The notes beneath the pieces are model-generated. The model saw only the letters and a program-made list of their open reading frames with translations. It did not search any database and was not told the DNA's origin. This document shows positions 1 to 47,133 of a stretch of DNA of 47,133 nucleotides, piece by piece (positions within the stretch are counted from its first letter, which is position 1; each line of letters starts with the position of its first letter). This DNA comes from Methanobacteriota archaeon. Its GTDB lineage: Archaea > Thermoplasmatota > Thermoplasmata > Methanomassiliicoccales > UBA472. The position numbers and the translations under genes are program-made. The DNA lies in assembly GCA_021372335.1 (NCBI GenBank), contig JAJFUR010000007.1:1-47133 (forward strand). Reading direction: 5' to 3'.

Positions 1-306
1 AACGCCGAGGCGGGTATGCTGCCTGCGGATCTTGGACAGGCCGTACTCGACTAGCTTGGCGTTGGTGAGTTCCCTTATCAGCGGAGCGGTGATGACGTCG
101 AGCTGCAGCTCGCCGATCATCTTCTCCACCTCCCTGGCGACGATGGCCGCCGCGTCCTCGCTTATGTCCGTCTCCCTCATCAGGTCATCGAATATCCGGC
201 TCTTGTCCCACTTCTTGATTTCCTCGTCCGAGGTGCGGACGAAGAGAGATATCTCTGTTGACTCCCTATCCATATTTGCGTTCCGGGTGGCCTCTGCGCT
301 TTTCAT
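1..306 (-). CDS. nrdD: Anaerobic ribonucleoside-triphosphate reductase, N-terminal part (runs off the window)
   Basis: Only the first 102 codons lie in the window; the gene continues past base 1. The translation has the archaeal NrdD amino-terminal ATP-cone pattern: RTSDEEIKKWDKSRIFDDLM, then ITAPLIRELTNAKL and RRQHTRLGV near the cut. The family is a glycyl-radical enzyme that reduces ribonucleotides to deoxyribonucleotides without oxygen, and the ATP cone is its allosteric site for dATP/ATP. The ATG at 306 is preferred. A second in-frame ATG at 273 gives a shorter start just before the conserved domain. A 12-codon ORF immediately upstream overlaps this start (see 303-341). Catalytic and radical residues are outside the window. 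Confidence 0.85.
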   Translation of the reverse strand, partial: MKSAEATRNANMDRESTEISLFVRTSDEEIKKWDKSRIFDDLMRETDISEDAAAIVAREVEKMIGELQLDVITAPLIRELTNAKLVEYGLSKIRRQHTRLGV

Positions 307-341
307 TGTCTCACGTTCTTCTCAATGATCTCCTCGTTCAT
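303..341 (-). other. Possible leaderless 12-codon upstream ORF coupled to nrdD
   Basis: On the minus strand an ATG at 341 opens MNEEIIEKNVRQ. It ends in a TGA that overlaps the nrdD ATG as ATGA. A TATA-like TCTAAATAGG at about 358-368 would place transcription initiation near 338-341, so the message could begin at this ATG. The arrangement resembles translational coupling or a leader peptide, but the ORF is very short and may be chance. Confidence 0.3.
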
Positions 342-488
342 GAATTAGAAAGGAGGGCCTATTTAGAAGGTCCTATTGCATCCATCCAACTCGGGGATTA
401 TGACATTCTGCACCTAAGTTTAAATGAATTTCTGAACTGGTTCTGTTAACAATTAACGCCCATAAACCGGGCGAGAAAAGCTATATCA

Positions 489-524
489 TTACCATATCTG
501 TTACCATATCTGTTACCATATGTT
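489..524 (+). repeat. Three tandem 12-bp repeats spanning the start of a regulator gene
   Basis: TTACCATATCTG occurs at 489-500 and 501-512, followed by a third copy diverged at its end (TTACCATATGTT, 513-524). The regulator's ATG at 520 lies inside the third copy. A TATA-like GCTATATC sits just upstream at 480-487, so the repeats cover the expected transcription start. Position and spacing of one repeat unit per roughly one helical turn suggest an operator, possibly for autoregulation. That role is inference. Confidence 0.6.
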
Positions 525-1098
525 CCATCCAGATAGGGACCTTAAGCAGACGATCATCTCAATGCTCTCAGAGGAGGGCAGGTCCATAAGCTATCTCTCC
601 AAAGAGCTGAAGAAGCGAGGGTTCGATATGCACCGGCTCATCCTGACCGGCTATCTTCGCGCCCTGAGCGACCTCAACATCCTGAAGGAGAAGGAAGTCC
701 CTCCTGCCAAGGTATATACGGCTGTCAAGGGCAAGGAGAAGGACATCTACATCCGGATAGCTGAGCATGCCCGGTCCATCTCCCCGGAGCGATCCGGAGA
801 GCTCACCCTGTATGCCCTGTATAGATTGTTCAGGAGGCCGATTTTCAAAGAGGAGCTGGAGCGCGCCGGTGTCCTGGGGCTGTCGCCCGGAGTGCAAGCG
901 AAGGAGGAGGAGATTGCCGATGCACGGAAGTTCATGCTCAAGGCGGGGTTCAAGGTCCCCACCAGCAGCAAGGCGTATGTGCCCCTCAACGACGAGCTGG
1001 AAGGGGCGTTTCAGGGCCTGCTGATGCAGATGGTCGTGACCGAATCCGAATCGGCCTATCTGGTCAAGGAGACCAAGCAATCCAAGCTGGATTTATGA
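520..1098 (+). CDS. Winged-helix DNA-binding protein, archaeal, unknown target
   Basis: A 192-residue protein. Residues about 7-70 fit a winged-helix fold: a helix (LKQTIISMLSEEG), a helix-turn-helix (SISYLSKELKKRGFDMHRLILTGYLRAL) and a wing ending KVYTAVKG. The second half is mainly helical with no recognised motif. It has no membrane segment and no cysteines. It ends 46 bp before the methanogenesis marker 2 gene, which has its own TATA box, so the two need not be cotranscribed. The start codon lies inside 12-bp tandem repeats, which could be its own operator. A transcriptional regulator is likely; its ligand and targets cannot be read from the sequence. Confidence 0.75.
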   Translation: MFHPDRDLKQTIISMLSEEGRSISYLSKELKKRGFDMHRLILTGYLRALSDLNILKEKEVPPAKVYTAVKGKEKDIYIRIAEHARSISPERSGELTLYALYRLFRRPIFKEELERAGVLGLSPGVQAKEEEIADARKFMLKAGFKVPTSSKAYVPLNDELEGAFQGLLMQMVVTESESAYLVKETKQSKLDL

Positions 1099-1144
1099 AG
1101 GGGCGCGAAAAACGTATAAATCTACTAAAAGCCTTCACGAACGT

Positions 1145-2152
1145 ATGGAACTCGTTGACCTGGTCGAATCCCTGAAGGCCTTTCCGGGCGTGACCAGGAA
1201 AAAAAGCATATCCTCCGTCATCAACTTTTTCCCCAAGCAGGCCCACACAAAGGTCCTGGCCTCCTATGGTGAAGATGCCGCGGTAGTTGAGGAGGGAGGA
1301 AAGCTCCTCCTTCTCGCCGCTGACGGGATCATGCCCGCGCTGATGCGCGCCCACCCCTTCTTCGCCGGCTACTACGCCGTCCTAGTCAACATCCATGACA
1401 TCTCCGCAATGGGCGGCGTTCCCATCGCCATGCTCGATATCCTATCGATCAAGGACAATCGGGTGTGCTCACAGGTCATGAGGGGCATGGAATCCGCGGT
1501 GAGGAAGTTTGGGGTGCCCATCATCGGAGGGCATACCCACCCCGATTGCGATTACGACGCCATCGACATCGCCATCATCGGCACCGCCGAGCCGGGGCAG
1601 GCCATATTCAGCCATACGGCCCAGGTGGGGGACGATGTCATCATCGGGATGGACCTCGACGGCTACTATCCCGATTCGCTGCCCTACGCCTGGGACACGA
1701 CATCTAGGAAGGAACCCATCCTTCTGCGCAGGCAGATGCTCATAATGAACAAGATCGCAAAGCAGGGCCTGGTGCGTTCCGGCAAGGACATCAGCAACCC
1801 CGGGACCCTGGGGACCCTCGGCATGCTCCTGGAGACGAGCGGGAAGGGTGCCGTGGTCGATGTGGACCTGATCCCCAGGCCCAAGGACGTGGAGCTCGTG
1901 CAATGGCTCAGGTCCTATCAGGGCTTTGGCTACGTGGTGACATGCGCCCCCGAGAGTTCGCGGCAGGTCATCGAGATGTACGCCTCGGTGGGCATCACCG
2001 CTGCCGTCACCGGCAAAGTGACCTCGGAGCCGAAATTAGTTGTAACACAGAAGGATGAGAGCGCGGTGATGTTCGACTTCGAGAGGGAGATAATCACCGG
2101 CTGCAAGCCCACCTCCACAGTGGGATGGGAGTCCGTGGACCTGGGGAAATAA
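1145..2152 (+). CDS. Methanogenesis marker protein 2 (AIR synthase-related)
   Basis: A 335-residue member of the PurM/ThiL/HypE/SelD superfamily, in the branch restricted to methanogens and relatives (methanogenesis marker 2). The amino-terminal ATP-binding region shows SYGEDAAVV (about residue 39) and VNIHDISAMGGVPIAMLDIL (about residue 82), the family's Asp and Gly-rich phosphate-binding elements. GGHTHPDCDYDAIDIAIIGT follows, and the carboxy-terminal lobe contains SNPGTLGTLGMLLE. Its biochemical role is not established; maturation of methanogenesis enzymes or cofactors has been suggested for marker proteins. A TATA box AACGTATAAATC at 1111-1122 sits about 25 bp before a near-leaderless ATG. 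The stop codon is followed after one base by the 3' end of the convergent SRP RNA. Confidence 0.9.
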   Translation: MELVDLVESLKAFPGVTRKKSISSVINFFPKQAHTKVLASYGEDAAVVEEGGKLLLLAADGIMPALMRAHPFFAGYYAVLVNIHDISAMGGVPIAMLDILSIKDNRVCSQVMRGMESAVRKFGVPIIGGHTHPDCDYDAIDIAIIGTAEPGQAIFSHTAQVGDDVIIGMDLDGYYPDSLPYAWDTTSRKEPILLRRQMLIMNKIAKQGLVRSGKDISNPGTLGTLGMLLETSGKGAVVDVDLIPRPKDVELVQWLRSYQGFGYVVTCAPESSRQVIEMYASVGITAAVTGKVTSEPKLVVTQKDESAVMFDFEREIITGCKPTSTVGWESVDLGK

Positions 2153-2153
2153 A

Positions 2154-2469
2154 GGTGCTAGGCCACGGGGGTTGCCGCTCGGACCGCTAGAGGTTGTCCA
2201 ACCACTGGCTCAGCCCCGCTCCCCTTCGAGCGTAGGTAGTCCGTGGTAAGGCTGCTCCCGTCAGGGCCTAGCCCGTTCTCCACGACTAGAGCAAGGGGTG
2301 CCGCCCTCCAGCTGCACCGCGATGCTGCCACCGACCCCGTAGGACAGGGCCTCAACGTCAATGATTGGGCCTCTAGCGCTCCGGATACGACGTCCCCCGC
2401 TGTCACCCCCGCCTATCGACGATTACGGTGTACAAGGACACGCCGAACGTCCCGGTCAAGCCTAGCAGG
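2154..2469 (-). ncRNA. ffs: Signal recognition particle (7S) RNA
   Basis: About 315 nt, transcribed leftward. The 5' end carries UGCUAGGC (2467-2460), which pairs with GCCUAGCA at the 3' end (2163-2156), closing the archaeal helix. After the 5' arm come the UUCGGCG and UGUACACCGUAAUCG elements of the 5' domain. Helix 8 is clear at 2250-2274: GGC-U-AGG-CCC, tetraloop UGAC, GGG-AGCA-GCC, the conserved SRP54-binding asymmetric loop. The apical loop is UGAC rather than the common GNAR. A TATA box lies 20-30 bp upstream (2486-2499), and UUUAUUU after the 3' end may terminate it. It works with the SRP54 protein encoded at 24755. End positions are approximate to a few bases. Confidence 0.9.
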
Positions 2470-2485
2470 TTCACCTATCCCTCGA

Positions 2486-2499
2486 CCATATTTATAAAT
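2486..2499 (-). promoter_or_regulatory. TATA box of the SRP RNA gene
   Basis: On the minus strand the sequence reads AATTTATAAATATG, a strong archaeal TATA element. It is centred about 25 bp upstream of the proposed SRP RNA 5' end near 2469. Confidence 0.7.
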
Positions 2500-2545
2500 T
2501 CTGGAATGGGCGCGCGGCTATGAGCATGGGCCAATGCTTCCTGTT

Positions 2546-2612
2546 AAGTATAAAATAGTTTATTTACCTTTTACATTAATAAATTGATTTCATAATCAAA
2601 TAATTTGAAATC
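2546..2612 (+). promoter_or_regulatory. AT-rich promoter with nested inverted repeats upstream of the ABC operon
   Basis: An AT-rich island in otherwise GC-rich DNA. AAGTATAAAATAG (2547-2559) is a good TATA box, predicting initiation near 2575-2580. Just downstream lies TTGATT-TCAT-AATCAA (2584-2599). Overlapping it is GATTTCA (2586-2592) paired with TGAAATC (2606-2612). Inverted repeats at or just after the start site are typical repressor sites, so the operon is probably regulated. The regulator is unknown. Confidence 0.5.
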
Positions 2613-2615
2613 TCA

Positions 2616-3518
2616 ATGTGGAAGGCGGATCGAGTGGACGATAAAGGAAAGATGGATAAAAAGGAGGCCGCGGAAAAGGCCTTGCGGGAAGGCAGGTCGC
2701 ACTTTGAGTTCCGCCCGGAGACGAGGCGGTTCCTCCTCGCCAATGCCGTGAACATCGCCATCGGCATCGCGCTCGTGATCATCGCGTGGTGGGTGGTGGC
2801 CGAGGCCATGATCGCCGTCCGGGGCGCATTTTTTCCGACGCCTCCGGAGACCTTCTCCGCCCTATGGGAGGCATTGGGCGGCGCCAAGATCAATGGCGCC
2901 ACCATCTATTTCCACACCCGGTCCTCCTTGGTCCGATGGGGACTCGGCTACGCCCTCGCCCTGGTGATCGGAACGATCGCAGGGATGGCCTTCGGCACCA
3001 TGGGCAGGGCGTATGACATAGGGATGGTGCCCGTCTACATCGTCCAAATGATCCCGGGGATGGCCTGGGTGCCAATAGCGATGCTGATCTTCGGCCTGGG
3101 GGAATCGGCCACAGTGTTCATCATCCTGATGACAGCGCTGCCCCCGATCGTGATCAACACCGCGGGAGGGATCCGGCAGGCCCCGCCGATCTACAGTCGG
3201 GTGGCGCTGATGTCCGGGAAGGACCACTTCTCCCTTTTCGCCAAGGTGCTCATCCCCGCCGCCGCGCTTCCGATCATCGATGGCATGCGCATAGGGCTGG
3301 CGAACGGATGGCGCGTGCTCATAGCCGCGGAGATGGTGCTGGGCACCATGGTCGGCCTCGGGGCCACGATCGAGGACTCCAGGTACAGCCTCGACTTCGT
3401 CTCGGCCTTCGTCTGCATAATCGTCATCTGCCTCATAGGACTGACAATAGAGAAACTGCTGTTCTCCGGCCTCGAGGGAGTGGTGCGCAACCGCCTTGGC
3501 CTGGAGGAGGAGGGATGA
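2616..3518 (+). CDS. ABC transporter permease, SsuC/TauC-type (sulfonate/nitrate/riboflavin-precursor class)
   Basis: A 300-residue integral membrane protein. The first 40 residues are charged and cytoplasmic. They are followed by about six membrane segments, the first being the NIAIGIALVIIAWWVV stretch. The permease loop that contacts the ATPase is SGKDHFSLFAKVLIPAAALP (about residues 196-215), an EAA-loop variant ending in the typical LPaa. The SsuC/TauC/ThiX group imports small organic or inorganic anions and thiamine or riboflavin precursors; the substrate cannot be read here. An alternative ATG at 2652 has a better purine-rich upstream sequence. It is the first gene of a four-gene operon, and its stop lies two bases before the ATPase ATG. 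Confidence 0.85.
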   Translation: MWKADRVDDKGKMDKKEAAEKALREGRSHFEFRPETRRFLLANAVNIAIGIALVIIAWWVVAEAMIAVRGAFFPTPPETFSALWEALGGAKINGATIYFHTRSSLVRWGLGYALALVIGTIAGMAFGTMGRAYDIGMVPVYIVQMIPGMAWVPIAMLIFGLGESATVFIILMTALPPIVINTAGGIRQAPPIYSRVALMSGKDHFSLFAKVLIPAAALPIIDGMRIGLANGWRVLIAAEMVLGTMVGLGATIEDSRYSLDFVSAFVCIIVICLIGLTIEKLLFSGLEGVVRNRLGLEEEG

Positions 3519-3519
3519 C

Positions 3520-4341
3520 ATGATCGCATCCCTTGAGAACGTGTCAAAGGTCTTCACGAACCCTCGCACCGGGAAGGGGCTGGTGGCCCTGAACGACGTC
3601 AGCATGGACGTCGGCGAAGGGGACTTCCTCTGCCTGATCGGACCGAGCGGCTGCGGCAAGAGCACGACGCTGAACCTGCTGGCAGGATTCGAGCTGCCCA
3701 CATCGGGGCGGGTGATGTTCAAAGGAAAGGAGATCGCCGGCCCCTCTCCGGAGCGCGGGGTCGTCTTCCAGGAGTTCAGCCTGTACCCCTGGATGACAGT
3801 GATGCAGAACGTGGCCTTCTCGGTGAGCAAGGGCAGGACGAAGGAGGAGCGGGAGGCATTGGCCATGAAACAGCTGGAGCTGGTCGGGCTCTCGGACTTC
3901 GCCCACGCCCGGCCGAACGAACTCTCGGGGGGGATGAAGCAAAGGGTGGCCATCGCCCGGGCCTTGGCAATGGACGCCGATCTCCTGCTGATGGACGAGC
4001 CCTTTGGTTCCCTGGACGAGCAGACCAGGCGGAAGATGGACAACGAGGTGCTGAGGCTCTGGGAGGGGCAGGGGAAGACGGTGGTGTTCGTCACTCACAG
4101 CATAGAGGAGGCGCTGATGCTGGGCACCCGCATCCTGCTCATGTCCGCCTCCCCCGGGCGGATCGACCGGGAATGGAAGGTGGACACGCCCTGGCCCCGG
4201 GACCCCACCTCCCCAGGGATGGTGGCGTTGAAGAAGGAGATCAGCCGGGGCCTGCAGGTGTGCTCCTGCGCCAGCGGCGAGCCCAAAGCGGCGTTCGTCG
4301 AGGTCCAAGGGGCGGATGATCGACCTGAAATGGAGGTCTGA
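3520..4341 (+). CDS. ABC transporter ATP-binding protein, SsuB/TauB-type
   Basis: A 273-residue nucleotide-binding subunit with every expected element: Walker A GPSGCGKST (about residue 44), Q-loop VFQEFSLYPW, signature LSGGMKQR, Walker B LLLMDEPFGSLDEQ, and H-loop VFVTHSIEEA. The carboxy terminus has the SPGRIDREWKVDTPWPRDP region seen in SsuB/TauB ATPases. The ATG at 3520 was chosen because GGAGGAGGG precedes it at correct spacing and homology begins at IASLENVSKVF. An upstream ATG in the same frame (3496) overlaps the permease. It pairs with the permease and binding protein on either side. Confidence 0.9.
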   Translation: MIASLENVSKVFTNPRTGKGLVALNDVSMDVGEGDFLCLIGPSGCGKSTTLNLLAGFELPTSGRVMFKGKEIAGPSPERGVVFQEFSLYPWMTVMQNVAFSVSKGRTKEEREALAMKQLELVGLSDFAHARPNELSGGMKQRVAIARALAMDADLLLMDEPFGSLDEQTRRKMDNEVLRLWEGQGKTVVFVTHSIEEALMLGTRILLMSASPGRIDREWKVDTPWPRDPTSPGMVALKKEISRGLQVCSCASGEPKAAFVEVQGADDRPEMEV

Positions 4342-4344
4342 GAA

Positions 4345-5334
4345 ATGGATGGAAAGGTGAGAATGAGAATGCTGGTATTGAGCGTGGTAGCGGTCATCGT
4401 GGTCGCCGCGGTCGGTGCGGCCCTTACATTGTCGTCCTCTCCGGAGGACGAGTACTCTCTGACCGTAGCCTACTCGGAGAAGATGAACTACGAGCCCCTC
4501 ATGGTCGCCGAGGACAAGGGCTTCTTCACCAATGCGGGATTGAACGTGACCCCAGCCATCGTCACTGGCGGCATTCAAGCGGCGGAGGCCTTGCTGACCG
4601 CCTCAGCCGACGTGGCGGCCATGGGCGACGCCCCCGCAGTGCAGCTCATTCCCAGGCTCATCTCCAAAGGGATTGGAGCGAAGATAATCGCCCGGATCAC
4701 GGGGGCGGAGGGCATGCACCGCATCATCGCCGATTCGAGCATTGTCGAGCCTTCGGACCTGGAGGGCAAGACGGTTGGAATGCAGCAGAGTTCAAGCTCA
4801 CAGGGCGCCTTCCTCCAATGGTGCGCCGCCAATGGAGTGAACACTGCCAACGTCAAATTCAAATATCTCAACCCCACCGATCTGGCACAGGCTATGGCCA
4901 CGAAGCTGATCGATGCCATGGTAGGGAGCGAGCCCTGGGCCATCAACACCGAGAACCTCTGCGGCGCTAGCGTCCATGAGCTCGGCAACTCCTCAGGCCT
5001 CGGAAGCACCTTCCCCATTGTCATCGTGGCCTCGGAGAAGGCCTTGAAGGAAAAAGGAGAGGCCTTGGAACGGTTCCTCGCAGCCCTCGACCGGGCGAAC
5101 GAGTACATACTGAGCGATTGGGACGACGCCATGGCGATCTGCGCTTCGCATACCGGACTGTCCGTAGAGGACCAATCCAAGGGAAGCGGGCTGCAGTTCT
5201 TCGAACTGGGGTTCAACGAGACGGACGTACAGAGCATCGCCATGACCGCGATGTACCTGCTCGATCTCGAGAAGATCGAGGCCGTTTCGGTCATCATGGA
5301 CCACGTGGACCTCCGCTTCCTGCCTGGGGAGTGA
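4345..5334 (+). CDS. ABC transporter substrate-binding protein, SsuA/TauA/NMT1-like, membrane-anchored
   Basis: A 329-residue exported protein. An amino-terminal hydrophobic segment (about residues 8-29, LVLSVVAVIVVAAVGAALTL) has no lipobox cysteine, so it is probably an uncleaved anchor. The mature part begins with YSLTVAYSEKMNYEPLMVA and EDKGFFTNAGLNV, the hallmark opening of the NMT1/THI5/SsuA periplasmic-binding family. It continues with EALLTASADVAAMGDAP and SDLEGKTVGMQQSSSSQG (anion-binding turn). The start follows the ATPase stop by three bases with GGAGGTCTGAGAA ahead of it. The pocket residues do not let me name the ligand; small sulfonates, pyrimidines or methylated compounds all occur in this family. 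Confidence 0.85.
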   Translation: MDGKVRMRMLVLSVVAVIVVAAVGAALTLSSSPEDEYSLTVAYSEKMNYEPLMVAEDKGFFTNAGLNVTPAIVTGGIQAAEALLTASADVAAMGDAPAVQLIPRLISKGIGAKIIARITGAEGMHRIIADSSIVEPSDLEGKTVGMQQSSSSQGAFLQWCAANGVNTANVKFKYLNPTDLAQAMATKLIDAMVGSEPWAINTENLCGASVHELGNSSGLGSTFPIVIVASEKALKEKGEALERFLAALDRANEYILSDWDDAMAICASHTGLSVEDQSKGSGLQFFELGFNETDVQSIAMTAMYLLDLEKIEAVSVIMDHVDLRFLPGE

Positions 5335-5338
5335 TCGA

Positions 5339-6394
5339 GTGCGGGGGAGAGAGCGATTCCTCACGGCCCTGCGCAGGGAAAGGCCGGATGGCCCGCCGGT
5401 GTTCCTGAGGGACCTCACCCTCGCCCTGGACCAGGCAGGGTACACGACCCCGGAGGTATGCGCCGGCCGCTACGACCCGGACAAGGCGGCCTCCTCGATC
5501 ATGGCGCTGCACCATCGGCTGGGGCAGGACGCCGTGGTGGGATGCGTTCACTTCCTGGGTATGGAGGTCGAGGCCCTGGGCGGGGAAGTGTCGTACCCGA
5601 CCTGGGGGATCCCCAGCGTGGCGCGGCCCCCCTTCCAGGGCACGAACGACCCGGCCCTCGTTCCTCTGGACTTGAAAAGGAAAGAGCCGTTCCCGAACGT
5701 GCTGGAATGCTACAGGCGGGTGGCCGAGGGGCTGAGGGGGGAGGCGGCGATAGTGTGCAACCTGGAAGGCCCGCTGACGAAGGCCGCGCTCCTGCGAGGG
5801 TTGGAGAACCTCGCTCTTGACATGCACTACGATCCCGCTCTTGTCCAAAGGCTCGTCGACTACGCAACGGCACTCGGGGCGGAGTACCTCGAGGCGGTGG
5901 CCGCGGAGGCACCGATCGATTGCGCCTTCATAGCCGCCGCCTCCGACAATCCGGACCTGTTCGGGCGGGAGGCGTTCGTCCGATATTCGGTCCCCCATGT
6001 CAAGCGCCTGCGGGAAAGGGCCACAGGGATCGGCCTCCCAACGGTGTTCCATCCCCACGGGGACATGGCCTCGGTCGCGAACCTGCCGCTGATGGAGGAG
6101 GTCATCGCCTCGGGGGTGGAGGGCTTCCAGTTCGCGGAGGGGAACGACGCCGGGGCGCTGAAGCGAAGGTTCGGGGAGAGGATATGCCTGATGGGGGGCA
6201 TCGATGCCTTCTCCACGCTGCTGCTTGGACCGGAGGGACGGATAGCGGAGGAGGCGGAGGGGTACCTCCGGGCGTTCCGCCCCTGGGGCGGCTATGTGTT
6301 CATGTGCTCCTGCTCCCTGCACCGCGGCATGCCCCTGGAGAACGTGGACGCCCTGATGCGATGCGTGCGGCGGTTCCCCAGGGAAGGGGTATAG
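5339..6394 (+). CDS. Uroporphyrinogen decarboxylase-family methyltransferase (MtaA/MtbA/CmuA-like)
   Basis: A 351-residue TIM-barrel protein starting at GTG, four bases after the binding-protein stop. Family features are MRGRERFLTALRRERPD at the start, CNLEGPLTKAALLRGLENL (the MtaA GPxTlasylrG region), and MEEVIASGVEGFQFAEG. In methanogens such proteins move a methyl group from a methylated corrinoid protein to coenzyme M using zinc held by HxC...C. Here the first element is H-P-H-G (TVFHPHGDMAS) instead of HxCG, and the last ligand is probably a Cys in FMCSCSLHRGMPLENV. An H-H-C site would be unusual. True heme-pathway UroD is unlikely because the UroD substrate motif is absent. Linkage to an importer suggests handling of an imported methyl donor or product, which is inference. 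Confidence 0.8.
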   Translation: MRGRERFLTALRRERPDGPPVFLRDLTLALDQAGYTTPEVCAGRYDPDKAASSIMALHHRLGQDAVVGCVHFLGMEVEALGGEVSYPTWGIPSVARPPFQGTNDPALVPLDLKRKEPFPNVLECYRRVAEGLRGEAAIVCNLEGPLTKAALLRGLENLALDMHYDPALVQRLVDYATALGAEYLEAVAAEAPIDCAFIAAASDNPDLFGREAFVRYSVPHVKRLRERATGIGLPTVFHPHGDMASVANLPLMEEVIASGVEGFQFAEGNDAGALKRRFGERICLMGGIDAFSTLLLGPEGRIAEEAEGYLRAFRPWGGYVFMCSCSLHRGMPLENVDALMRCVRRFPREGV

Positions 6395-6498
6395 GTCTTC
6401 GATCGGTCCCACTCCCCCTCGTCTTGATCCAAAGGTGCGCCCGGACATTATAGGCCGAAAGGCTCCTTTCAAAGGACGCCCCTAGGGCCCGAAAGCCC

Positions 6499-6786
6499 TT
6501 ATCCCTTCGCCCAGGCCAGGAGCTTCGGCATGTCGATGCGCCCGCCGCATATTGCCTTCCCGGTCGCCTCGTTGTAGAACGCCGGAACCCCCAGGTCCCC
6601 GCCGCACGCAGGGGCGATGACGGCGGCAAGGGAACGCATCAATTTGGCATTCTCGTCGTTGTGCCAGACCTCCAGTCTCTCCAGCCTGATCCCCGTCTCG
6701 GCCTCGAACTGATCTACCAGCGGCGCCAGCTTCCTGCAGTGAGGGCATTCCCTTCCATGGAACCAGATCAACCTGTTGCCGCTCAT
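6499..6786 (-). CDS. Thioredoxin-like small redox protein (CPHC)
   Basis: A 95-residue protein with WFHGRECPHCRKLAP near the amino terminus, so the active site is C14-P-H-C17, a glutaredoxin/DsbA-like dipeptide. DLGVPAFYNE supplies the cis-proline before the last strand. Two further cysteines (APACGG, AICGG) lie in the second half. Its ATG overlaps the stop of the rubredoxin-FTR gene as ATGA, so the two are translationally coupled. It is a natural candidate substrate for that reductase. The start at 6786 is favoured over upstream in-frame codons, which lie inside the neighbouring gene. Confidence 0.85.
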   Translation of the reverse strand: MSGNRLIWFHGRECPHCRKLAPLVDQFEAETGIRLERLEVWHNDENAKLMRSLAAVIAPACGGDLGVPAFYNEATGKAICGGRIDMPKLLAWAKG

Positions 6787-7214
6787 TGCGTCCCCCTCCG
6801 GACGAAGAGCCCGCACCAGCACTCCCCCGTCTCCTTGAACGTCGGCTGCCTGAGGAAGTTGCAGGGGCATATCAGCCCCTCATCCTTCTCCCGGTCCCCG
6901 GTGGGGAGGCGACAGGGGCAGTAGCGCTGCCCCTTCGTCCTCAGGTTCTCTAGGACCCCCTTGCAGAGAAGCTCCATCTCATCGGCCTTGGCCGTAAGGC
7001 GCACGGTCGGGCTCTGGTCGGAGAACCACTGCCAGGCCGCCAGGACGCCCTCGCGGTCGTCCAGGGCGGGGTGGTCCCTCCCGATGATCTCCAGCGCCTC
7101 GCCGAGGTCCGAGGGCACGAAGGAGTTCGTTGCGCCGCAGGTCGGGCAGACCTCCGGAGGGGCGTTGCCCCAATGCACATCGTTGCACACGTGGCATCTC
7201 CACAGCCGCTTCAT
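6783..7214 (-). CDS. Rubredoxin-like domain fused to ferredoxin:thioredoxin reductase catalytic domain
   Basis: A 143-residue protein. Residues 7-26 form a rubredoxin-type metal site: C7-HV-C10 with HWGNAPPEVC23PTC26. The carboxy-terminal third has three C-x-C pairs: YCPCRLPTGD, LICPCNF, and ECWCGLF. These are the 4Fe-4S ligands and the redox-active disulfide of the FTR beta (catalytic) chain. FTR passes electrons from ferredoxin or a similar donor to thioredoxins. A fused rubredoxin-like domain could serve as the electron entry point, replacing the variable subunit; that is inference. The stop overlaps the following thioredoxin-like gene by four bases. Confidence 0.9.
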   Translation of the reverse strand: MKRLWRCHVCNDVHWGNAPPEVCPTCGATNSFVPSDLGEALEIIGRDHPALDDREGVLAAWQWFSDQSPTVRLTAKADEMELLCKGVLENLRTKGQRYCPCRLPTGDREKDEGLICPCNFLRQPTFKETGECWCGLFVRRGTQ

Positions 7215-7277
7215 TCCATCTCCGAGACCGATAGGCAGGCACGAAAATATAATGGCTGAGGTCTTCCCTTGCGAGGG

Positions 7278-7784
7278 TCACCATCGCTCCTCGTGGACCC
7301 TGGTGGCATCGAAGCGATCGATCGGCTTCGTCTCCTCGGCCGGATGTCCGAAGGGCACCAGGGCGAACGGCACGATAGTCGCCGGGATCCCCAATGCCCT
7401 GCGCATCCCATCGACCCGTTCCTCGATGGGATAGGTCCCCAACCAGACTGCCCCGAGGCCCAGCTCCACGGCCATTATGAGGATGTTCTCGGTGGCGGCC
7501 GAGCAGTCCTGCGGCCAGAAGCCGGGGTACCTCTCCAGGGAAGGATCGCCGCATACCAGTATCGCCCCTGCGCACTCCTTGAGTGCATTGGCATGGGGGT
7601 GCACCTCCATCAGGCGCTGCAAAGTTTCCTTGTCCCGAACGACCACGAAATGCCAGGGGCGCTCGTTCCCGGCGGAGGGAGCGGCCATTGCGGCCTCCAG
7701 CAGCTTCCGTACGTCCTCATCGTCCACGTCCTCGGCGGTATACCGCCGGACGCTCCTCCTTGAAAGGACCGGGTCCCTTTTCAT
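7278..7784 (-). CDS. Nitroreductase-family FMN protein
   Basis: A 168-residue protein beginning MKRDPVLSRRSVRRYTAEDV, the RRSVR FMN-phosphate-binding opening of the family. It is followed by AAMAAPSAGNERPWHFVVV and, near the end, LGAVWLGTYP. The family comprises homodimeric NAD(P)H-dependent flavin oxidoreductases with broad substrates. The ATG at 7784 places the start right before the conserved domain; longer in-frame starts run into the divergent marC promoter. It lies 63 bp upstream of the FTR/thioredoxin pair on the same strand, so a redox operon is possible. Confidence 0.85.
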   Translation of the reverse strand: MKRDPVLSRRSVRRYTAEDVDDEDVRKLLEAAMAAPSAGNERPWHFVVVRDKETLQRLMEVHPHANALKECAGAILVCGDPSLERYPGFWPQDCSAATENILIMAVELGLGAVWLGTYPIEERVDGMRRALGIPATIVPFALVPFGHPAEETKPIDRFDATRVHEERW

Positions 7785-7867
7785 CGAGGGAACTAAGAGG
7801 GCGCGCGCACAAAAAACTATCGGGATGGTGCGAAAAATGGATATCGGGCATCGAGCTATCTTCACCT

Positions 7868-8485
7868 ATGCCAGGGTTCGACGAGCTGATCTACGCCACC
7901 ACGCTGCTGTTCTTCATCTTCGACCCCTTCGCCACCGTCCCTATGTTCATCACCCTCACCAAGGACCAGAGCGAGAAGGAGCAGATGGCGAGCGCCAATA
8001 AGGCGATCATCGTGGCGAGCGCCCTGTTCGTCGTCTTCGCCCTGATAGGCCCCCAGCTGCTGGCGCTCTTCAGCATTACCGTGGACGCCTTCCGCATCGC
8101 GGGGGGGATCGTCCTCCTCCTGATGGCAATGGAGATCATCTTCTCCCTGAAGCTGAGCAAGAAGGAGGAGACCAGCGTGGCGTGGGTGATAATCGCGACC
8201 CCAATGCTCACCGGTCCGGGGGTGATAACCACGGCCATCCTGCTCGTGCAGCTCTACGGGCACTTCACGGTCATCATCGCCGGGGTGATCAGCCTCTCCA
8301 TCACCTGGGGCATAATGCGGAACTCGCTCCTCATCTCCCAGCGGATCGGCAACAACGCCATCGAGGTTTTCTCCAAGATCATCGGCATGCTCCTTGCGGC
8401 CATCGCGGTGGAGTTCATTATGCGGGGGGCGGTGGACTATGTGCTGAATAGCATCAACGCGGCCTTCCTGCTTCCGCTGCTCTGA
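7868..8485 (+). CDS. MarC-family integral membrane protein
   Basis: A 205-residue, six-helix membrane protein. LLFFIFDPFATVPMFITLT near the start is the MarC/UPF0056 signature (FxxxDPxgxxPxF). VIIATPMLTGPGVITTAIL in the second repeat is the matching P-x-GPG element. The two halves are related, as is usual for this family. Function is not firmly known; the historical link to antibiotic resistance is not supported for MarC itself. It is transcribed divergently from the nitroreductase gene. Confidence 0.9.
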   Translation: MPGFDELIYATTLLFFIFDPFATVPMFITLTKDQSEKEQMASANKAIIVASALFVVFALIGPQLLALFSITVDAFRIAGGIVLLLMAMEIIFSLKLSKKEETSVAWVIIATPMLTGPGVITTAILLVQLYGHFTVIIAGVISLSITWGIMRNSLLISQRIGNNAIEVFSKIIGMLLAAIAVEFIMRGAVDYVLNSINAAFLLPLL

Positions 8486-8684
8486 TGCGTCCGTGCAAAG
8501 CATTTTATCTAGCCTGCACGAACGAGGTTCGGAAGGCCCGAGGGGGCCATCGGCCTTGCGTTGGCATCGGCAAAGGGGGGAGGGGCCGCTCCTCCGCTGG
8601 GGCCGAAGGCATGGCCGCGCCTTGGAGGCCGCTACCGGCGGTCCGGCCAAATGCTGCCATCCAGAGGAAAGGACACATGATCAT
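8486..8684 (+). promoter_or_regulatory. GC-rich leader with possible RNA structure upstream of an orphan gene
   Basis: A TATA-like GCATTTTATCTAG at 8498-8510 predicts initiation near 8530, leaving a GC-rich leader of about 150 nt before the ATG at 8685. That is unusually long for this window. It can form hairpins, for example AAGGCC (8534-8539) with GGCCTT (8551-8556), and GGAG with CTCC around 8579-8594. No known riboswitch consensus was recognised. Confidence 0.3.
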
Positions 8685-9416
8685 ATGACCAAGTGCGCGA
8701 TCTGCAATAGTGAAACTGCCTCACCCAAGACCATCCCGGTCAGGATGACCGCCATCACCGCCGGGGAGGACCTGCGGATGGAGACCAACGAGGCGCACCT
8801 CCGGGCGCTCGACATGGCCGTGCACCTCTTGGGCCACATCAACGCCTTCCGGGCGCTGTCCGAGGTGCCGGACTATCTGGGAAGGCGGAGGGCCCGCTAC
8901 GCCATGACGCTGATCATGCTCGACGAGCTCACCTCCCTCATGGAGCTCATGAAGGAATGCGAGAGGGCCGTTACCGAGCGGTCCCCGGAGGTGCTCGTCA
9001 AGGGGTTCTTCTCCCCTGAGCACAAGCAGGAAAGGGCGCAGCGGGCGCTCGATGAGATCGGCAAGTCGGAGGCGCTCTTCCTCAAGGTGAAGCGGACCCT
9101 GGGACGGGAGCCTTCGGCGATCGACTTCGCGCTCTTCAAGGACAGGCTCCGGCAGATGGACGGGAATGTGTTCTCCACGGTGGAGCGGGCATTGCGCTAC
9201 GACTGGAGCTTAGGAGGGGATAGCCTGCCCTCGGACGAGGAGATCGACATGCTCTTCATGGCCATAGAGCTGAACGTGCGGGGGGCGGCCGAGTTCGCTT
9301 ATCAATGGGCGATGGCCAACGAGTTCGACATCGATTTCAGGCTGACCACCGTCAACAGCAAGGACGGGTGCGACGGGCGCAAGGAAAGGGGCTATTGGGT
9401 CACCATGCCTTTGTGA
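8685..9416 (+). CDS. Hypothetical protein with amino-terminal CxxC
   Basis: A 243-residue soluble protein that I do not recognise. It opens MTKCAICNSETA, half of a zinc knuckle. The rest is predicted mostly helical with many Glu, Arg and Leu residues (LDMAVHLLGHINAFRAL, LIMLDELTSLMELMKECERAV). The end contains DGCDGRKERGYWVTMPL. Codon use matches neighbouring genes, so it is likely expressed. The ATG at 8685 is preferred because upstream in-frame sequence looks non-coding. No partner is evident from its neighbours. Confidence 0.7.
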   Translation: MTKCAICNSETASPKTIPVRMTAITAGEDLRMETNEAHLRALDMAVHLLGHINAFRALSEVPDYLGRRRARYAMTLIMLDELTSLMELMKECERAVTERSPEVLVKGFFSPEHKQERAQRALDEIGKSEALFLKVKRTLGREPSAIDFALFKDRLRQMDGNVFSTVERALRYDWSLGGDSLPSDEEIDMLFMAIELNVRGAAEFAYQWAMANEFDIDFRLTTVNSKDGCDGRKERGYWVTMPL

Positions 9417-9462
9417 GCCTAAGGCCATAAGAGCCGTCGGCGGCGCGCTCTTCCTCGCTCTG

Positions 9463-9740
9463 CTCCGGAGGAAGAGGCGCCTCATAGTTCTGGAGCTCTG
9501 GTCCCAGGCTGCCCTATGCGCAAGGAGGTGGGGCCGGAGGTGGACAGGGCCGAACGGGAGTTCGGCCTGGACATGCTGGGCATGAGGGTCGATGCGGACC
9601 GCGGCCATCTTCTGGCCTTCAGGTACAAGGTGCCGGCGCGCCCGCCTTCATCTTCCTCTGCGACGGGAAGAGGATAGCGGGATACGTCAACGCCGCGGTC
9701 CTCCGGAACATGGCCGTTGACAAGTTGCGGGGCCATGCGC
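9463..9740 (+). pseudogene. Decayed thioredoxin-like gene with at least two frameshifts
   Basis: Joining reading frames gives a thioredoxin-like protein. Frame starting 9481 reads LIVLELWSQ; one base back, frame from 9507 reads GCPMRKEVGPEVDRAEREFG, then MRVDADRGHLLAFRYKV. After about 9627 a third frame reads GAPAFIFLCDGKRIAGYV. The order strand-W...GCP...K.PEVD...VDAD...KV.GAPAFIF..GK is that of thioredoxin, including the cis-proline. No single frame spans it, and the second active-site cysteine appears lost. Sequencing error is possible, but two independent shifts favour real decay. It lies between an orphan gene and hisD, and the region 9417-9825 holds nothing else but the hisD promoter. 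Confidence 0.55.
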
Positions 9741-9825
9741 TTTGTCCGGTCGATAGGGGATGGGCCACGGGATGGACGGCTGCGGCTGAACATCATTATC
9801 TAATACAGCGGCCATCACCCCCCCC

Positions 9826-11067
9826 ATGTGGCAAGCGCTGTCCGTCGAGTCATGGAAGGCCCGTGGCCGCACGGACCTGGGCAAGGTGTTCCCTGCGGTA
9901 AGTGACATCATAGAGCAGGTGCGGAGGGAGGGGGACAGGGCGGTGCTCGAGCTCACCGCCCGCTTCGATAAGGTAGCGCTCAAAGACCTCCGGGTATCGA
10001 GCGAGGAGGTCCATGAGGCGTACTCGGCGGTGGACCCGGAGCTGCTGGAAGCCTTGAGGTTCGCGAAGGGGAGGATCGAGGCCTATCACCTCCGGCAGCG
10101 GCCGGAGCAGGTCACCCTCTTCAAGGAGGAGGGGAGCGTCCTGGGCTGGAAGTACTCCCCCCTTGCGTCCGTGGGGATCTACATCCCGGGGGGCAGGGCT
10201 TCCTATCCAAGCACGGCCCTCATGTGCGCCGTGCCGGCCAAGGTCGCGGGGGTCCGGAGCATCATCGCCTGCACCCCCCCGCCGGTGCACCCGCTCACGC
10301 TTGTGGCGTTGGACATGGCGGGGGTGGGCAATATATTCAAGTGCGGGGGGGCGCAGGCCATCGCGGCCATGGGGCTGGGGACGGCGACCGTGCCCAAGGT
10401 GCAGAAGGTCGTCGGCCCGGGGAACGTGTACGTGACCGCGGCCAAGGTCCTGCTGCGACAGGAGGTGGAGATGGACTTCCCGGCGGGCCCGAGCGAACTC
10501 GCGGTCCTTGCCGACGGATCGGCCGATCCGCAGAACGTCGCCGCGGACATCCTGGCGCAGGCGGAGCACGGCCCGGACTCGGCCTGCGTTCTCGTGACCT
10601 GCGATCCCATCCTGGCGGAGACCGTCGGAAAAACAATCGAGGCGATGGCGGAGGGGAGCGAGCGCGTGGACCATATCCGCTCGTCCCTGAGGAACAGCGG
10701 CTACATCCTCGTGCGGTCCCTGCAGGAAGGCGTGGAGGTGTGCAATCAACTCGCCCCGGAGCACCTGTCCGTTCAGGTGAGGGACCCGCTCTCCCTCCTT
10801 CCTTGCATCGAAAGCGCGGGCGCGATCTTCCTTGGTCACGATTCCCCGGTGGCCTGCGGGGACTACACCACCGGCACGGACCATGTGCTCCCGACGGCGG
10901 GCAACGCCTCGGTGCACTCCGGCCTGGACGTGCTGCACTTCATGAAGCGGTCCTCGGTGCAGATGCTGGACAGGGAAACGCTGAAAAGGCTGGCCCCGGC
11001 CACCATGCGGTTGGCCGAGGCGGAGGGTTTGCGCGCGCACGCCAGCTCGGTGCGCGTCCGGCTCTAG
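9826..11067 (+). CDS. hisD: Histidinol dehydrogenase
   Basis: A 413-residue enzyme for the last two oxidation steps of histidine biosynthesis (L-histidinol to L-histidine with two NAD+). Signatures are SVGIYIPGGRASYPSTALM, VVGPGNVYVTAAK, ILAQAEHGPDS (zinc ligands Gln and His), LAPEHLSVQ (catalytic Glu-His), GDYTTGTDHVLPT (zinc-ligand Asp) and EGLRAHA (final His). Length is near the usual 420-435. A TATA-like CATTATCTAATAC at 9794-9806 places the transcript start almost at the ATG. No other his genes lie in the window. Confidence 0.95.
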   Translation: MWQALSVESWKARGRTDLGKVFPAVSDIIEQVRREGDRAVLELTARFDKVALKDLRVSSEEVHEAYSAVDPELLEALRFAKGRIEAYHLRQRPEQVTLFKEEGSVLGWKYSPLASVGIYIPGGRASYPSTALMCAVPAKVAGVRSIIACTPPPVHPLTLVALDMAGVGNIFKCGGAQAIAAMGLGTATVPKVQKVVGPGNVYVTAAKVLLRQEVEMDFPAGPSELAVLADGSADPQNVAADILAQAEHGPDSACVLVTCDPILAETVGKTIEAMAEGSERVDHIRSSLRNSGYILVRSLQEGVEVCNQLAPEHLSVQVRDPLSLLPCIESAGAIFLGHDSPVACGDYTTGTDHVLPTAGNASVHSGLDVLHFMKRSSVQMLDRETLKRLAPATMRLAEAEGLRAHASSVRVRL

Positions 11068-11080
11068 GAACGATGGCTGC

Positions 11081-11491
11081 TCAGACCATCCTGGTGCCGG
11101 CGCTGTACCCGGCGGTCTGGTTCCAGACCTCTTTGACCTCGAACACCCAGACCGCGTTGGCCTTCAACCCCATCTTCTGCAGGGAGGCGTTCATCTGGTC
11201 GTACATCGGGCCGGAGGTCACCTTGTCCTTGACCTTGACCCGGATCTCGTAGGAGGCCTTCTGGTTCCCGGCGAGGATGGAGACCAGCTCCCCCCTCTCC
11301 TTCATGCTCTCCAGGTTCTTCCCGGTCCGCTTCATCAGGATGGCCCCGACGATGATCGTGTCCGGGGAGGGGGCCTTGAGGCTCCCTACCTGGATGGCGT
11401 GCACGTCCCCTTCCTTCGACTTCGTAGCTATGACCCTGACCGATGCATCGTCGTTCAATACTTTCAGTACTTCATCCGGTATCGCTACCAT
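11081..11491 (-). CDS. Pyridoxamine 5'-phosphate oxidase-like FMN-binding split-barrel protein
   Basis: A 136-residue protein opening MVAIPDEVLKVLNDDASVRVIATKSKEGDVHAIQVGSL-like, as in small flavin reductase/PNPOx-like proteins of methanogens. It continues IIVGAILMKRTGKNLESMKERGELVSILAG, the FMN phosphate-binding region. The family members are dimeric FMN or F420 binders, often of unknown substrate. The ATG at 11491 was chosen over the upstream ATG at 11524. A TATA box TTTATAATG lies around 11525-11533, and GGGTGAAAAC precedes 11491. Confidence 0.75.
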   Translation of the reverse strand: MVAIPDEVLKVLNDDASVRVIATKSKEGDVHAIQVGSLKAPSPDTIIVGAILMKRTGKNLESMKERGELVSILAGNQKASYEIRVKVKDKVTSGPMYDQMNASLQKMGLKANAVWVFEVKEVWNQTAGYSAGTRMV

Positions 11492-11614
11492 GTTTTCACC
11501 CTTATATGCATGTGATCGAGGCATTATAAATCATTGCAACAGAAAAATGACCATGGAACGTCTGGGCATGCTTCGAAGGCCAGCATTCTCATTGGACTGA
11601 TATGACCATTTGGG

Positions 11615-12418
11615 TCATTGCTCTGACCTTAGGGCGGGCAGGTACCCCCGCTCCCGCATAGTCCTTACGGCGGCCCGGATTGCCCCCTCGGTCTTGACCT
11701 CGATGAGGACGGACATGGCGTTCTCGAGGGCGATGCGCATGTAGCGATCACAGTCCAGCCTTCCAGTGAAGGGGAGCTGGTGATCGCTCCTCCCATCCCA
11801 GTCGTGGAAGTGCATATGCCAGACACGGTCCAGGTGGGCGAGCATGAAGGCCTCCTCCCTTTGACCGGAGCGGGCATCGTGCCCGATGTCCCAGCACAGT
11901 CCGACCGAGGGCAGGTCCAGCACGGCCTCGGCCGCGCGACGCATGAACGGCAGCGCGAAATGCCCCGTGTTCTCAAGGCATATCTTCATACCTAAGGGCT
12001 CCGCCAGCGCCGAAAGCTCCGATAGGGATGCGTTGAGCGCGCCGATGTGCTCCTCCAGGTATCTCTCGTACACCCATTCCTTTCCGTCCGGGAGGGTGAA
12101 ATAGACGCCGGGGCTCATATGCAGGTTCAAAAGGAACACACCGTGGCGGGAGCCCCAGCGCAGTGCCTCCCTGCACCTCCTCATATGCCCCTCGCGCACC
12201 GAGGGCTGTAGGGAGCCGAGGTCCAATTCGTCATACAGATGCATGCTGAAGCGCAGCCCCTCCCGCATCGCCCCTCTGATCTCCGGGGAACTGATGTTCT
12301 CCGGGAAGGAATAGGGGAGGTTCATGTTCAGCTCGAGGAAGTCCATGCCCAGCTCCCTGCAGAGGTTCAGATTGGGCCGTAGCTCCGTGTACTCTATAAG
12401 TGCCGGGATGCCGAACAT
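11615..12418 (-). CDS. Sugar phosphate isomerase/epimerase-like TIM-barrel protein
   Basis: A 267-residue protein of the xylose-isomerase-like/AP-endonuclease-2 superfamily. Conserved metal-site strings are KICLENTGHFALPF (Glu), GLCWDIGHDARSG (Asp and His), HMHFHDWDGRSDHQLPFTG (His/Asp) and VLIEVKTEG (Glu), in the expected order. Substrate is unknown. It begins at MFGIPALIEYTEL; longer in-frame starts overlap the methyltransferase gene 46 bp upstream on the same strand. It is probably the last gene of a minus-strand run. Confidence 0.8.
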   Translation of the reverse strand: MFGIPALIEYTELRPNLNLCRELGMDFLELNMNLPYSFPENISSPEIRGAMREGLRFSMHLYDELDLGSLQPSVREGHMRRCREALRWGSRHGVFLLNLHMSPGVYFTLPDGKEWVYERYLEEHIGALNASLSELSALAEPLGMKICLENTGHFALPFMRRAAEAVLDLPSVGLCWDIGHDARSGQREEAFMLAHLDRVWHMHFHDWDGRSDHQLPFTGRLDCDRYMRIALENAMSVLIEVKTEGAIRAAVRTMRERGYLPALRSEQ

Positions 12419-12464
12419 GCGCCCTCGCCCCTCGAGACGGCGTATCGTAGATAAAGGATTGGGC

Positions 12465-13058
12465 TCATCCCCTGAAAAGGTACCGTCGCTCCTGCCTGAC
12501 CTCCGGCCTCCCATGATAGCGCTTGTCGAGCCTCCTCTCCCAATGCCTTTCGAGCGTCAGCGTTGGGAAGAGGCCTGGTACCTCCCCTTCAAGAAAATAA
12601 TGGCACGCGATCCCGTTCCCCCGCAGATAGGTCAGCTCCTCCACCTCCTTCCCTTTCCCGCACCGCATGTCCTCCTCGCCGAACACGCTCACGTATAAAA
12701 GCCCCTGCGGGGCCAGGACCCGTACGATCTCGGAGGCCGCCCTGCGCCTGCCCTCGCCGTCCAAATGACCGAGGACATGCGAGGCCGCTATGCCGTCCAT
12801 GCACCCGTCCCGGAACGGGAGCGCAAGTATATTCGCCTGGACCAGCTGGACCGCGGTCCTTTCCCTGCAGGACAGCAGCGCCGGCCGGGAGAAGTCCAGG
12901 CCGATCACCCTCGCCCCCCGGGGAAGGGCGGAGAGGTTCTTCCCATTGCCGATGCCCAGCTCCAGGACCGTGCCCGTGAGCGGGAGTTCGACGTCCTGGC
13001 CCCCCTTCCAGGGGTGCCGATCGTTCCGGTAGAGGAGGTCCCACGCCCTTCTGCTCAT
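12465..13058 (-). CDS. Class I SAM-dependent methyltransferase (first of a tandem pair)
   Basis: A 197-residue protein. Motif I is TVLELGIGNGKNLSALP, the acidic end of strand 2 is VIGLDFSRPAL, motif II/III is LVQANILALPFRDGCMDGIAASHVLGHL, and a post-motif is VRVLAPQGLLYVSVFG. The fold is UbiE/Methyltransf_11-like; the substrate is unknown. Its start overlaps the stop of the upstream methyltransferase gene by four bases (ATGA), implying coupled translation and probably a shared pathway. Confidence 0.8.
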   Translation of the reverse strand: MSRRAWDLLYRNDRHPWKGGQDVELPLTGTVLELGIGNGKNLSALPRGARVIGLDFSRPALLSCRERTAVQLVQANILALPFRDGCMDGIAASHVLGHLDGEGRRRAASEIVRVLAPQGLLYVSVFGEEDMRCGKGKEVEELTYLRGNGIACHYFLEGEVPGLFPTLTLERHWERRLDKRYHGRPEVRQERRYLFRG

Positions 13059-13612
13059 TCCCTGCGCAGCTCCAGGTGGTAGTGGTCCCCGTCATCGTAT
13101 CCGCGCTCGAGCACGAAGCCCTCGAAGATGGACGGGGCGAGTTCCACCGGCACCCTCTCGTGCAGGGGCGGCCCCCTTCCGGTCTCCCTTGCCTGCCAGT
13201 CCACCAGGGTCATCCTGCCGGTGGGGCGGAGCACCCGCGCGATCTCCTTCGCCAGCCCTGCCTTGTCCTCCACCTCGTGGAGGACGTTCACCATGACAAC
13301 GCGGTCGAGCGAGGCGTCCCGCAGCGGGATGCTCGGTAGGATAGCCTTAACCAGCTGGACCCTCTCGGAGCCGTTGCCCCTCTCCCTCAGCCCCTCGAGC
13401 ATCTCCTGCTGGGAGTCAAGCGCGATGACCTCGGCTCCCGCGGCTGCCAGAGGAAGGGAGAGATAGCCGACGCCCGCCCCTAGGTCGGCGATCGCCTCGC
13501 CCTTCCGGGGGCGGATGCGGGCGAGCAACATCTCCACCGGCTGTCGGCGCTGCCGCTCCTCGTCGACCAGGCGGTGCCGCTCAGAGGCCGGGAACTGGGC
13601 CTGATGCGCCAT
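13055..13612 (-). CDS. Class I SAM-dependent methyltransferase (second of a tandem pair)
   Basis: A 185-residue protein. It opens with HRLVDEERQRRQPVEMLLAR, a helix seen before motif I in UbiE-like enzymes. Motif I follows (AIADLGAGVGYLSLPLA), then EVIALDSQQEMLEGLRE, IPLRDASLDRVVMVNVLHEV and LRPTGRMTLVDWQ. It resembles small archaeal methyltransferases near arsenite- or quinone-type enzymes, but lacks the cysteine set of arsenite methyltransferases. It is translationally coupled to the downstream methyltransferase and lies 25 bp after the ABC-F gene. Confidence 0.8.
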   Translation of the reverse strand: MAHQAQFPASERHRLVDEERQRRQPVEMLLARIRPRKGEAIADLGAGVGYLSLPLAAAGAEVIALDSQQEMLEGLRERGNGSERVQLVKAILPSIPLRDASLDRVVMVNVLHEVEDKAGLAKEIARVLRPTGRMTLVDWQARETGRGPPLHERVPVELAPSIFEGFVLERGYDDGDHYHLELRRE

Positions 13613-13637
13613 GCCTCACCATCCTCGGGGCGGTATT

Positions 13638-15449
13638 TCAATCATCCCCCTGCACCGCTGGGGGGCGGCGCACCTTCTTGAGCTCGGTCCCGGGGACCCG
13701 TTTCAGCTTGCCGGTCTCGAGGGCCCATTTGAAGTTCTCCCTCTCCGACCTGGCGATGGTGACCTTGTCCCCTGCCCTGTAGGTCACCCCGCTCGTCCAG
13801 TCCTTGAACCCGGAGACGGCCTTGTACACCTCGGCCTCCTCGATGCCCTGGGAAAAGCTCTGTCTCCCCTTCATCTCCGAATATGTGCCGTTGAAGACGG
13901 CGAGCTTGCCGTCCCTGAGCTCCCCGACCTTGGTGCAGACCGCGTCCAACAGGTATCGGTCATGGGTGACGACGATGAGCGTGCCGGTATATTCCCGCAG
14001 CGCCTCCTCCACCGCCTCCCTGCTCGGGATGTCCAGATAGTTCGTGGGCTCATCGAGGATGAGCAGGTTCTTGTGCTGGGCGAGCAGGATCGCCAGGGCC
14101 AGGCGCGCCCTTTCCCCGCCCGAGAGGGTGGCTACAGGCCTTTCGACGTCCTTGCCGGTCAGGAGCAGCCTCGCGAGGATGGCCCTGGCCTCGGTGGCCT
14201 GCTGTCCCAATGCCTTCCTCATCTGCTCCTCGGCCGTCAGCTCCGGCTCTAAGAGTTCGTGCTCCTGCGCGTAGTACCCGATCTTAACCCCCGGGGAGAC
14301 GTAAAGTTCCCCCTGGTATGGGAGCCTGCCCTGCAGCGCCTTCAGCAAGGTCGTCTTCCCGCTTCCGTTCGGCCCGAAGATGCCCAGCCTGTCCCCCTTC
14401 TCAAGCTCCAGGTCCACCTTGTCCAGAACCTTGCGCTTTCCGCGGAACACCTCCAACCCCTTGGCGGTGAGGACGTTCTTGCCCGACTTACCAAGGGCGT
14501 AGATCCGCACCTCCAGGTCCTTCCCCTCGGGCGGAGGCTCCGGGACCTCCACCCTCTCGGCCATCTTCTCCCGGGTCCTGTGATAGGATTTGAACTTGTA
14601 CCTGACATGCAGCTCATCGGCGATGCGCTCCTGCCGCTCCCTCTCCCGCAGGGCCCTCTCATGGGCCTGGAGGAGCCTCTCCCGGTCCAGGGCCTTCTTC
14701 TCCATGAACACGGAGTAGTTGCCGGTATAATGGGTCAGCCTTCCGGCCTCCAGCTCGACGATGCGGGTCGCGACATTGTCCAGGAAGTAGCGGTCGTGGG
14801 AGATGATCATAACCGCGCCCTTGAGCTTGAGGAGCTGGTCTTCCAGCCATTCCACCGTCTCGAGGTCCAGATGGCTGGTGGGTTCGTCCATGAAGACCAG
14901 CTCGGCCCTCTCGGCCTGGGCGAGCGCCCGGGAGAGCATGACCTTGGCGCGCTCCCCTCCGCTGAGGTCCCCCATCCTGCCTTCGGCCTTGTCCTCAAGC
15001 CCGAGCCCCTCCAGGATGTCCAATGCCTTGCCATCGGTCCGCTGGGAAGATAGGCGGGCCAGTTCCTCGTGGATATGCGCGTACTCCGCGGAAAGGGCGT
15101 TCCAGTCCGTCTCAGGCCCTCCGCCCGACGTCATGGTCGCCTCGATCTCCTCCGCCCTTCTCCGCAGGGCGGCCTCCTCCTCGCTCAGGACGGCCACGGC
15201 AGAGCCGACGGCCGAGGAGCGGTCCACCTCGACGAACTGCGAGAGGTAGGCGATCTTGCTGGTCCGCAGCTCCACCTTGCCCACGTCCGGCTTGAGCTGC
15301 CCCATGAGCACCTTGACGAGGGTGGTCTTGCCGGCCCCGTTCCGGCCGACCAGCCCGATGCGGTCCCCCAGCTCGATCTGGAGGTCCACATCCTTCAGGA
15401 CCTCCCGGGGGCCGAAGCTCTTGCCTATCCCCTCCGCGCGCAGGAGCAT
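13638..15449 (-). CDS. ABC-F family ATPase
   Basis: A 603-residue soluble protein with two ABC domains and no membrane part. Domain 1 has GRNGAGKTTLVKVL, LSGGERAKVML and LVFMDEPTSHLD. A charged linker (about residues 235-300, rich in Arg/Glu) corresponds to the P-site tRNA-interaction motif. Domain 2 has GPNGSGKTTLLKAL, LSGGERARLAL and LLILDEPTNYLD. A basic carboxy-terminal tail of about 70 residues follows. ABC-F proteins act on the ribosome, modulating translation or relieving drug stalling; which applies here is unknown. It is the likely first gene of the run continuing into two methyltransferases and a sugar isomerase-like protein. Confidence 0.9.
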   Translation of the reverse strand: MLLRAEGIGKSFGPREVLKDVDLQIELGDRIGLVGRNGAGKTTLVKVLMGQLKPDVGKVELRTSKIAYLSQFVEVDRSSAVGSAVAVLSEEEAALRRRAEEIEATMTSGGGPETDWNALSAEYAHIHEELARLSSQRTDGKALDILEGLGLEDKAEGRMGDLSGGERAKVMLSRALAQAERAELVFMDEPTSHLDLETVEWLEDQLLKLKGAVMIISHDRYFLDNVATRIVELEAGRLTHYTGNYSVFMEKKALDRERLLQAHERALRERERQERIADELHVRYKFKSYHRTREKMAERVEVPEPPPEGKDLEVRIYALGKSGKNVLTAKGLEVFRGKRKVLDKVDLELEKGDRLGIFGPNGSGKTTLLKALQGRLPYQGELYVSPGVKIGYYAQEHELLEPELTAEEQMRKALGQQATEARAILARLLLTGKDVERPVATLSGGERARLALAILLAQHKNLLILDEPTNYLDIPSREAVEEALREYTGTLIVVTHDRYLLDAVCTKVGELRDGKLAVFNGTYSEMKGRQSFSQGIEEAEVYKAVSGFKDWTSGVTYRAGDKVTIARSERENFKWALETGKLKRVPGTELKKVRRPPAVQGDD

Positions 15450-15485
15450 GCCAAGGCAATCGTGCCCCGGCCTTTATGCCTTTCC

Positions 15486-16220
15486 CTAGAGCTTGAACAC
15501 CATATCGTCCTTGGACACCCTCAGCTCGCCTGGGTAGCGCTCCTCGATCTCCTCGCGGTCCCGCAGGGTGGGGTACTTGTACGCATCGAAGTGCGTGAGG
15601 ACCAGGCTCTTGGCGCCGGCCGCCCGCTTGATCTCCAGGGCATCCTCCGGCGTCATGTGCGGCCACAGGTCGCTGCTCTCCCCGGTCCGGAAGGCGCTCT
15701 CGGTGATGAGGAGGTCCGCGCCCCTGGCCAGCTCCACGGTGTTCTTGCATGGCCCAGTATCCGTGCAGAAGGCGATGACCCTGTCGTCCAGCTCAAGACG
15801 GTACCCGAGGCAGGGGGAGGAATGGAAGAGCAGGCGGGAATGGAAGGGGAAAGGCCTCTCGTGCACCCCCTCCTTGACCTCCAGCACCTCGATGTTGTAG
15901 GGAATGAGCCCCAAAGGCACCGAGTAGGGGTCGCGCAGGAGCTCATGCAGGATGGTGTGGGTGCCCATTATCCCGACGATGGTGACCTTCCCCTGAAAGC
16001 GGAAGCGGACCAGCTGATGAAGGCCGATGACGTGGTCCAGGTGATGGTGGGAGAGCATGATGACGGTCGGCTTCGACAGGTCGGCGTAGCGGTCCAACTT
16101 GTGCAGACCGCCTCCGGCGTCCAGCACCACGTTGAACTCCTTTGAGCGCACCAGGACGCTCAGCGTGTTCCCTGTTTCCGTATCGTACCAGCCGTTCGTT
16201 CCCATGAACACTACGTCCAC
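15486..16220 (-). CDS. Metallo-beta-lactamase-fold hydrolase (RNase Z-like)
   Basis: A 244-residue protein. The zinc motif is MLSHHHLDHVIGLHQL (HxHxDH). A further His is in IVGIMGTHTILHELL, the Asp ligand is in VIAFCTDTGPCKNTVEL, and a late His is in LVLTHFDAYKY. The fold groups with RNase Z/phosphonate or cyclic-nucleotide hydrolases, but it lacks the long flexible arm expected of a true tRNase Z. The GTG at 16220 is chosen because the TATA box on this strand is at about 16253-16266. That makes upstream ATGs (16265, 16331) untranscribed. Confidence 0.8.
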   Translation of the reverse strand: MDVVFMGTNGWYDTETGNTLSVLVRSKEFNVVLDAGGGLHKLDRYADLSKPTVIMLSHHHLDHVIGLHQLVRFRFQGKVTIVGIMGTHTILHELLRDPYSVPLGLIPYNIEVLEVKEGVHERPFPFHSRLLFHSSPCLGYRLELDDRVIAFCTDTGPCKNTVELARGADLLITESAFRTGESSDLWPHMTPEDALEIKRAAGAKSLVLTHFDAYKYPTLRDREEIEERYPGELRVSKDDMVFKL

Positions 16221-16252
16221 TCGACCACCGAGGATGCTATGGCGCTCGCCCC

Positions 16253-16266
16253 CATAAATAAGCATT
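16253..16266. promoter_or_regulatory. Shared TATA-like element for two divergent genes
   Basis: CCCATAAATAAGCA on the plus strand (TGCTTATTTATGGG on the minus strand) lies about 30 bp before the ATG at 16296 and about 35 bp before the GTG at 16220. Either direction gives a near-leaderless start, so one element may serve both genes. Confidence 0.4.
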
Positions 16267-16295
16267 CGGCCCGGGGAGGGCAATCCATTATTACC

Positions 16296-16463
16296 ATGGA
16301 TGCCCTTCCCCATTCGATGAACGTCGAGCAAGAACTGCTCCTGAGGCAGGTCATCGAGGAGCTCAAGGTCCAGAGCCAGTACCTATTTGACATCCGAATG
16401 CTCCTCATGAGGTCATTGGATGCCGGGAGCAAGGCCCCCAACGAAGCGCCACGGTCAAGGTGA
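16296..16463 (+). CDS. Small protein of 55 residues preceding DUF1638 gene
   Basis: A short ORF, MDALPHSMNVEQELLLRQVI..., predicted to be a helical, charged peptide (EQELLLRQVIEELKVQSQYLFDIRMLLMR) with a short disordered tail. It sits 30 bp after a TATA box and ends five bases before the DUF1638 start, which shares its ribosome-binding sequence (AAGGTGAGCC). Tight spacing and coding-like composition support a real gene. Amphipathic helix character suggests a protein-protein partner, perhaps of the neighbour. Confidence 0.5.
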   Translation: MDALPHSMNVEQELLLRQVIEELKVQSQYLFDIRMLLMRSLDAGSKAPNEAPRSR

Positions 16464-16467
16464 GCCA

Positions 16468-17310
16468 ATGGGACAAGGGAGATTGGGCATCATTGGCTGC
16501 CCCGTGCTGGAGGATGAGATAGTGTACCTTCTGACCAGTGACCGGGATCTGAAGGACGTGTTCGTGGTCGAGGATGACAACTCGGAGAAGCTCATCCAAA
16601 AGCTGCGCGCCAAGGGGGTTCCCATCGTCCCTATAAAGGAAGGGGACATTGCCGGCCTCCCCAATGGCGCTGGTCGCTCCGTCTTGGTATGGATGAAGTC
16701 CATGGGGCTGCATGAGGACCCTGGGGAGCTTGGGAGGGAAGTCTCTAGGACGGTCATGGCGCTGGACGGGCATTGCTCGGTCATCCTGCTGTTCTATGGG
16801 CTATGTGGCAATGCATTCAAGGACATGGACAGACTGTTGGAACCCGTTAGGACACCCGTGGTGATCCTGAGGGACGAGGAGGGGCGGATCGTCGACGATT
16901 GCATCGCGGTGCCCCTGGGCGGCACGGATGGCTACCTGCGGCTCCTGAAGCGGTATGCGGGGGTGTTCTACATGACCCCGGCCTGGGCGGACAATTGGAG
17001 GACGCTCTTCAACAAGATGGAGATCACCAGGGGCACGGAGATGGGAGACCTGGACATGCTGAGGATGATCTTTGAGATGACCGGATATAACCGGGTTTTG
17101 ATGATAGACACCGGCCTAGGGGACCGAGAGGTCCTGCGCACCCGGACGCACGAGTTCGCCCAGGAGTTCGGCTTCCGAGAGTTAGAGCTGGAGCCGGGGT
17201 TCGTATCCACCGCCGTAAGCGATGCCGCCTATCAGAGATGCATCGAACTCATGGAGCACGGCAAGAAGGGGCGCGGAGAGGAAGGACCGAAGTCCGTTCC
17301 TTCCTCCTGA
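16468..17310 (+). CDS. DUF1638 protein
   Basis: A 280-residue protein with the DUF1638 pattern: LGIIGCPVLEDEIVYLL at the start, HCSVILLFYGLCGNAF in the middle, and PLGGTDGYLRLLKRYAGVFYMTPAWADNWR. The carboxy-terminal part contains MLRMIFEMTGYNRVLMIDTGLGD. The conserved cysteines (GCP, GHC, LCG, DDCI) suggest metal or thiol chemistry. DUF1638 proteins are frequent in methylotrophic methanogens and acetogens, often near corrinoid methyltransferases, but their activity is not established. It is likely cotranscribed with the preceding 55-residue ORF. Confidence 0.8.
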   Translation: MGQGRLGIIGCPVLEDEIVYLLTSDRDLKDVFVVEDDNSEKLIQKLRAKGVPIVPIKEGDIAGLPNGAGRSVLVWMKSMGLHEDPGELGREVSRTVMALDGHCSVILLFYGLCGNAFKDMDRLLEPVRTPVVILRDEEGRIVDDCIAVPLGGTDGYLRLLKRYAGVFYMTPAWADNWRTLFNKMEITRGTEMGDLDMLRMIFEMTGYNRVLMIDTGLGDREVLRTRTHEFAQEFGFRELELEPGFVSTAVSDAAYQRCIELMEHGKKGRGEEGPKSVPSS

Positions 17311-17441
17311 GCGGCGGGACCAGCGCCTCATACGTCCCAGATGCTGCGCCACCATGGGATGAGGGCGCCGATGATGCGAAATGATGAGAATACAATGAGA
17401 ATGAAAAAAGGAAAGTGGTTTGTCGAAGTTGCCTTCTGAGT

Positions 17442-17624
17442 TTAGAACCTGTCCTTCGGCTTGTGCTTCTGGAAGCAGTCTCTGCAGTAGACAGGCCTGC
17501 CCTCAGTCGGCTTGAATGGAACCTGGGTCTTAGCTCCACAGTCGGAGCAAACTACATCGTGCATTTCGCGGGGCCCGTCATTTCTGGGGCGGTTGTATCC
17601 GCCCGACCTCTGTCGTCCGTACAT
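17442..17624 (-). CDS. Small CxxC-x(n)-CxxC zinc-ribbon protein
   Basis: A 60-residue basic protein. Residues 26-52 contain VVCSDCGAKTQVPFKPTEGR then YCRDCF, two CxxC knuckles as in archaeal CxxC-type zinc-ribbon, nucleic-acid-binding mini-proteins. The amino terminus is Arg/Gly-rich (GRQRSGGYNRPRNDGPRE), typical of RNA binders. A TATA box TTTAATATAAATAG on this strand at 17692-17705 gives a leader of about 45 nt containing AGGTAGTAGTA just before the ATG. High expression seems likely. Confidence 0.8.
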   Translation of the reverse strand: MYGRQRSGGYNRPRNDGPREMHDVVCSDCGAKTQVPFKPTEGRPVYCRDCFQKHKPKDRF

Positions 17625-17990
17625 TACTACTACCTATTGTTGTTGGCAAAGATCAGCTGACCCTTGCAACGGATAATGCGAAGCAATTACTACTATTTAT
17701 ATTAAACACCCGGGGACAGCGGAAATGATAGGGTGGTGCCGTGCATCGTTTGGGCGCTGATGGCACGATGTGGCCATCAATGTGGATTGAAAATGGCCTT
17801 CCACCGGTCTTACCACTGCCACGTCATCCATAGGAACGCCCCCGGTTCTCGAACGGTGCCTATGTTCGAGAGGGATATGAGGAAAGATTCGGGCGCCATT
17901 TCCCGAACCATCGTGTTGAGCGGGTCATCCTCAAGACCAAGATTGATCTGCTAGCTCAGGCTATTAGATAGGTGGGAAGGAGGCATTTCG
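17625..17990. other. Intergenic stretch with promoter and a possible gene remnant
   Basis: This holds the leftward promoter of the zinc-ribbon gene (17692-17705). At 17834-17971 on the plus strand an open stretch without a start codon reads REGYEERFGRHFPNHRVERV then ILKTKIDLLAQAIR before a TAG. It looks protein-like and may be the tail of a lost gene, but I cannot assign a family. GGAAGGAGG at 17973-17981 is the ribosome-binding site of the flavodoxin gene. Confidence 0.25.
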
Positions 17991-18476
17991 ATGAAAGGGG
18001 TCGTTTGCTACGATAGTGTCTATGGGTCCACCAAGCAGGTGGCCGAGGCCATAGCCGAGCAGTTGAGGGCGGAGGGGCATGAGGCGGTCCTCGTCAGCGT
18101 GAAGGACAGGCCGAGACCGAAGTTGGAAGGGGACATCATGTTCATAGGGTCCCCGACCCGCTGGTTCACGATGACCAAGGATGCCAAGGACTTCGTGAAG
18201 GACCTGAGGGCCATGGGCTGGAAGGACCAGCCCATCGTCATGTTCGACACCATGCTGGGAGTGCCGGAGGACTTGGGGGAGAGGACCAAGGGGGAATGGG
18301 GGCGCAAGGGGGCGGCCGCGAAGATGCGGGACATGGCCAAAGCGGACGGACTCTCCGTTCGGGATGAGGTCCTGCATATCGGGGTCACCGGGATGAAGGG
18401 GCCTCTTACGGCCACGGGCGCCCAGGAGGCTAAGGGGTACGCCTCACAGATACTGGCGACCATGGGGAAGAGGTGA
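17991..18476 (+). CDS. Flavodoxin-family protein
   Basis: A 161-residue protein. The FMN-phosphate loop is YDSVYGSTKQVAEAIAEQL (residues 7-25), equivalent to flavodoxin T/SxTGNT. DIMFIGSPTRWFTMTKDAKDFVKDL provides the isoalloxazine-binding 50s/90s loops. MFDTMLGVPEDLGERTKGEWGRKGAAAKM is a longer mid-region than in short-chain flavodoxins. It probably transfers electrons at low potential or acts as a flavin-dependent oxidoreductase. A strong GGAGG precedes the ATG, and no operon partner is evident. Confidence 0.85.
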   Translation: MKGVVCYDSVYGSTKQVAEAIAEQLRAEGHEAVLVSVKDRPRPKLEGDIMFIGSPTRWFTMTKDAKDFVKDLRAMGWKDQPIVMFDTMLGVPEDLGERTKGEWGRKGAAAKMRDMAKADGLSVRDEVLHIGVTGMKGPLTATGAQEAKGYASQILATMGKR

Positions 18477-18732
18477 GCCAAAGGAGCGGGGGATCGCATA
18501 GGGGAATAGGCATCGGGGCCCATGACGGGACCCACCGTCCCACGATCGCTCGCCCCTCCATCGGCCTCGTCTCGAAGGGCCCTCCCGATCATGGCCGCAA
18601 CGCTTCTTTTTCCTAGCACCCTCATACGCGATTTGAAGGACCGCAAGGAAGTGACCAATGGCTACACGAAACGGAGCGGGCCATGGGACCAACGGTCTGG
18701 GTATTGGTTCGTCCCCGATGGATCGAGAGAAG

Positions 18733-18829
18733 TGGTGGACACTGGGGGATTTGAACCCCCGGCCTCCGCCTTGCGAAGGCGGCGATCTTTAGCGACGTCG
18801 TGAAGACGCATCCGCTGATCTAAGTGCCC
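18733..18829 (-). tRNA. tRNA-Ala(CGC) with a 22-nt intron in the D-loop
   Basis: Acceptor arms are GGGCACT (18829-18823) and AGTGTCC (18743-18737), including the G3-U70 pair that marks alanine tRNA. CCA is encoded after discriminator A. The anticodon arm is CCGCC-TTCGCAA-GGCGG, anticodon CGC; the T-arm is GGGGG-TTCAAAT-CCCCC. The D-stem GATC/GATC (18820-18817, 18787-18784) encloses 29 nt, far too long for a D-loop. It folds as a full bulge-helix-bulge: outer D-stem, 3-nt bulge AAA, 4-bp helix AGCG/CGCU, 3-nt bulge GAU, inner helix GCGUC/GACGU, loop UUCAC. Cleavage after the second base of each bulge removes 18810-18789 (22 nt) and leaves a 7-nt D-loop AGCGGAA, normal for archaeal tRNA-Ala. 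A TATA box GGATTATAAAC is at 18866-18856. Confidence 0.9.
18789..18810 (-). other. Predicted noncanonical tRNA intron
   Basis: The 22 nt between the two predicted splice points in the tRNA-Ala D-loop. It begins UGCGUC, has loop UUCAC and ends CGCUAA. The usual archaeal intron position is 37/38, next to the anticodon; this one is in the D-loop around position 20/21. Confidence 0.75.
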
Positions 18830-19058
18830 GTGCGAAGCTCAGGAATCGTACCCACGTTTATAATCCTTTGTAGGTGGAGAACGCCCCTACGGGGCCATCC
18901 CCCTTCCCCGCTCGACCTATCGTTCCGGTCCCAGGACAGGGTATGGGAGCCGGCCCGAACTACCAAGGCCCAAGATCATCAAGGACGTTCGCATGGATAT
19001 TATTATTTATGTCAGGGTGTCAGGGATGTCAGGGCGTACTTCGAATTCTGGTGATGCC

Positions 19059-19679
19059 ATGACCATTGAGGAGATCGACCTCTACTGGCTGAAGGACGAT
19101 GACCTCCGAAGGTACCTTCCCGGAAAGGACTGCGGGGAATGTGGAACCCCTGACTGCGCCGGCTTCGCGAACGCCCTCCTTATGGGAAAGAGGAAGGCAG
19201 GGGATTGTCCATATTTGGACAGGAAAATGGCAGAGGTCATGGACAGCATTTGCGCGTTGGACATCCATTTGGGGGAGAGCGATCCGATGCTCCGGAAGGT
19301 CCCGGACCCATTATTGGAGATCAACGGCCCTGACGCCTCCTCGCCCGTGATCCTCACCTCCAGCTCAGTGATCACCATCGACATCCTCAGGCAGGTCCTC
19401 ACCGCGGCGGGAAGCAAGTGCTTCATAGTCCCCATGGACACCAAGGGCTACACAGTGGATAACTCCGTCCATGAGGGCACCATCACCCAGATGGCTATTA
19501 TGAAGGCCATGGCCGGGAGCGGCATAGGGGAGAGGGTCTCGCACCGCACGCTGCTGATCCCCGGGCTTGCGGCGGAGCTTAAGGGCCTTGTCGAAAGGAT
19601 AGCGAGATGGACGGTGAAGGTCGGACCGGTGTCCGGCTTCGAGCTACCCCTGTTCCTTTTGACGGAATGGACCGAATGA
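19059..19679 (+). CDS. Compact CdhE/AcsC-like iron-sulfur protein lacking the TIM barrel
   Basis: A 206-residue protein. Residues 25-50 are C25-GE-C28-GTPD-C33-x16-C50, the 4Fe-4S motif of the corrinoid iron-sulfur protein large subunit (CdhE/AcsC). Residues about 95-205 match its carboxy-terminal corrinoid-contacting domain: SPVILTSSSVITIDILRQVL, FIVPMDTKGYTVDNSV, then VSHRTLLIPGLAAELKGLVE and VKVGPVSGFELPLFL. The central TIM barrel that binds the methyl-pterin side is missing; only a 40-residue linker remains. CFeSP carries methyl groups on a corrinoid and its cluster reactivates Co(II). This version may be a reductive activator or corrinoid partner, which is inference. The ATG at 19059 with GGTGAT upstream is preferred over 18993, which overlaps the TATA-like ATTATTATTTATG. 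Confidence 0.75.
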   Translation: MTIEEIDLYWLKDDDLRRYLPGKDCGECGTPDCAGFANALLMGKRKAGDCPYLDRKMAEVMDSICALDIHLGESDPMLRKVPDPLLEINGPDASSPVILTSSSVITIDILRQVLTAAGSKCFIVPMDTKGYTVDNSVHEGTITQMAIMKAMAGSGIGERVSHRTLLIPGLAAELKGLVERIARWTVKVGPVSGFELPLFLLTEWTE

Positions 19680-19715
19680 CCCGGAGCGTTTCGTTCCCGG
19701 GGCCCCCGAAATAGG

Positions 19716-21065
19716 CTACTGGAGGAGCTTTCGCGCCTTTGCCACAACCGCGTCCGTCATCTCTGGCGCGGACCCTAGGTAATTGGCAGGGTCCATGACG
19801 GACGCCAATTCCTCCTTGGTGAGGTGCTTCCTCACCACCGGGTTCCGCCACAGGGCCCTTTCGAGGTCCCACCCCTTCTCCTCGGCCAGCATGCTGGTCG
19901 AGCGAACGATCTCATGAGCCTCCTGCCTTCCCAGGCCCTTCGAGGTCAAGGCCATCATCACAGGTTCGGCCATGATCATCCCCTTCGCCGCCTTGATATT
20001 CCTAAGCATATTGCCCTCGTTGACGGTCAGCCCTCGGTAGACGCCCTCCATCTTCACCAGGATGTCGTCGGTCAATATCATCACGTGCGGGAGGGTGAAG
20101 CGCTCGGCCGAGGAATTGGTGAGGTCCCTCTCGTGCCACAGCACCATGTTCTCGAACGTGGGAGGGACGAAGCCGCGCACGATGCGGCTCAGCCCGCAAA
20201 CGTTCTCCGAAACGATGGGGTTGCGCTTCTGGGCCATGGTCGAGCTTCCCACCTGTCTCTTGGTATCGAAGGGCTCGGCCACCTCCGCGATCTCGGAGCG
20301 CTGCAGATTGCGCACCTCGGTGGCGTACCTCTCGCACGAGGTGCAGATGATGGCCATCAGGCATACCAGTTCGGCGTATCGGTCCCGGCACACGACCTGG
20401 GTCGCGGCCTCTTCGTAGCCCAGCCCGAGGTCCTTCATCATGTGCGCCTGCACCTGCCTGGCCTTGGGGCCCAGCGCTGCCGCGGTCCCTATCGCCCCGG
20501 AGAGCTTGCCGACGCACACCCTCTTCCGCCCCTCCCGGAGGCGCTCAAGGTGCCGCATGACCTCGGACGCGTAGCCAGCCACCTTGAACCCGTAGGTGGT
20601 AGGGATGGCGTTCTGGCCATGGGTGCGGCCCATGCAGATCGTCGTCCGGTGCCTCTCGGCCAGGTCGGCGAACGTCGAGAGGAGCGCCAGCAGGTCCGCC
20701 TCGATGATGTCCAGCGCGGCCTTCAGCTGCAAGGCGGTGGTCGTGTCGATGATGTCGTTGGAGGTCGCCCCCAGATGGACGTACCTTCCGGAGTCGCCGC
20801 ACCTCTCCGACAGGGCCTTGACCATGGCCATGACGTCATGCTTCGTCTCCGCCTCGATCTCGCTCACCCTTTCGCGCGGGACGATGGAGATGGAGGCATT
20901 GGCGGTGATCTCCTCGGCGGCCGAGCGGGGGATGGTGCCGACCTTGGCGTGGGCTCGGGCCAAGGCCGCCTCCACCTTCAGTTGGAGGTCTATCCTGTGA
21001 TCCTCGGAGAAGATGGCCTTCATCTCCTTGCGCCCGTAGCGGAAGTCTATGGGACATGTAAGCAT
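19716..21065 (-). CDS. purB: Adenylosuccinate lyase
   Basis: A 449-residue fumarase-superfamily enzyme acting twice in purine synthesis (SAICAR to AICAR; adenylosuccinate to AMP). Signature GSSTMAQKRNPIVSEN carries the catalytic serine loop. TSNDIIDTTTALQL and MGRTHGQNAIPTTYG (catalytic His) are the other conserved blocks. It begins MLTCPIDFRYG; an upstream in-frame ATG at 21095 is close to the TATA-like AAGCTTAAATG near 21107-21117, so 21065 is favoured. Monocistronic and convergent with the CdhE-like gene. Confidence 0.95.
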   Translation of the reverse strand: MLTCPIDFRYGRKEMKAIFSEDHRIDLQLKVEAALARAHAKVGTIPRSAAEEITANASISIVPRERVSEIEAETKHDVMAMVKALSERCGDSGRYVHLGATSNDIIDTTTALQLKAALDIIEADLLALLSTFADLAERHRTTICMGRTHGQNAIPTTYGFKVAGYASEVMRHLERLREGRKRVCVGKLSGAIGTAAALGPKARQVQAHMMKDLGLGYEEAATQVVCRDRYAELVCLMAIICTSCERYATEVRNLQRSEIAEVAEPFDTKRQVGSSTMAQKRNPIVSENVCGLSRIVRGFVPPTFENMVLWHERDLTNSSAERFTLPHVMILTDDILVKMEGVYRGLTVNEGNMLRNIKAAKGMIMAEPVMMALTSKGLGRQEAHEIVRSTSMLAEEKGWDLERALWRNPVVRKHLTKEELASVMDPANYLGSAPEMTDAVVAKARKLLQ

Positions 21066-21202
21066 TGAAACGCACCGCGCATAGTATGGCTTCATGATGA
21101 TGCTTTTGGCATTTAAGCTTACTAGCGTCCCCGCTCGCCCCGATCGATAATCAGGGCACCATAATTAATATGGCGGACCGGGGTATATTCGCCTGATGTT
21201 CC

Positions 21203-22705
21203 GTGAGCCATCCTAACGTAGGGATCCTGCCCCAGGAGATCATCGACTTCCTGCTCTCACCTGGAGGGCATTCCCTCCTGGTCAAGGGGGAGGCCGGCAC
21301 CGGCAAGACGACCATGGCCCTGCAGATCATCGAAGCGCTGTCGGACCAGCAGCCTGAGTACTACCTTTCCTCCCGCGTCTCGGACATCGCCCTCTACCAT
21401 CAGTTCCCCTGGTTGAAGGAAAGGGTGCAGCGGAACCAGCTGATGAGGGCGGGCATGGCCTTCCTCCGGCGCTCCTGGGCAATGGAAGGGGCGCGAAGGG
21501 AGCTGGGCGAGGCCGCGCCACAGGTGGACCGCCGGGAGCTCAATCGTCTGGAAGGACAGATCGAGGCAGGTGAGCTCGGCCTGGAGGAAGAGGAGGGGGA
21601 GGTGGTCCACCCGGACGGCTCGATCACGGTGGAGATAGGCTCGGTCCTTCCCGAGCTGGAGATGGCCTATGACATCGTGGAGAGCAACCTCCCGCGGAAG
21701 ACCCTCGTGGTCCTGGACTCGGTGGAGGCGCTGGCAGAGAGCTATGGCATCCCTGCCTTCAGGATCGTCAGCGCGGTGCAGAAGGACCTGGTGGAAAAGG
21801 CCGACACCAACGCCGTCTTCGTCATGGAGACCGCCGACCACAGCCATTTGGACTACCTCGGGGATGGCATAGTGGTGCTGCGCAATCCCGTCCAGGGGAA
21901 TGATCGTGTGCGCACCATGGAGATCGAGAAGCTCAGGGGCTCATCCATCCGGAACTGGAGGTACCTCTTCACCCTGGAAGGCGGAAGGGTGACGGTGATG
22001 GGGAGGGACCTTGCCTTGGGGGATGTGCGTCTGACCAGGGGCGATGGCCTTCCCCTCCCGGGGCGGGGCTCCTTCGGCTGGTCGGAGCTTGACAGGGTGT
22101 TCGGGGGTGTCCCAACCGGTTCCATGACCCTTATGGAGATAGGGCCAGGGATGCCTTTGGAGATGATGGAGCGCCTGGAGGATGCGATGGCGGGCGAGCC
22201 CCTCCGCCAGGGAAGGGGGGTGCTCTGGTATCCCCAGCGTACCTTGGACTATGGGGCATTGGCCGAGCGCCTGCAAGGGGTGCCCATGGAGACGCTCCAT
22301 GTGCTTGACCCTGGGGAGGCGGACCCCCGGCCGTTCGTGAAGAAGGTCGAGGGGGAGGACCTGGCGAGCGACCTGCGCTGGGATTCGCTGCGGTATATGC
22401 TGAAAGGGGCGGGCGCTCCTTACGTCTCCCTACTCGGCCTTGACATGCTGGAGGCGGTCTACGGCGGCAACGTCGTGCCCAAGCTCCTCCAGCATGTGGA
22501 CCAGATGAGGCGAGGCGGGCACATCGTGGTGGTGGAGGCGACCCAGGGCTCCGCCGGGCTTGAGGCGCTGAGCCACCAGGCCAGGCTGCACTTCCGATTG
22601 GAGGACCTTAACGGCTCCGTCATGGTCAGAGGGATCAAGCCGTCCACGCTCTATCACTGCTTGGACATAAACGAGGGGGTTCCGCTCCTCAGGCCCATGC
22701 TCTGA
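21203..22705 (+). CDS. RecA-superfamily (KaiC/GvpD-like) ATPase with two domains
   Basis: A 500-residue protein starting at GTG about 30-40 bp after a TATA-like TAATTAATATGG (21163-21174). Domain 1 has Walker A KGEAGTGKTTMALQ (about residue 28) and Walker B TLVVLDSVEALAES. An acidic insert (LGLEEEEGEVVHPDG) lies between. From about residue 290 a second RecA-like repeat starts, WSELDRVFGGVPTGSMTLME, whose P-loop is degenerate (IGPGMPLEM), so only the first domain should hydrolyse ATP. Archaeal members of this group act in regulation or signalling. Two winged-helix regulator genes follow on the same strand and may be functionally linked. Confidence 0.75.
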   Translation: MSHPNVGILPQEIIDFLLSPGGHSLLVKGEAGTGKTTMALQIIEALSDQQPEYYLSSRVSDIALYHQFPWLKERVQRNQLMRAGMAFLRRSWAMEGARRELGEAAPQVDRRELNRLEGQIEAGELGLEEEEGEVVHPDGSITVEIGSVLPELEMAYDIVESNLPRKTLVVLDSVEALAESYGIPAFRIVSAVQKDLVEKADTNAVFVMETADHSHLDYLGDGIVVLRNPVQGNDRVRTMEIEKLRGSSIRNWRYLFTLEGGRVTVMGRDLALGDVRLTRGDGLPLPGRGSFGWSELDRVFGGVPTGSMTLMEIGPGMPLEMMERLEDAMAGEPLRQGRGVLWYPQRTLDYGALAERLQGVPMETLHVLDPGEADPRPFVKKVEGEDLASDLRWDSLRYMLKGAGAPYVSLLGLDMLEAVYGGNVVPKLLQHVDQMRRGGHIVVVEATQGSAGLEALSHQARLHFRLEDLNGSVMVRGIKPSTLYHCLDINEGVPLLRPML

Positions 22706-22765
22706 CATTATCAGCCATGATATCCGCGGAATCGGGGTTATATCCGAACACGGTCTTGCAGGAGC

Positions 22766-23107
22766 ATGGTCAAGGGCGCCCTCAACCTGTCCCGCCTCCT
22801 GACGGACGAGTATGCCGGCAGGATCCTGAGCCTGACCTTCTCCCAGGCCCGTTCCGTTCAGGAGATCTGCGCCATCTCCGGGATCCCCATCGCCGTGGCC
22901 TATCGTCGGGTGGCAGCCCTGGAGGCGGCCGGCCTCCTCCGCTGCCTGCGCACGGAGATCGCCCCGAGCGGAAAGAAATGCAAGTACTTCATCTGCCAGG
23001 TGCAGGTGGCCCGCCTTACCTTCCGCGAAGGGTCGTTCGAGGTGGAGGTGGAATGGAAGGACCAGGGGAGGGAGGAGCTGGCGCCCATGCCTTCATTTAG
23101 AACGTAG
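22766..23107 (+). CDS. Winged-helix regulator, ArsR-like (first of tandem paralogs)
   Basis: A 113-residue protein. RLLTDEYAGRILSLTFSQAR, SVQEICAISGIPIAVAYRRVAALEAAGLL form the helix-turn-helix, followed by a wing with SGKKCKYFIC and a beta-rich tail. It shares the RLLTDEYA, GIPIA-YRR and GLL-C blocks with the next gene, indicating a tandem duplication. Three cysteines (C-L-R, KKCKYFICQ) could bind metal. It lies 60 bp after the RecA-like ATPase gene. Confidence 0.8.
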   Translation: MVKGALNLSRLLTDEYAGRILSLTFSQARSVQEICAISGIPIAVAYRRVAALEAAGLLRCLRTEIAPSGKKCKYFICQVQVARLTFREGSFEVEVEWKDQGREELAPMPSFRT

Positions 23108-23145
23108 CATGTTTTTTATGGGCATAGGGCAATACCATAGGCCAG

Positions 23146-23514
23146 ATGGCGAGGAACGACCTTCTGGGGAAGTCAAGGCTGCTGACCGATGAGTATGCGG
23201 TCAAGATACTCATGGCTACGGTCCGTTCCCCGCGCAGCGCCCAGCAGATCTCCGAGCAATACGGGATCCCCATCGCCGCCTGCTACCGCAGGATACGGGA
23301 CCTGGAGATGGTCGGGCTCCTCCATTGCACCGAACGCCGGCTCTCCAGCCAGGGGAAACGGGTCTGCTTCTACCAGTCCAGGCTCCGGACAGCCTCCATC
23401 CAGTACGAGAATGGCCGCCTGAGGGTCCGCTTCACGATGCAGGATGGGGAGACGGACAGCGAATGGCAGGACGTGGACCTGGAAGGGGGAGGGGGCGAGG
23501 ACGACCGGAGGTGA
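23146..23514 (+). CDS. Winged-helix regulator, ArsR-like (second of tandem paralogs)
   Basis: A 122-residue paralog of the preceding gene: SRLLTDEYAVKILMATVRSPRSAQQISEQYGIPIAACYRR-type helix-turn-helix, then RLSSQGKRVCFYQSRLR wing and an acidic, glycine-rich end (DVDLEGGGGEDDRR). The second copy keeps the fold but differs at most exposed positions, implying a different target or heterodimerisation. 38 bp separate the two genes. Confidence 0.8.
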   Translation: MARNDLLGKSRLLTDEYAVKILMATVRSPRSAQQISEQYGIPIAACYRRIRDLEMVGLLHCTERRLSSQGKRVCFYQSRLRTASIQYENGRLRVRFTMQDGETDSEWQDVDLEGGGGEDDRR

Positions 23515-23633
23515 GCGCTCCCCATGTACACTGGACGGAACGCAGGCCATATAGAAAAAGTTATAAACAAAATTCCTTATGCCTACTCCCAGGCTTGAGT
23601 CTTATTTGATTTCAGGATTGAGCGTGAACGTTT

Positions 23634-24506
23634 ATGACAGAACTCTTGGAGGACCTCGACCAGAAGCGACAATTCAACAACAACGAGGCGGAGAGGCACC
23701 GCCGACTAAGGGACGAACTGAACGACAAGACCAAGGAATGGGTTCAGAAAAGGGATGAGCTCAACGCCAAGGTCCGCGAGCTGGTGGAGGCGGCCGCAAA
23801 GCACCGCGAGAACCGCGACAAGCTCAACGAGCAGGTGCGGGCTGCGAAGGAGGCCCGCGACAAGCTCAACGAGCAGGTGAGCGAACTCAACAAGAAGGTA
23901 ATGGCCCTGAAGAAGGACAACGTTCCGCAGGAGGGGCCGTCGGTTGCCAAGCTGAAGAAGGACCTCAAGCAGCTCGAGTTCATCCACATGACCTCGGGCG
24001 ACCTGAAGCGGGACAAGGAGAAGGCCCTGGTCGAGCAGATGAAGGCCCTCCAGATCCAGATCCGGGAGAGGGAGAAGGCCCTTGAGGCCAACGACGAGGT
24101 CCGCCAAGCTATAGCGCAGCTGCGCGAGGCAAAGGAGAAGGCCGAGGAGCAGCACAGGCTGGTCAGTGAGCTGGCCGAGGCCGCCCAGAACGAGCATGAC
24201 GCGATGATAAAGATATACGAGGAGGCGGACAAGCTCAGGAAGGAGGCGGACGAGGCCCAGGAAAGGTTCATCGAGACCAAGGCCAAGGCCGATGAGGAGC
24301 ACCGCCGGCACATCGACCATATCCGGCAGGTGCACGATTACGACAAGATCATCACCGGCCTGAGGCAGAAGGCCCGGAAGGCTCGCAAGAAGAAGGACGA
24401 GAGCGTGGCCATGAAGGAGGCTGAGGACATCTTCGACAAGTTCAAGAAGGGAGAGAAGCTCAGCACCGAGGACCTTATGGTCCTTCAAAAGTCCGGCTAC
24501 CTCTGA
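23634..24506 (+). CDS. Archaeal coiled-coil protein (COG1340-like)
   Basis: A 290-residue protein, almost entirely charged heptads (for example RDKLNEQVRAAKEARDKLNE, KAEEQHRLVSELAEAAQNEH), predicted as a long antiparallel or dimeric coiled coil broken near residues 100-120 (DNVPQEGPSV). The ending FKKGEKLSTEDLMVLQKSGYL is conserved in archaeal COG1340 proteins of unknown function. Promoter AAAAGTTATAAAC at about 23557-23569. A structural or chromosome-associated role is possible but unproven. Confidence 0.8.
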   Translation: MTELLEDLDQKRQFNNNEAERHRRLRDELNDKTKEWVQKRDELNAKVRELVEAAAKHRENRDKLNEQVRAAKEARDKLNEQVSELNKKVMALKKDNVPQEGPSVAKLKKDLKQLEFIHMTSGDLKRDKEKALVEQMKALQIQIREREKALEANDEVRQAIAQLREAKEKAEEQHRLVSELAEAAQNEHDAMIKIYEEADKLRKEADEAQERFIETKAKADEEHRRHIDHIRQVHDYDKIITGLRQKARKARKKKDESVAMKEAEDIFDKFKKGEKLSTEDLMVLQKSGYL

Positions 24507-24617
24507 AACCCATTAACATTCTTCACCCTTTGCCCATCTGGCATTTGGGCATTTCAGTGCTTTTCCCCATCTTCAACAAAAATGGTAAAGTATATATATC
24601 GTGGAAAAGATAGTAGT

Positions 24618-24697
24618 GTTCGGGAAGGTCTGGGCTGGTTTTCAGAGTGCATCCCATCCCTTCTGACAGGACAGGTCCTTCCCAAACCCCTTTTTCT
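24618..24697 (+). ncRNA. Candidate small structured RNA with its own TATA box and T-run
   Basis: A very strong TATA element AAGTATATATAT (24588-24599) in an intergenic region predicts initiation near 24618. GGGAAGG (24622-24628) pairs with CCTTCCC (24677-24683). Inside, TCAGA (24642-24646) can pair with TCTGA (24661-24665). AACCCC then TTTTT (24691-24695) would terminate it. No open reading frame is present, and srp54 downstream has its own TATA-like TTATCTAAG. It does not fit C/D or H/ACA box rules as I read it. The family is unknown. Confidence 0.5.
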
Positions 24698-24754
24698 TCC
24701 GTTGTTCAGGGCAAAGGTTATCTAAGCCCTCAGGATTGTCAATGAGGGCTGAAG

Positions 24755-26098
24755 ATGGTATTGGAAGGGTTGGGGCAATCGCTTAGGGACGCCCTAAGAA
24801 AAGTGGCGGGCTCCAGCAACGTGGATGAGAAGCTGATAAAGGAGGTGTCCAAGGACATCCAGAGAGCGCTCCTCCAGGCGGACGTCAACGTGAAGCTGGT
24901 CCTGGAGCTTACCAAGGAAATGGAGCGCCGGGCGCTCACGGAGAGGCCCCCCGCGGGCAAGTCCGCGCGGGAGCACGTCATCAGGATAATCTACGAGGAA
25001 CTGGTCAAGATCCTCGGCGAGCAGAGGACGCTCCCCTTGGGCAAGCAGGTGATCATGATGGTCGGCCTGTATGGCCAGGGGAAGACCACTACCGCCGGGA
25101 AGCTCGCCCGATACTTCCACAAGAAAGGGCTGAAGGTCGGCCTGATAGCCGCGGACGTGCATCGGCCGGCCGCCTACGACCAGCTCAAGCAGATCGGTGA
25201 CAAGGTCGGGGTGCGCGTTTTCGGGAGCCCCGGGGAGCGGTCGGCGGTCAAGATCGTCGAGGCCGGCATGAGGGAGCTCAGCGGCCTGGACGTGATCATC
25301 ATCGACACCTCTGGCAGGCATGCCCTGGAGGCGGACCTCATAGAGGAGCTCAAGGCGGTGGCCAAGGTGGCCAACCCCGACGAGCGCATCCTGGTTATGG
25401 ACGCGAGCGTTGGGCAGCAGGCCGGGCCGCAGGCCCAGGCGTTCCACGACGCGGTGGGCATCACCTCCGTCATCCTGACGAAGATGGACGGGACGGCCAA
25501 GGGAGGGGGGGCGCTGAGCGCGGTCTCCCGCACCAAGGCCCCCATCGTCTTCATCGGCGTGGGGGAGCACCTGGAGGACCTCGACCCGTTCATCCCGGCA
25601 CGCTTCATCTCGCGCATGCTGGGGATGGGGGACATTCAATCGCTCATCGAGACGGCCAAGGAGACCATGACCGAGGAACAGGCCCTGGAAACGACCCGGA
25701 AGATCATGTCCGGCAGGTTCTCCCTCAAGGAGATGTACGAGCAGATGGAGATGCTCACGAACATGGGCCCCCTCAAGAAGCTGATGAGCATGCTCCCCGG
25801 CCTGGGCGGGGGGCTGCAGGACAAGGTCGACGTGGAGGAGACCCAGGAGCGTCTGCGCCGGTACCGCATCATCATGGACTCGATGACCGAGGAGGAGATG
25901 GAGAACCCCAAGCTCATCAAGTCCTCCCGGGTCATGCGCATCGCCCGGGGCTCGGGCATGGACCCCAAGCACGTCCGGGAACTACTGCAGCAGTATAACA
26001 CATCCAAGAAGGCCGTGAGGGGGCTGATGGGCAACCGCAAGCTGCGCAAGCAGCTCATGAAGCAGATGCAGGGCGGGCAGCTGGAAGGGTTGCAATGA
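24755..26098 (+). CDS. srp54: Signal recognition particle 54 kDa protein
   Basis: A 447-residue GTPase that binds SRP RNA helix 8 and signal sequences. Amino-terminal helical N-domain (about 1-90), G-domain with GLYGQGKTTTAGKLA (G1), AADVHRPAAYDQL, IIDTSGRH (G3) and LTKMDGTAKGGGALS (G4/G5). The methionine-rich M-domain from about residue 295 contains EQMEMLTNMGPLKKLMSMLPG and the RNA-binding SRVMRIARGSG helix. Its RNA partner is encoded at 2154-2469. The stop overlaps the trmY start by four bases. Confidence 0.97.
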   Translation: MVLEGLGQSLRDALRKVAGSSNVDEKLIKEVSKDIQRALLQADVNVKLVLELTKEMERRALTERPPAGKSAREHVIRIIYEELVKILGEQRTLPLGKQVIMMVGLYGQGKTTTAGKLARYFHKKGLKVGLIAADVHRPAAYDQLKQIGDKVGVRVFGSPGERSAVKIVEAGMRELSGLDVIIIDTSGRHALEADLIEELKAVAKVANPDERILVMDASVGQQAGPQAQAFHDAVGITSVILTKMDGTAKGGGALSAVSRTKAPIVFIGVGEHLEDLDPFIPARFISRMLGMGDIQSLIETAKETMTEEQALETTRKIMSGRFSLKEMYEQMEMLTNMGPLKKLMSMLPGLGGGLQDKVDVEETQERLRRYRIIMDSMTEEEMENPKLIKSSRVMRIARGSGMDPKHVRELLQQYNTSKKAVRGLMGNRKLRKQLMKQMQGGQLEGLQ

Positions 26099-26682
26099 GG
26101 CGCTTCATCGTCATCGGGCACAAGGCGGCCACCGCCGCCGACTTCAAGCTGGACGACCTTGCCGGCGGAGCGGGGCGATTGGACGTGCTGCTCAGGTGCA
26201 TCAACTCCGCCTTCTTCCTCAGCCACGACATCCGGAGGGACGTGGAGGTCGTGCTCATCCTCCAGGGCCCCCCGGGGCCGGTGCGCACCATCCGCCTGGT
26301 CGGGAGCGAGCTCCGTTACCTCAACCCCGACGAGAGGAGCACCGGGGCCCTGATCCGGAACGCCCTGATGAGGGACGCCAAGGGGGAGGAGAGGAGCACC
26401 CCTGGCATCTACGTGAGCGCGCGGTCCTTCCAGGACGTGCTTGCGCTCCTGGACAAAGGCACCGAGCTCGTCTATCTCAGGGAGGACGGTCAGGACATAA
26501 GGGGGGTGGAGCTTCCGAAGGACGTCACCTTCGTGCTCAGCGACCATATGGACCTGAGCCCGGATGAGGAAGACCTCCTCCTCCAGTACGGGCCGAGGGT
26601 GCTCACGCTCGGTCCCATGTCGTACCATGCCGACCATTGCATCACTATAGTCAACAACGAATTGGACCGCCGGTCCCTCTGA
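26095..26682 (+). CDS. trmY: tRNA (pseudouridine54-N1)-methyltransferase
   Basis: A 195-residue SPOUT-class methyltransferase that makes N1-methylpseudouridine at position 54 of archaeal tRNAs. Conserved strings are MRRFIVIGHKAATAADFKL at the start, LDVLLRCINSAFFLSHDIR, and the SAM-binding knot LTLGPMSYHADHCITIVNNE. Length is typical. Its ATG overlaps the srp54 stop (ATGA), so the two are cotranslated. Confidence 0.95.
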   Translation: MRRFIVIGHKAATAADFKLDDLAGGAGRLDVLLRCINSAFFLSHDIRRDVEVVLILQGPPGPVRTIRLVGSELRYLNPDERSTGALIRNALMRDAKGEERSTPGIYVSARSFQDVLALLDKGTELVYLREDGQDIRGVELPKDVTFVLSDHMDLSPDEEDLLLQYGPRVLTLGPMSYHADHCITIVNNELDRRSL

Positions 26683-26719
26683 GCCAAGCTTTATATTCCT
26701 CGGAAAATGTGGGAGACGC

Positions 26720-26914
26720 ATGAACCAGAAGATCGCCCAGCACAGACATTGCAAGGCCTGCGGCAAGGCCTTCGTGGGCGATGGGAGGTACTGCTCCGAG
26801 GAATGCGAGAAGGGGAACGAGCAGACCATGCGCAAGAAGAGGAGACAGTTGCTGACCCTGTATATTGCGAGCGTCATCATATTGATCGGCGCGCTGGTGA
26901 TGTCGGTGCTATGA
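26720..26914 (+). CDS. Small zinc-finger membrane protein (DUF2116-like)
   Basis: A 64-residue protein. The amino-terminal half is a mini zinc finger, HRHCKACGKAFVGDGRYCSEEC, and the carboxy-terminal half is one membrane helix, LLTLYIASVIILIGALVMSVL. Such archaeal small proteins usually place the zinc finger in the cytoplasm. A TATA box TTTATATTCC is at about 26690-26699. Its stop overlaps the coaD start as ATGA. Confidence 0.8.
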   Translation: MNQKIAQHRHCKACGKAFVGDGRYCSEECEKGNEQTMRKKRRQLLTLYIASVIILIGALVMSVL

Positions 26915-27870
26915 CGAAGGTGGGCGTCGGGGGAACGTTCAACGTGCTCCATCGCGGGCATCGCAGGCTTCTTGACGTGGCCATGGAGAACGGGGACCTG
27001 GTGGCGGTGGGCCTAATGAGCGACGCCTACTGCGAGCGCAATAAGGCGGTCGCGCTCCCGTACGAACGGAGGGAGGCGGCGGTGCGCGCATACCTGGAAG
27101 GACGGGGGGCCGTCTTCACCATCGCCCCCATCGATGAACGGGAGGGCACCGCCCCGTCGGACCCTGGGCTCGACGTTCTGGTGGTCTCCCAGGAGACCGA
27201 GGCCGCAGGGAAGGGGATCAACGCCCTGCGGCTGGGGAACGGGCTGCGTCCCGTGCGCATCATGACGGTCCCCTACGTCCTAGCGGACGACTACCGCCCC
27301 ATAAGCTCCAGCCGCGTTCTGTCGGGCGAGATCGACCAGGAGGGCCGGCTGCTCCGCCCCCTCAGGGTGAACGTCGGTTCATTGAACCCGGTCAAGCTGG
27401 CCGCGGCCCGGAACGTGGTCCAGCGGTTCCATCCGCTCTTGGAGGTGTCCGCGGTGGCCGTGCCCCGCAGGGTAGGAGAGCAGCCCTGGGGCCAGGAGGC
27501 GGAGGAGGGGGCGATCGCCCGGGCCCGGGAATGTCTTGGGAGCGCGGACCTGGGGATCGGCATAGAGGCTGGTGTGTGGGAAAGGGCCGATGGCCTGTAC
27601 GACGTGCAGTACTGCGCAATCATCGATGCCATGGGCAGGGTGAGCATAGGGCACGGCATGGGCTTCCGGTATCCGCCAGCCCTCGCCGCCTTAGTGCGCC
27701 AAGGGTTGTCCGTCGGGGACGCATGCGCCCAGCTCTTCAAGGAGGGGGACCAGGGGGCGGGCATGGGGGCCATAGGGATCCTGACGAACGGTGTCATTGA
27801 CCGGCAGGCGTTAACGGAGCAGGCCGTGCTGGCGGCAATGGTGCCCCGGATAAGAAAGGAGCTTTACTAG
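26911..27870 (+). CDS. coaD: Phosphopantetheine adenylyltransferase fused to a DUF84/YjjX-type NTPase
   Basis: A 319-residue, two-domain protein. Residues 1-150 are the archaeal CoaD nucleotidyltransferase: VGGTFNVLHRGHRRLLD (HxGH) and ISSSRVLSGEID (ISSSR motif), forming dephospho-CoA from phosphopantetheine and ATP. Residues 152-319 match inosine/xanthosine triphosphatase (DUF84/YjjX): VNVGSLNPVKLAAARNVV, PWGQEAEEGAIARARECL, GIGIEAGVWERADGLYDVQ, and GAGMGAIGILTNGVIDRQALTEQAV. Fusions of this kind are known in Thermoplasma relatives. The combination suggests CoA synthesis plus removal of damaged nucleotides, possibly unrelated in substrate. Overlaps the Zn-finger peptide start-to-stop and converges with the Cys-rich gene by four bases. 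Confidence 0.85.
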   Translation: MTKVGVGGTFNVLHRGHRRLLDVAMENGDLVAVGLMSDAYCERNKAVALPYERREAAVRAYLEGRGAVFTIAPIDEREGTAPSDPGLDVLVVSQETEAAGKGINALRLGNGLRPVRIMTVPYVLADDYRPISSSRVLSGEIDQEGRLLRPLRVNVGSLNPVKLAAARNVVQRFHPLLEVSAVAVPRRVGEQPWGQEAEEGAIARARECLGSADLGIGIEAGVWERADGLYDVQYCAIIDAMGRVSIGHGMGFRYPPALAALVRQGLSVGDACAQLFKEGDQGAGMGAIGILTNGVIDRQALTEQAVLAAMVPRIRKELY

Positions 27871-28103
27871 CCCAGTGCCTTGTCTCTCGCCTGCCGGATG
27901 TGAGCGAGGTAATCGTTCTCGGTGGCGCAGTTCTCAGGCCCGATGCATCCGAACCGATTGTACTTCGTGCAATAATCGCCCCCGATGCAGTGCGGGCATG
28001 CCGCCTCCTTATCCTGCATAAGGCATTTATCCCTGATGCAAGCGAAGCCCAGGTACAGCCCCTGGCACTTACCATCGGGGCCCAGCTGCGGGCACCCGCT
28101 CAT
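27867..28103 (-). CDS. Small cysteine-rich protein
   Basis: A 78-residue soluble protein with nine cysteines: SGCPQLGPDGKC, GFACIRDKC, AACPHC, DYCTK, FGCIGPENC. Spacing is not that of a ferredoxin, rubredoxin or zinc ribbon that I recognise. It could bind metal clusters or several zinc ions. The ATG at 28103 follows GGGGGAGG at 12 bases; the longer in-frame ATG at 28199 lies at the TATA-like ATTATTTAATATG, so it would not be transcribed. The stop overlaps the convergent coaD stop. Confidence 0.65.
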   Translation of the reverse strand: MSGCPQLGPDGKCQGLYLGFACIRDKCLMQDKEAACPHCIGGDYCTKYNRFGCIGPENCATENDYLAHIRQARDKALG

Positions 28104-28370
28104 CCCGACCGCCTCCCCCGGTGGTCCATTGAATCGGAACGATCGACGCGCATCGAACTCCCATCCTCCTCTAAAGCGATAGGATATTGATTCGTGCATA
28201 TTAAATAATTCTCTTGAAATTTATCGGACCCGGACCCCTCGGACCCGCTTGGGCGGGCCACACCAAGCGGCGGGGGATCATTGAAAGGGATGGGAGCATG
28301 ATGACGAACGAGGCAGGAACGCGGGTGTCGATGGAAGACCCATAGATGACGGCCTCAGCCTCGAGGGGGC

Positions 28371-29046
28371 ATGGCCGACGGGGATGGGCTTCGGACGGTG
28401 GTGAGGATGGCGCTCACGGACAGCCTTGCCATGGGGATGAGGGGCTCATCCTCACCAGCCCTGGTGATGACGCGTTCGAGATCTGCCAGGGGCCATTTAG
28501 GCAGGCTGAGGAGGGCAATTCCTCCTGCTCTGCATGTTCCCCCTCCCCCGTTCATCATGGCGTGGCGGGTCGGCCCCACCTCCGTGTACGCTAACGGGCG
28601 CGAAGGCATCGCCATCATGGGGCCCGTGTTCGGCCTGATGACGGTCCTGCCGCGGATGCCCGTAAGCCAGTGGCCGGCGGGACGGAAGCCATACCTGAGC
28701 ATTCTGGCCGGGTCGGTGGCGTAATCCGTCGGCTGCCTGCCGGTGGCGGCGACGGACGGGAATTGGCTGGCGCTGCCGATGATCATCATGGGGGGAGATC
28801 ATCGTTGTGCCAGCGCCCTCACGGTGCTCCTGACCAGGACGATCCCCGTGGTAAGTGCTCGGGGTATTTGGGGTGGTCCCATCATTCGGTTGGTTCGGGT
28901 CTATGTTCATTGGGGGTATCCTCAACGGCACCTTCGACAACGGCCGGACCATATGGGGCATATCGGCAGCCTTCGGAGCGCTCAGTGCCCTGGCCATGAT
29001 GCAGTTGTGGCTGCGCACCAGGAAAACATGGCCGGGGCTGGATTGA
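28371..29046 (+). pseudogene. Decayed MFS transporter, carboxy-terminal part recognisable
   Basis: Frame from about 28590 reads GIAIMGPVFGLMTVLPRMPV and AGRKPYLSILAGSVA, is cut by TAA at 28722-28724, then resumes in the same frame with GCLPVAATDGNWLALPMIIM and ALTVLLTRTIP. A frameshift near 28850 leads to VLGVFGVVPSFGWFGSMFIG, GGILNGTFDNGRTIWGISAA and FGALSALAMMQLWLRTRKT, ending at 29046. The GRKPYL-type loop between membrane segments and the helix pattern are those of a major facilitator. The amino-terminal part is eroded or unrecognisable, so the left boundary is a guess. Stretch 28200-28370 holds only the promoter of the Cys-rich gene. Confidence 0.6.
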
Positions 29047-29055
29047 AAAAGGAGG

Positions 29056-29142
29056 CGCCGAGGGGGAGATTCGAACTCCCGGGGTACCAGGTACCACCGG
29101 CTCTCAAGGCCGGCGCCGTGATCCGGGCTTGGCTACCTCGGC
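29056..29142 (-). tRNA. tRNA-Ser(UGA)
   Basis: Acceptor GCCGAGG (29142-29136) pairs with CCTCGGC (29063-29057), with G as discriminator at 29056 as in serine tRNAs. Anticodon arm CCGGC-CTTGAGA-GCCGG gives anticodon TGA. A long class II variable arm follows (TGGTACC...GGTACCCC), and the T-arm is GGGAG-TTCGAAT-CTCCC. CCA is not encoded. It begins five bases after the pheT stop on the same strand with no clear TATA box of its own, so it may be processed from the pheT transcript. Confidence 0.93.
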
Positions 29143-29147
29143 GTTGG

Positions 29148-30803
29148 TTAGATGATCTTCTCTCCGCGACCGGACATCAGGTCCTGGAGGTCGAGCTCGA
29201 GGGCGATGATCGGGTTACCGAGCTCATAATCGGTGATGACCTTGGGATGAAGTTCCCCGAAGTGGCCCACCGTGCGGCCGTTGACCTTGAGCAGGGCGCA
29301 TCGCCCTGGGATGAACATCCCCATATCCCCGGGCAGGAGGGAGCACGGCACGCTGAGCTCCCTCATGACGCCCTCGGTCAGGGACTTCATCTCGGTGAAC
29401 CCGGCCTTGGAGTGGATGGCCATGACCGCCAGGTGCCGTCGGCGCTTCGCCTCGATGACCACGTCGCCCACCTCGAAGATGCGCTGCGGCAGGTCCCGGT
29501 GCTTGCTCTTCCTCAGGACGGTCAGTAGGGACGGGACGAGATGGACCCGGAGGCAGTTGTGGTCCTCGCTCACGGGGTTCAACACCTCCACCGCCTCGAC
29601 CTCGGGGAACGGCACCTTGGAGAACTGCTCCTCGAGGGAGGAGAGCGTCAGGGTGGTCACCTCCCAGTAGCCGAACCCAACCAGCATCTGGCGGACGAGG
29701 TCCGTCACCCTCTCGATCCTGCGCTCGCCGCCTATTGTGCTGGCGGTAGGCTTGGAATTGCCGAAGTTCTCGTACCCGTACCCGATGGCCACATCCTCGA
29801 CCACGTCCGCAATGTGGAGCAGGTCCATCCGCACCGGGGAGGACCAGACCCTGACCTTCCTTCCCTTCGGTTCGGCGGAATAGCCCATCCTGGTCATGCA
29901 CTGGCACATGGCCAGGGGCTCAAGGTCCAGCCCCAGGGAGGCGTTGGTCCGGTCGACGTCCAGCAGCCACTGCTTGGGGCGCAGGTTGGGAGAGATGCCC
30001 TTCTCCTCCCCGCGGAGGGCGATGGTCTCGATGACCCCGCCCCTCTCGGCCAGGGAGGTGCACACTATGTTCAGCACTCCGCCTATGGTGTTCTGATCCG
30101 TGCCGGTAACATCGATGAAGAGGTTCTTGGTCTCGGTGGTGACCGTGGTCAGCCTGCCGTTGATGATCGGCGGGAATGACAGCACATCGTTGTTATGATC
30201 AAGGATGACCGGATAGAGGGATTTCCCTTCCAGAAGGTGCCTGTAATCCCTTCCCTTCTCATGCCTCTCCAGCACCTCCGCGAGGGTCATGGCCTCCTCC
30301 TCGGCAAGGGGAATGAAGGAAAGGGAGTCGGGAGGGACGGCCTTGTAGACGAAAGGGGGGCGCACCTTGTCAAGGTCGTGCACGCCGATGGCCACCTTTG
30401 CCCTCCTGCGCCCCACGGTCAGATGCAGCTTCTCCTGCAGCTCCATCAGGGAACGTATGCCCTTGTCATCCAGGGCGACGCCTCGGAGGACCGCTCCGAC
30501 CACGTACGGACGCACCGCCTTGACCGACGGATCGACCTTCAGTACGATGTCCGAGGACGCCATGTCGTACGTGCGAAGCCCCTGCTCGATGTCGAAGAAC
30601 GAACGGAGCGCCCTAGCCAGCCCTTCCACCGAGTACAGGTCCGGACGGTTGGGAAAGAACTCGATGGCCGTTTCCTTGGTGACCGGGTCGAACTCATGGA
30701 AGTCGGCGCCGATCATCGGGATCCGCTCGAGGACCTCACGGTCCTCCATCTTGGTCCCCACCAAGGCCTTCAGGTCCTCGAGGTTGAAGTTGATGACTGG
30801 CAT
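29148..30803 (-). CDS. pheT: Phenylalanyl-tRNA synthetase beta subunit
   Basis: A 551-residue archaeal/eukaryotic-type PheRS beta chain. It starts MPVINFNLEDLKALVG, then FFPNRPDLYSVEGLARALR (B3/B4 region), VTGTDQNTIGGVLNIVCTSL and DLLHIADVVEDVAIGYGYEN (B5), and ends with VGHFGELHPKVITDYELGNP. It pairs with PheS to charge tRNA-Phe; pheS is not in the window. Length and domain order are normal. tRNA-Ser follows immediately. Confidence 0.95.
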   Translation of the reverse strand: MPVINFNLEDLKALVGTKMEDREVLERIPMIGADFHEFDPVTKETAIEFFPNRPDLYSVEGLARALRSFFDIEQGLRTYDMASSDIVLKVDPSVKAVRPYVVGAVLRGVALDDKGIRSLMELQEKLHLTVGRRRAKVAIGVHDLDKVRPPFVYKAVPPDSLSFIPLAEEEAMTLAEVLERHEKGRDYRHLLEGKSLYPVILDHNNDVLSFPPIINGRLTTVTTETKNLFIDVTGTDQNTIGGVLNIVCTSLAERGGVIETIALRGEEKGISPNLRPKQWLLDVDRTNASLGLDLEPLAMCQCMTRMGYSAEPKGRKVRVWSSPVRMDLLHIADVVEDVAIGYGYENFGNSKPTASTIGGERRIERVTDLVRQMLVGFGYWEVTTLTLSSLEEQFSKVPFPEVEAVEVLNPVSEDHNCLRVHLVPSLLTVLRKSKHRDLPQRIFEVGDVVIEAKRRRHLAVMAIHSKAGFTEMKSLTEGVMRELSVPCSLLPGDMGMFIPGRCALLKVNGRTVGHFGELHPKVITDYELGNPIIALELDLQDLMSGRGEKII

Positions 30804-30865
30804 GCGGCCGCACCATGCGGTTGAAGGTATATGAGGGTTTTTAATTTGCGCTTAGCTCGGGAACG

Positions 30866-32020
30866 TTATCTTCCCAAGGCCTTATGGGCCTTGCCCAGCT
30901 CGCCCGCGGCCTGGGCCGCCAGGGTCGATAGCTCCCCCGCTAGCACTAGGGCGGCGGCGATCTCCGCCAGCTTCTTGGCCTTGCCCGCCCCCAGGCAGCC
31001 CATCATCGACAGGGCCTCGCTCTGGCAGGGCAGCCTCGTCCCCCCGCCCACCGTCCCCAGCTCCAGGCAGGGGATCCGTACCGAAAGGTAAACGCCCCCC
31101 TCCCACGGCTCGCAGGTGGTGCTCACCATGCTCCCCTCCACGACCTGGGCGGCGTCCTGCCCGGTGGCGATGTAGAGGGCCGCAAGCATATTGGCTGCAT
31201 GGGCGTTGAAGCCAAGGGAAAGCGCCATGCCGCTCCCTATCAGGTTCTTGCGATAGCAGGCCTCCACCATGGCGTCTGGGGTCGTATGCAGTCTGTCCTC
31301 CACCGAGCGTGCGGGAACGCGGACATCGGCCAGGACGGTCTTCCCCCTGCCCTCGATGAAGTTCAGGGCGGCCGGCTTCTTGTCCACGCACATGTTGCCT
31401 GAGACCGAGATCAGCTTGGCCCCGGTCCTTTCCTCAATGAGGCGGCAGGCCGCCTCGGAGGCGATGGTGCACATGTTCATCCCCATCGCGTCGCCGGTCT
31501 CGAAGGAAAGACGAAGGAAGAGGGAACGGCCTGAGGCGAAGGGCCTGACCCTGACGAGCCTTCCGTGGCCGGTCGTGGACGCCACGGCCGCCACCAGCTC
31601 GTCAAAGTTGGAGTTCACCCAAGCGACGACCTTTTGGGAATGCCTCACCCCGTCCGTCCGGAACACGGGCGCGCGGGTCATCTCATCCCTTACGAGAAGC
31701 GCTTCAGCCCCTCCGCTGGCGGTGATCACTGAAGCGCCTCTGTTCACCGAGGCCACGAGAGCCCCCTCCGTGGTGGCCATGGGCACCAGGAACTCCCCTT
31801 GGGCGTGGTCCCCGTTCACCCTCAGGGGTCCGACGAAGCCCAGGGGCACTTGGGTGCAGCCGATCATGTTCTCGACGTTCTTCTCGGCCAAGAGGGGATC
31901 GAACGAACAATTGCTCGAATGTTCCAAACGGACGCCGGTGCGTTCCTCGACCGCCCTTCGGCGGTCCTCCATGTCCGCGCGGGTCCTGCCCTTGTTCCTA
32001 AGACCGTCGGTGGGGCTCAT
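30866..32020 (-). CDS. hmgA: 3-hydroxy-3-methylglutaryl-CoA reductase, class I
   Basis: A 384-residue enzyme making mevalonate for archaeal isoprenoid lipids. Catalytic features are MATTEGALVASVNRG (Glu), CVDKKPAALNFIEGRG (Lys), GQDAAQVVEGSM (Asp) and GKAHKALG (His). ENMIGCTQVPLGFVGPL and NAHAANMLAALYIATGQD are class I signatures. The ATG at 32020 is used; the TATA-like GGTTATCTAATACC at 32037-32050 makes it nearly leaderless. Confidence 0.95.
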   Translation of the reverse strand: MSPTDGLRNKGRTRADMEDRRRAVEERTGVRLEHSSNCSFDPLLAEKNVENMIGCTQVPLGFVGPLRVNGDHAQGEFLVPMATTEGALVASVNRGASVITASGGAEALLVRDEMTRAPVFRTDGVRHSQKVVAWVNSNFDELVAAVASTTGHGRLVRVRPFASGRSLFLRLSFETGDAMGMNMCTIASEAACRLIEERTGAKLISVSGNMCVDKKPAALNFIEGRGKTVLADVRVPARSVEDRLHTTPDAMVEACYRKNLIGSGMALSLGFNAHAANMLAALYIATGQDAAQVVEGSMVSTTCEPWEGGVYLSVRIPCLELGTVGGGTRLPCQSEALSMMGCLGAGKAKKLAEIAAALVLAGELSTLAAQAAGELGKAHKALGR

Positions 32021-32507
32021 TGGCAAGGAATCAGGATGGTATTAGATAACCTTCTCGCCCGGGCAAGGGAGGTCCGATCGGGAAGCGGGGAGGAGCGGTT
32101 GCTGATGTCCGTCGCCCCCGGTCAGCCCTGTGACCTTCCGGATTGCCATTGCTGGAGACCCCTTTTCCCGGACCTGTGCATGGGGACGTGCTATGATGGA
32201 GGACGGCCTTCCGTGTCCGTCGGTCCTCAGTCGGCGCCCATTGGATTGGGAACCGAAGAATTGAAGATGCCCCAAAGAGGTGAGGAAGGCTCGATGACAA
32301 GGCCCGGGAAGGACTGCGCCGTTCCCCTTTGGGGCCATGGGCAGGGCAGAAGGTTCGCATTAGTTAATATAGAGCAGGGCGATAAAATAAATGTCATTGC
32401 TTTACAATGAATTAAAAATAATTTTGTACGCTCAAAATTCTTTTTAAAATTACATATAGTTACGGGTTATGTTTTAATATCAGAAGCGTTTATGCGGGAA
32501 ATTCAAG
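32021..32507. other. Intergenic region: hmgA promoter, uncertain ORF, AT-rich promoter zone
   Basis: The left end carries the hmgA TATA box (32037-32050, minus). A plus-strand open frame of 125 codons at 32036-32410 has a cysteine cluster (CDLPDCHCW and CMGTCYDGG) but codon use unlike the neighbours; I cannot support it as a gene. From about 32380 to 32490 the DNA becomes very AT-rich and contains GTTTTAATATC (32471-32481), probably the promoter of the SpeD-like gene. Confidence 0.35.
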
Positions 32508-32960
32508 GTGAAGTACACCGAGAGGGCGTTACCACAGATGTACACCATGAGTCCGAGGGCGGGCAAGCTTCTGAATGATGAGGAAGCGATGGAGAAGTAT
32601 GTGAAGGAGGACCAATGGGGAATGGCGACCGCAGTGGACCTGAGCCATTGCGACCCGGAGAAGATCCGGAGCAAGGAGGTTATAACCCAGTTCGCCATCG
32701 ACCTTTGCGAATACATCAAGATGAAAAGGTTCGGAGATCCCATAGTCGTCAGGTTCGGCCCCACCCCCAAGGTTGAGGGATATTCACTGGCCCAACTGAT
32801 CGAGACCTCGATGATCTCCGGTCACTTCGCCGAGGACACGAACCGCGCGTTCATAGACATCTTCAGTTGCCGTGAGTATCCCCCGAAGAAGACCGCCGAG
32901 TTTTGCAAGAGATACTTCGGCGCCAAGGAGATGGAGTACTCCGTCACCTTCAGGAACTGA
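32508..32960 (+). CDS. S-adenosylmethionine decarboxylase (SpeD)-like protein with altered cleavage site
   Basis: A 150-residue protein. The core IETS101MISGH106FAEDTNRAFIDIFSC121REY aligns with bacterial/archaeal AdoMetDC (...ES63HISIH68...FTC83): the pyruvoyl-forming Ser, the His five residues later and the Cys fifteen further are at exact spacing. The residue before the Ser is Thr instead of Glu, and the surrounding HTWPE motif is absent. SpeD-fold enzymes self-cleave to make a pyruvoyl cofactor; some relatives decarboxylate amino acids instead of AdoMet. Substrate is thus open. The GTG at 32508 is uncertain; ATG at 32538 is an alternative. An SSAT-like acetyltransferase gene follows after tRNA-Ile, hinting at polyamine metabolism. 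Confidence 0.7.
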   Translation: MKYTERALPQMYTMSPRAGKLLNDEEAMEKYVKEDQWGMATAVDLSHCDPEKIRSKEVITQFAIDLCEYIKMKRFGDPIVVRFGPTPKVEGYSLAQLIETSMISGHFAEDTNRAFIDIFSCREYPPKKTAEFCKRYFGAKEMEYSVTFRN

Positions 32961-33151
32961 ACGCCCGTTTGAACTCTATGACCGAAAATCCTTTAATGCC
33001 CAGCTGCGGCCATGCCGTGGCTGGGCCATGCTTCACCTTATACTTACTTTCGGCGGGGCCTGAACGGCAAGCATCCCCATTAATTCCTCACGCCGACCGG
33101 CCAGGACCATGGAAAGGTTTAAAATTGAACGCCGCATTCGCCCCTTCACTC

Positions 33152-33226
33152 GGGCCCATAGCTTAGCCTGGTTGGAGCGCCCGGCTGATAACCGGGAGGT
33201 CAGGTGTTCGAATCACCTTGGGCCCA
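33152..33226 (+). tRNA. tRNA-Ile(GAU)
   Basis: Acceptor GGGCCCA (33152-33158) pairs with TGGGCCC (33219-33225), discriminator A. The anticodon arm CCCGG-CTGATAA-CCGGG gives anticodon GAT, and the T-arm is AGGTG-TTCGAAT-CACCT. CCA is not directly encoded (the DNA reads TCCA after the discriminator). A TATA box GGTTTAAAATTG lies at 33116-33127. No intron. Confidence 0.95.
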
Positions 33227-33341
33227 TCCATTCACTGGCTTGACCGATCGCGCGTTCGCGTTGACGGCAGCCTTTTCTCCATTTCCCCTTGATAGGCCTA
33301 GTTAATTGTTTTAACGAGCGAAACCCTCACCGCCCGTTCAC

Positions 33342-33854
33342 ATGGTCTCGGATGAGGACATCAAAACGGCCATCCCGGACTTCATCATCCGGTACGCTCA
33401 GCCCAAGGACGTGCCGATGGTCCTGGACTTCATCAGAAGGTTGGCCGAATACGAGAGGCTGTCCGAAGAGGTCGTGGCCACCGAAGAGGTCCTGATGGAC
33501 TTCCTTTTCAATAAACGCCAGGCGGAGGTGATCATCGGCGAGCTGAACGGGAAACCGGTCGCCTTTGCCCTGTTCTTCCACAACTTCCCCACGTTCCTGG
33601 GCAAGGCCAACCTGTACCTGGATGACCTGTTCGTCGACGAATCGTGCCGTGGTCTTGGACTGGGCAAGGTCATGTTCGCCTGTTTGGCCAGGATAGCTGT
33701 GGATAGGGGATGCGAGCGGCTGGACCGGTGGTGCCTGGACTGGAGCGAGCCGAGCATCTCGTTCTACAAGGGCTTGGGAGCCGAGCCGATGTCTGATTGG
33801 ACCGTCTATCGTCTGGACGGCGAGCAGCTGAGGAAGATGGCAGAATCGCGCTGA
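33342..33854 (+). CDS. GNAT acetyltransferase, diamine/polyamine N-acetyltransferase-like
   Basis: A 170-residue GNAT protein. FIIRYAQPKDVPMVLDFIRRLAEYERLSEEV opens the fold. ANLYLDDLFVDESCRGLGLGKVMFACLARIA contains the acetyl-CoA loop (RGLGLGK). LDRWCLDWSEPSISFYKGLGAEPMSDWTVYRL is the characteristic SSAT-type end with the catalytic Tyr. Substrate by similarity is a diamine or thialysine-like amine; direct evidence is lacking. A TATA-like GTTAATTGTTTTAAC (33300-33314) precedes a near-leaderless ATG. Confidence 0.8.
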   Translation: MVSDEDIKTAIPDFIIRYAQPKDVPMVLDFIRRLAEYERLSEEVVATEEVLMDFLFNKRQAEVIIGELNGKPVAFALFFHNFPTFLGKANLYLDDLFVDESCRGLGLGKVMFACLARIAVDRGCERLDRWCLDWSEPSISFYKGLGAEPMSDWTVYRLDGEQLRKMAESR

Positions 33855-33948
33855 GATGCGCTCATCGACCGGGACGCGAAACACGGGCGACGGAGACTCC
33901 CGAGGAAAAAGGTCATTCTTACTAACACGTATATGCAACGGGATCTGC

Positions 33949-34257
33949 ATGCTCAAATGCTCCAAGTGCGGCGCCGAGCTTGATGACGAGAGTGGCGGAC
34001 CTTTGGCCTCCATGTCCGGCTCCTTCCTGGGAGACGAGTGGACCGAGTCCTACTTCTTCTGCCCAGACTGCGGCACATACACCTTGGAAATCATCCACGA
34101 TTGTTTCCTGGACCAGGAGACCTCCTCGGTTCAGGGGCCGATAACCAAGGAGAAGGGGGACGCCCTGGTGGAACTGATCCGCAGATGCCCTGAACCATGG
34201 GACAAGAAATGCCGATGCCCGGCGCACCTGGAATATTTCCAGGGACAGCTGGATTGA
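33949..34257 (+). CDS. Zinc-ribbon hypothetical protein
   Basis: A 102-residue protein. MLKCSKCGAELDD and YFFCPDCGTYTLEII form two CxxC knuckles of one zinc ribbon; RRCPEPWDKKCRCPAHLEYF at the end adds three further cysteines. The ATG at 33949 follows the TATA-like ACGTATATGC (33928-33937) and begins at the first knuckle. No function assigned. Confidence 0.7.
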   Translation: MLKCSKCGAELDDESGGPLASMSGSFLGDEWTESYFFCPDCGTYTLEIIHDCFLDQETSSVQGPITKEKGDALVELIRRCPEPWDKKCRCPAHLEYFQGQLD

Positions 34258-34261
34258 GCGT

Positions 34262-35281
34262 TCATTTAGGTAGCTGCGGCAGGCCGTTCATCCAGGCGGT
34301 GAGCTCGCCGAACATTTCCGTGAAGTACTTGTCCTCTTGCACCAGCAGTTTGGCGTATTCGGCTATGGTCGCGTCATCCAACTCCTCGGTCAGGCGGGGC
34401 AGCCCGAACTCGTATACGTCGACCATCTCCGGGCCCTTGTCGAACACGCGGTCGTTGAGCAGCGGCCCGATCTCCCCGACCTTCTGGGCCATCTGCCCGT
34501 AGAGCTGCTGGCGCATCTCGGAGATCATGCCCATCATCTGCCCCTTGGCCTCCGGCGTCCGCTCCTCGATTTCCCTGGCCACCTGTTCCGCGGCCTCTTC
34601 GCCTTCGAAAGCCTCGGTCATACCCTCGGCCATGGCCCCGGCGACATCCATCATCGTCTGGGCGAAGCCGTCCACGAGGGTGACCATCATGATGATCCCG
34701 GTGTTGGCCATGACGTTCATTATCCGGCGGGAGCGCCCTGGGTCCTCGGCGACGTCCATGTCGACGTCGTCGGCGGGGAGCGGGAACTGCTCAGAAGGAC
34801 CGGCGGAGAACATAGCCGCCTGGTCCAGCGCCCTCTTGTAGGACCAGATGACCGCTATCAAGGAGTTCTTCACCCTGGTGTAGGCACCCTGAAGAAGATT
34901 GGGATCGAACTCCTTCACGTAGATCCTGAGATGTACCTCCCAGGCGTCCGGGTCGCCCTCGTCCTCGCCAATGACGATGAAGTCCACCCCTTTGTCCAGC
35001 AGCACCAGCTTGAGGTCCCAGATGAATCGCTTGAACCCCTCGCCCAAAGCTCGTTTCAATAGCTGGCGGTCCTCCTGGGGGACCTTGACCTGGCCGACCA
35101 CCAGTAGATAAGGCTGTTCCTTGCGCTGATGGATGAACTGCACGCTCGGGAAGGTGTCCCTTTCCGTCACCTCGAGAATGAAATCGTTCCCCGTCCCCTC
35201 GATCGGACCGACCTGGTACCCGGTGCGGTCCGCCCACTGCTTCAGATGTTGAAGCGCCTGGTCCTGGTTGGCGGATGGCAT
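34262..35281 (-). CDS. DUF2299-like amino-terminal domain with hydrophobic carboxy-terminal part
   Basis: A 339-residue protein. Residues 1-150 resemble DUF2299 of archaea: ALQHLKQWADRTGYQVGPIE, DFILEVTERDTFPSVQFIHQR, LVLLDKGVDFIVIGEDEGDP. Residues 175-230 include IMNVMANTGIIMMVTLVDGF, too weak for a sure membrane segment, followed by an acidic helical region (AMAEGMTEAFEGEEAAEQVA). The ATG at 35281 follows the TATA-like CTTTATTAATCC near 35329-35340. Function unknown; it lies downstream of citrate synthase on the same strand, separated by a promoter. Confidence 0.65.
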   Translation of the reverse strand: MPSANQDQALQHLKQWADRTGYQVGPIEGTGNDFILEVTERDTFPSVQFIHQRKEQPYLLVVGQVKVPQEDRQLLKRALGEGFKRFIWDLKLVLLDKGVDFIVIGEDEGDPDAWEVHLRIYVKEFDPNLLQGAYTRVKNSLIAVIWSYKRALDQAAMFSAGPSEQFPLPADDVDMDVAEDPGRSRRIMNVMANTGIIMMVTLVDGFAQTMMDVAGAMAEGMTEAFEGEEAAEQVAREIEERTPEAKGQMMGMISEMRQQLYGQMAQKVGEIGPLLNDRVFDKGPEMVDVYEFGLPRLTEELDDATIAEYAKLLVQEDKYFTEMFGELTAWMNGLPQLPK

Positions 35282-35376
35282 GGCATCGACCTCGACCAAA
35301 GAATGGTCATTATCGATTCCATTTACGGATTAATAAAGGGGTTGCCCTGACCCTTCGGTTCACCCGGGGGCGGAAC

Positions 35377-36507
35377 TCACCTTCTATCGATTGGCACGAA
35401 GGGCCTGCCGAACTCCCCAGTATACTTCGATGCGGGGCGGAGCAGCACCGCGTCCTCGTATTGCTCCATGATATGGGCAACCCATCCCACGATCCTGCTG
35501 GAGGCGAAGAAGGGGGTGAAGTACTCCTTCGGTACGCCGATCGCGTCCATGGCCACGGCGGAATAGAAGTCCAGGTTGGGATAGATCCGCTTGCGGGCAT
35601 GGACTATACCCTCTATTCTGAGGCACTTGTCGTATAGCTCCCTGGTCCTATCCCTGTCGCATAGATTCTGCACTATGCTTCGCAGATGTTTGGTGCGGGG
35701 GTCCTCGACCTTGTACACCCTGTGCCCGAACCCCATTATCTTCTTGCCATTGTCCAATAGGCCCTCGATATACTCCTCGATCCCCTCCGGACCGATATCG
35801 TCCAGCATCTCCATGACCTTCTGGCTGGCTCCGCCGTGGAGGGGGCCCCTCAGGGTTCCGATGGCGGTGGTGACCGCCGAGTACATGTCCGAACGGGTGC
35901 TTGCGGTGACCCTCGCGGCGAAGGTGGAGGCGTTGAAGCCATGGTCCGCATGCAGGACCATGATCCGATGCATGACATCGGCCTCATCCCTTTCCGGAAC
36001 GCTTCCCTTGAACATGTACAGGAAGTTCTGGGCGAAACTGAGATCGTCCCTGGGCTCGAGAACGTCCTTCCCCTGCCGGGATCGATGAATGGTGGCAACG
36101 ATAGTCGGTACCTGGGCTATGAGCCTGGTGGCCTTGCGGAGGTTGGCCTCCTGTGAGAGATCGAGCGCCTCCCGGTCATGTTCCCCCAGGCGGGAGACCC
36201 CGGTGCGCAGGATGTCCATCGGATGTGCGGCCGCAGGGCTGCGCTTGATGCCCTCCTCCACCTCATCGGGGAGATGCATATGGCCGATGAGCTCGGAGTT
36301 GAACCGGTCCAGCTCTGCCCTGTTTGGCAATCTTTTGTGAACGAGCAGGTATGCAACCTCGGCATACACCACCCGGCCCACTAGGTCGTCGATGTCATAC
36401 CCGAGATAGTACAGGTGCCCGTTGGGGTCCACGAAGCTGATCCTTGTCTCCGCGGCGGCCACATCCCTCAATCCCCGTATCACATCTCTCATGTCGTTCT
36501 CGGTCAT
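35377..36507 (-). CDS. gltA: Citrate synthase
   Basis: A 376-residue type I (archaeal/Gram-positive length) citrate synthase. Catalytic residues are the His in GPLHGGASQKVMEML, the His in IMGFGHRVYKVEDPR and the Asp in YPNLDFYSAVAMDAIG; RIVGWVAHIMEQYED is the CoA-binding region. It condenses oxaloacetate and acetyl-CoA. A 2-methylcitrate synthase with the same motifs cannot be excluded. TATA-like GATGTTTTAAAGGC at about 36577-36590. Confidence 0.92.
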   Translation of the reverse strand: MTENDMRDVIRGLRDVAAAETRISFVDPNGHLYYLGYDIDDLVGRVVYAEVAYLLVHKRLPNRAELDRFNSELIGHMHLPDEVEEGIKRSPAAAHPMDILRTGVSRLGEHDREALDLSQEANLRKATRLIAQVPTIVATIHRSRQGKDVLEPRDDLSFAQNFLYMFKGSVPERDEADVMHRIMVLHADHGFNASTFAARVTASTRSDMYSAVTTAIGTLRGPLHGGASQKVMEMLDDIGPEGIEEYIEGLLDNGKKIMGFGHRVYKVEDPRTKHLRSIVQNLCDRDRTRELYDKCLRIEGIVHARKRIYPNLDFYSAVAMDAIGVPKEYFTPFFASSRIVGWVAHIMEQYEDAVLLRPASKYTGEFGRPFVPIDRR

Positions 36508-36994
36508 TATGAACCATCTATCCGGACCCTACGATCCCAGGTGCCGCGGATGGGAAGGATCGCAGGCTCGCTACGGTTGCCTTTAAAACATCATCTCATA
36601 AAACCCTTTTTATCATCGTCCAGCCCCATAGTTCGACAGGTCGATACGGTTGATGAGCTGGTCTGAGGCCGCTTCATGCGGGCTGTTCGGATACCCCTCT
36701 CCCATGAATCGGCTGATCCGTGGCCATTTTCCTTCGTCCAGGCTGAAAGAGGGTTGCGGTTCCCCGCCGCCATGCCGTGCAGCCCGACATGCGGGGTCAC
36801 CGCCACCTTTGCCGCTGAGAGCATGGCGATACCGACACTAACGACCCCTGGACTAGGCAGGATCGCTGTCCCGTACGATGCCCGGTGCATCGATGGTGCC
36901 CTGTGAGCTGCGGTCCGCTTAGCCAGTGCCCAAAGGCTGGCCGTGAGCGGACGCATGGAATATCTATTAATATCGATAGCCTTCATCCAGCCCT
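36508..36994. other. Intergenic region with two divergent promoters
   Basis: The left side carries the citrate synthase promoter (about 36577-36590, minus), and the right side the MFS promoter AATATCTATTAATATCG (36959-36975, plus). Between them about 360 bp of GC-rich DNA has short open frames on both strands but no homology that I recognise, no tRNA and no strong hairpin. Confidence 0.5.
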
Positions 36995-38182
36995 GTGGCT
37001 TCCCGCGATAGGACGTCTGGTCGCTTTCTCCTGGTCCTCGGGACCATAGCCGCACTCGCCATCGCGTCCTCGACCATGGCCAAGAACCCCGCCCTGCCGC
37101 TGCTCGCGCTGCACATCGGAGCGGACGACGCTCAGATAGGGCTCATCTCCGCGGTAAGCCCGATCCCGGGCATCCTGATCAGCGGGATCGCGGGCGCGTA
37201 CTCGGACAAACATGGAAGGGCGAGGGTCATCACCCTCTCCCTCCTCATATTCGCATCGGCGCCATTTCTTTACCTTTTCATAACGAACGTCTGGCAATTG
37301 GCCCTGGTCCGGTTCTACCATGGCTTTGCGACCGCGATGTTCATGCCCGTGGCAACCGCCGCAGTGGCGGACCGCTTCGCCCCCGCCAAGAGAGGCGAGG
37401 CATTAGGAACGTTCTCCTCATTCTCCATGGTCGGAAGGTTCTCAGCCCCTTTCCTCGGAGGTGCGTTGCTCTACTACACGACCTTCTCCTCCCTATACCT
37501 GACCATAGGCGTGTCCGCGGCGATCGCCCTCGCCCTTTCGTTTATCGTCCCATGGGATGAGGGTGGGACGGGCGTACAGGCGAAGAAGTTCGAGGGGACG
37601 ATGGTGGCCGCCCTCAGGAACGTGCTCGAGGAGCGCCGGATAATGCTCACATCCTCGATGGAGGCCGTCCAATACTTTGCCATGGGCGCCTTCGAGACGT
37701 TCCTGCCGGTCTATATGGACCAGGAACTCGGCCTCACCGCGCTCGAGATCGGGACCGTTATGGGGCTCCAGGTGGTGGCAATGCTGTTGGCGAAGCCATT
37801 CTTGGGGCGACTGTCCGACAGGTGGGGAAGGGTCCCCTTCATCGTCACTGGCCTCATGCTCGGAGCGATCACCATAGTCCTCATGCCGTGGACGGACGAT
37901 GGCGTGGTACTCTCCATGCTCTCGATCGGATTCGGCCTTACTGTGGCAACGGTCACGGCTTCGACCTCCGCCTTGGTGACCGAGATCGCCGGGACGTCGG
38001 CCCACGGGTCCTCGATCGGGGTCCTGAGCTCCATCATGGACGTTGGGCACTCGATCGGCCCGTTCATGACAGGCATTGTGGTGGGAACGTTTTCGTTCAC
38101 GGCCGGCTTCGGCCTGGCGGGGGCGTTGCTGACAATGGGCGCCATCGTCTTCGCCGTCGGGATGCGCGGACATCGCAAATGA
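36995..38182 (+). CDS. Major facilitator superfamily transporter
   Basis: A 395-residue, 12-helix MFS protein starting at GTG about 25 bp after a TATA box. The loop after helix 2, GAYSDKHGRARVITLS, and its repeat in the second half, GRLSDRWGRVPFIVTG, are the MFS GxxxDRxGR motif. The region VRFYHGFATAMFMPVATAAVADRF resembles drug:proton antiporters. Substrate is unknown. Confidence 0.9.
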   Translation: MASRDRTSGRFLLVLGTIAALAIASSTMAKNPALPLLALHIGADDAQIGLISAVSPIPGILISGIAGAYSDKHGRARVITLSLLIFASAPFLYLFITNVWQLALVRFYHGFATAMFMPVATAAVADRFAPAKRGEALGTFSSFSMVGRFSAPFLGGALLYYTTFSSLYLTIGVSAAIALALSFIVPWDEGGTGVQAKKFEGTMVAALRNVLEERRIMLTSSMEAVQYFAMGAFETFLPVYMDQELGLTALEIGTVMGLQVVAMLLAKPFLGRLSDRWGRVPFIVTGLMLGAITIVLMPWTDDGVVLSMLSIGFGLTVATVTASTSALVTEIAGTSAHGSSIGVLSSIMDVGHSIGPFMTGIVVGTFSFTAGFGLAGALLTMGAIVFAVGMRGHRK

Positions 38183-38626
38183 CCTTCAAGGGGGAGAAGG
38201 AAGCCGTACCCCGCTCTTTCCTTTGGATCGTTTCGCCCCGTCCAACGAGGTTGGGGTGAGGGGACCGGGACCACCTCTCCCTATCTTAAGGCCGATGTCG
38301 TGGTCTCCGGGGAACGGAAGCGATCGAGATGGTGGGTGAGTGGTACCTTCGCCTCTATCGCCCTCACTGCTTCTCAGAGCATCGTCCATCGGTGCCGGGG
38401 GGCGTGAACGGCCCCCACGCTGCCCGGTCGGATACGCGGGGCAAAGGCCCTGGATTTCAATGGCCTCCCTTCAAACGGGCATCCGCTGTCAAATGGGAGG
38501 CTGGGAAGGGGGATGATATCCGTCCTCCCCTTTCCATCGTGCTGATCCTAGATGAGCGACGGTGACATTGGGCGTTAACGGGTAGGTGGCGCTTTGAGGC
38601 CATCAGGGATATGGCAACCCGATGGC
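38183..38626. other. Intergenic region without recognised content
   Basis: Some 440 bp of GC-rich DNA between convergent genes. A 78-codon open frame at 38329-38565 has no recognisable protein character. A palindromic CCGGGGGGCG...GGCCCCC at about 38395-38416 is the only visible hairpin-like element. No tRNA or promoter pattern was found. Confidence 0.4.
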
Positions 38627-39010
38627 TCATATGGTCTCGTACGGCAGGCTCTCATGGTCGATGCCCCTCTCCTCCCTTTCGACCTTGGCCAAGGCCCCCT
38701 CGTCCATGGAGCGCTTCAGCACGCAGACCGTGCGTTGAAGAGCGACGATATCATCCAGCATGGACTGGGCGACCCAAACGGCGGAAAGGAGTTCCTCGAA
38801 CCCCCTCCTTTGGGCCACGCCCTCTATCTCGTGCAGGACCGCCTTGTTGTAGAGCGTGTTGCGGTTGACCCTTCCCAGCGCCGAGACCTCGTCCATCTGC
38901 CTCTCGTACTCGTTGAGCTGATCGGAATAGATCCTCTGTAGAACCTTGAGGGCCACGACCTTGTCGGCGGCCTCGTTTGCAGCTGCTGTATCCTTCTCCT
39001 TCCCTTCCAC
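38627..39010 (-). CDS. Hypothetical helical protein
   Basis: A 127-residue protein, predicted fully helical: KVVALKVLQRIYSDQLNEYERQMDEV, NTLYNKAVLHEIEGVAQRRGFEELLSAVWVAQSMLDDIVALQ, SMDEGALAKVEREERGID. One cysteine, no membrane segment, no known family. Codon use is like its neighbours. It is divergent from the aminotransferase gene. Confidence 0.6.
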   Translation of the reverse strand: MEGKEKDTAAANEAADKVVALKVLQRIYSDQLNEYERQMDEVSALGRVNRNTLYNKAVLHEIEGVAQRRGFEELLSAVWVAQSMLDDIVALQRTVCVLKRSMDEGALAKVEREERGIDHESLPYETI

Positions 39011-39147
39011 GTGATCACCCCGGGGCGAAGCGCTTTGCTAGCGCGCAATGGGGCCAACATCGTTCAACGTCATTAGCCTTTCCTGGACTGGGCGGACGGA
39101 ATCGGATATGGTTATAGCTTCCTTGGTGACTATTCGTCCCTGATACA

Positions 39148-40305
39148 ATGCCCATCGATTTCAGCAAGCGGTCCCAGCTCATCGTCCAGTCCGAGATCAG
39201 GAACATGACTTTGGAGTGTAACCGTATCGGAGGGATCAACCTTGCCCAAGGAGTGTGCGACACCGATACGCCGAGGGAGGTGGTGGAAGGGGCCTACCAG
39301 GCAGCGGTGGACGGGGTGAACGCCTACACCCGGTACGATGGGCTGCCGGTCCTCAGGACTGCCATCGCCAAGAAGTTCAAGGAGTTTAACGGCATCGATA
39401 TCGATCCTGAGGGAGAGGTCGTCTGCTCCGCCGGAGCCACGGGGGCCTTCTACAGCGCCTGCATGGCCTTGCTGAACGAGGGCGATGAGGTGCTCGTCCT
39501 AGAGCCCTACTACGGCTATCATGTGAATACCCTCTTGGCCATGGGTGCCGTCCCCCGCTTCGTGAGCATGCACCCTCCGGAATGGAGGCTTGACCTGGAG
39601 GCGGTCGCGGCCGCCATAGGGCCGCGCACCAGGGCCTTGGTCGTGAACACTCCTGCGAACCCATCCGGGAAGGTCTTTTCCCGGGAGGAACTCAGGGGGC
39701 TGGTGGACCTGGCGGTGGACCATGACCTCCTCATCCTCTCCGACGAGATATACGAGTACTTCGTCTATGACGGCCAAAGACACGTTTCCCCGATGGCCTT
39801 CCCCGAGGCCAGGGACAGGACGGTCGTCATCTCCGGGTATTCCAAGACGTTCAGCATCACCGGCTGGCGCGTCGGGTATGCTGTGTGCGAGCGAAGATTG
39901 GCCCGAATGATCGGTTATGTGAACGACCTCGTATACGTCTGCGCCCCGGCCCCCCTGCAGGTCGGTGTGGCCAAGGGCATCGCCCTTCTTCCCGGCGAGT
40001 TCTACCGCAGGCTCTGCCTGCAGTATGAGACGAAAAGGGATATGATGGTGAGCGGGCTGAGGGAGGGGGGCCTCCGCCCCCACGTGCCTCAGGGCGCGTA
40101 TTACATATTGGCGGACGTAAGCTCCGTGCCCGGTGGGAACGCCAAGGAGAGGGCGCTCCACATCCTGAGGGAGTGCGGTGTGGCCGGCGTCCCCGGTTCG
40201 GCCTTCTATCATCAAGGGGGAGAGGACACGGTCAGGTTCTGCTTTGCGAAGAGGGACGACGTGCTGAGGACGGCGTGCGATCGGCTCTCACTCCTCAGAT
40301 GGTGA
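39148..40305 (+). CDS. Pyridoxal-phosphate aminotransferase, class I/II
   Basis: A 385-residue fold-type I aminotransferase. GINLAQGVCDTDTP, VNAYTRYDGLPVLRTAIAKK, CSAGATGAFYSACMALLN, VVNTPANPSGKVFSREEL, LSDEIYEYFVYDG and the PLP lysine in VISGYSKTFSITGWRVGY are in order; the terminal Arg is in DTVRFCFAKRDD. It resembles aspartate/kynurenine-type aminotransferases; the amino donor is not certain. TATA-like ATGGTTATAGC at 39106-39116. The last 18 bases overlap the convergent CDF gene. Confidence 0.9.
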   Translation: MPIDFSKRSQLIVQSEIRNMTLECNRIGGINLAQGVCDTDTPREVVEGAYQAAVDGVNAYTRYDGLPVLRTAIAKKFKEFNGIDIDPEGEVVCSAGATGAFYSACMALLNEGDEVLVLEPYYGYHVNTLLAMGAVPRFVSMHPPEWRLDLEAVAAAIGPRTRALVVNTPANPSGKVFSREELRGLVDLAVDHDLLILSDEIYEYFVYDGQRHVSPMAFPEARDRTVVISGYSKTFSITGWRVGYAVCERRLARMIGYVNDLVYVCAPAPLQVGVAKGIALLPGEFYRRLCLQYETKRDMMVSGLREGGLRPHVPQGAYYILADVSSVPGGNAKERALHILRECGVAGVPGSAFYHQGGEDTVRFCFAKRDDVLRTACDRLSLLRW

Positions 40306-41175
40306 GCCGACCAGTTCCTTCTCCGTCTCCACATGGATAAGGACGATTATCCCGGGGACCTTGGCACGCAGCGCCTCCTCCAATCTCTCCGTCAGCTCGT
40401 GCGCCTCGGCCATCGTGCTCTTCGCGGGTACGCAGATATGCATCTCGGCGTAGACGTTGCCCCCCACCCTGCGGGTCTTCAGGTCGTGGAACTGCAGGAA
40501 GCCCCCCTGCTCCTTGAGCACCGATTCGATCAGCGCCTCCGACTCAGGGCACCGTTGGTCCATCAGGTCGGACAGCGTCTTGGTCAGGACCGAATAGGCC
40601 ATGCGTATCAGGAGCACCGCCACGATCAGAGCCAGGATGGGGTCCAATATGTACCAGCCGGTGAGTTCGGCCAGGGAAAGCCCGATGACTATGCCGACCG
40701 AGGAGATGACGTCGGACAGAAGGTGCTTCGCGTCCCCCTCCAGAGCGATCGAGCCGCTGATGCGGGAGGTCCGCATGAGCAGGTAGGACATCCCTCCGTT
40801 CATGGCTGTGGCCACCAGGGACACTAGTAGAGCAAGGCCTATGGAGGTAAAGGGTTGAGGATCGAAAAGGCGCATGAGGCTTGCCATGATTATGAGGATG
40901 GCCGCGATCACGATGAGCATCCCCTCCACCATGCTGGAGATGTTCTCCGCGCGCTGATGGCCGTACTTGTGGTCCGCATCGGCGGGCATCGATGCCACCT
41001 TTATCGAGGCCGTCATCATCACGGAGGCCGCGATGTTGACGATCGATTCCAGCGCATCCGACAGCAGGGCGACCGAGCCCGATATGGCGTAGGCCGTCAG
41101 CTTGATCAAGAAGATGAGCAGCCCTACGACCACGGCCAATCTGGCGACCTGCCTCTTTTGCACGTCATAGGGCAA
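40288..41175 (-). CDS. Cation diffusion facilitator (CDF) metal transporter
   Basis: A 295-residue transporter with six membrane helices and a cytoplasmic ferredoxin-like tail. Helix 2 has SVALLSDALESIVNIAASV (metal-site Asp), followed by ADHKYGHQRAENISSMVEG, the usual CDF HxxxGxxR(A/K)E loop. Helix 5 has GDAKHLLSDVISSVGIVIG (second site H..D). The tail contains HDLKTRRVGGNVYAEMHICVP. Probable exporter of Fe, Zn or Mn; selectivity is not readable with confidence. Confidence 0.93.
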   Translation of the reverse strand: MPYDVQKRQVARLAVVVGLLIFLIKLTAYAISGSVALLSDALESIVNIAASVMMTASIKVASMPADADHKYGHQRAENISSMVEGMLIVIAAILIIMASLMRLFDPQPFTSIGLALLVSLVATAMNGGMSYLLMRTSRISGSIALEGDAKHLLSDVISSVGIVIGLSLAELTGWYILDPILALIVAVLLIRMAYSVLTKTLSDLMDQRCPESEALIESVLKEQGGFLQFHDLKTRRVGGNVYAEMHICVPAKSTMAEAHELTERLEEALRAKVPGIIVLIHVETEKELVGSPSEE

Positions 41176-41215
41176 AGCGAAGGGCCGATAAACCCTTTTT
41201 CATGTAGAGCGGGGG

Positions 41216-41509
41216 TCAGCCCTTCCCCACGCTCTCTGCCAGGGCCCTCTCGAAGAGGGCGTCGATCTCCGCCTCTGTGAGCTTGGGATCGTGCCTGACG
41301 AAGAACGTCAGATAGCTCTTGTCCTCGGTATACAATACCTTGGAGGGACGGATGTTCACGCTCAACAGCACCTCCCCCGTCTCCAGCATGATATCGACCT
41401 GGGTGGCGGCCTTCCCGCCCTTGTTCTTGGTCCGGGAGAGTTTCATGATGCTCATTCGGTTCGCCTGGTATAGACGGCGCATCCGTTCATCCAATCCTGG
41501 GCCTTCCAC
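41216..41509 (-). CDS. Hypothetical protein of 97 residues
   Basis: MSIMKLSRTKNKGGKAATQVDIMLETGEVLLSVNIRPSKV- and SYLTFFVRHDPKLTEAEIDALFERAL-like segments suggest a small alpha/beta protein with a basic start. No family recognised. In-frame ATGs at 41482 and 41455 would give shorter products. It lies 40 bp upstream of the CDF gene on the same strand and may be cotranscribed. Confidence 0.55.
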   Translation of the reverse strand: MEGPGLDERMRRLYQANRMSIMKLSRTKNKGGKAATQVDIMLETGEVLLSVNIRPSKVLYTEDKSYLTFFVRHDPKLTEAEIDALFERALAESVGKG

Positions 41510-41655
41510 GGCCTGGAATCGGAATTGGATATGAAAAGTTTGCCCATCATCGTTAGATGCTGAGAAGGAGCTGGATCCAATTCATGTCACTTCATATTTG
41601 TGAAAAGGGAAGCGAAAGTGATTTATGGCGTTCGTTCGCTACTGTTTTGGTCATA

Positions 41656-41943
41656 ATGGTCAGCATCAAGGACGTTCTCTTGAAATCGGTATTGACCTCG
41701 GACGCCTACAATATCGGAACGGTGAACGATTTCGAACTTTCGGTCGAGGATTGGAAGCTAACTCATATCGGCGTGACCTTGAACATGCAGTCCAAGAAGG
41801 ACCTGGGCATCAAAAAGTTCTCCCTGCTCGGACCAACCCTCTGCATCCCCATCGACCATGTGGACAAGGTGGGGGACGTGGTCACCTTGAAGATCACGTT
41901 CGATCAACTGAAGGAGATCCCCGAGTGCAAGAAGCTGATGTGA
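41656..41943 (+). CDS. PRC-barrel domain protein
   Basis: A 95-residue protein: MVSIKDVLLKSVLTSDAYNIGTVNDFELSVEDW-like start and GPTLCIPIDHVDKVGDVVTLKI at the end fit the beta-barrel fold of archaeal PRC-barrel proteins. These bind RNA or other proteins and are often linked with cell division (CdpB-type) in archaea. A TATA-like GTGATTTATGG (41618-41628) precedes a near-leaderless ATG. Which partner it has here is unknown. Confidence 0.7.
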   Translation: MVSIKDVLLKSVLTSDAYNIGTVNDFELSVEDWKLTHIGVTLNMQSKKDLGIKKFSLLGPTLCIPIDHVDKVGDVVTLKITFDQLKEIPECKKLM

Positions 41944-42024
41944 GTTCCTTCTGCCACGATCGGTCACGGCGCGCACCGCAGGCGAAGCCTTAATCCCGTT
42001 GCCGTACATTCCTGGAAGAGCGCC

Positions 42025-43188
42025 ATGTCCCAAGGACCAGTGAACGCCAAGTTGATCTACAAGTTCTTCGAGGCGGCCAACATGCAGCGGTGGAACGACC
42101 ATATCCGCCCCGTCGAACTGACCGAGCTGGACAAGCAGTCGCACAAGATGGTCATCGCGTACGTGCTCGCAAGGTTCGAGGAGACGGAGAAGGGCACCCA
42201 TATCGACTGGCCCAAGCTGATCGAGGGCGGGATCTTCGAGTTCCTCCATCGTCTCTTCCTCACGGACCTGAAGCCGCCGGTGTTCCATCACCTGCAACGG
42301 GAGAAGGGGAAGGAACTCAACGAGTACGTCTTCCGGGAGCTGGTCTCGGAGGTGCCGGATATCGACAATGAGTTCCTGGAACGGTTCAAGGCCTATCATT
42401 CCCGGGATGAGGAGAGCATCGAGCGCCGCGTGCTGAGGGCGGCACACTACCTAGCGACGAACTGGGAGTTCCATTTGATCTACAGCGCTAACCCTACGAT
42501 GCTCGGCATCGATGAAACGAAGAGGAGCATCGAGATGCAGATCGAGGACCACTACGATCTCATCGGAGTGCAGCGCATCATGCTGGCAAAGAAATCCTAC
42601 GGTTTCATAGAGTTCTGCGGGCAGCTGCGCTATCAGCAGCGCTGGGCCCGGGCTCCGCGCATCCCCAGGACCTCCGTCCTCGGGCACATGCTGATGGTGG
42701 CGATCATGTCCTATCTCTGCTCGTTGCGCATCAACGCCCCTCCTGAGCGTTTGGTCCGCAACTTCTACACGGCCCTCTTCCACGATCTGCCGGAGGTGCT
42801 CACCAAGGACATCATCACCCCTGTGAAGAGGTCCGTAGGGGGCTTGGAGGAGCTCATTTCGGACTATGAGCAGCAGCAGGTGATGGAGAAGCTCCTGCCA
42901 TTGCTCCCGGCGCCCTGGCGCCGCGACTTCGAGCAGCTGCTGGTGGACCCCTTCCGCACCCGCGCCAATGACAACGAGGGAGGATGGGTAGTGGACGGGG
43001 CCATGCTGAAGGGGTGCGATAATCTGGCCGCCTTCATCGAGGCCAGCTCATCCATCAAGTACGGCGTGAGCTCCAAGGTGCTGAGGGTGGGGAAGCAGCG
43101 TCTGATGGAGATCTATCATAACGGAGGCACGGTCGCTGGAATCGACTTCTATCAGTTGATGCTTGAGATGGACCACATGGAGATATGA
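42025..43188 (+). CDS. HD-domain phosphohydrolase-like protein
   Basis: A 387-residue protein. The second half contains RIPRTSVLGHMLMVAIMSYL, LVRNFYTALFHDLPEVLTKDIITPVKRSV, the H...HD..E pattern of YfbR/HD-type nucleotidases, and further CDNLAAFIEASSSIKYG with the final Asp. The amino-terminal 200 residues are helical and unassigned. It could hydrolyse nucleotides or other phosphate esters. Its stop abuts the stop of the convergent zinc-ribbon gene. Confidence 0.75.
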   Translation: MSQGPVNAKLIYKFFEAANMQRWNDHIRPVELTELDKQSHKMVIAYVLARFEETEKGTHIDWPKLIEGGIFEFLHRLFLTDLKPPVFHHLQREKGKELNEYVFRELVSEVPDIDNEFLERFKAYHSRDEESIERRVLRAAHYLATNWEFHLIYSANPTMLGIDETKRSIEMQIEDHYDLIGVQRIMLAKKSYGFIEFCGQLRYQQRWARAPRIPRTSVLGHMLMVAIMSYLCSLRINAPPERLVRNFYTALFHDLPEVLTKDIITPVKRSVGGLEELISDYEQQQVMEKLLPLLPAPWRRDFEQLLVDPFRTRANDNEGGWVVDGAMLKGCDNLAAFIEASSSIKYGVSSKVLRVGKQRLMEIYHNGGTVAGIDFYQLMLEMDHMEI

Positions 43189-43716
43189 TCACCAGCTGAT
43201 GCGCCCCTCGAACATCCGGATGAGGAGGTCCCGGTAGTACCTTTCATAGGGAACGGTGACCGTGAGATCCCCTTCTTCCAGCCGGAAACGGGCCACGTAC
43301 GCCCCGGTACCCTCTCCGTCATATGAAAGGCGCACCGAGAGGACGTCCGACACGTCCACGGCCTGGTTGTCGGGACTTTCAGCGAGCACCTGGCCGGGGG
43401 CCATCTCATAGAACCGTGATACGTTGTCGGAGCCGCTGGACCCGGGCATGAAAATGCCGAGTTGGCGAAGCTCGCTCTTGGCTTTGTCCGCCGCGACGTC
43501 CTTGATGCGGGCGAAGATGAGGCGCTCCTTGGTCAGGACCAGCGCATAGGTGCCCTCCCTTCCCGTTACGCGGACCGGCGAGATCACGGAGATAACGACC
43601 TCCCCCCTGGCAGGCTCGAAGCGTTCTAGGTCCTCCTCGGCCATCGCTCGGCCGCAATAGGGGCAGAACCTCATATCGTCCAGAAGCTGCTTCCCGCAGC
43701 CCATGCATTCCTTCAT
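43189..43716 (-). CDS. Zinc-ribbon protein with beta-rich domain
   Basis: A 175-residue protein. MKECMGCGKQLLDDMRFCPYCGRAM is a zinc ribbon; the remaining 140 residues alternate strands (VVISVISPVRVTGREGTYALVLTKERLIFARI, GTGAYVARFRLEEGDLTVTV), like a PH-type domain. The ATG at 43716 follows a TATA-like CAATAAATACC (43740-43750); the longer start at 43767 would overlap it. Function unknown. Confidence 0.65.
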   Translation of the reverse strand: MKECMGCGKQLLDDMRFCPYCGRAMAEEDLERFEPARGEVVISVISPVRVTGREGTYALVLTKERLIFARIKDVAADKAKSELRQLGIFMPGSSGSDNVSRFYEMAPGQVLAESPDNQAVDVSDVLSVRLSYDGEGTGAYVARFRLEEGDLTVTVPYERYYRDLLIRMFEGRISW

Positions 43717-43812
43717 CCATCTCAATGGTATATGGCCAGAGGTATTTATTGTTCCATCGCCTTTCATATTTTTATGAGAGGATGTTCACGGAAGTCCCTC
43801 CCCCTTAAGTCA

Positions 43813-43862
43813 GTATGACATTGTATGACAAAAGGCGGACATTTTAAATACTTAGTATGACA
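43813..43862 (+). promoter_or_regulatory. CdrS-like gene promoter flanked by GTATGACA repeats
   Basis: GTATGACA occurs at 43813-43820, 43823-43830 (exactly 10 bp apart) and 43855-43862. A TATA box TTTTAAATAC (43842-43851) lies between the second and third copy. Copies one helical turn apart suit a dimer of ribbon-helix-helix dimers, and the gene they precede encodes such a protein, so autoregulation is likely. Confidence 0.65.
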
Positions 43863-43878
43863 ATCTGATTTTTAGTCT

Positions 43879-44259
43879 ATGCCAAGAGGACCATACGCTA
43901 TGGAGGGAGAGAGAATATCGCTGCGCCTGGAAGGCGAGGACCTGGAGCTCATCGATGAGTTCATCGATGGGCATCCAGAGATCTCGAACCGTTCGCAGCT
44001 TGCACGGATCGCCCTCCGCGCGTTCATAGAACGAGATGGAGGAGCGCGGGCCGAGGGTTCTGGCAAAGGCGATTTGGTGGTGAAGGTCCCACCGGCGGTA
44101 CGTAGCATCATGGAAGGGATGGTGGAGGACGGCTACTACAATTCGGTTGAGGACATCGTGGTCGAATGCCTGAGGAAGGAGTTCGTCAGCAAAGAGAACC
44201 TTGACAAGGTCAAGGACGAGCTCTTCACCAAAAACAGGCAGATCGCGGCCAGGATGTAG
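43879..44259 (+). CDS. Ribbon-helix-helix regulator, CdrS-like, next to ftsZ
   Basis: A 126-residue protein. ERISLRLEGEDLELIDEFID-GHPEISNRSQLARIALRAFIE is a ribbon-helix-helix domain (beta strand RISLRL, helices around the SNRSQL turn). The second half (VVKVPPAVRSIMEGMVEDGYYNSVEDIVVECLRKEF) looks like a second, degenerate copy. In haloarchaea and other euryarchaea the RHH regulator CdrS is encoded beside ftsZ and controls cell division genes; here ftsZ follows within 100 bp. Length is greater than the short haloarchaeal CdrS (about 60 residues). Confidence 0.8.
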   Translation: MPRGPYAMEGERISLRLEGEDLELIDEFIDGHPEISNRSQLARIALRAFIERDGGARAEGSGKGDLVVKVPPAVRSIMEGMVEDGYYNSVEDIVVECLRKEFVSKENLDKVKDELFTKNRQIAARM

Positions 44260-44352
44260 GGGCCTTCGGACCTGCTCTGGACAGGAGCGCAAAGGGATGG
44301 GATGCACTAATTATCTTAGCGTATGCGCCGCAAGGCGCTGCGCGCAAGAGGA

Positions 44353-45183
44353 ATGGGGGCAAAAGGAATGGAAGCCGGAACAATGGAACAAACGGTCAGG
44401 ACCGAGCAGATGGTAACGATGCTCAGCCGGGGCCTGACAGAACCTAAGATATCTGTGGTGGGGTGTGGGGGTGCTGGGAACAATATAGTGAACAACATCT
44501 TCGGGAGCTGCAGGAAGAACGTGCAGACGGTGGCGATCAACACCGATGAGCGCTCCCTGCAGAAGGTCAATGCGCATAAGAAGCTGCTCATCGGGAAGGA
44601 TGTCACCGAAGGGCGCGGGGCCGAGGGATTCCCTGAGGTGGGGGAATACTGTGCGGAGTGCGCTAAGGATGCCATAAGGGAGGCCATTAAGGACCGGGAC
44701 ATAGTGTTCGTCATCGCCGGGATGGGCGGAGGCACCGGAACGGGAACGGCCCCAGTGGTGGCTCAGGTGGCCAAGGACCTGAACTCGATCACGTTCGTCA
44801 TCGCGATCACCCCCTTCTCCTTTGAGACGGAAAGGGCGAACAAGGCTCAGATGGGGATAGAGAAGCTCAAGAGAATAGCAAAGACCACGGTGGTGGTGGA
44901 GAACGACCGTCTCCTGAGCATCACGGACGACCTGCCGCTGAGCAAGGCCTTCTCGGTCATAGACAACAGCGTGGTGAAGATCATCGACTCCTTTTGCTCC
45001 CAGGTCAGCATGTCCTTCATGACCGCCCTCACCGATGAGGTCATTCAGTACATGCAAGAGAGCGACCGGAAGGCTGAGGAACGCCCCGAGCAGTACCTCG
45101 TGCCCGAGATGGTCATGGTCGCCAAAGGGCCGACCGAAAACGGACTGCACCCGGTCGGGCAGATGGGCCCGTTGGTGCAGTGA
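44353..45183 (+). CDS. ftsZ: FtsZ-family protein, short, without a recognisable carboxy-terminal domain
   Basis: About 276 residues. The GTP-binding half is clear: KISVVGCGGAGNNIVNNIF (T1), TVAINTDERSLQ (T3), AGMGGGTGTGTAPVVAQVAK (T4 signature), ITPFSFETERANKAQMGIEKLK (T5) and VENDRLLS (T6). After DDLPLSKAFSVIDNSVVKII the T7 loop NxDxxD that activates hydrolysis in the neighbouring subunit is not visible (TALTDEV in its place). Only 45 residues remain, where a 130-residue domain is usual. The next frame holds no missing part. Start uncertain: ATGs at 44323, 44353, 44368, 44383; TTATCTTA at 44311-44318 argues against 44323. A noncanonical FtsZ paralog is likely. Confidence 0.8.
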   Translation: MGAKGMEAGTMEQTVRTEQMVTMLSRGLTEPKISVVGCGGAGNNIVNNIFGSCRKNVQTVAINTDERSLQKVNAHKKLLIGKDVTEGRGAEGFPEVGEYCAECAKDAIREAIKDRDIVFVIAGMGGGTGTGTAPVVAQVAKDLNSITFVIAITPFSFETERANKAQMGIEKLKRIAKTTVVVENDRLLSITDDLPLSKAFSVIDNSVVKIIDSFCSQVSMSFMTALTDEVIQYMQESDRKAEERPEQYLVPEMVMVAKGPTENGLHPVGQMGPLVQ

Positions 45184-45211
45184 GCGGCCCCCGGCTTCCT
45201 GAAACGTTACA

Positions 45212-45238
45212 GGTACGGCGCGTGGCAGGCGCCGTACC
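45212..45238 (+). terminator. Perfect 10-bp hairpin after ftsZ
   Basis: GGTACGGCGC (45212-45221) and GCGCCGTACC (45229-45238) form a perfect stem with a 7-nt loop, 29 bp after the ftsZ stop. No T-run follows, so it may be a 3'-end stabiliser or processing site instead of an intrinsic terminator. Confidence 0.45.
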
Positions 45239-45300
45239 ATCCCCTAACCTATCATGCCGGTTCTCAAAGGCCTTATGTCGATGGTGAACGTTTCCATGGC

Positions 45301-46386
45301 GTGCTCCTTGGTTTCGTTGTGAACCCCATCGCCGGGATGGGCGGAAGCGTGGCGCTGAAAGGCACTGACGGGGATTCGTATCGAGAGGCGGTGACCAGGG
45401 GAGCGGTTCCGGTGGCGCAGGGAAAAGCCACCCGGGCCCTGGCAATGATAGAGGGGGACGTACGCTTCCTCACGGCCTCGGGGGAGATGGGCGCTTCCGT
45501 CCTCGCGGCCCTCGGGCAGGAGCATGAGGTGGTCTTTCAGGTCGAGGGGGAAAGCGGGGCGGAGGACACGCGCCGGACATGTCAGGCCTTCCTCGACAGG
45601 GGGGTCGACCTGATCGTTTTTTGCGGCGGGGACGGCACGGCCAGGGATGTGCTGGACGTGGTTGGGGACAGGGTCCCTGTCATCGGCATCCCGGCCGGGG
45701 TGAAGATGCATTCGGGCGTGTTCGCCAACAGCCCCGAGGAGGCTGGGAAGATCATCTCCGCCTTCCTGGCGGAGCGTTCGGGCACGCGCATGGCGGAGGT
45801 GATGGACGTGGACGAGGAGGCCTTCCGGAAGGGCGAGGTGCGCGCCCGGCCATACGGCTACATGAAGGTCCCTGCCCTGGAGGGAATACAGCCCCCCAAG
45901 GGCGCGGTCTTCGGAACATCGGACAGGGAGCAGAAGGAGGCCATCGCCGAGTACGTGGTCGAGAGGATGGACCCTGGAACGCTATATATCTTAGGCCCGG
46001 GCACCACCACAAAGGCCGTGGCCGACCGGATGGGGCGGCCGAAGACGCTGCTGGGGGTGGACGCCTATCTTGCCGGCGAAATCGTCCTTTCCGATGCGAC
46101 CGAATCGGACCTACTCCATGCCATCAATGGACGGAGGACGATGCTACTGCTGACCCCAATAGGCCGGCAGGGATTCATCTTGGGCAGGGGGAACCAACAG
46201 CTCTCGCCCCGGGTCATCGAGGCCGTTGGGACGGCCAACGTTCTGATACTGGCGACACCGACCAAGCTAGCTGAGACACAGGTTCTGCGGGTGGACTCCG
46301 GGGACGCGGCCCTGGACGAACGGCTGCGCGGCTTCCGTAGGGTGCTGATCGGCTATGACCAATTCAGAATGGTGCGATGCTGCTGA
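45301..46386 (+). CDS. ATP-NAD kinase family protein (AcoX-like, COG3199)
   Basis: A 361-residue protein starting at GTG. MLLGFVVNPIAGMGGSVALKGTDG and DLIVFCGGDGTARDVLDVVG (GGDGT, the ATP-NAD kinase motif) with VPVIGIPAGVKMHSGVFA are diagnostic; a later half has LYILGPGTTTKAVADRMG and GFILGRGNQQLSPRVI. The group is distinct from housekeeping NAD kinase and its substrate is not settled. Confidence 0.88.
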   Translation: MLLGFVVNPIAGMGGSVALKGTDGDSYREAVTRGAVPVAQGKATRALAMIEGDVRFLTASGEMGASVLAALGQEHEVVFQVEGESGAEDTRRTCQAFLDRGVDLIVFCGGDGTARDVLDVVGDRVPVIGIPAGVKMHSGVFANSPEEAGKIISAFLAERSGTRMAEVMDVDEEAFRKGEVRARPYGYMKVPALEGIQPPKGAVFGTSDREQKEAIAEYVVERMDPGTLYILGPGTTTKAVADRMGRPKTLLGVDAYLAGEIVLSDATESDLLHAINGRRTMLLLTPIGRQGFILGRGNQQLSPRVIEAVGTANVLILATPTKLAETQVLRVDSGDAALDERLRGFRRVLIGYDQFRMVRCC

Positions 46387-46428
46387 GGGGCAAATCCTTT
46401 TTGAACCGTTGGCGCGATAGCCGTCCTA

Positions 46429-46866
46429 ATGAGCGTGACGCACCTAACCCTCCGCGCCTTCTGCCAAGCTACGGAGGTCGAGGAGAGGGTGAGGAAGGCG
46501 ATGGCGTTCGCCTCGGGCAGCGAGGAGGTCTCTGTCGAACGCACAGAGGGGTACCATGGCAACGCCATCCTGATCATGAGCTGCGCCCTTTCCCGCAGAC
46601 CGGTCATCAGGGAGTTCTTCCAGCGGCTCTCGAAGGAAGACGTCGAGGAACTGTTGAGGACCCTGGACCAGCGCCTGGATGAGGATGGGCAGCTCTTCTT
46701 CCGCCTCGACAAGCAGAGGGCGTTCCTAGGTGAGCTGGCCATCTCCAGCGGGGACGATTGCATCCACGTCAGAGCGAAAGTGGAGAGCTATCCCAAGCGA
46801 AGGGAAAAGGCATTGGAGAACGCCCGGGCGATGCTCCAAGGGCTATATGACCGACAGGATAAATAG
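46429..46866 (+). CDS. Predicted exosome-associated RNA-binding protein (COG1325-like)
   Basis: A 145-residue protein opening VTHLTLRAFCQATEVEERVRKAMAF-like, then ERTEGYHGNAILIMSCALSRR and LFFRLDKQRAFLGELAIS. This is the archaeal COG1325/RNA-binding domain of the RPL5-like fold, proposed to work with the exosome. Length is typical. The tRNA-Leu promoter overlaps its stop codon. Confidence 0.85.
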   Translation: MSVTHLTLRAFCQATEVEERVRKAMAFASGSEEVSVERTEGYHGNAILIMSCALSRRPVIREFFQRLSKEDVEELLRTLDQRLDEDGQLFFRLDKQRAFLGELAISSGDDCIHVRAKVESYPKRREKALENARAMLQGLYDRQDK

Positions 46867-46889
46867 GGATTCGGCGTTGAACGGTAGAG

Positions 46890-46973
46890 GCAGGGGTAGC
46901 CAAGCTTGGCCAACGGCGTAGGACTTAGGATCCTATCCTTAGTGGTTCTGGAGTTCAAATCTCCACCCCTGCA
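46890..46973 (+). tRNA. tRNA-Leu(UAG)
   Basis: Acceptor GCAGGGG (46890-46896) pairs with CCCCTGC (46966-46972), discriminator A. Anticodon arm TAGGA-CTTAGGA-TCCTA gives anticodon TAG. The variable arm is long (TCCTTAGTGGTTC), class II, and the T-arm is TGGAG-TTCAAAT-CTCCA. CCA is not encoded. The TATA-like GGATAAATAG (46857-46866) overlaps the stop of the preceding gene. Confidence 0.95.
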
Positions 46974-46981
46974 CCGGTCCG

Positions 46982-46987
46982 TTTTTT
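46982..46987 (+). terminator. T-run terminator after tRNA-Leu
   Basis: Six consecutive T residues nine bases after the tRNA 3' end, the usual archaeal oligo-T termination signal. The remaining 146 bp to the window edge show no gene that I can support. Confidence 0.55.
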
Positions 46988-47133
46988 CAATGGGTTCCCG
47001 ATAAGGACGGCCCGCTGATCTCTCGGGACCCTTCATCGGATTTACTGATCTATTTGCTGGTCCCGTTTTGTTATTCCAAGCATAGGTAAGAACCTGGACA
47101 TCGTTGTCCATTCAGCCAGTTCGATGTTCACGG

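Follow-up and report, generated by a model that had tools for sequence, protein, structure and literature searches.

Noncanonical bulge-helix-bulge (BHB) intron sites in archaeal tRNA genes, position 20/21 among them, are found mainly in Crenarchaeota and are especially frequent in Thermoproteales, whereas euryarchaeal tRNA genes served by alpha4 or alpha2 endonucleases are described as carrying one intron at the canonical position; archaeal introns overall span 11-129 nt, with medians mostly of 12-25 nt (PMC4090602). The nearest euryarchaeal exception is Methanopyrus kandleri, in which both tRNA-Glu isoacceptors have a D-loop intron and precursors have been seen by RNA-Seq (PMC3695527), and whose endonuclease is heteromeric (PMC4033280). 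Homodimeric alpha2 enzymes are regarded as strict for the BHB (PMC4033280, PMC12397907), although an opposing source holds that homodimeric enzymes do cut relaxed motifs (PMC8707768).

The tRNA-Ala(CGC) gene that we describe here resembles the noncanonical crenarchaeal cases in its BHB, its 20/21 site and the predicted enzymes, and differs from the canonical-only pattern reviewed for euryarchaea (PMC4090602) in that D-loop introns are conserved across a clade whose EndA fits an alpha2 architecture. With the tRNA-Glu genes of M. kandleri it shares a D-loop intron in a euryarchaeon (PMC3695527), but in that single species tRNA-Glu carries it in addition to another intron, while here it is the sole intron and recurs in Ala and Thr tRNAs of many species. 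Canonical 37/38 BHB introns share its chemistry and differ in position. Our searches of open-access papers turned up none on D-loop introns in this order, and the set in this archaeal phylum is apparently undescribed so far. Since other archaea also have introns at 20/21, and M. kandleri has D-loop introns, we regard the set as novel and conserved but of a familiar type, and not as a new mechanism.

A D-loop insert with bulge-helix-bulge geometry

The window, by which we mean the whole 47,133-nt stretch of DNA analysed, contains a tRNA-Ala(CGC) gene that is complete and runs along the minus strand from 18829 to 18733, with G1 at 18829 and A73 at 18736. Its acceptor stem is GGGCACU/AGUGUCC, including the G3-U70 pair, and its D-stem is GAUC/GAUC; the first-pass annotation, which had called it an otherwise normal tRNA-Ala with G3-U70, was right in this, and we add the strand. 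The features are as follows.

18856..18863, minus strand: conserved TATA-box-like TTATAAAC, 27-34 nt upstream of G1 (aligned upstream regions)
18811..18829, minus strand: 5' exon, nt 1-20, comprising the acceptor 5' strand, U8A9, the D-stem 5' strand GAUC and D-loop AGCGGA (fold, intronless orthologues)
18813..18816, minus strand: BHB central helix, exon strand AGCG (nt 14-18), paired with 18791-18794 (fold, covariation)
18810..18812, minus strand: bulge 1, GA^U, predicted 5' cut after GA (fold, bulge conservation, established cut rule)
18789..18810, minus strand: 22-nt BHB intron UGCGUCUUCACGACGUCGCUAA at position 20/21 (fold, covariation, missing from exact syntenic orthologues)
18805..18809, minus strand: inner helix, 5' strand GCGUC (fold, covariation)
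18795..18799, minus strand: inner helix, 3' strand GACGU (fold, covariation)
18791..18794, minus strand: BHB central helix, intron strand CGCU (fold, covariation)
18788..18790, minus strand: bulge 2, AA^A, predicted 3' cut before A21 (fold, bulge conservation, established cut rule)
18736..18788, minus strand: 3' exon, A21 to A73, with the anticodon CGC at 18773-18775
18733..18735, minus strand: genome-encoded CCA (some orthologous loci have no encoded CCA)

Between the D-stem strands lie 29 nt, AGCGGAUGCGUCUUCACGACGUCGCUAAA, for which the annotation had proposed a 3-4-3 BHB; both the minimum free energy and the centroid structure (z = -4.9) agree, reading D-stem / AGCG / GAU / GCGUC (UUCAC) GACGU / CGCU / AAA. 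The motif is perfect, with a 4-bp helix between two 3-nt bulges where exons and intron meet, one pair of the inner helix being G-U, and the same geometry with a 5-bp inner helix arose in 17/300,000 shuffles of the 29-nt loop. In archaeal BHB motifs each bulge is cut after its second nucleotide. Splicing at these points is predicted to leave the junction AGCGGAAGATC and a normal cloverleaf of 72 nt (75 with CCA) with a 7-nt D-loop, AGCGGAA; the site, 20/21, is away from the canonical 37/38.

Automated annotation handled the gene poorly. ARAGORN missed it in default mode, and the Rfam match, to tRNA, reached just 30.7 bits and skipped the D-arm. The 29-nt intron that ARAGORN reported in intron mode was at the wrong place and was discarded after folding and comparison. 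Elsewhere in the window we note an archaeal SRP RNA (2156-2467, minus strand, 175 bits) and an SRP54 gene (24755-26098).

Intronless orthologues and covariation

The predicted spliced tRNA is identical in 72/72 nt to intronless genes of two genomes of the same genus (G002 and G008) and of contig C1 of G021. All three loci lie in synteny with the window, at ~80% DNA identity across as much as 1.4 kb, and share the upstream TTATAAAC box. The removal of 22 nt foreseen in the annotation, which would restore a 7-nt D-loop and a 75-nt form with CCA, yields a sequence that occurs in nature. Since the intronless relatives match the predicted product letter for letter, the intron is very probably real.

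For covariation we aligned 27 precursors of Ala(CGC) and Thr(CGT) that contain the intron. Standard pairs occupy 96.7% of the cells of the central and inner intron helices, falling to 32-47% when the helices are slid out of register, and double-change cells number 42 against 14.7 +/- 2.8 in shuffles (0/500 reaching the observed count), which argues for selection on splicing. Across 60 distinct D-loop intron sequences the 3-nt bulges are kept, bulge 1 being GAU, GAA, GTN or GCA and bulge 2 A-N-R. The central helix of these sequences is mostly AGCG:CGCU, AGTG:CACT, AGCG:CGTT or AGAG:CTCT, its outer pair being mismatched in some (AGCG:CGCG, AGCG:CGCC).

These comparisons bear on whether the 22 nt might instead be retained, giving a mature tRNA with an enlarged, structured D-loop. 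Taken as such, the lengthened D-arm does form a stable hairpin, but the insert sits exactly where its removal yields the intronless orthologue sequence, the conserved bulges are expected of an endonuclease site and not of a simple hairpin, and D-loops at other tRNA loci of the source genome measure 7-11 nt; we consider retention very improbable. Slightly less credit still is due to the idea of a disrupted pseudogene whose function tRNA-Ala(UGC) takes over by wobble. A tRNA-Ala(TGC) gene is indeed present in the source genome, and its product might in principle decode GCG, but all stems of the CGC gene are intact, its TATA-like box is conserved, its exons are almost unchanged in five intron-carrying species, and the intron covariation speaks for splicing under selection. 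A second, intact tRNA-Ala(CGC) gene, which the annotation had named as a sign that this one is inactive, was not found in searches of the source genome (a fragmented assembly, 94% complete).

An assembly artefact is the least probable reading, to the point of being negligible. The hairpin can trouble assembly, as is evident in G003 (G003:C2:79363-79419, L067), where most of the sequence of the intron hairpin and anticodon arm is missing and NN stands in its place; we accordingly rejected the shortened tRNA-Ala of that genome as a real variant. An artefactual insert is already contradicted by independent assemblies that carry it with variations, one of them in just 6 contigs (G005), and by the same architecture for tRNA-Thr in the single-contig genome G015.

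In a codon tree of RpoB, the intronless G002 and G008 are nested in a group with intron-bearing G000 and G003 (decisive branch support 68; G003 is counted as intron-bearing despite its assembly gap in the hairpin). This nesting fits one or two precise losses, and within the genus at least one loss of the intron is more probable than repeated gains. G021, a g7 genome, has its own g7-type tRNA-Ala(CGC) besides the C1 copy, which is identical to the spliced g1 form and has g1-like flanks (L046, C1 1483-1572 of the locus; L084); the C1 copy may represent contamination, estimated at 5% for G021, or transfer. The Ala introns of g1 and of f5 g17 both start TGCGTC, which may reflect common descent, transfer or constraint. 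The EndA tree gave no order of families. Near homologues of the neighbouring gene in other contigs, BLAST and ARAGORN detected no tRNA-Ala, and these loci were left out.

Distribution of D-loop introns

The annotation had placed the intron near the lower size limit, and in this it was mistaken: 22 nt is an ordinary length within the published 11-129 nt range (PMC4090602), and we found introns of 13-16 nt at the same position. Nor is the intron an isolated oddity; it belongs to a conserved D-loop intron set in this part of the phylum. A neighbouring protein, 63% identical to one from a Methanomassiliicoccales MAG, places the source organism, a methanogen-related archaeon, in an order close to Methanomassiliicoccales. 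In the source genome itself, tRNA-Thr(CGT) has an intron at 20/21 with a similar fold, Thr(GGT) has the intronless loop AGAGGTA, and several tRNA genes carry canonical 37/38 BHB introns. A covariance model, calibrated such that intron-bearing genes score at least 93 bits and intronless genes at most 71 bits, found at least one such D-loop intron in 41/147 genomes of the order: 20 in family f1, 13 in f6, 6 in f5 and one each in f3 and f4, with none in f2. Among 390 genomes sampled across the phylum, five that lie beyond the order are intron-bearing, with Thr(CGT) in G365, G480 and G413, Ala(CGC) in G430 and Thr(GGT) in G421.

Introns at 20/21 thus occur in Ala(CGC), Thr(CGT) and Thr(GGT), the last also in several f1 and f5 genomes, and range from 13 to 32 nt. 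A D-loop insert of 22-23 nt is also present in Leu(CAA), at 21/22, in six species of the genus (G005:C3:321208-321314, L106 and L181; L182-L186), with a central helix GGTC:GACC or GGCC and a 5-bp inner helix; Leu(CAA) of g7 relatives (L187, L188) is without it, and no Leu(CAA) gene was found in the source genome. A link between the trait and CNN anticodons, as in Ala CGC, Thr CGT and Leu CAA, was considered and then dropped because Thr(GGT) introns were found.

The tRNA-Ala(CGC) intron fits a strict BHB, and some relatives depart from it. The Thr(CGT) intron of G413 (G413:C34:13289-13373, L154), at just 13 nt, has a central helix of 4 bp and almost nothing of an inner one; several introns have an A-G mismatch in the central helix; and in Leu(CAA) the D-stem is not flush with the bulge. 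Separately, a tRNA-Arg(TCT)-like gene in G015 (G015:C1:1425150-1426000, L113), whose match ends after the 5' half at the anticodon loop, possibly contains a long canonical-position intron.

Splicing machinery

The source genome encodes EndA as a single 347-aa ORF with two copies each of PF02778 (N-terminal) and PF01974 (catalytic), and two PF01974 copies lie within one ORF in 11/11 genomes tested. The nearest solved structures are archaeal splicing endonucleases. The C-terminal copy carries FRVY, HHS and VKKEILFA, which we take to be the expected places of the catalytic Tyr, His and Lys. This domain architecture fits an enzyme of the alpha2 type. RtcB is encoded in the source genome as well. 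In G029 (G029:C26:48059-50770), the RtcB match falls into two parts of a single 958-aa open frame with ~1,350 bases between them, an interruption suggestive of an intein or another in-frame insert.

Discussion

The annotation's reading of a D-loop intron is supported by the orthologues, the covariation, the bulges of 60 sequences and the EndA and RtcB genes. On this basis we hold the full splicing model of a 22-nt BHB intron with high confidence, and the archaeal endonuclease very likely splices it. In the precursor, the intron would fold with exon nt 14-18 into a strict 3-4-3 BHB for which the D-stem serves as outer helix; EndA, presumably in an alpha2 arrangement of its subunits, would cut after the second nucleotide of both bulges; and RtcB would join the halves into the 72-nt tRNA (75 with CCA) with its normal 7-nt D-loop. 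The intron itself probably has no role except being removed.

More tentatively, and with somewhat more doubt than belief, we suggest for the phylum that D-loop introns at 20/21 are old and recurrent in tRNAs with short D-loops, have been precisely lost, perhaps moved between isoacceptors, and include relaxed BHB forms such as the 13-nt, A-G-mismatched and Leu(CAA) examples. If this is true, an alpha2-type EndA must cut such relaxed forms, contrary to its described strictness.

The tRNA-Ala(CGC) intron and its relatives extend noncanonical tRNA introns to a euryarchaeal clade to which reviews assign canonical-position introns only. As happened here with ARAGORN and Rfam, tRNA annotation can overlook or misplace such genes. 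Natural pairs of one tRNA gene with and without its intron offer material for the study of intron loss, and the D-loop introns are substrates with which the strictness of two-unit splicing endonucleases may be probed.
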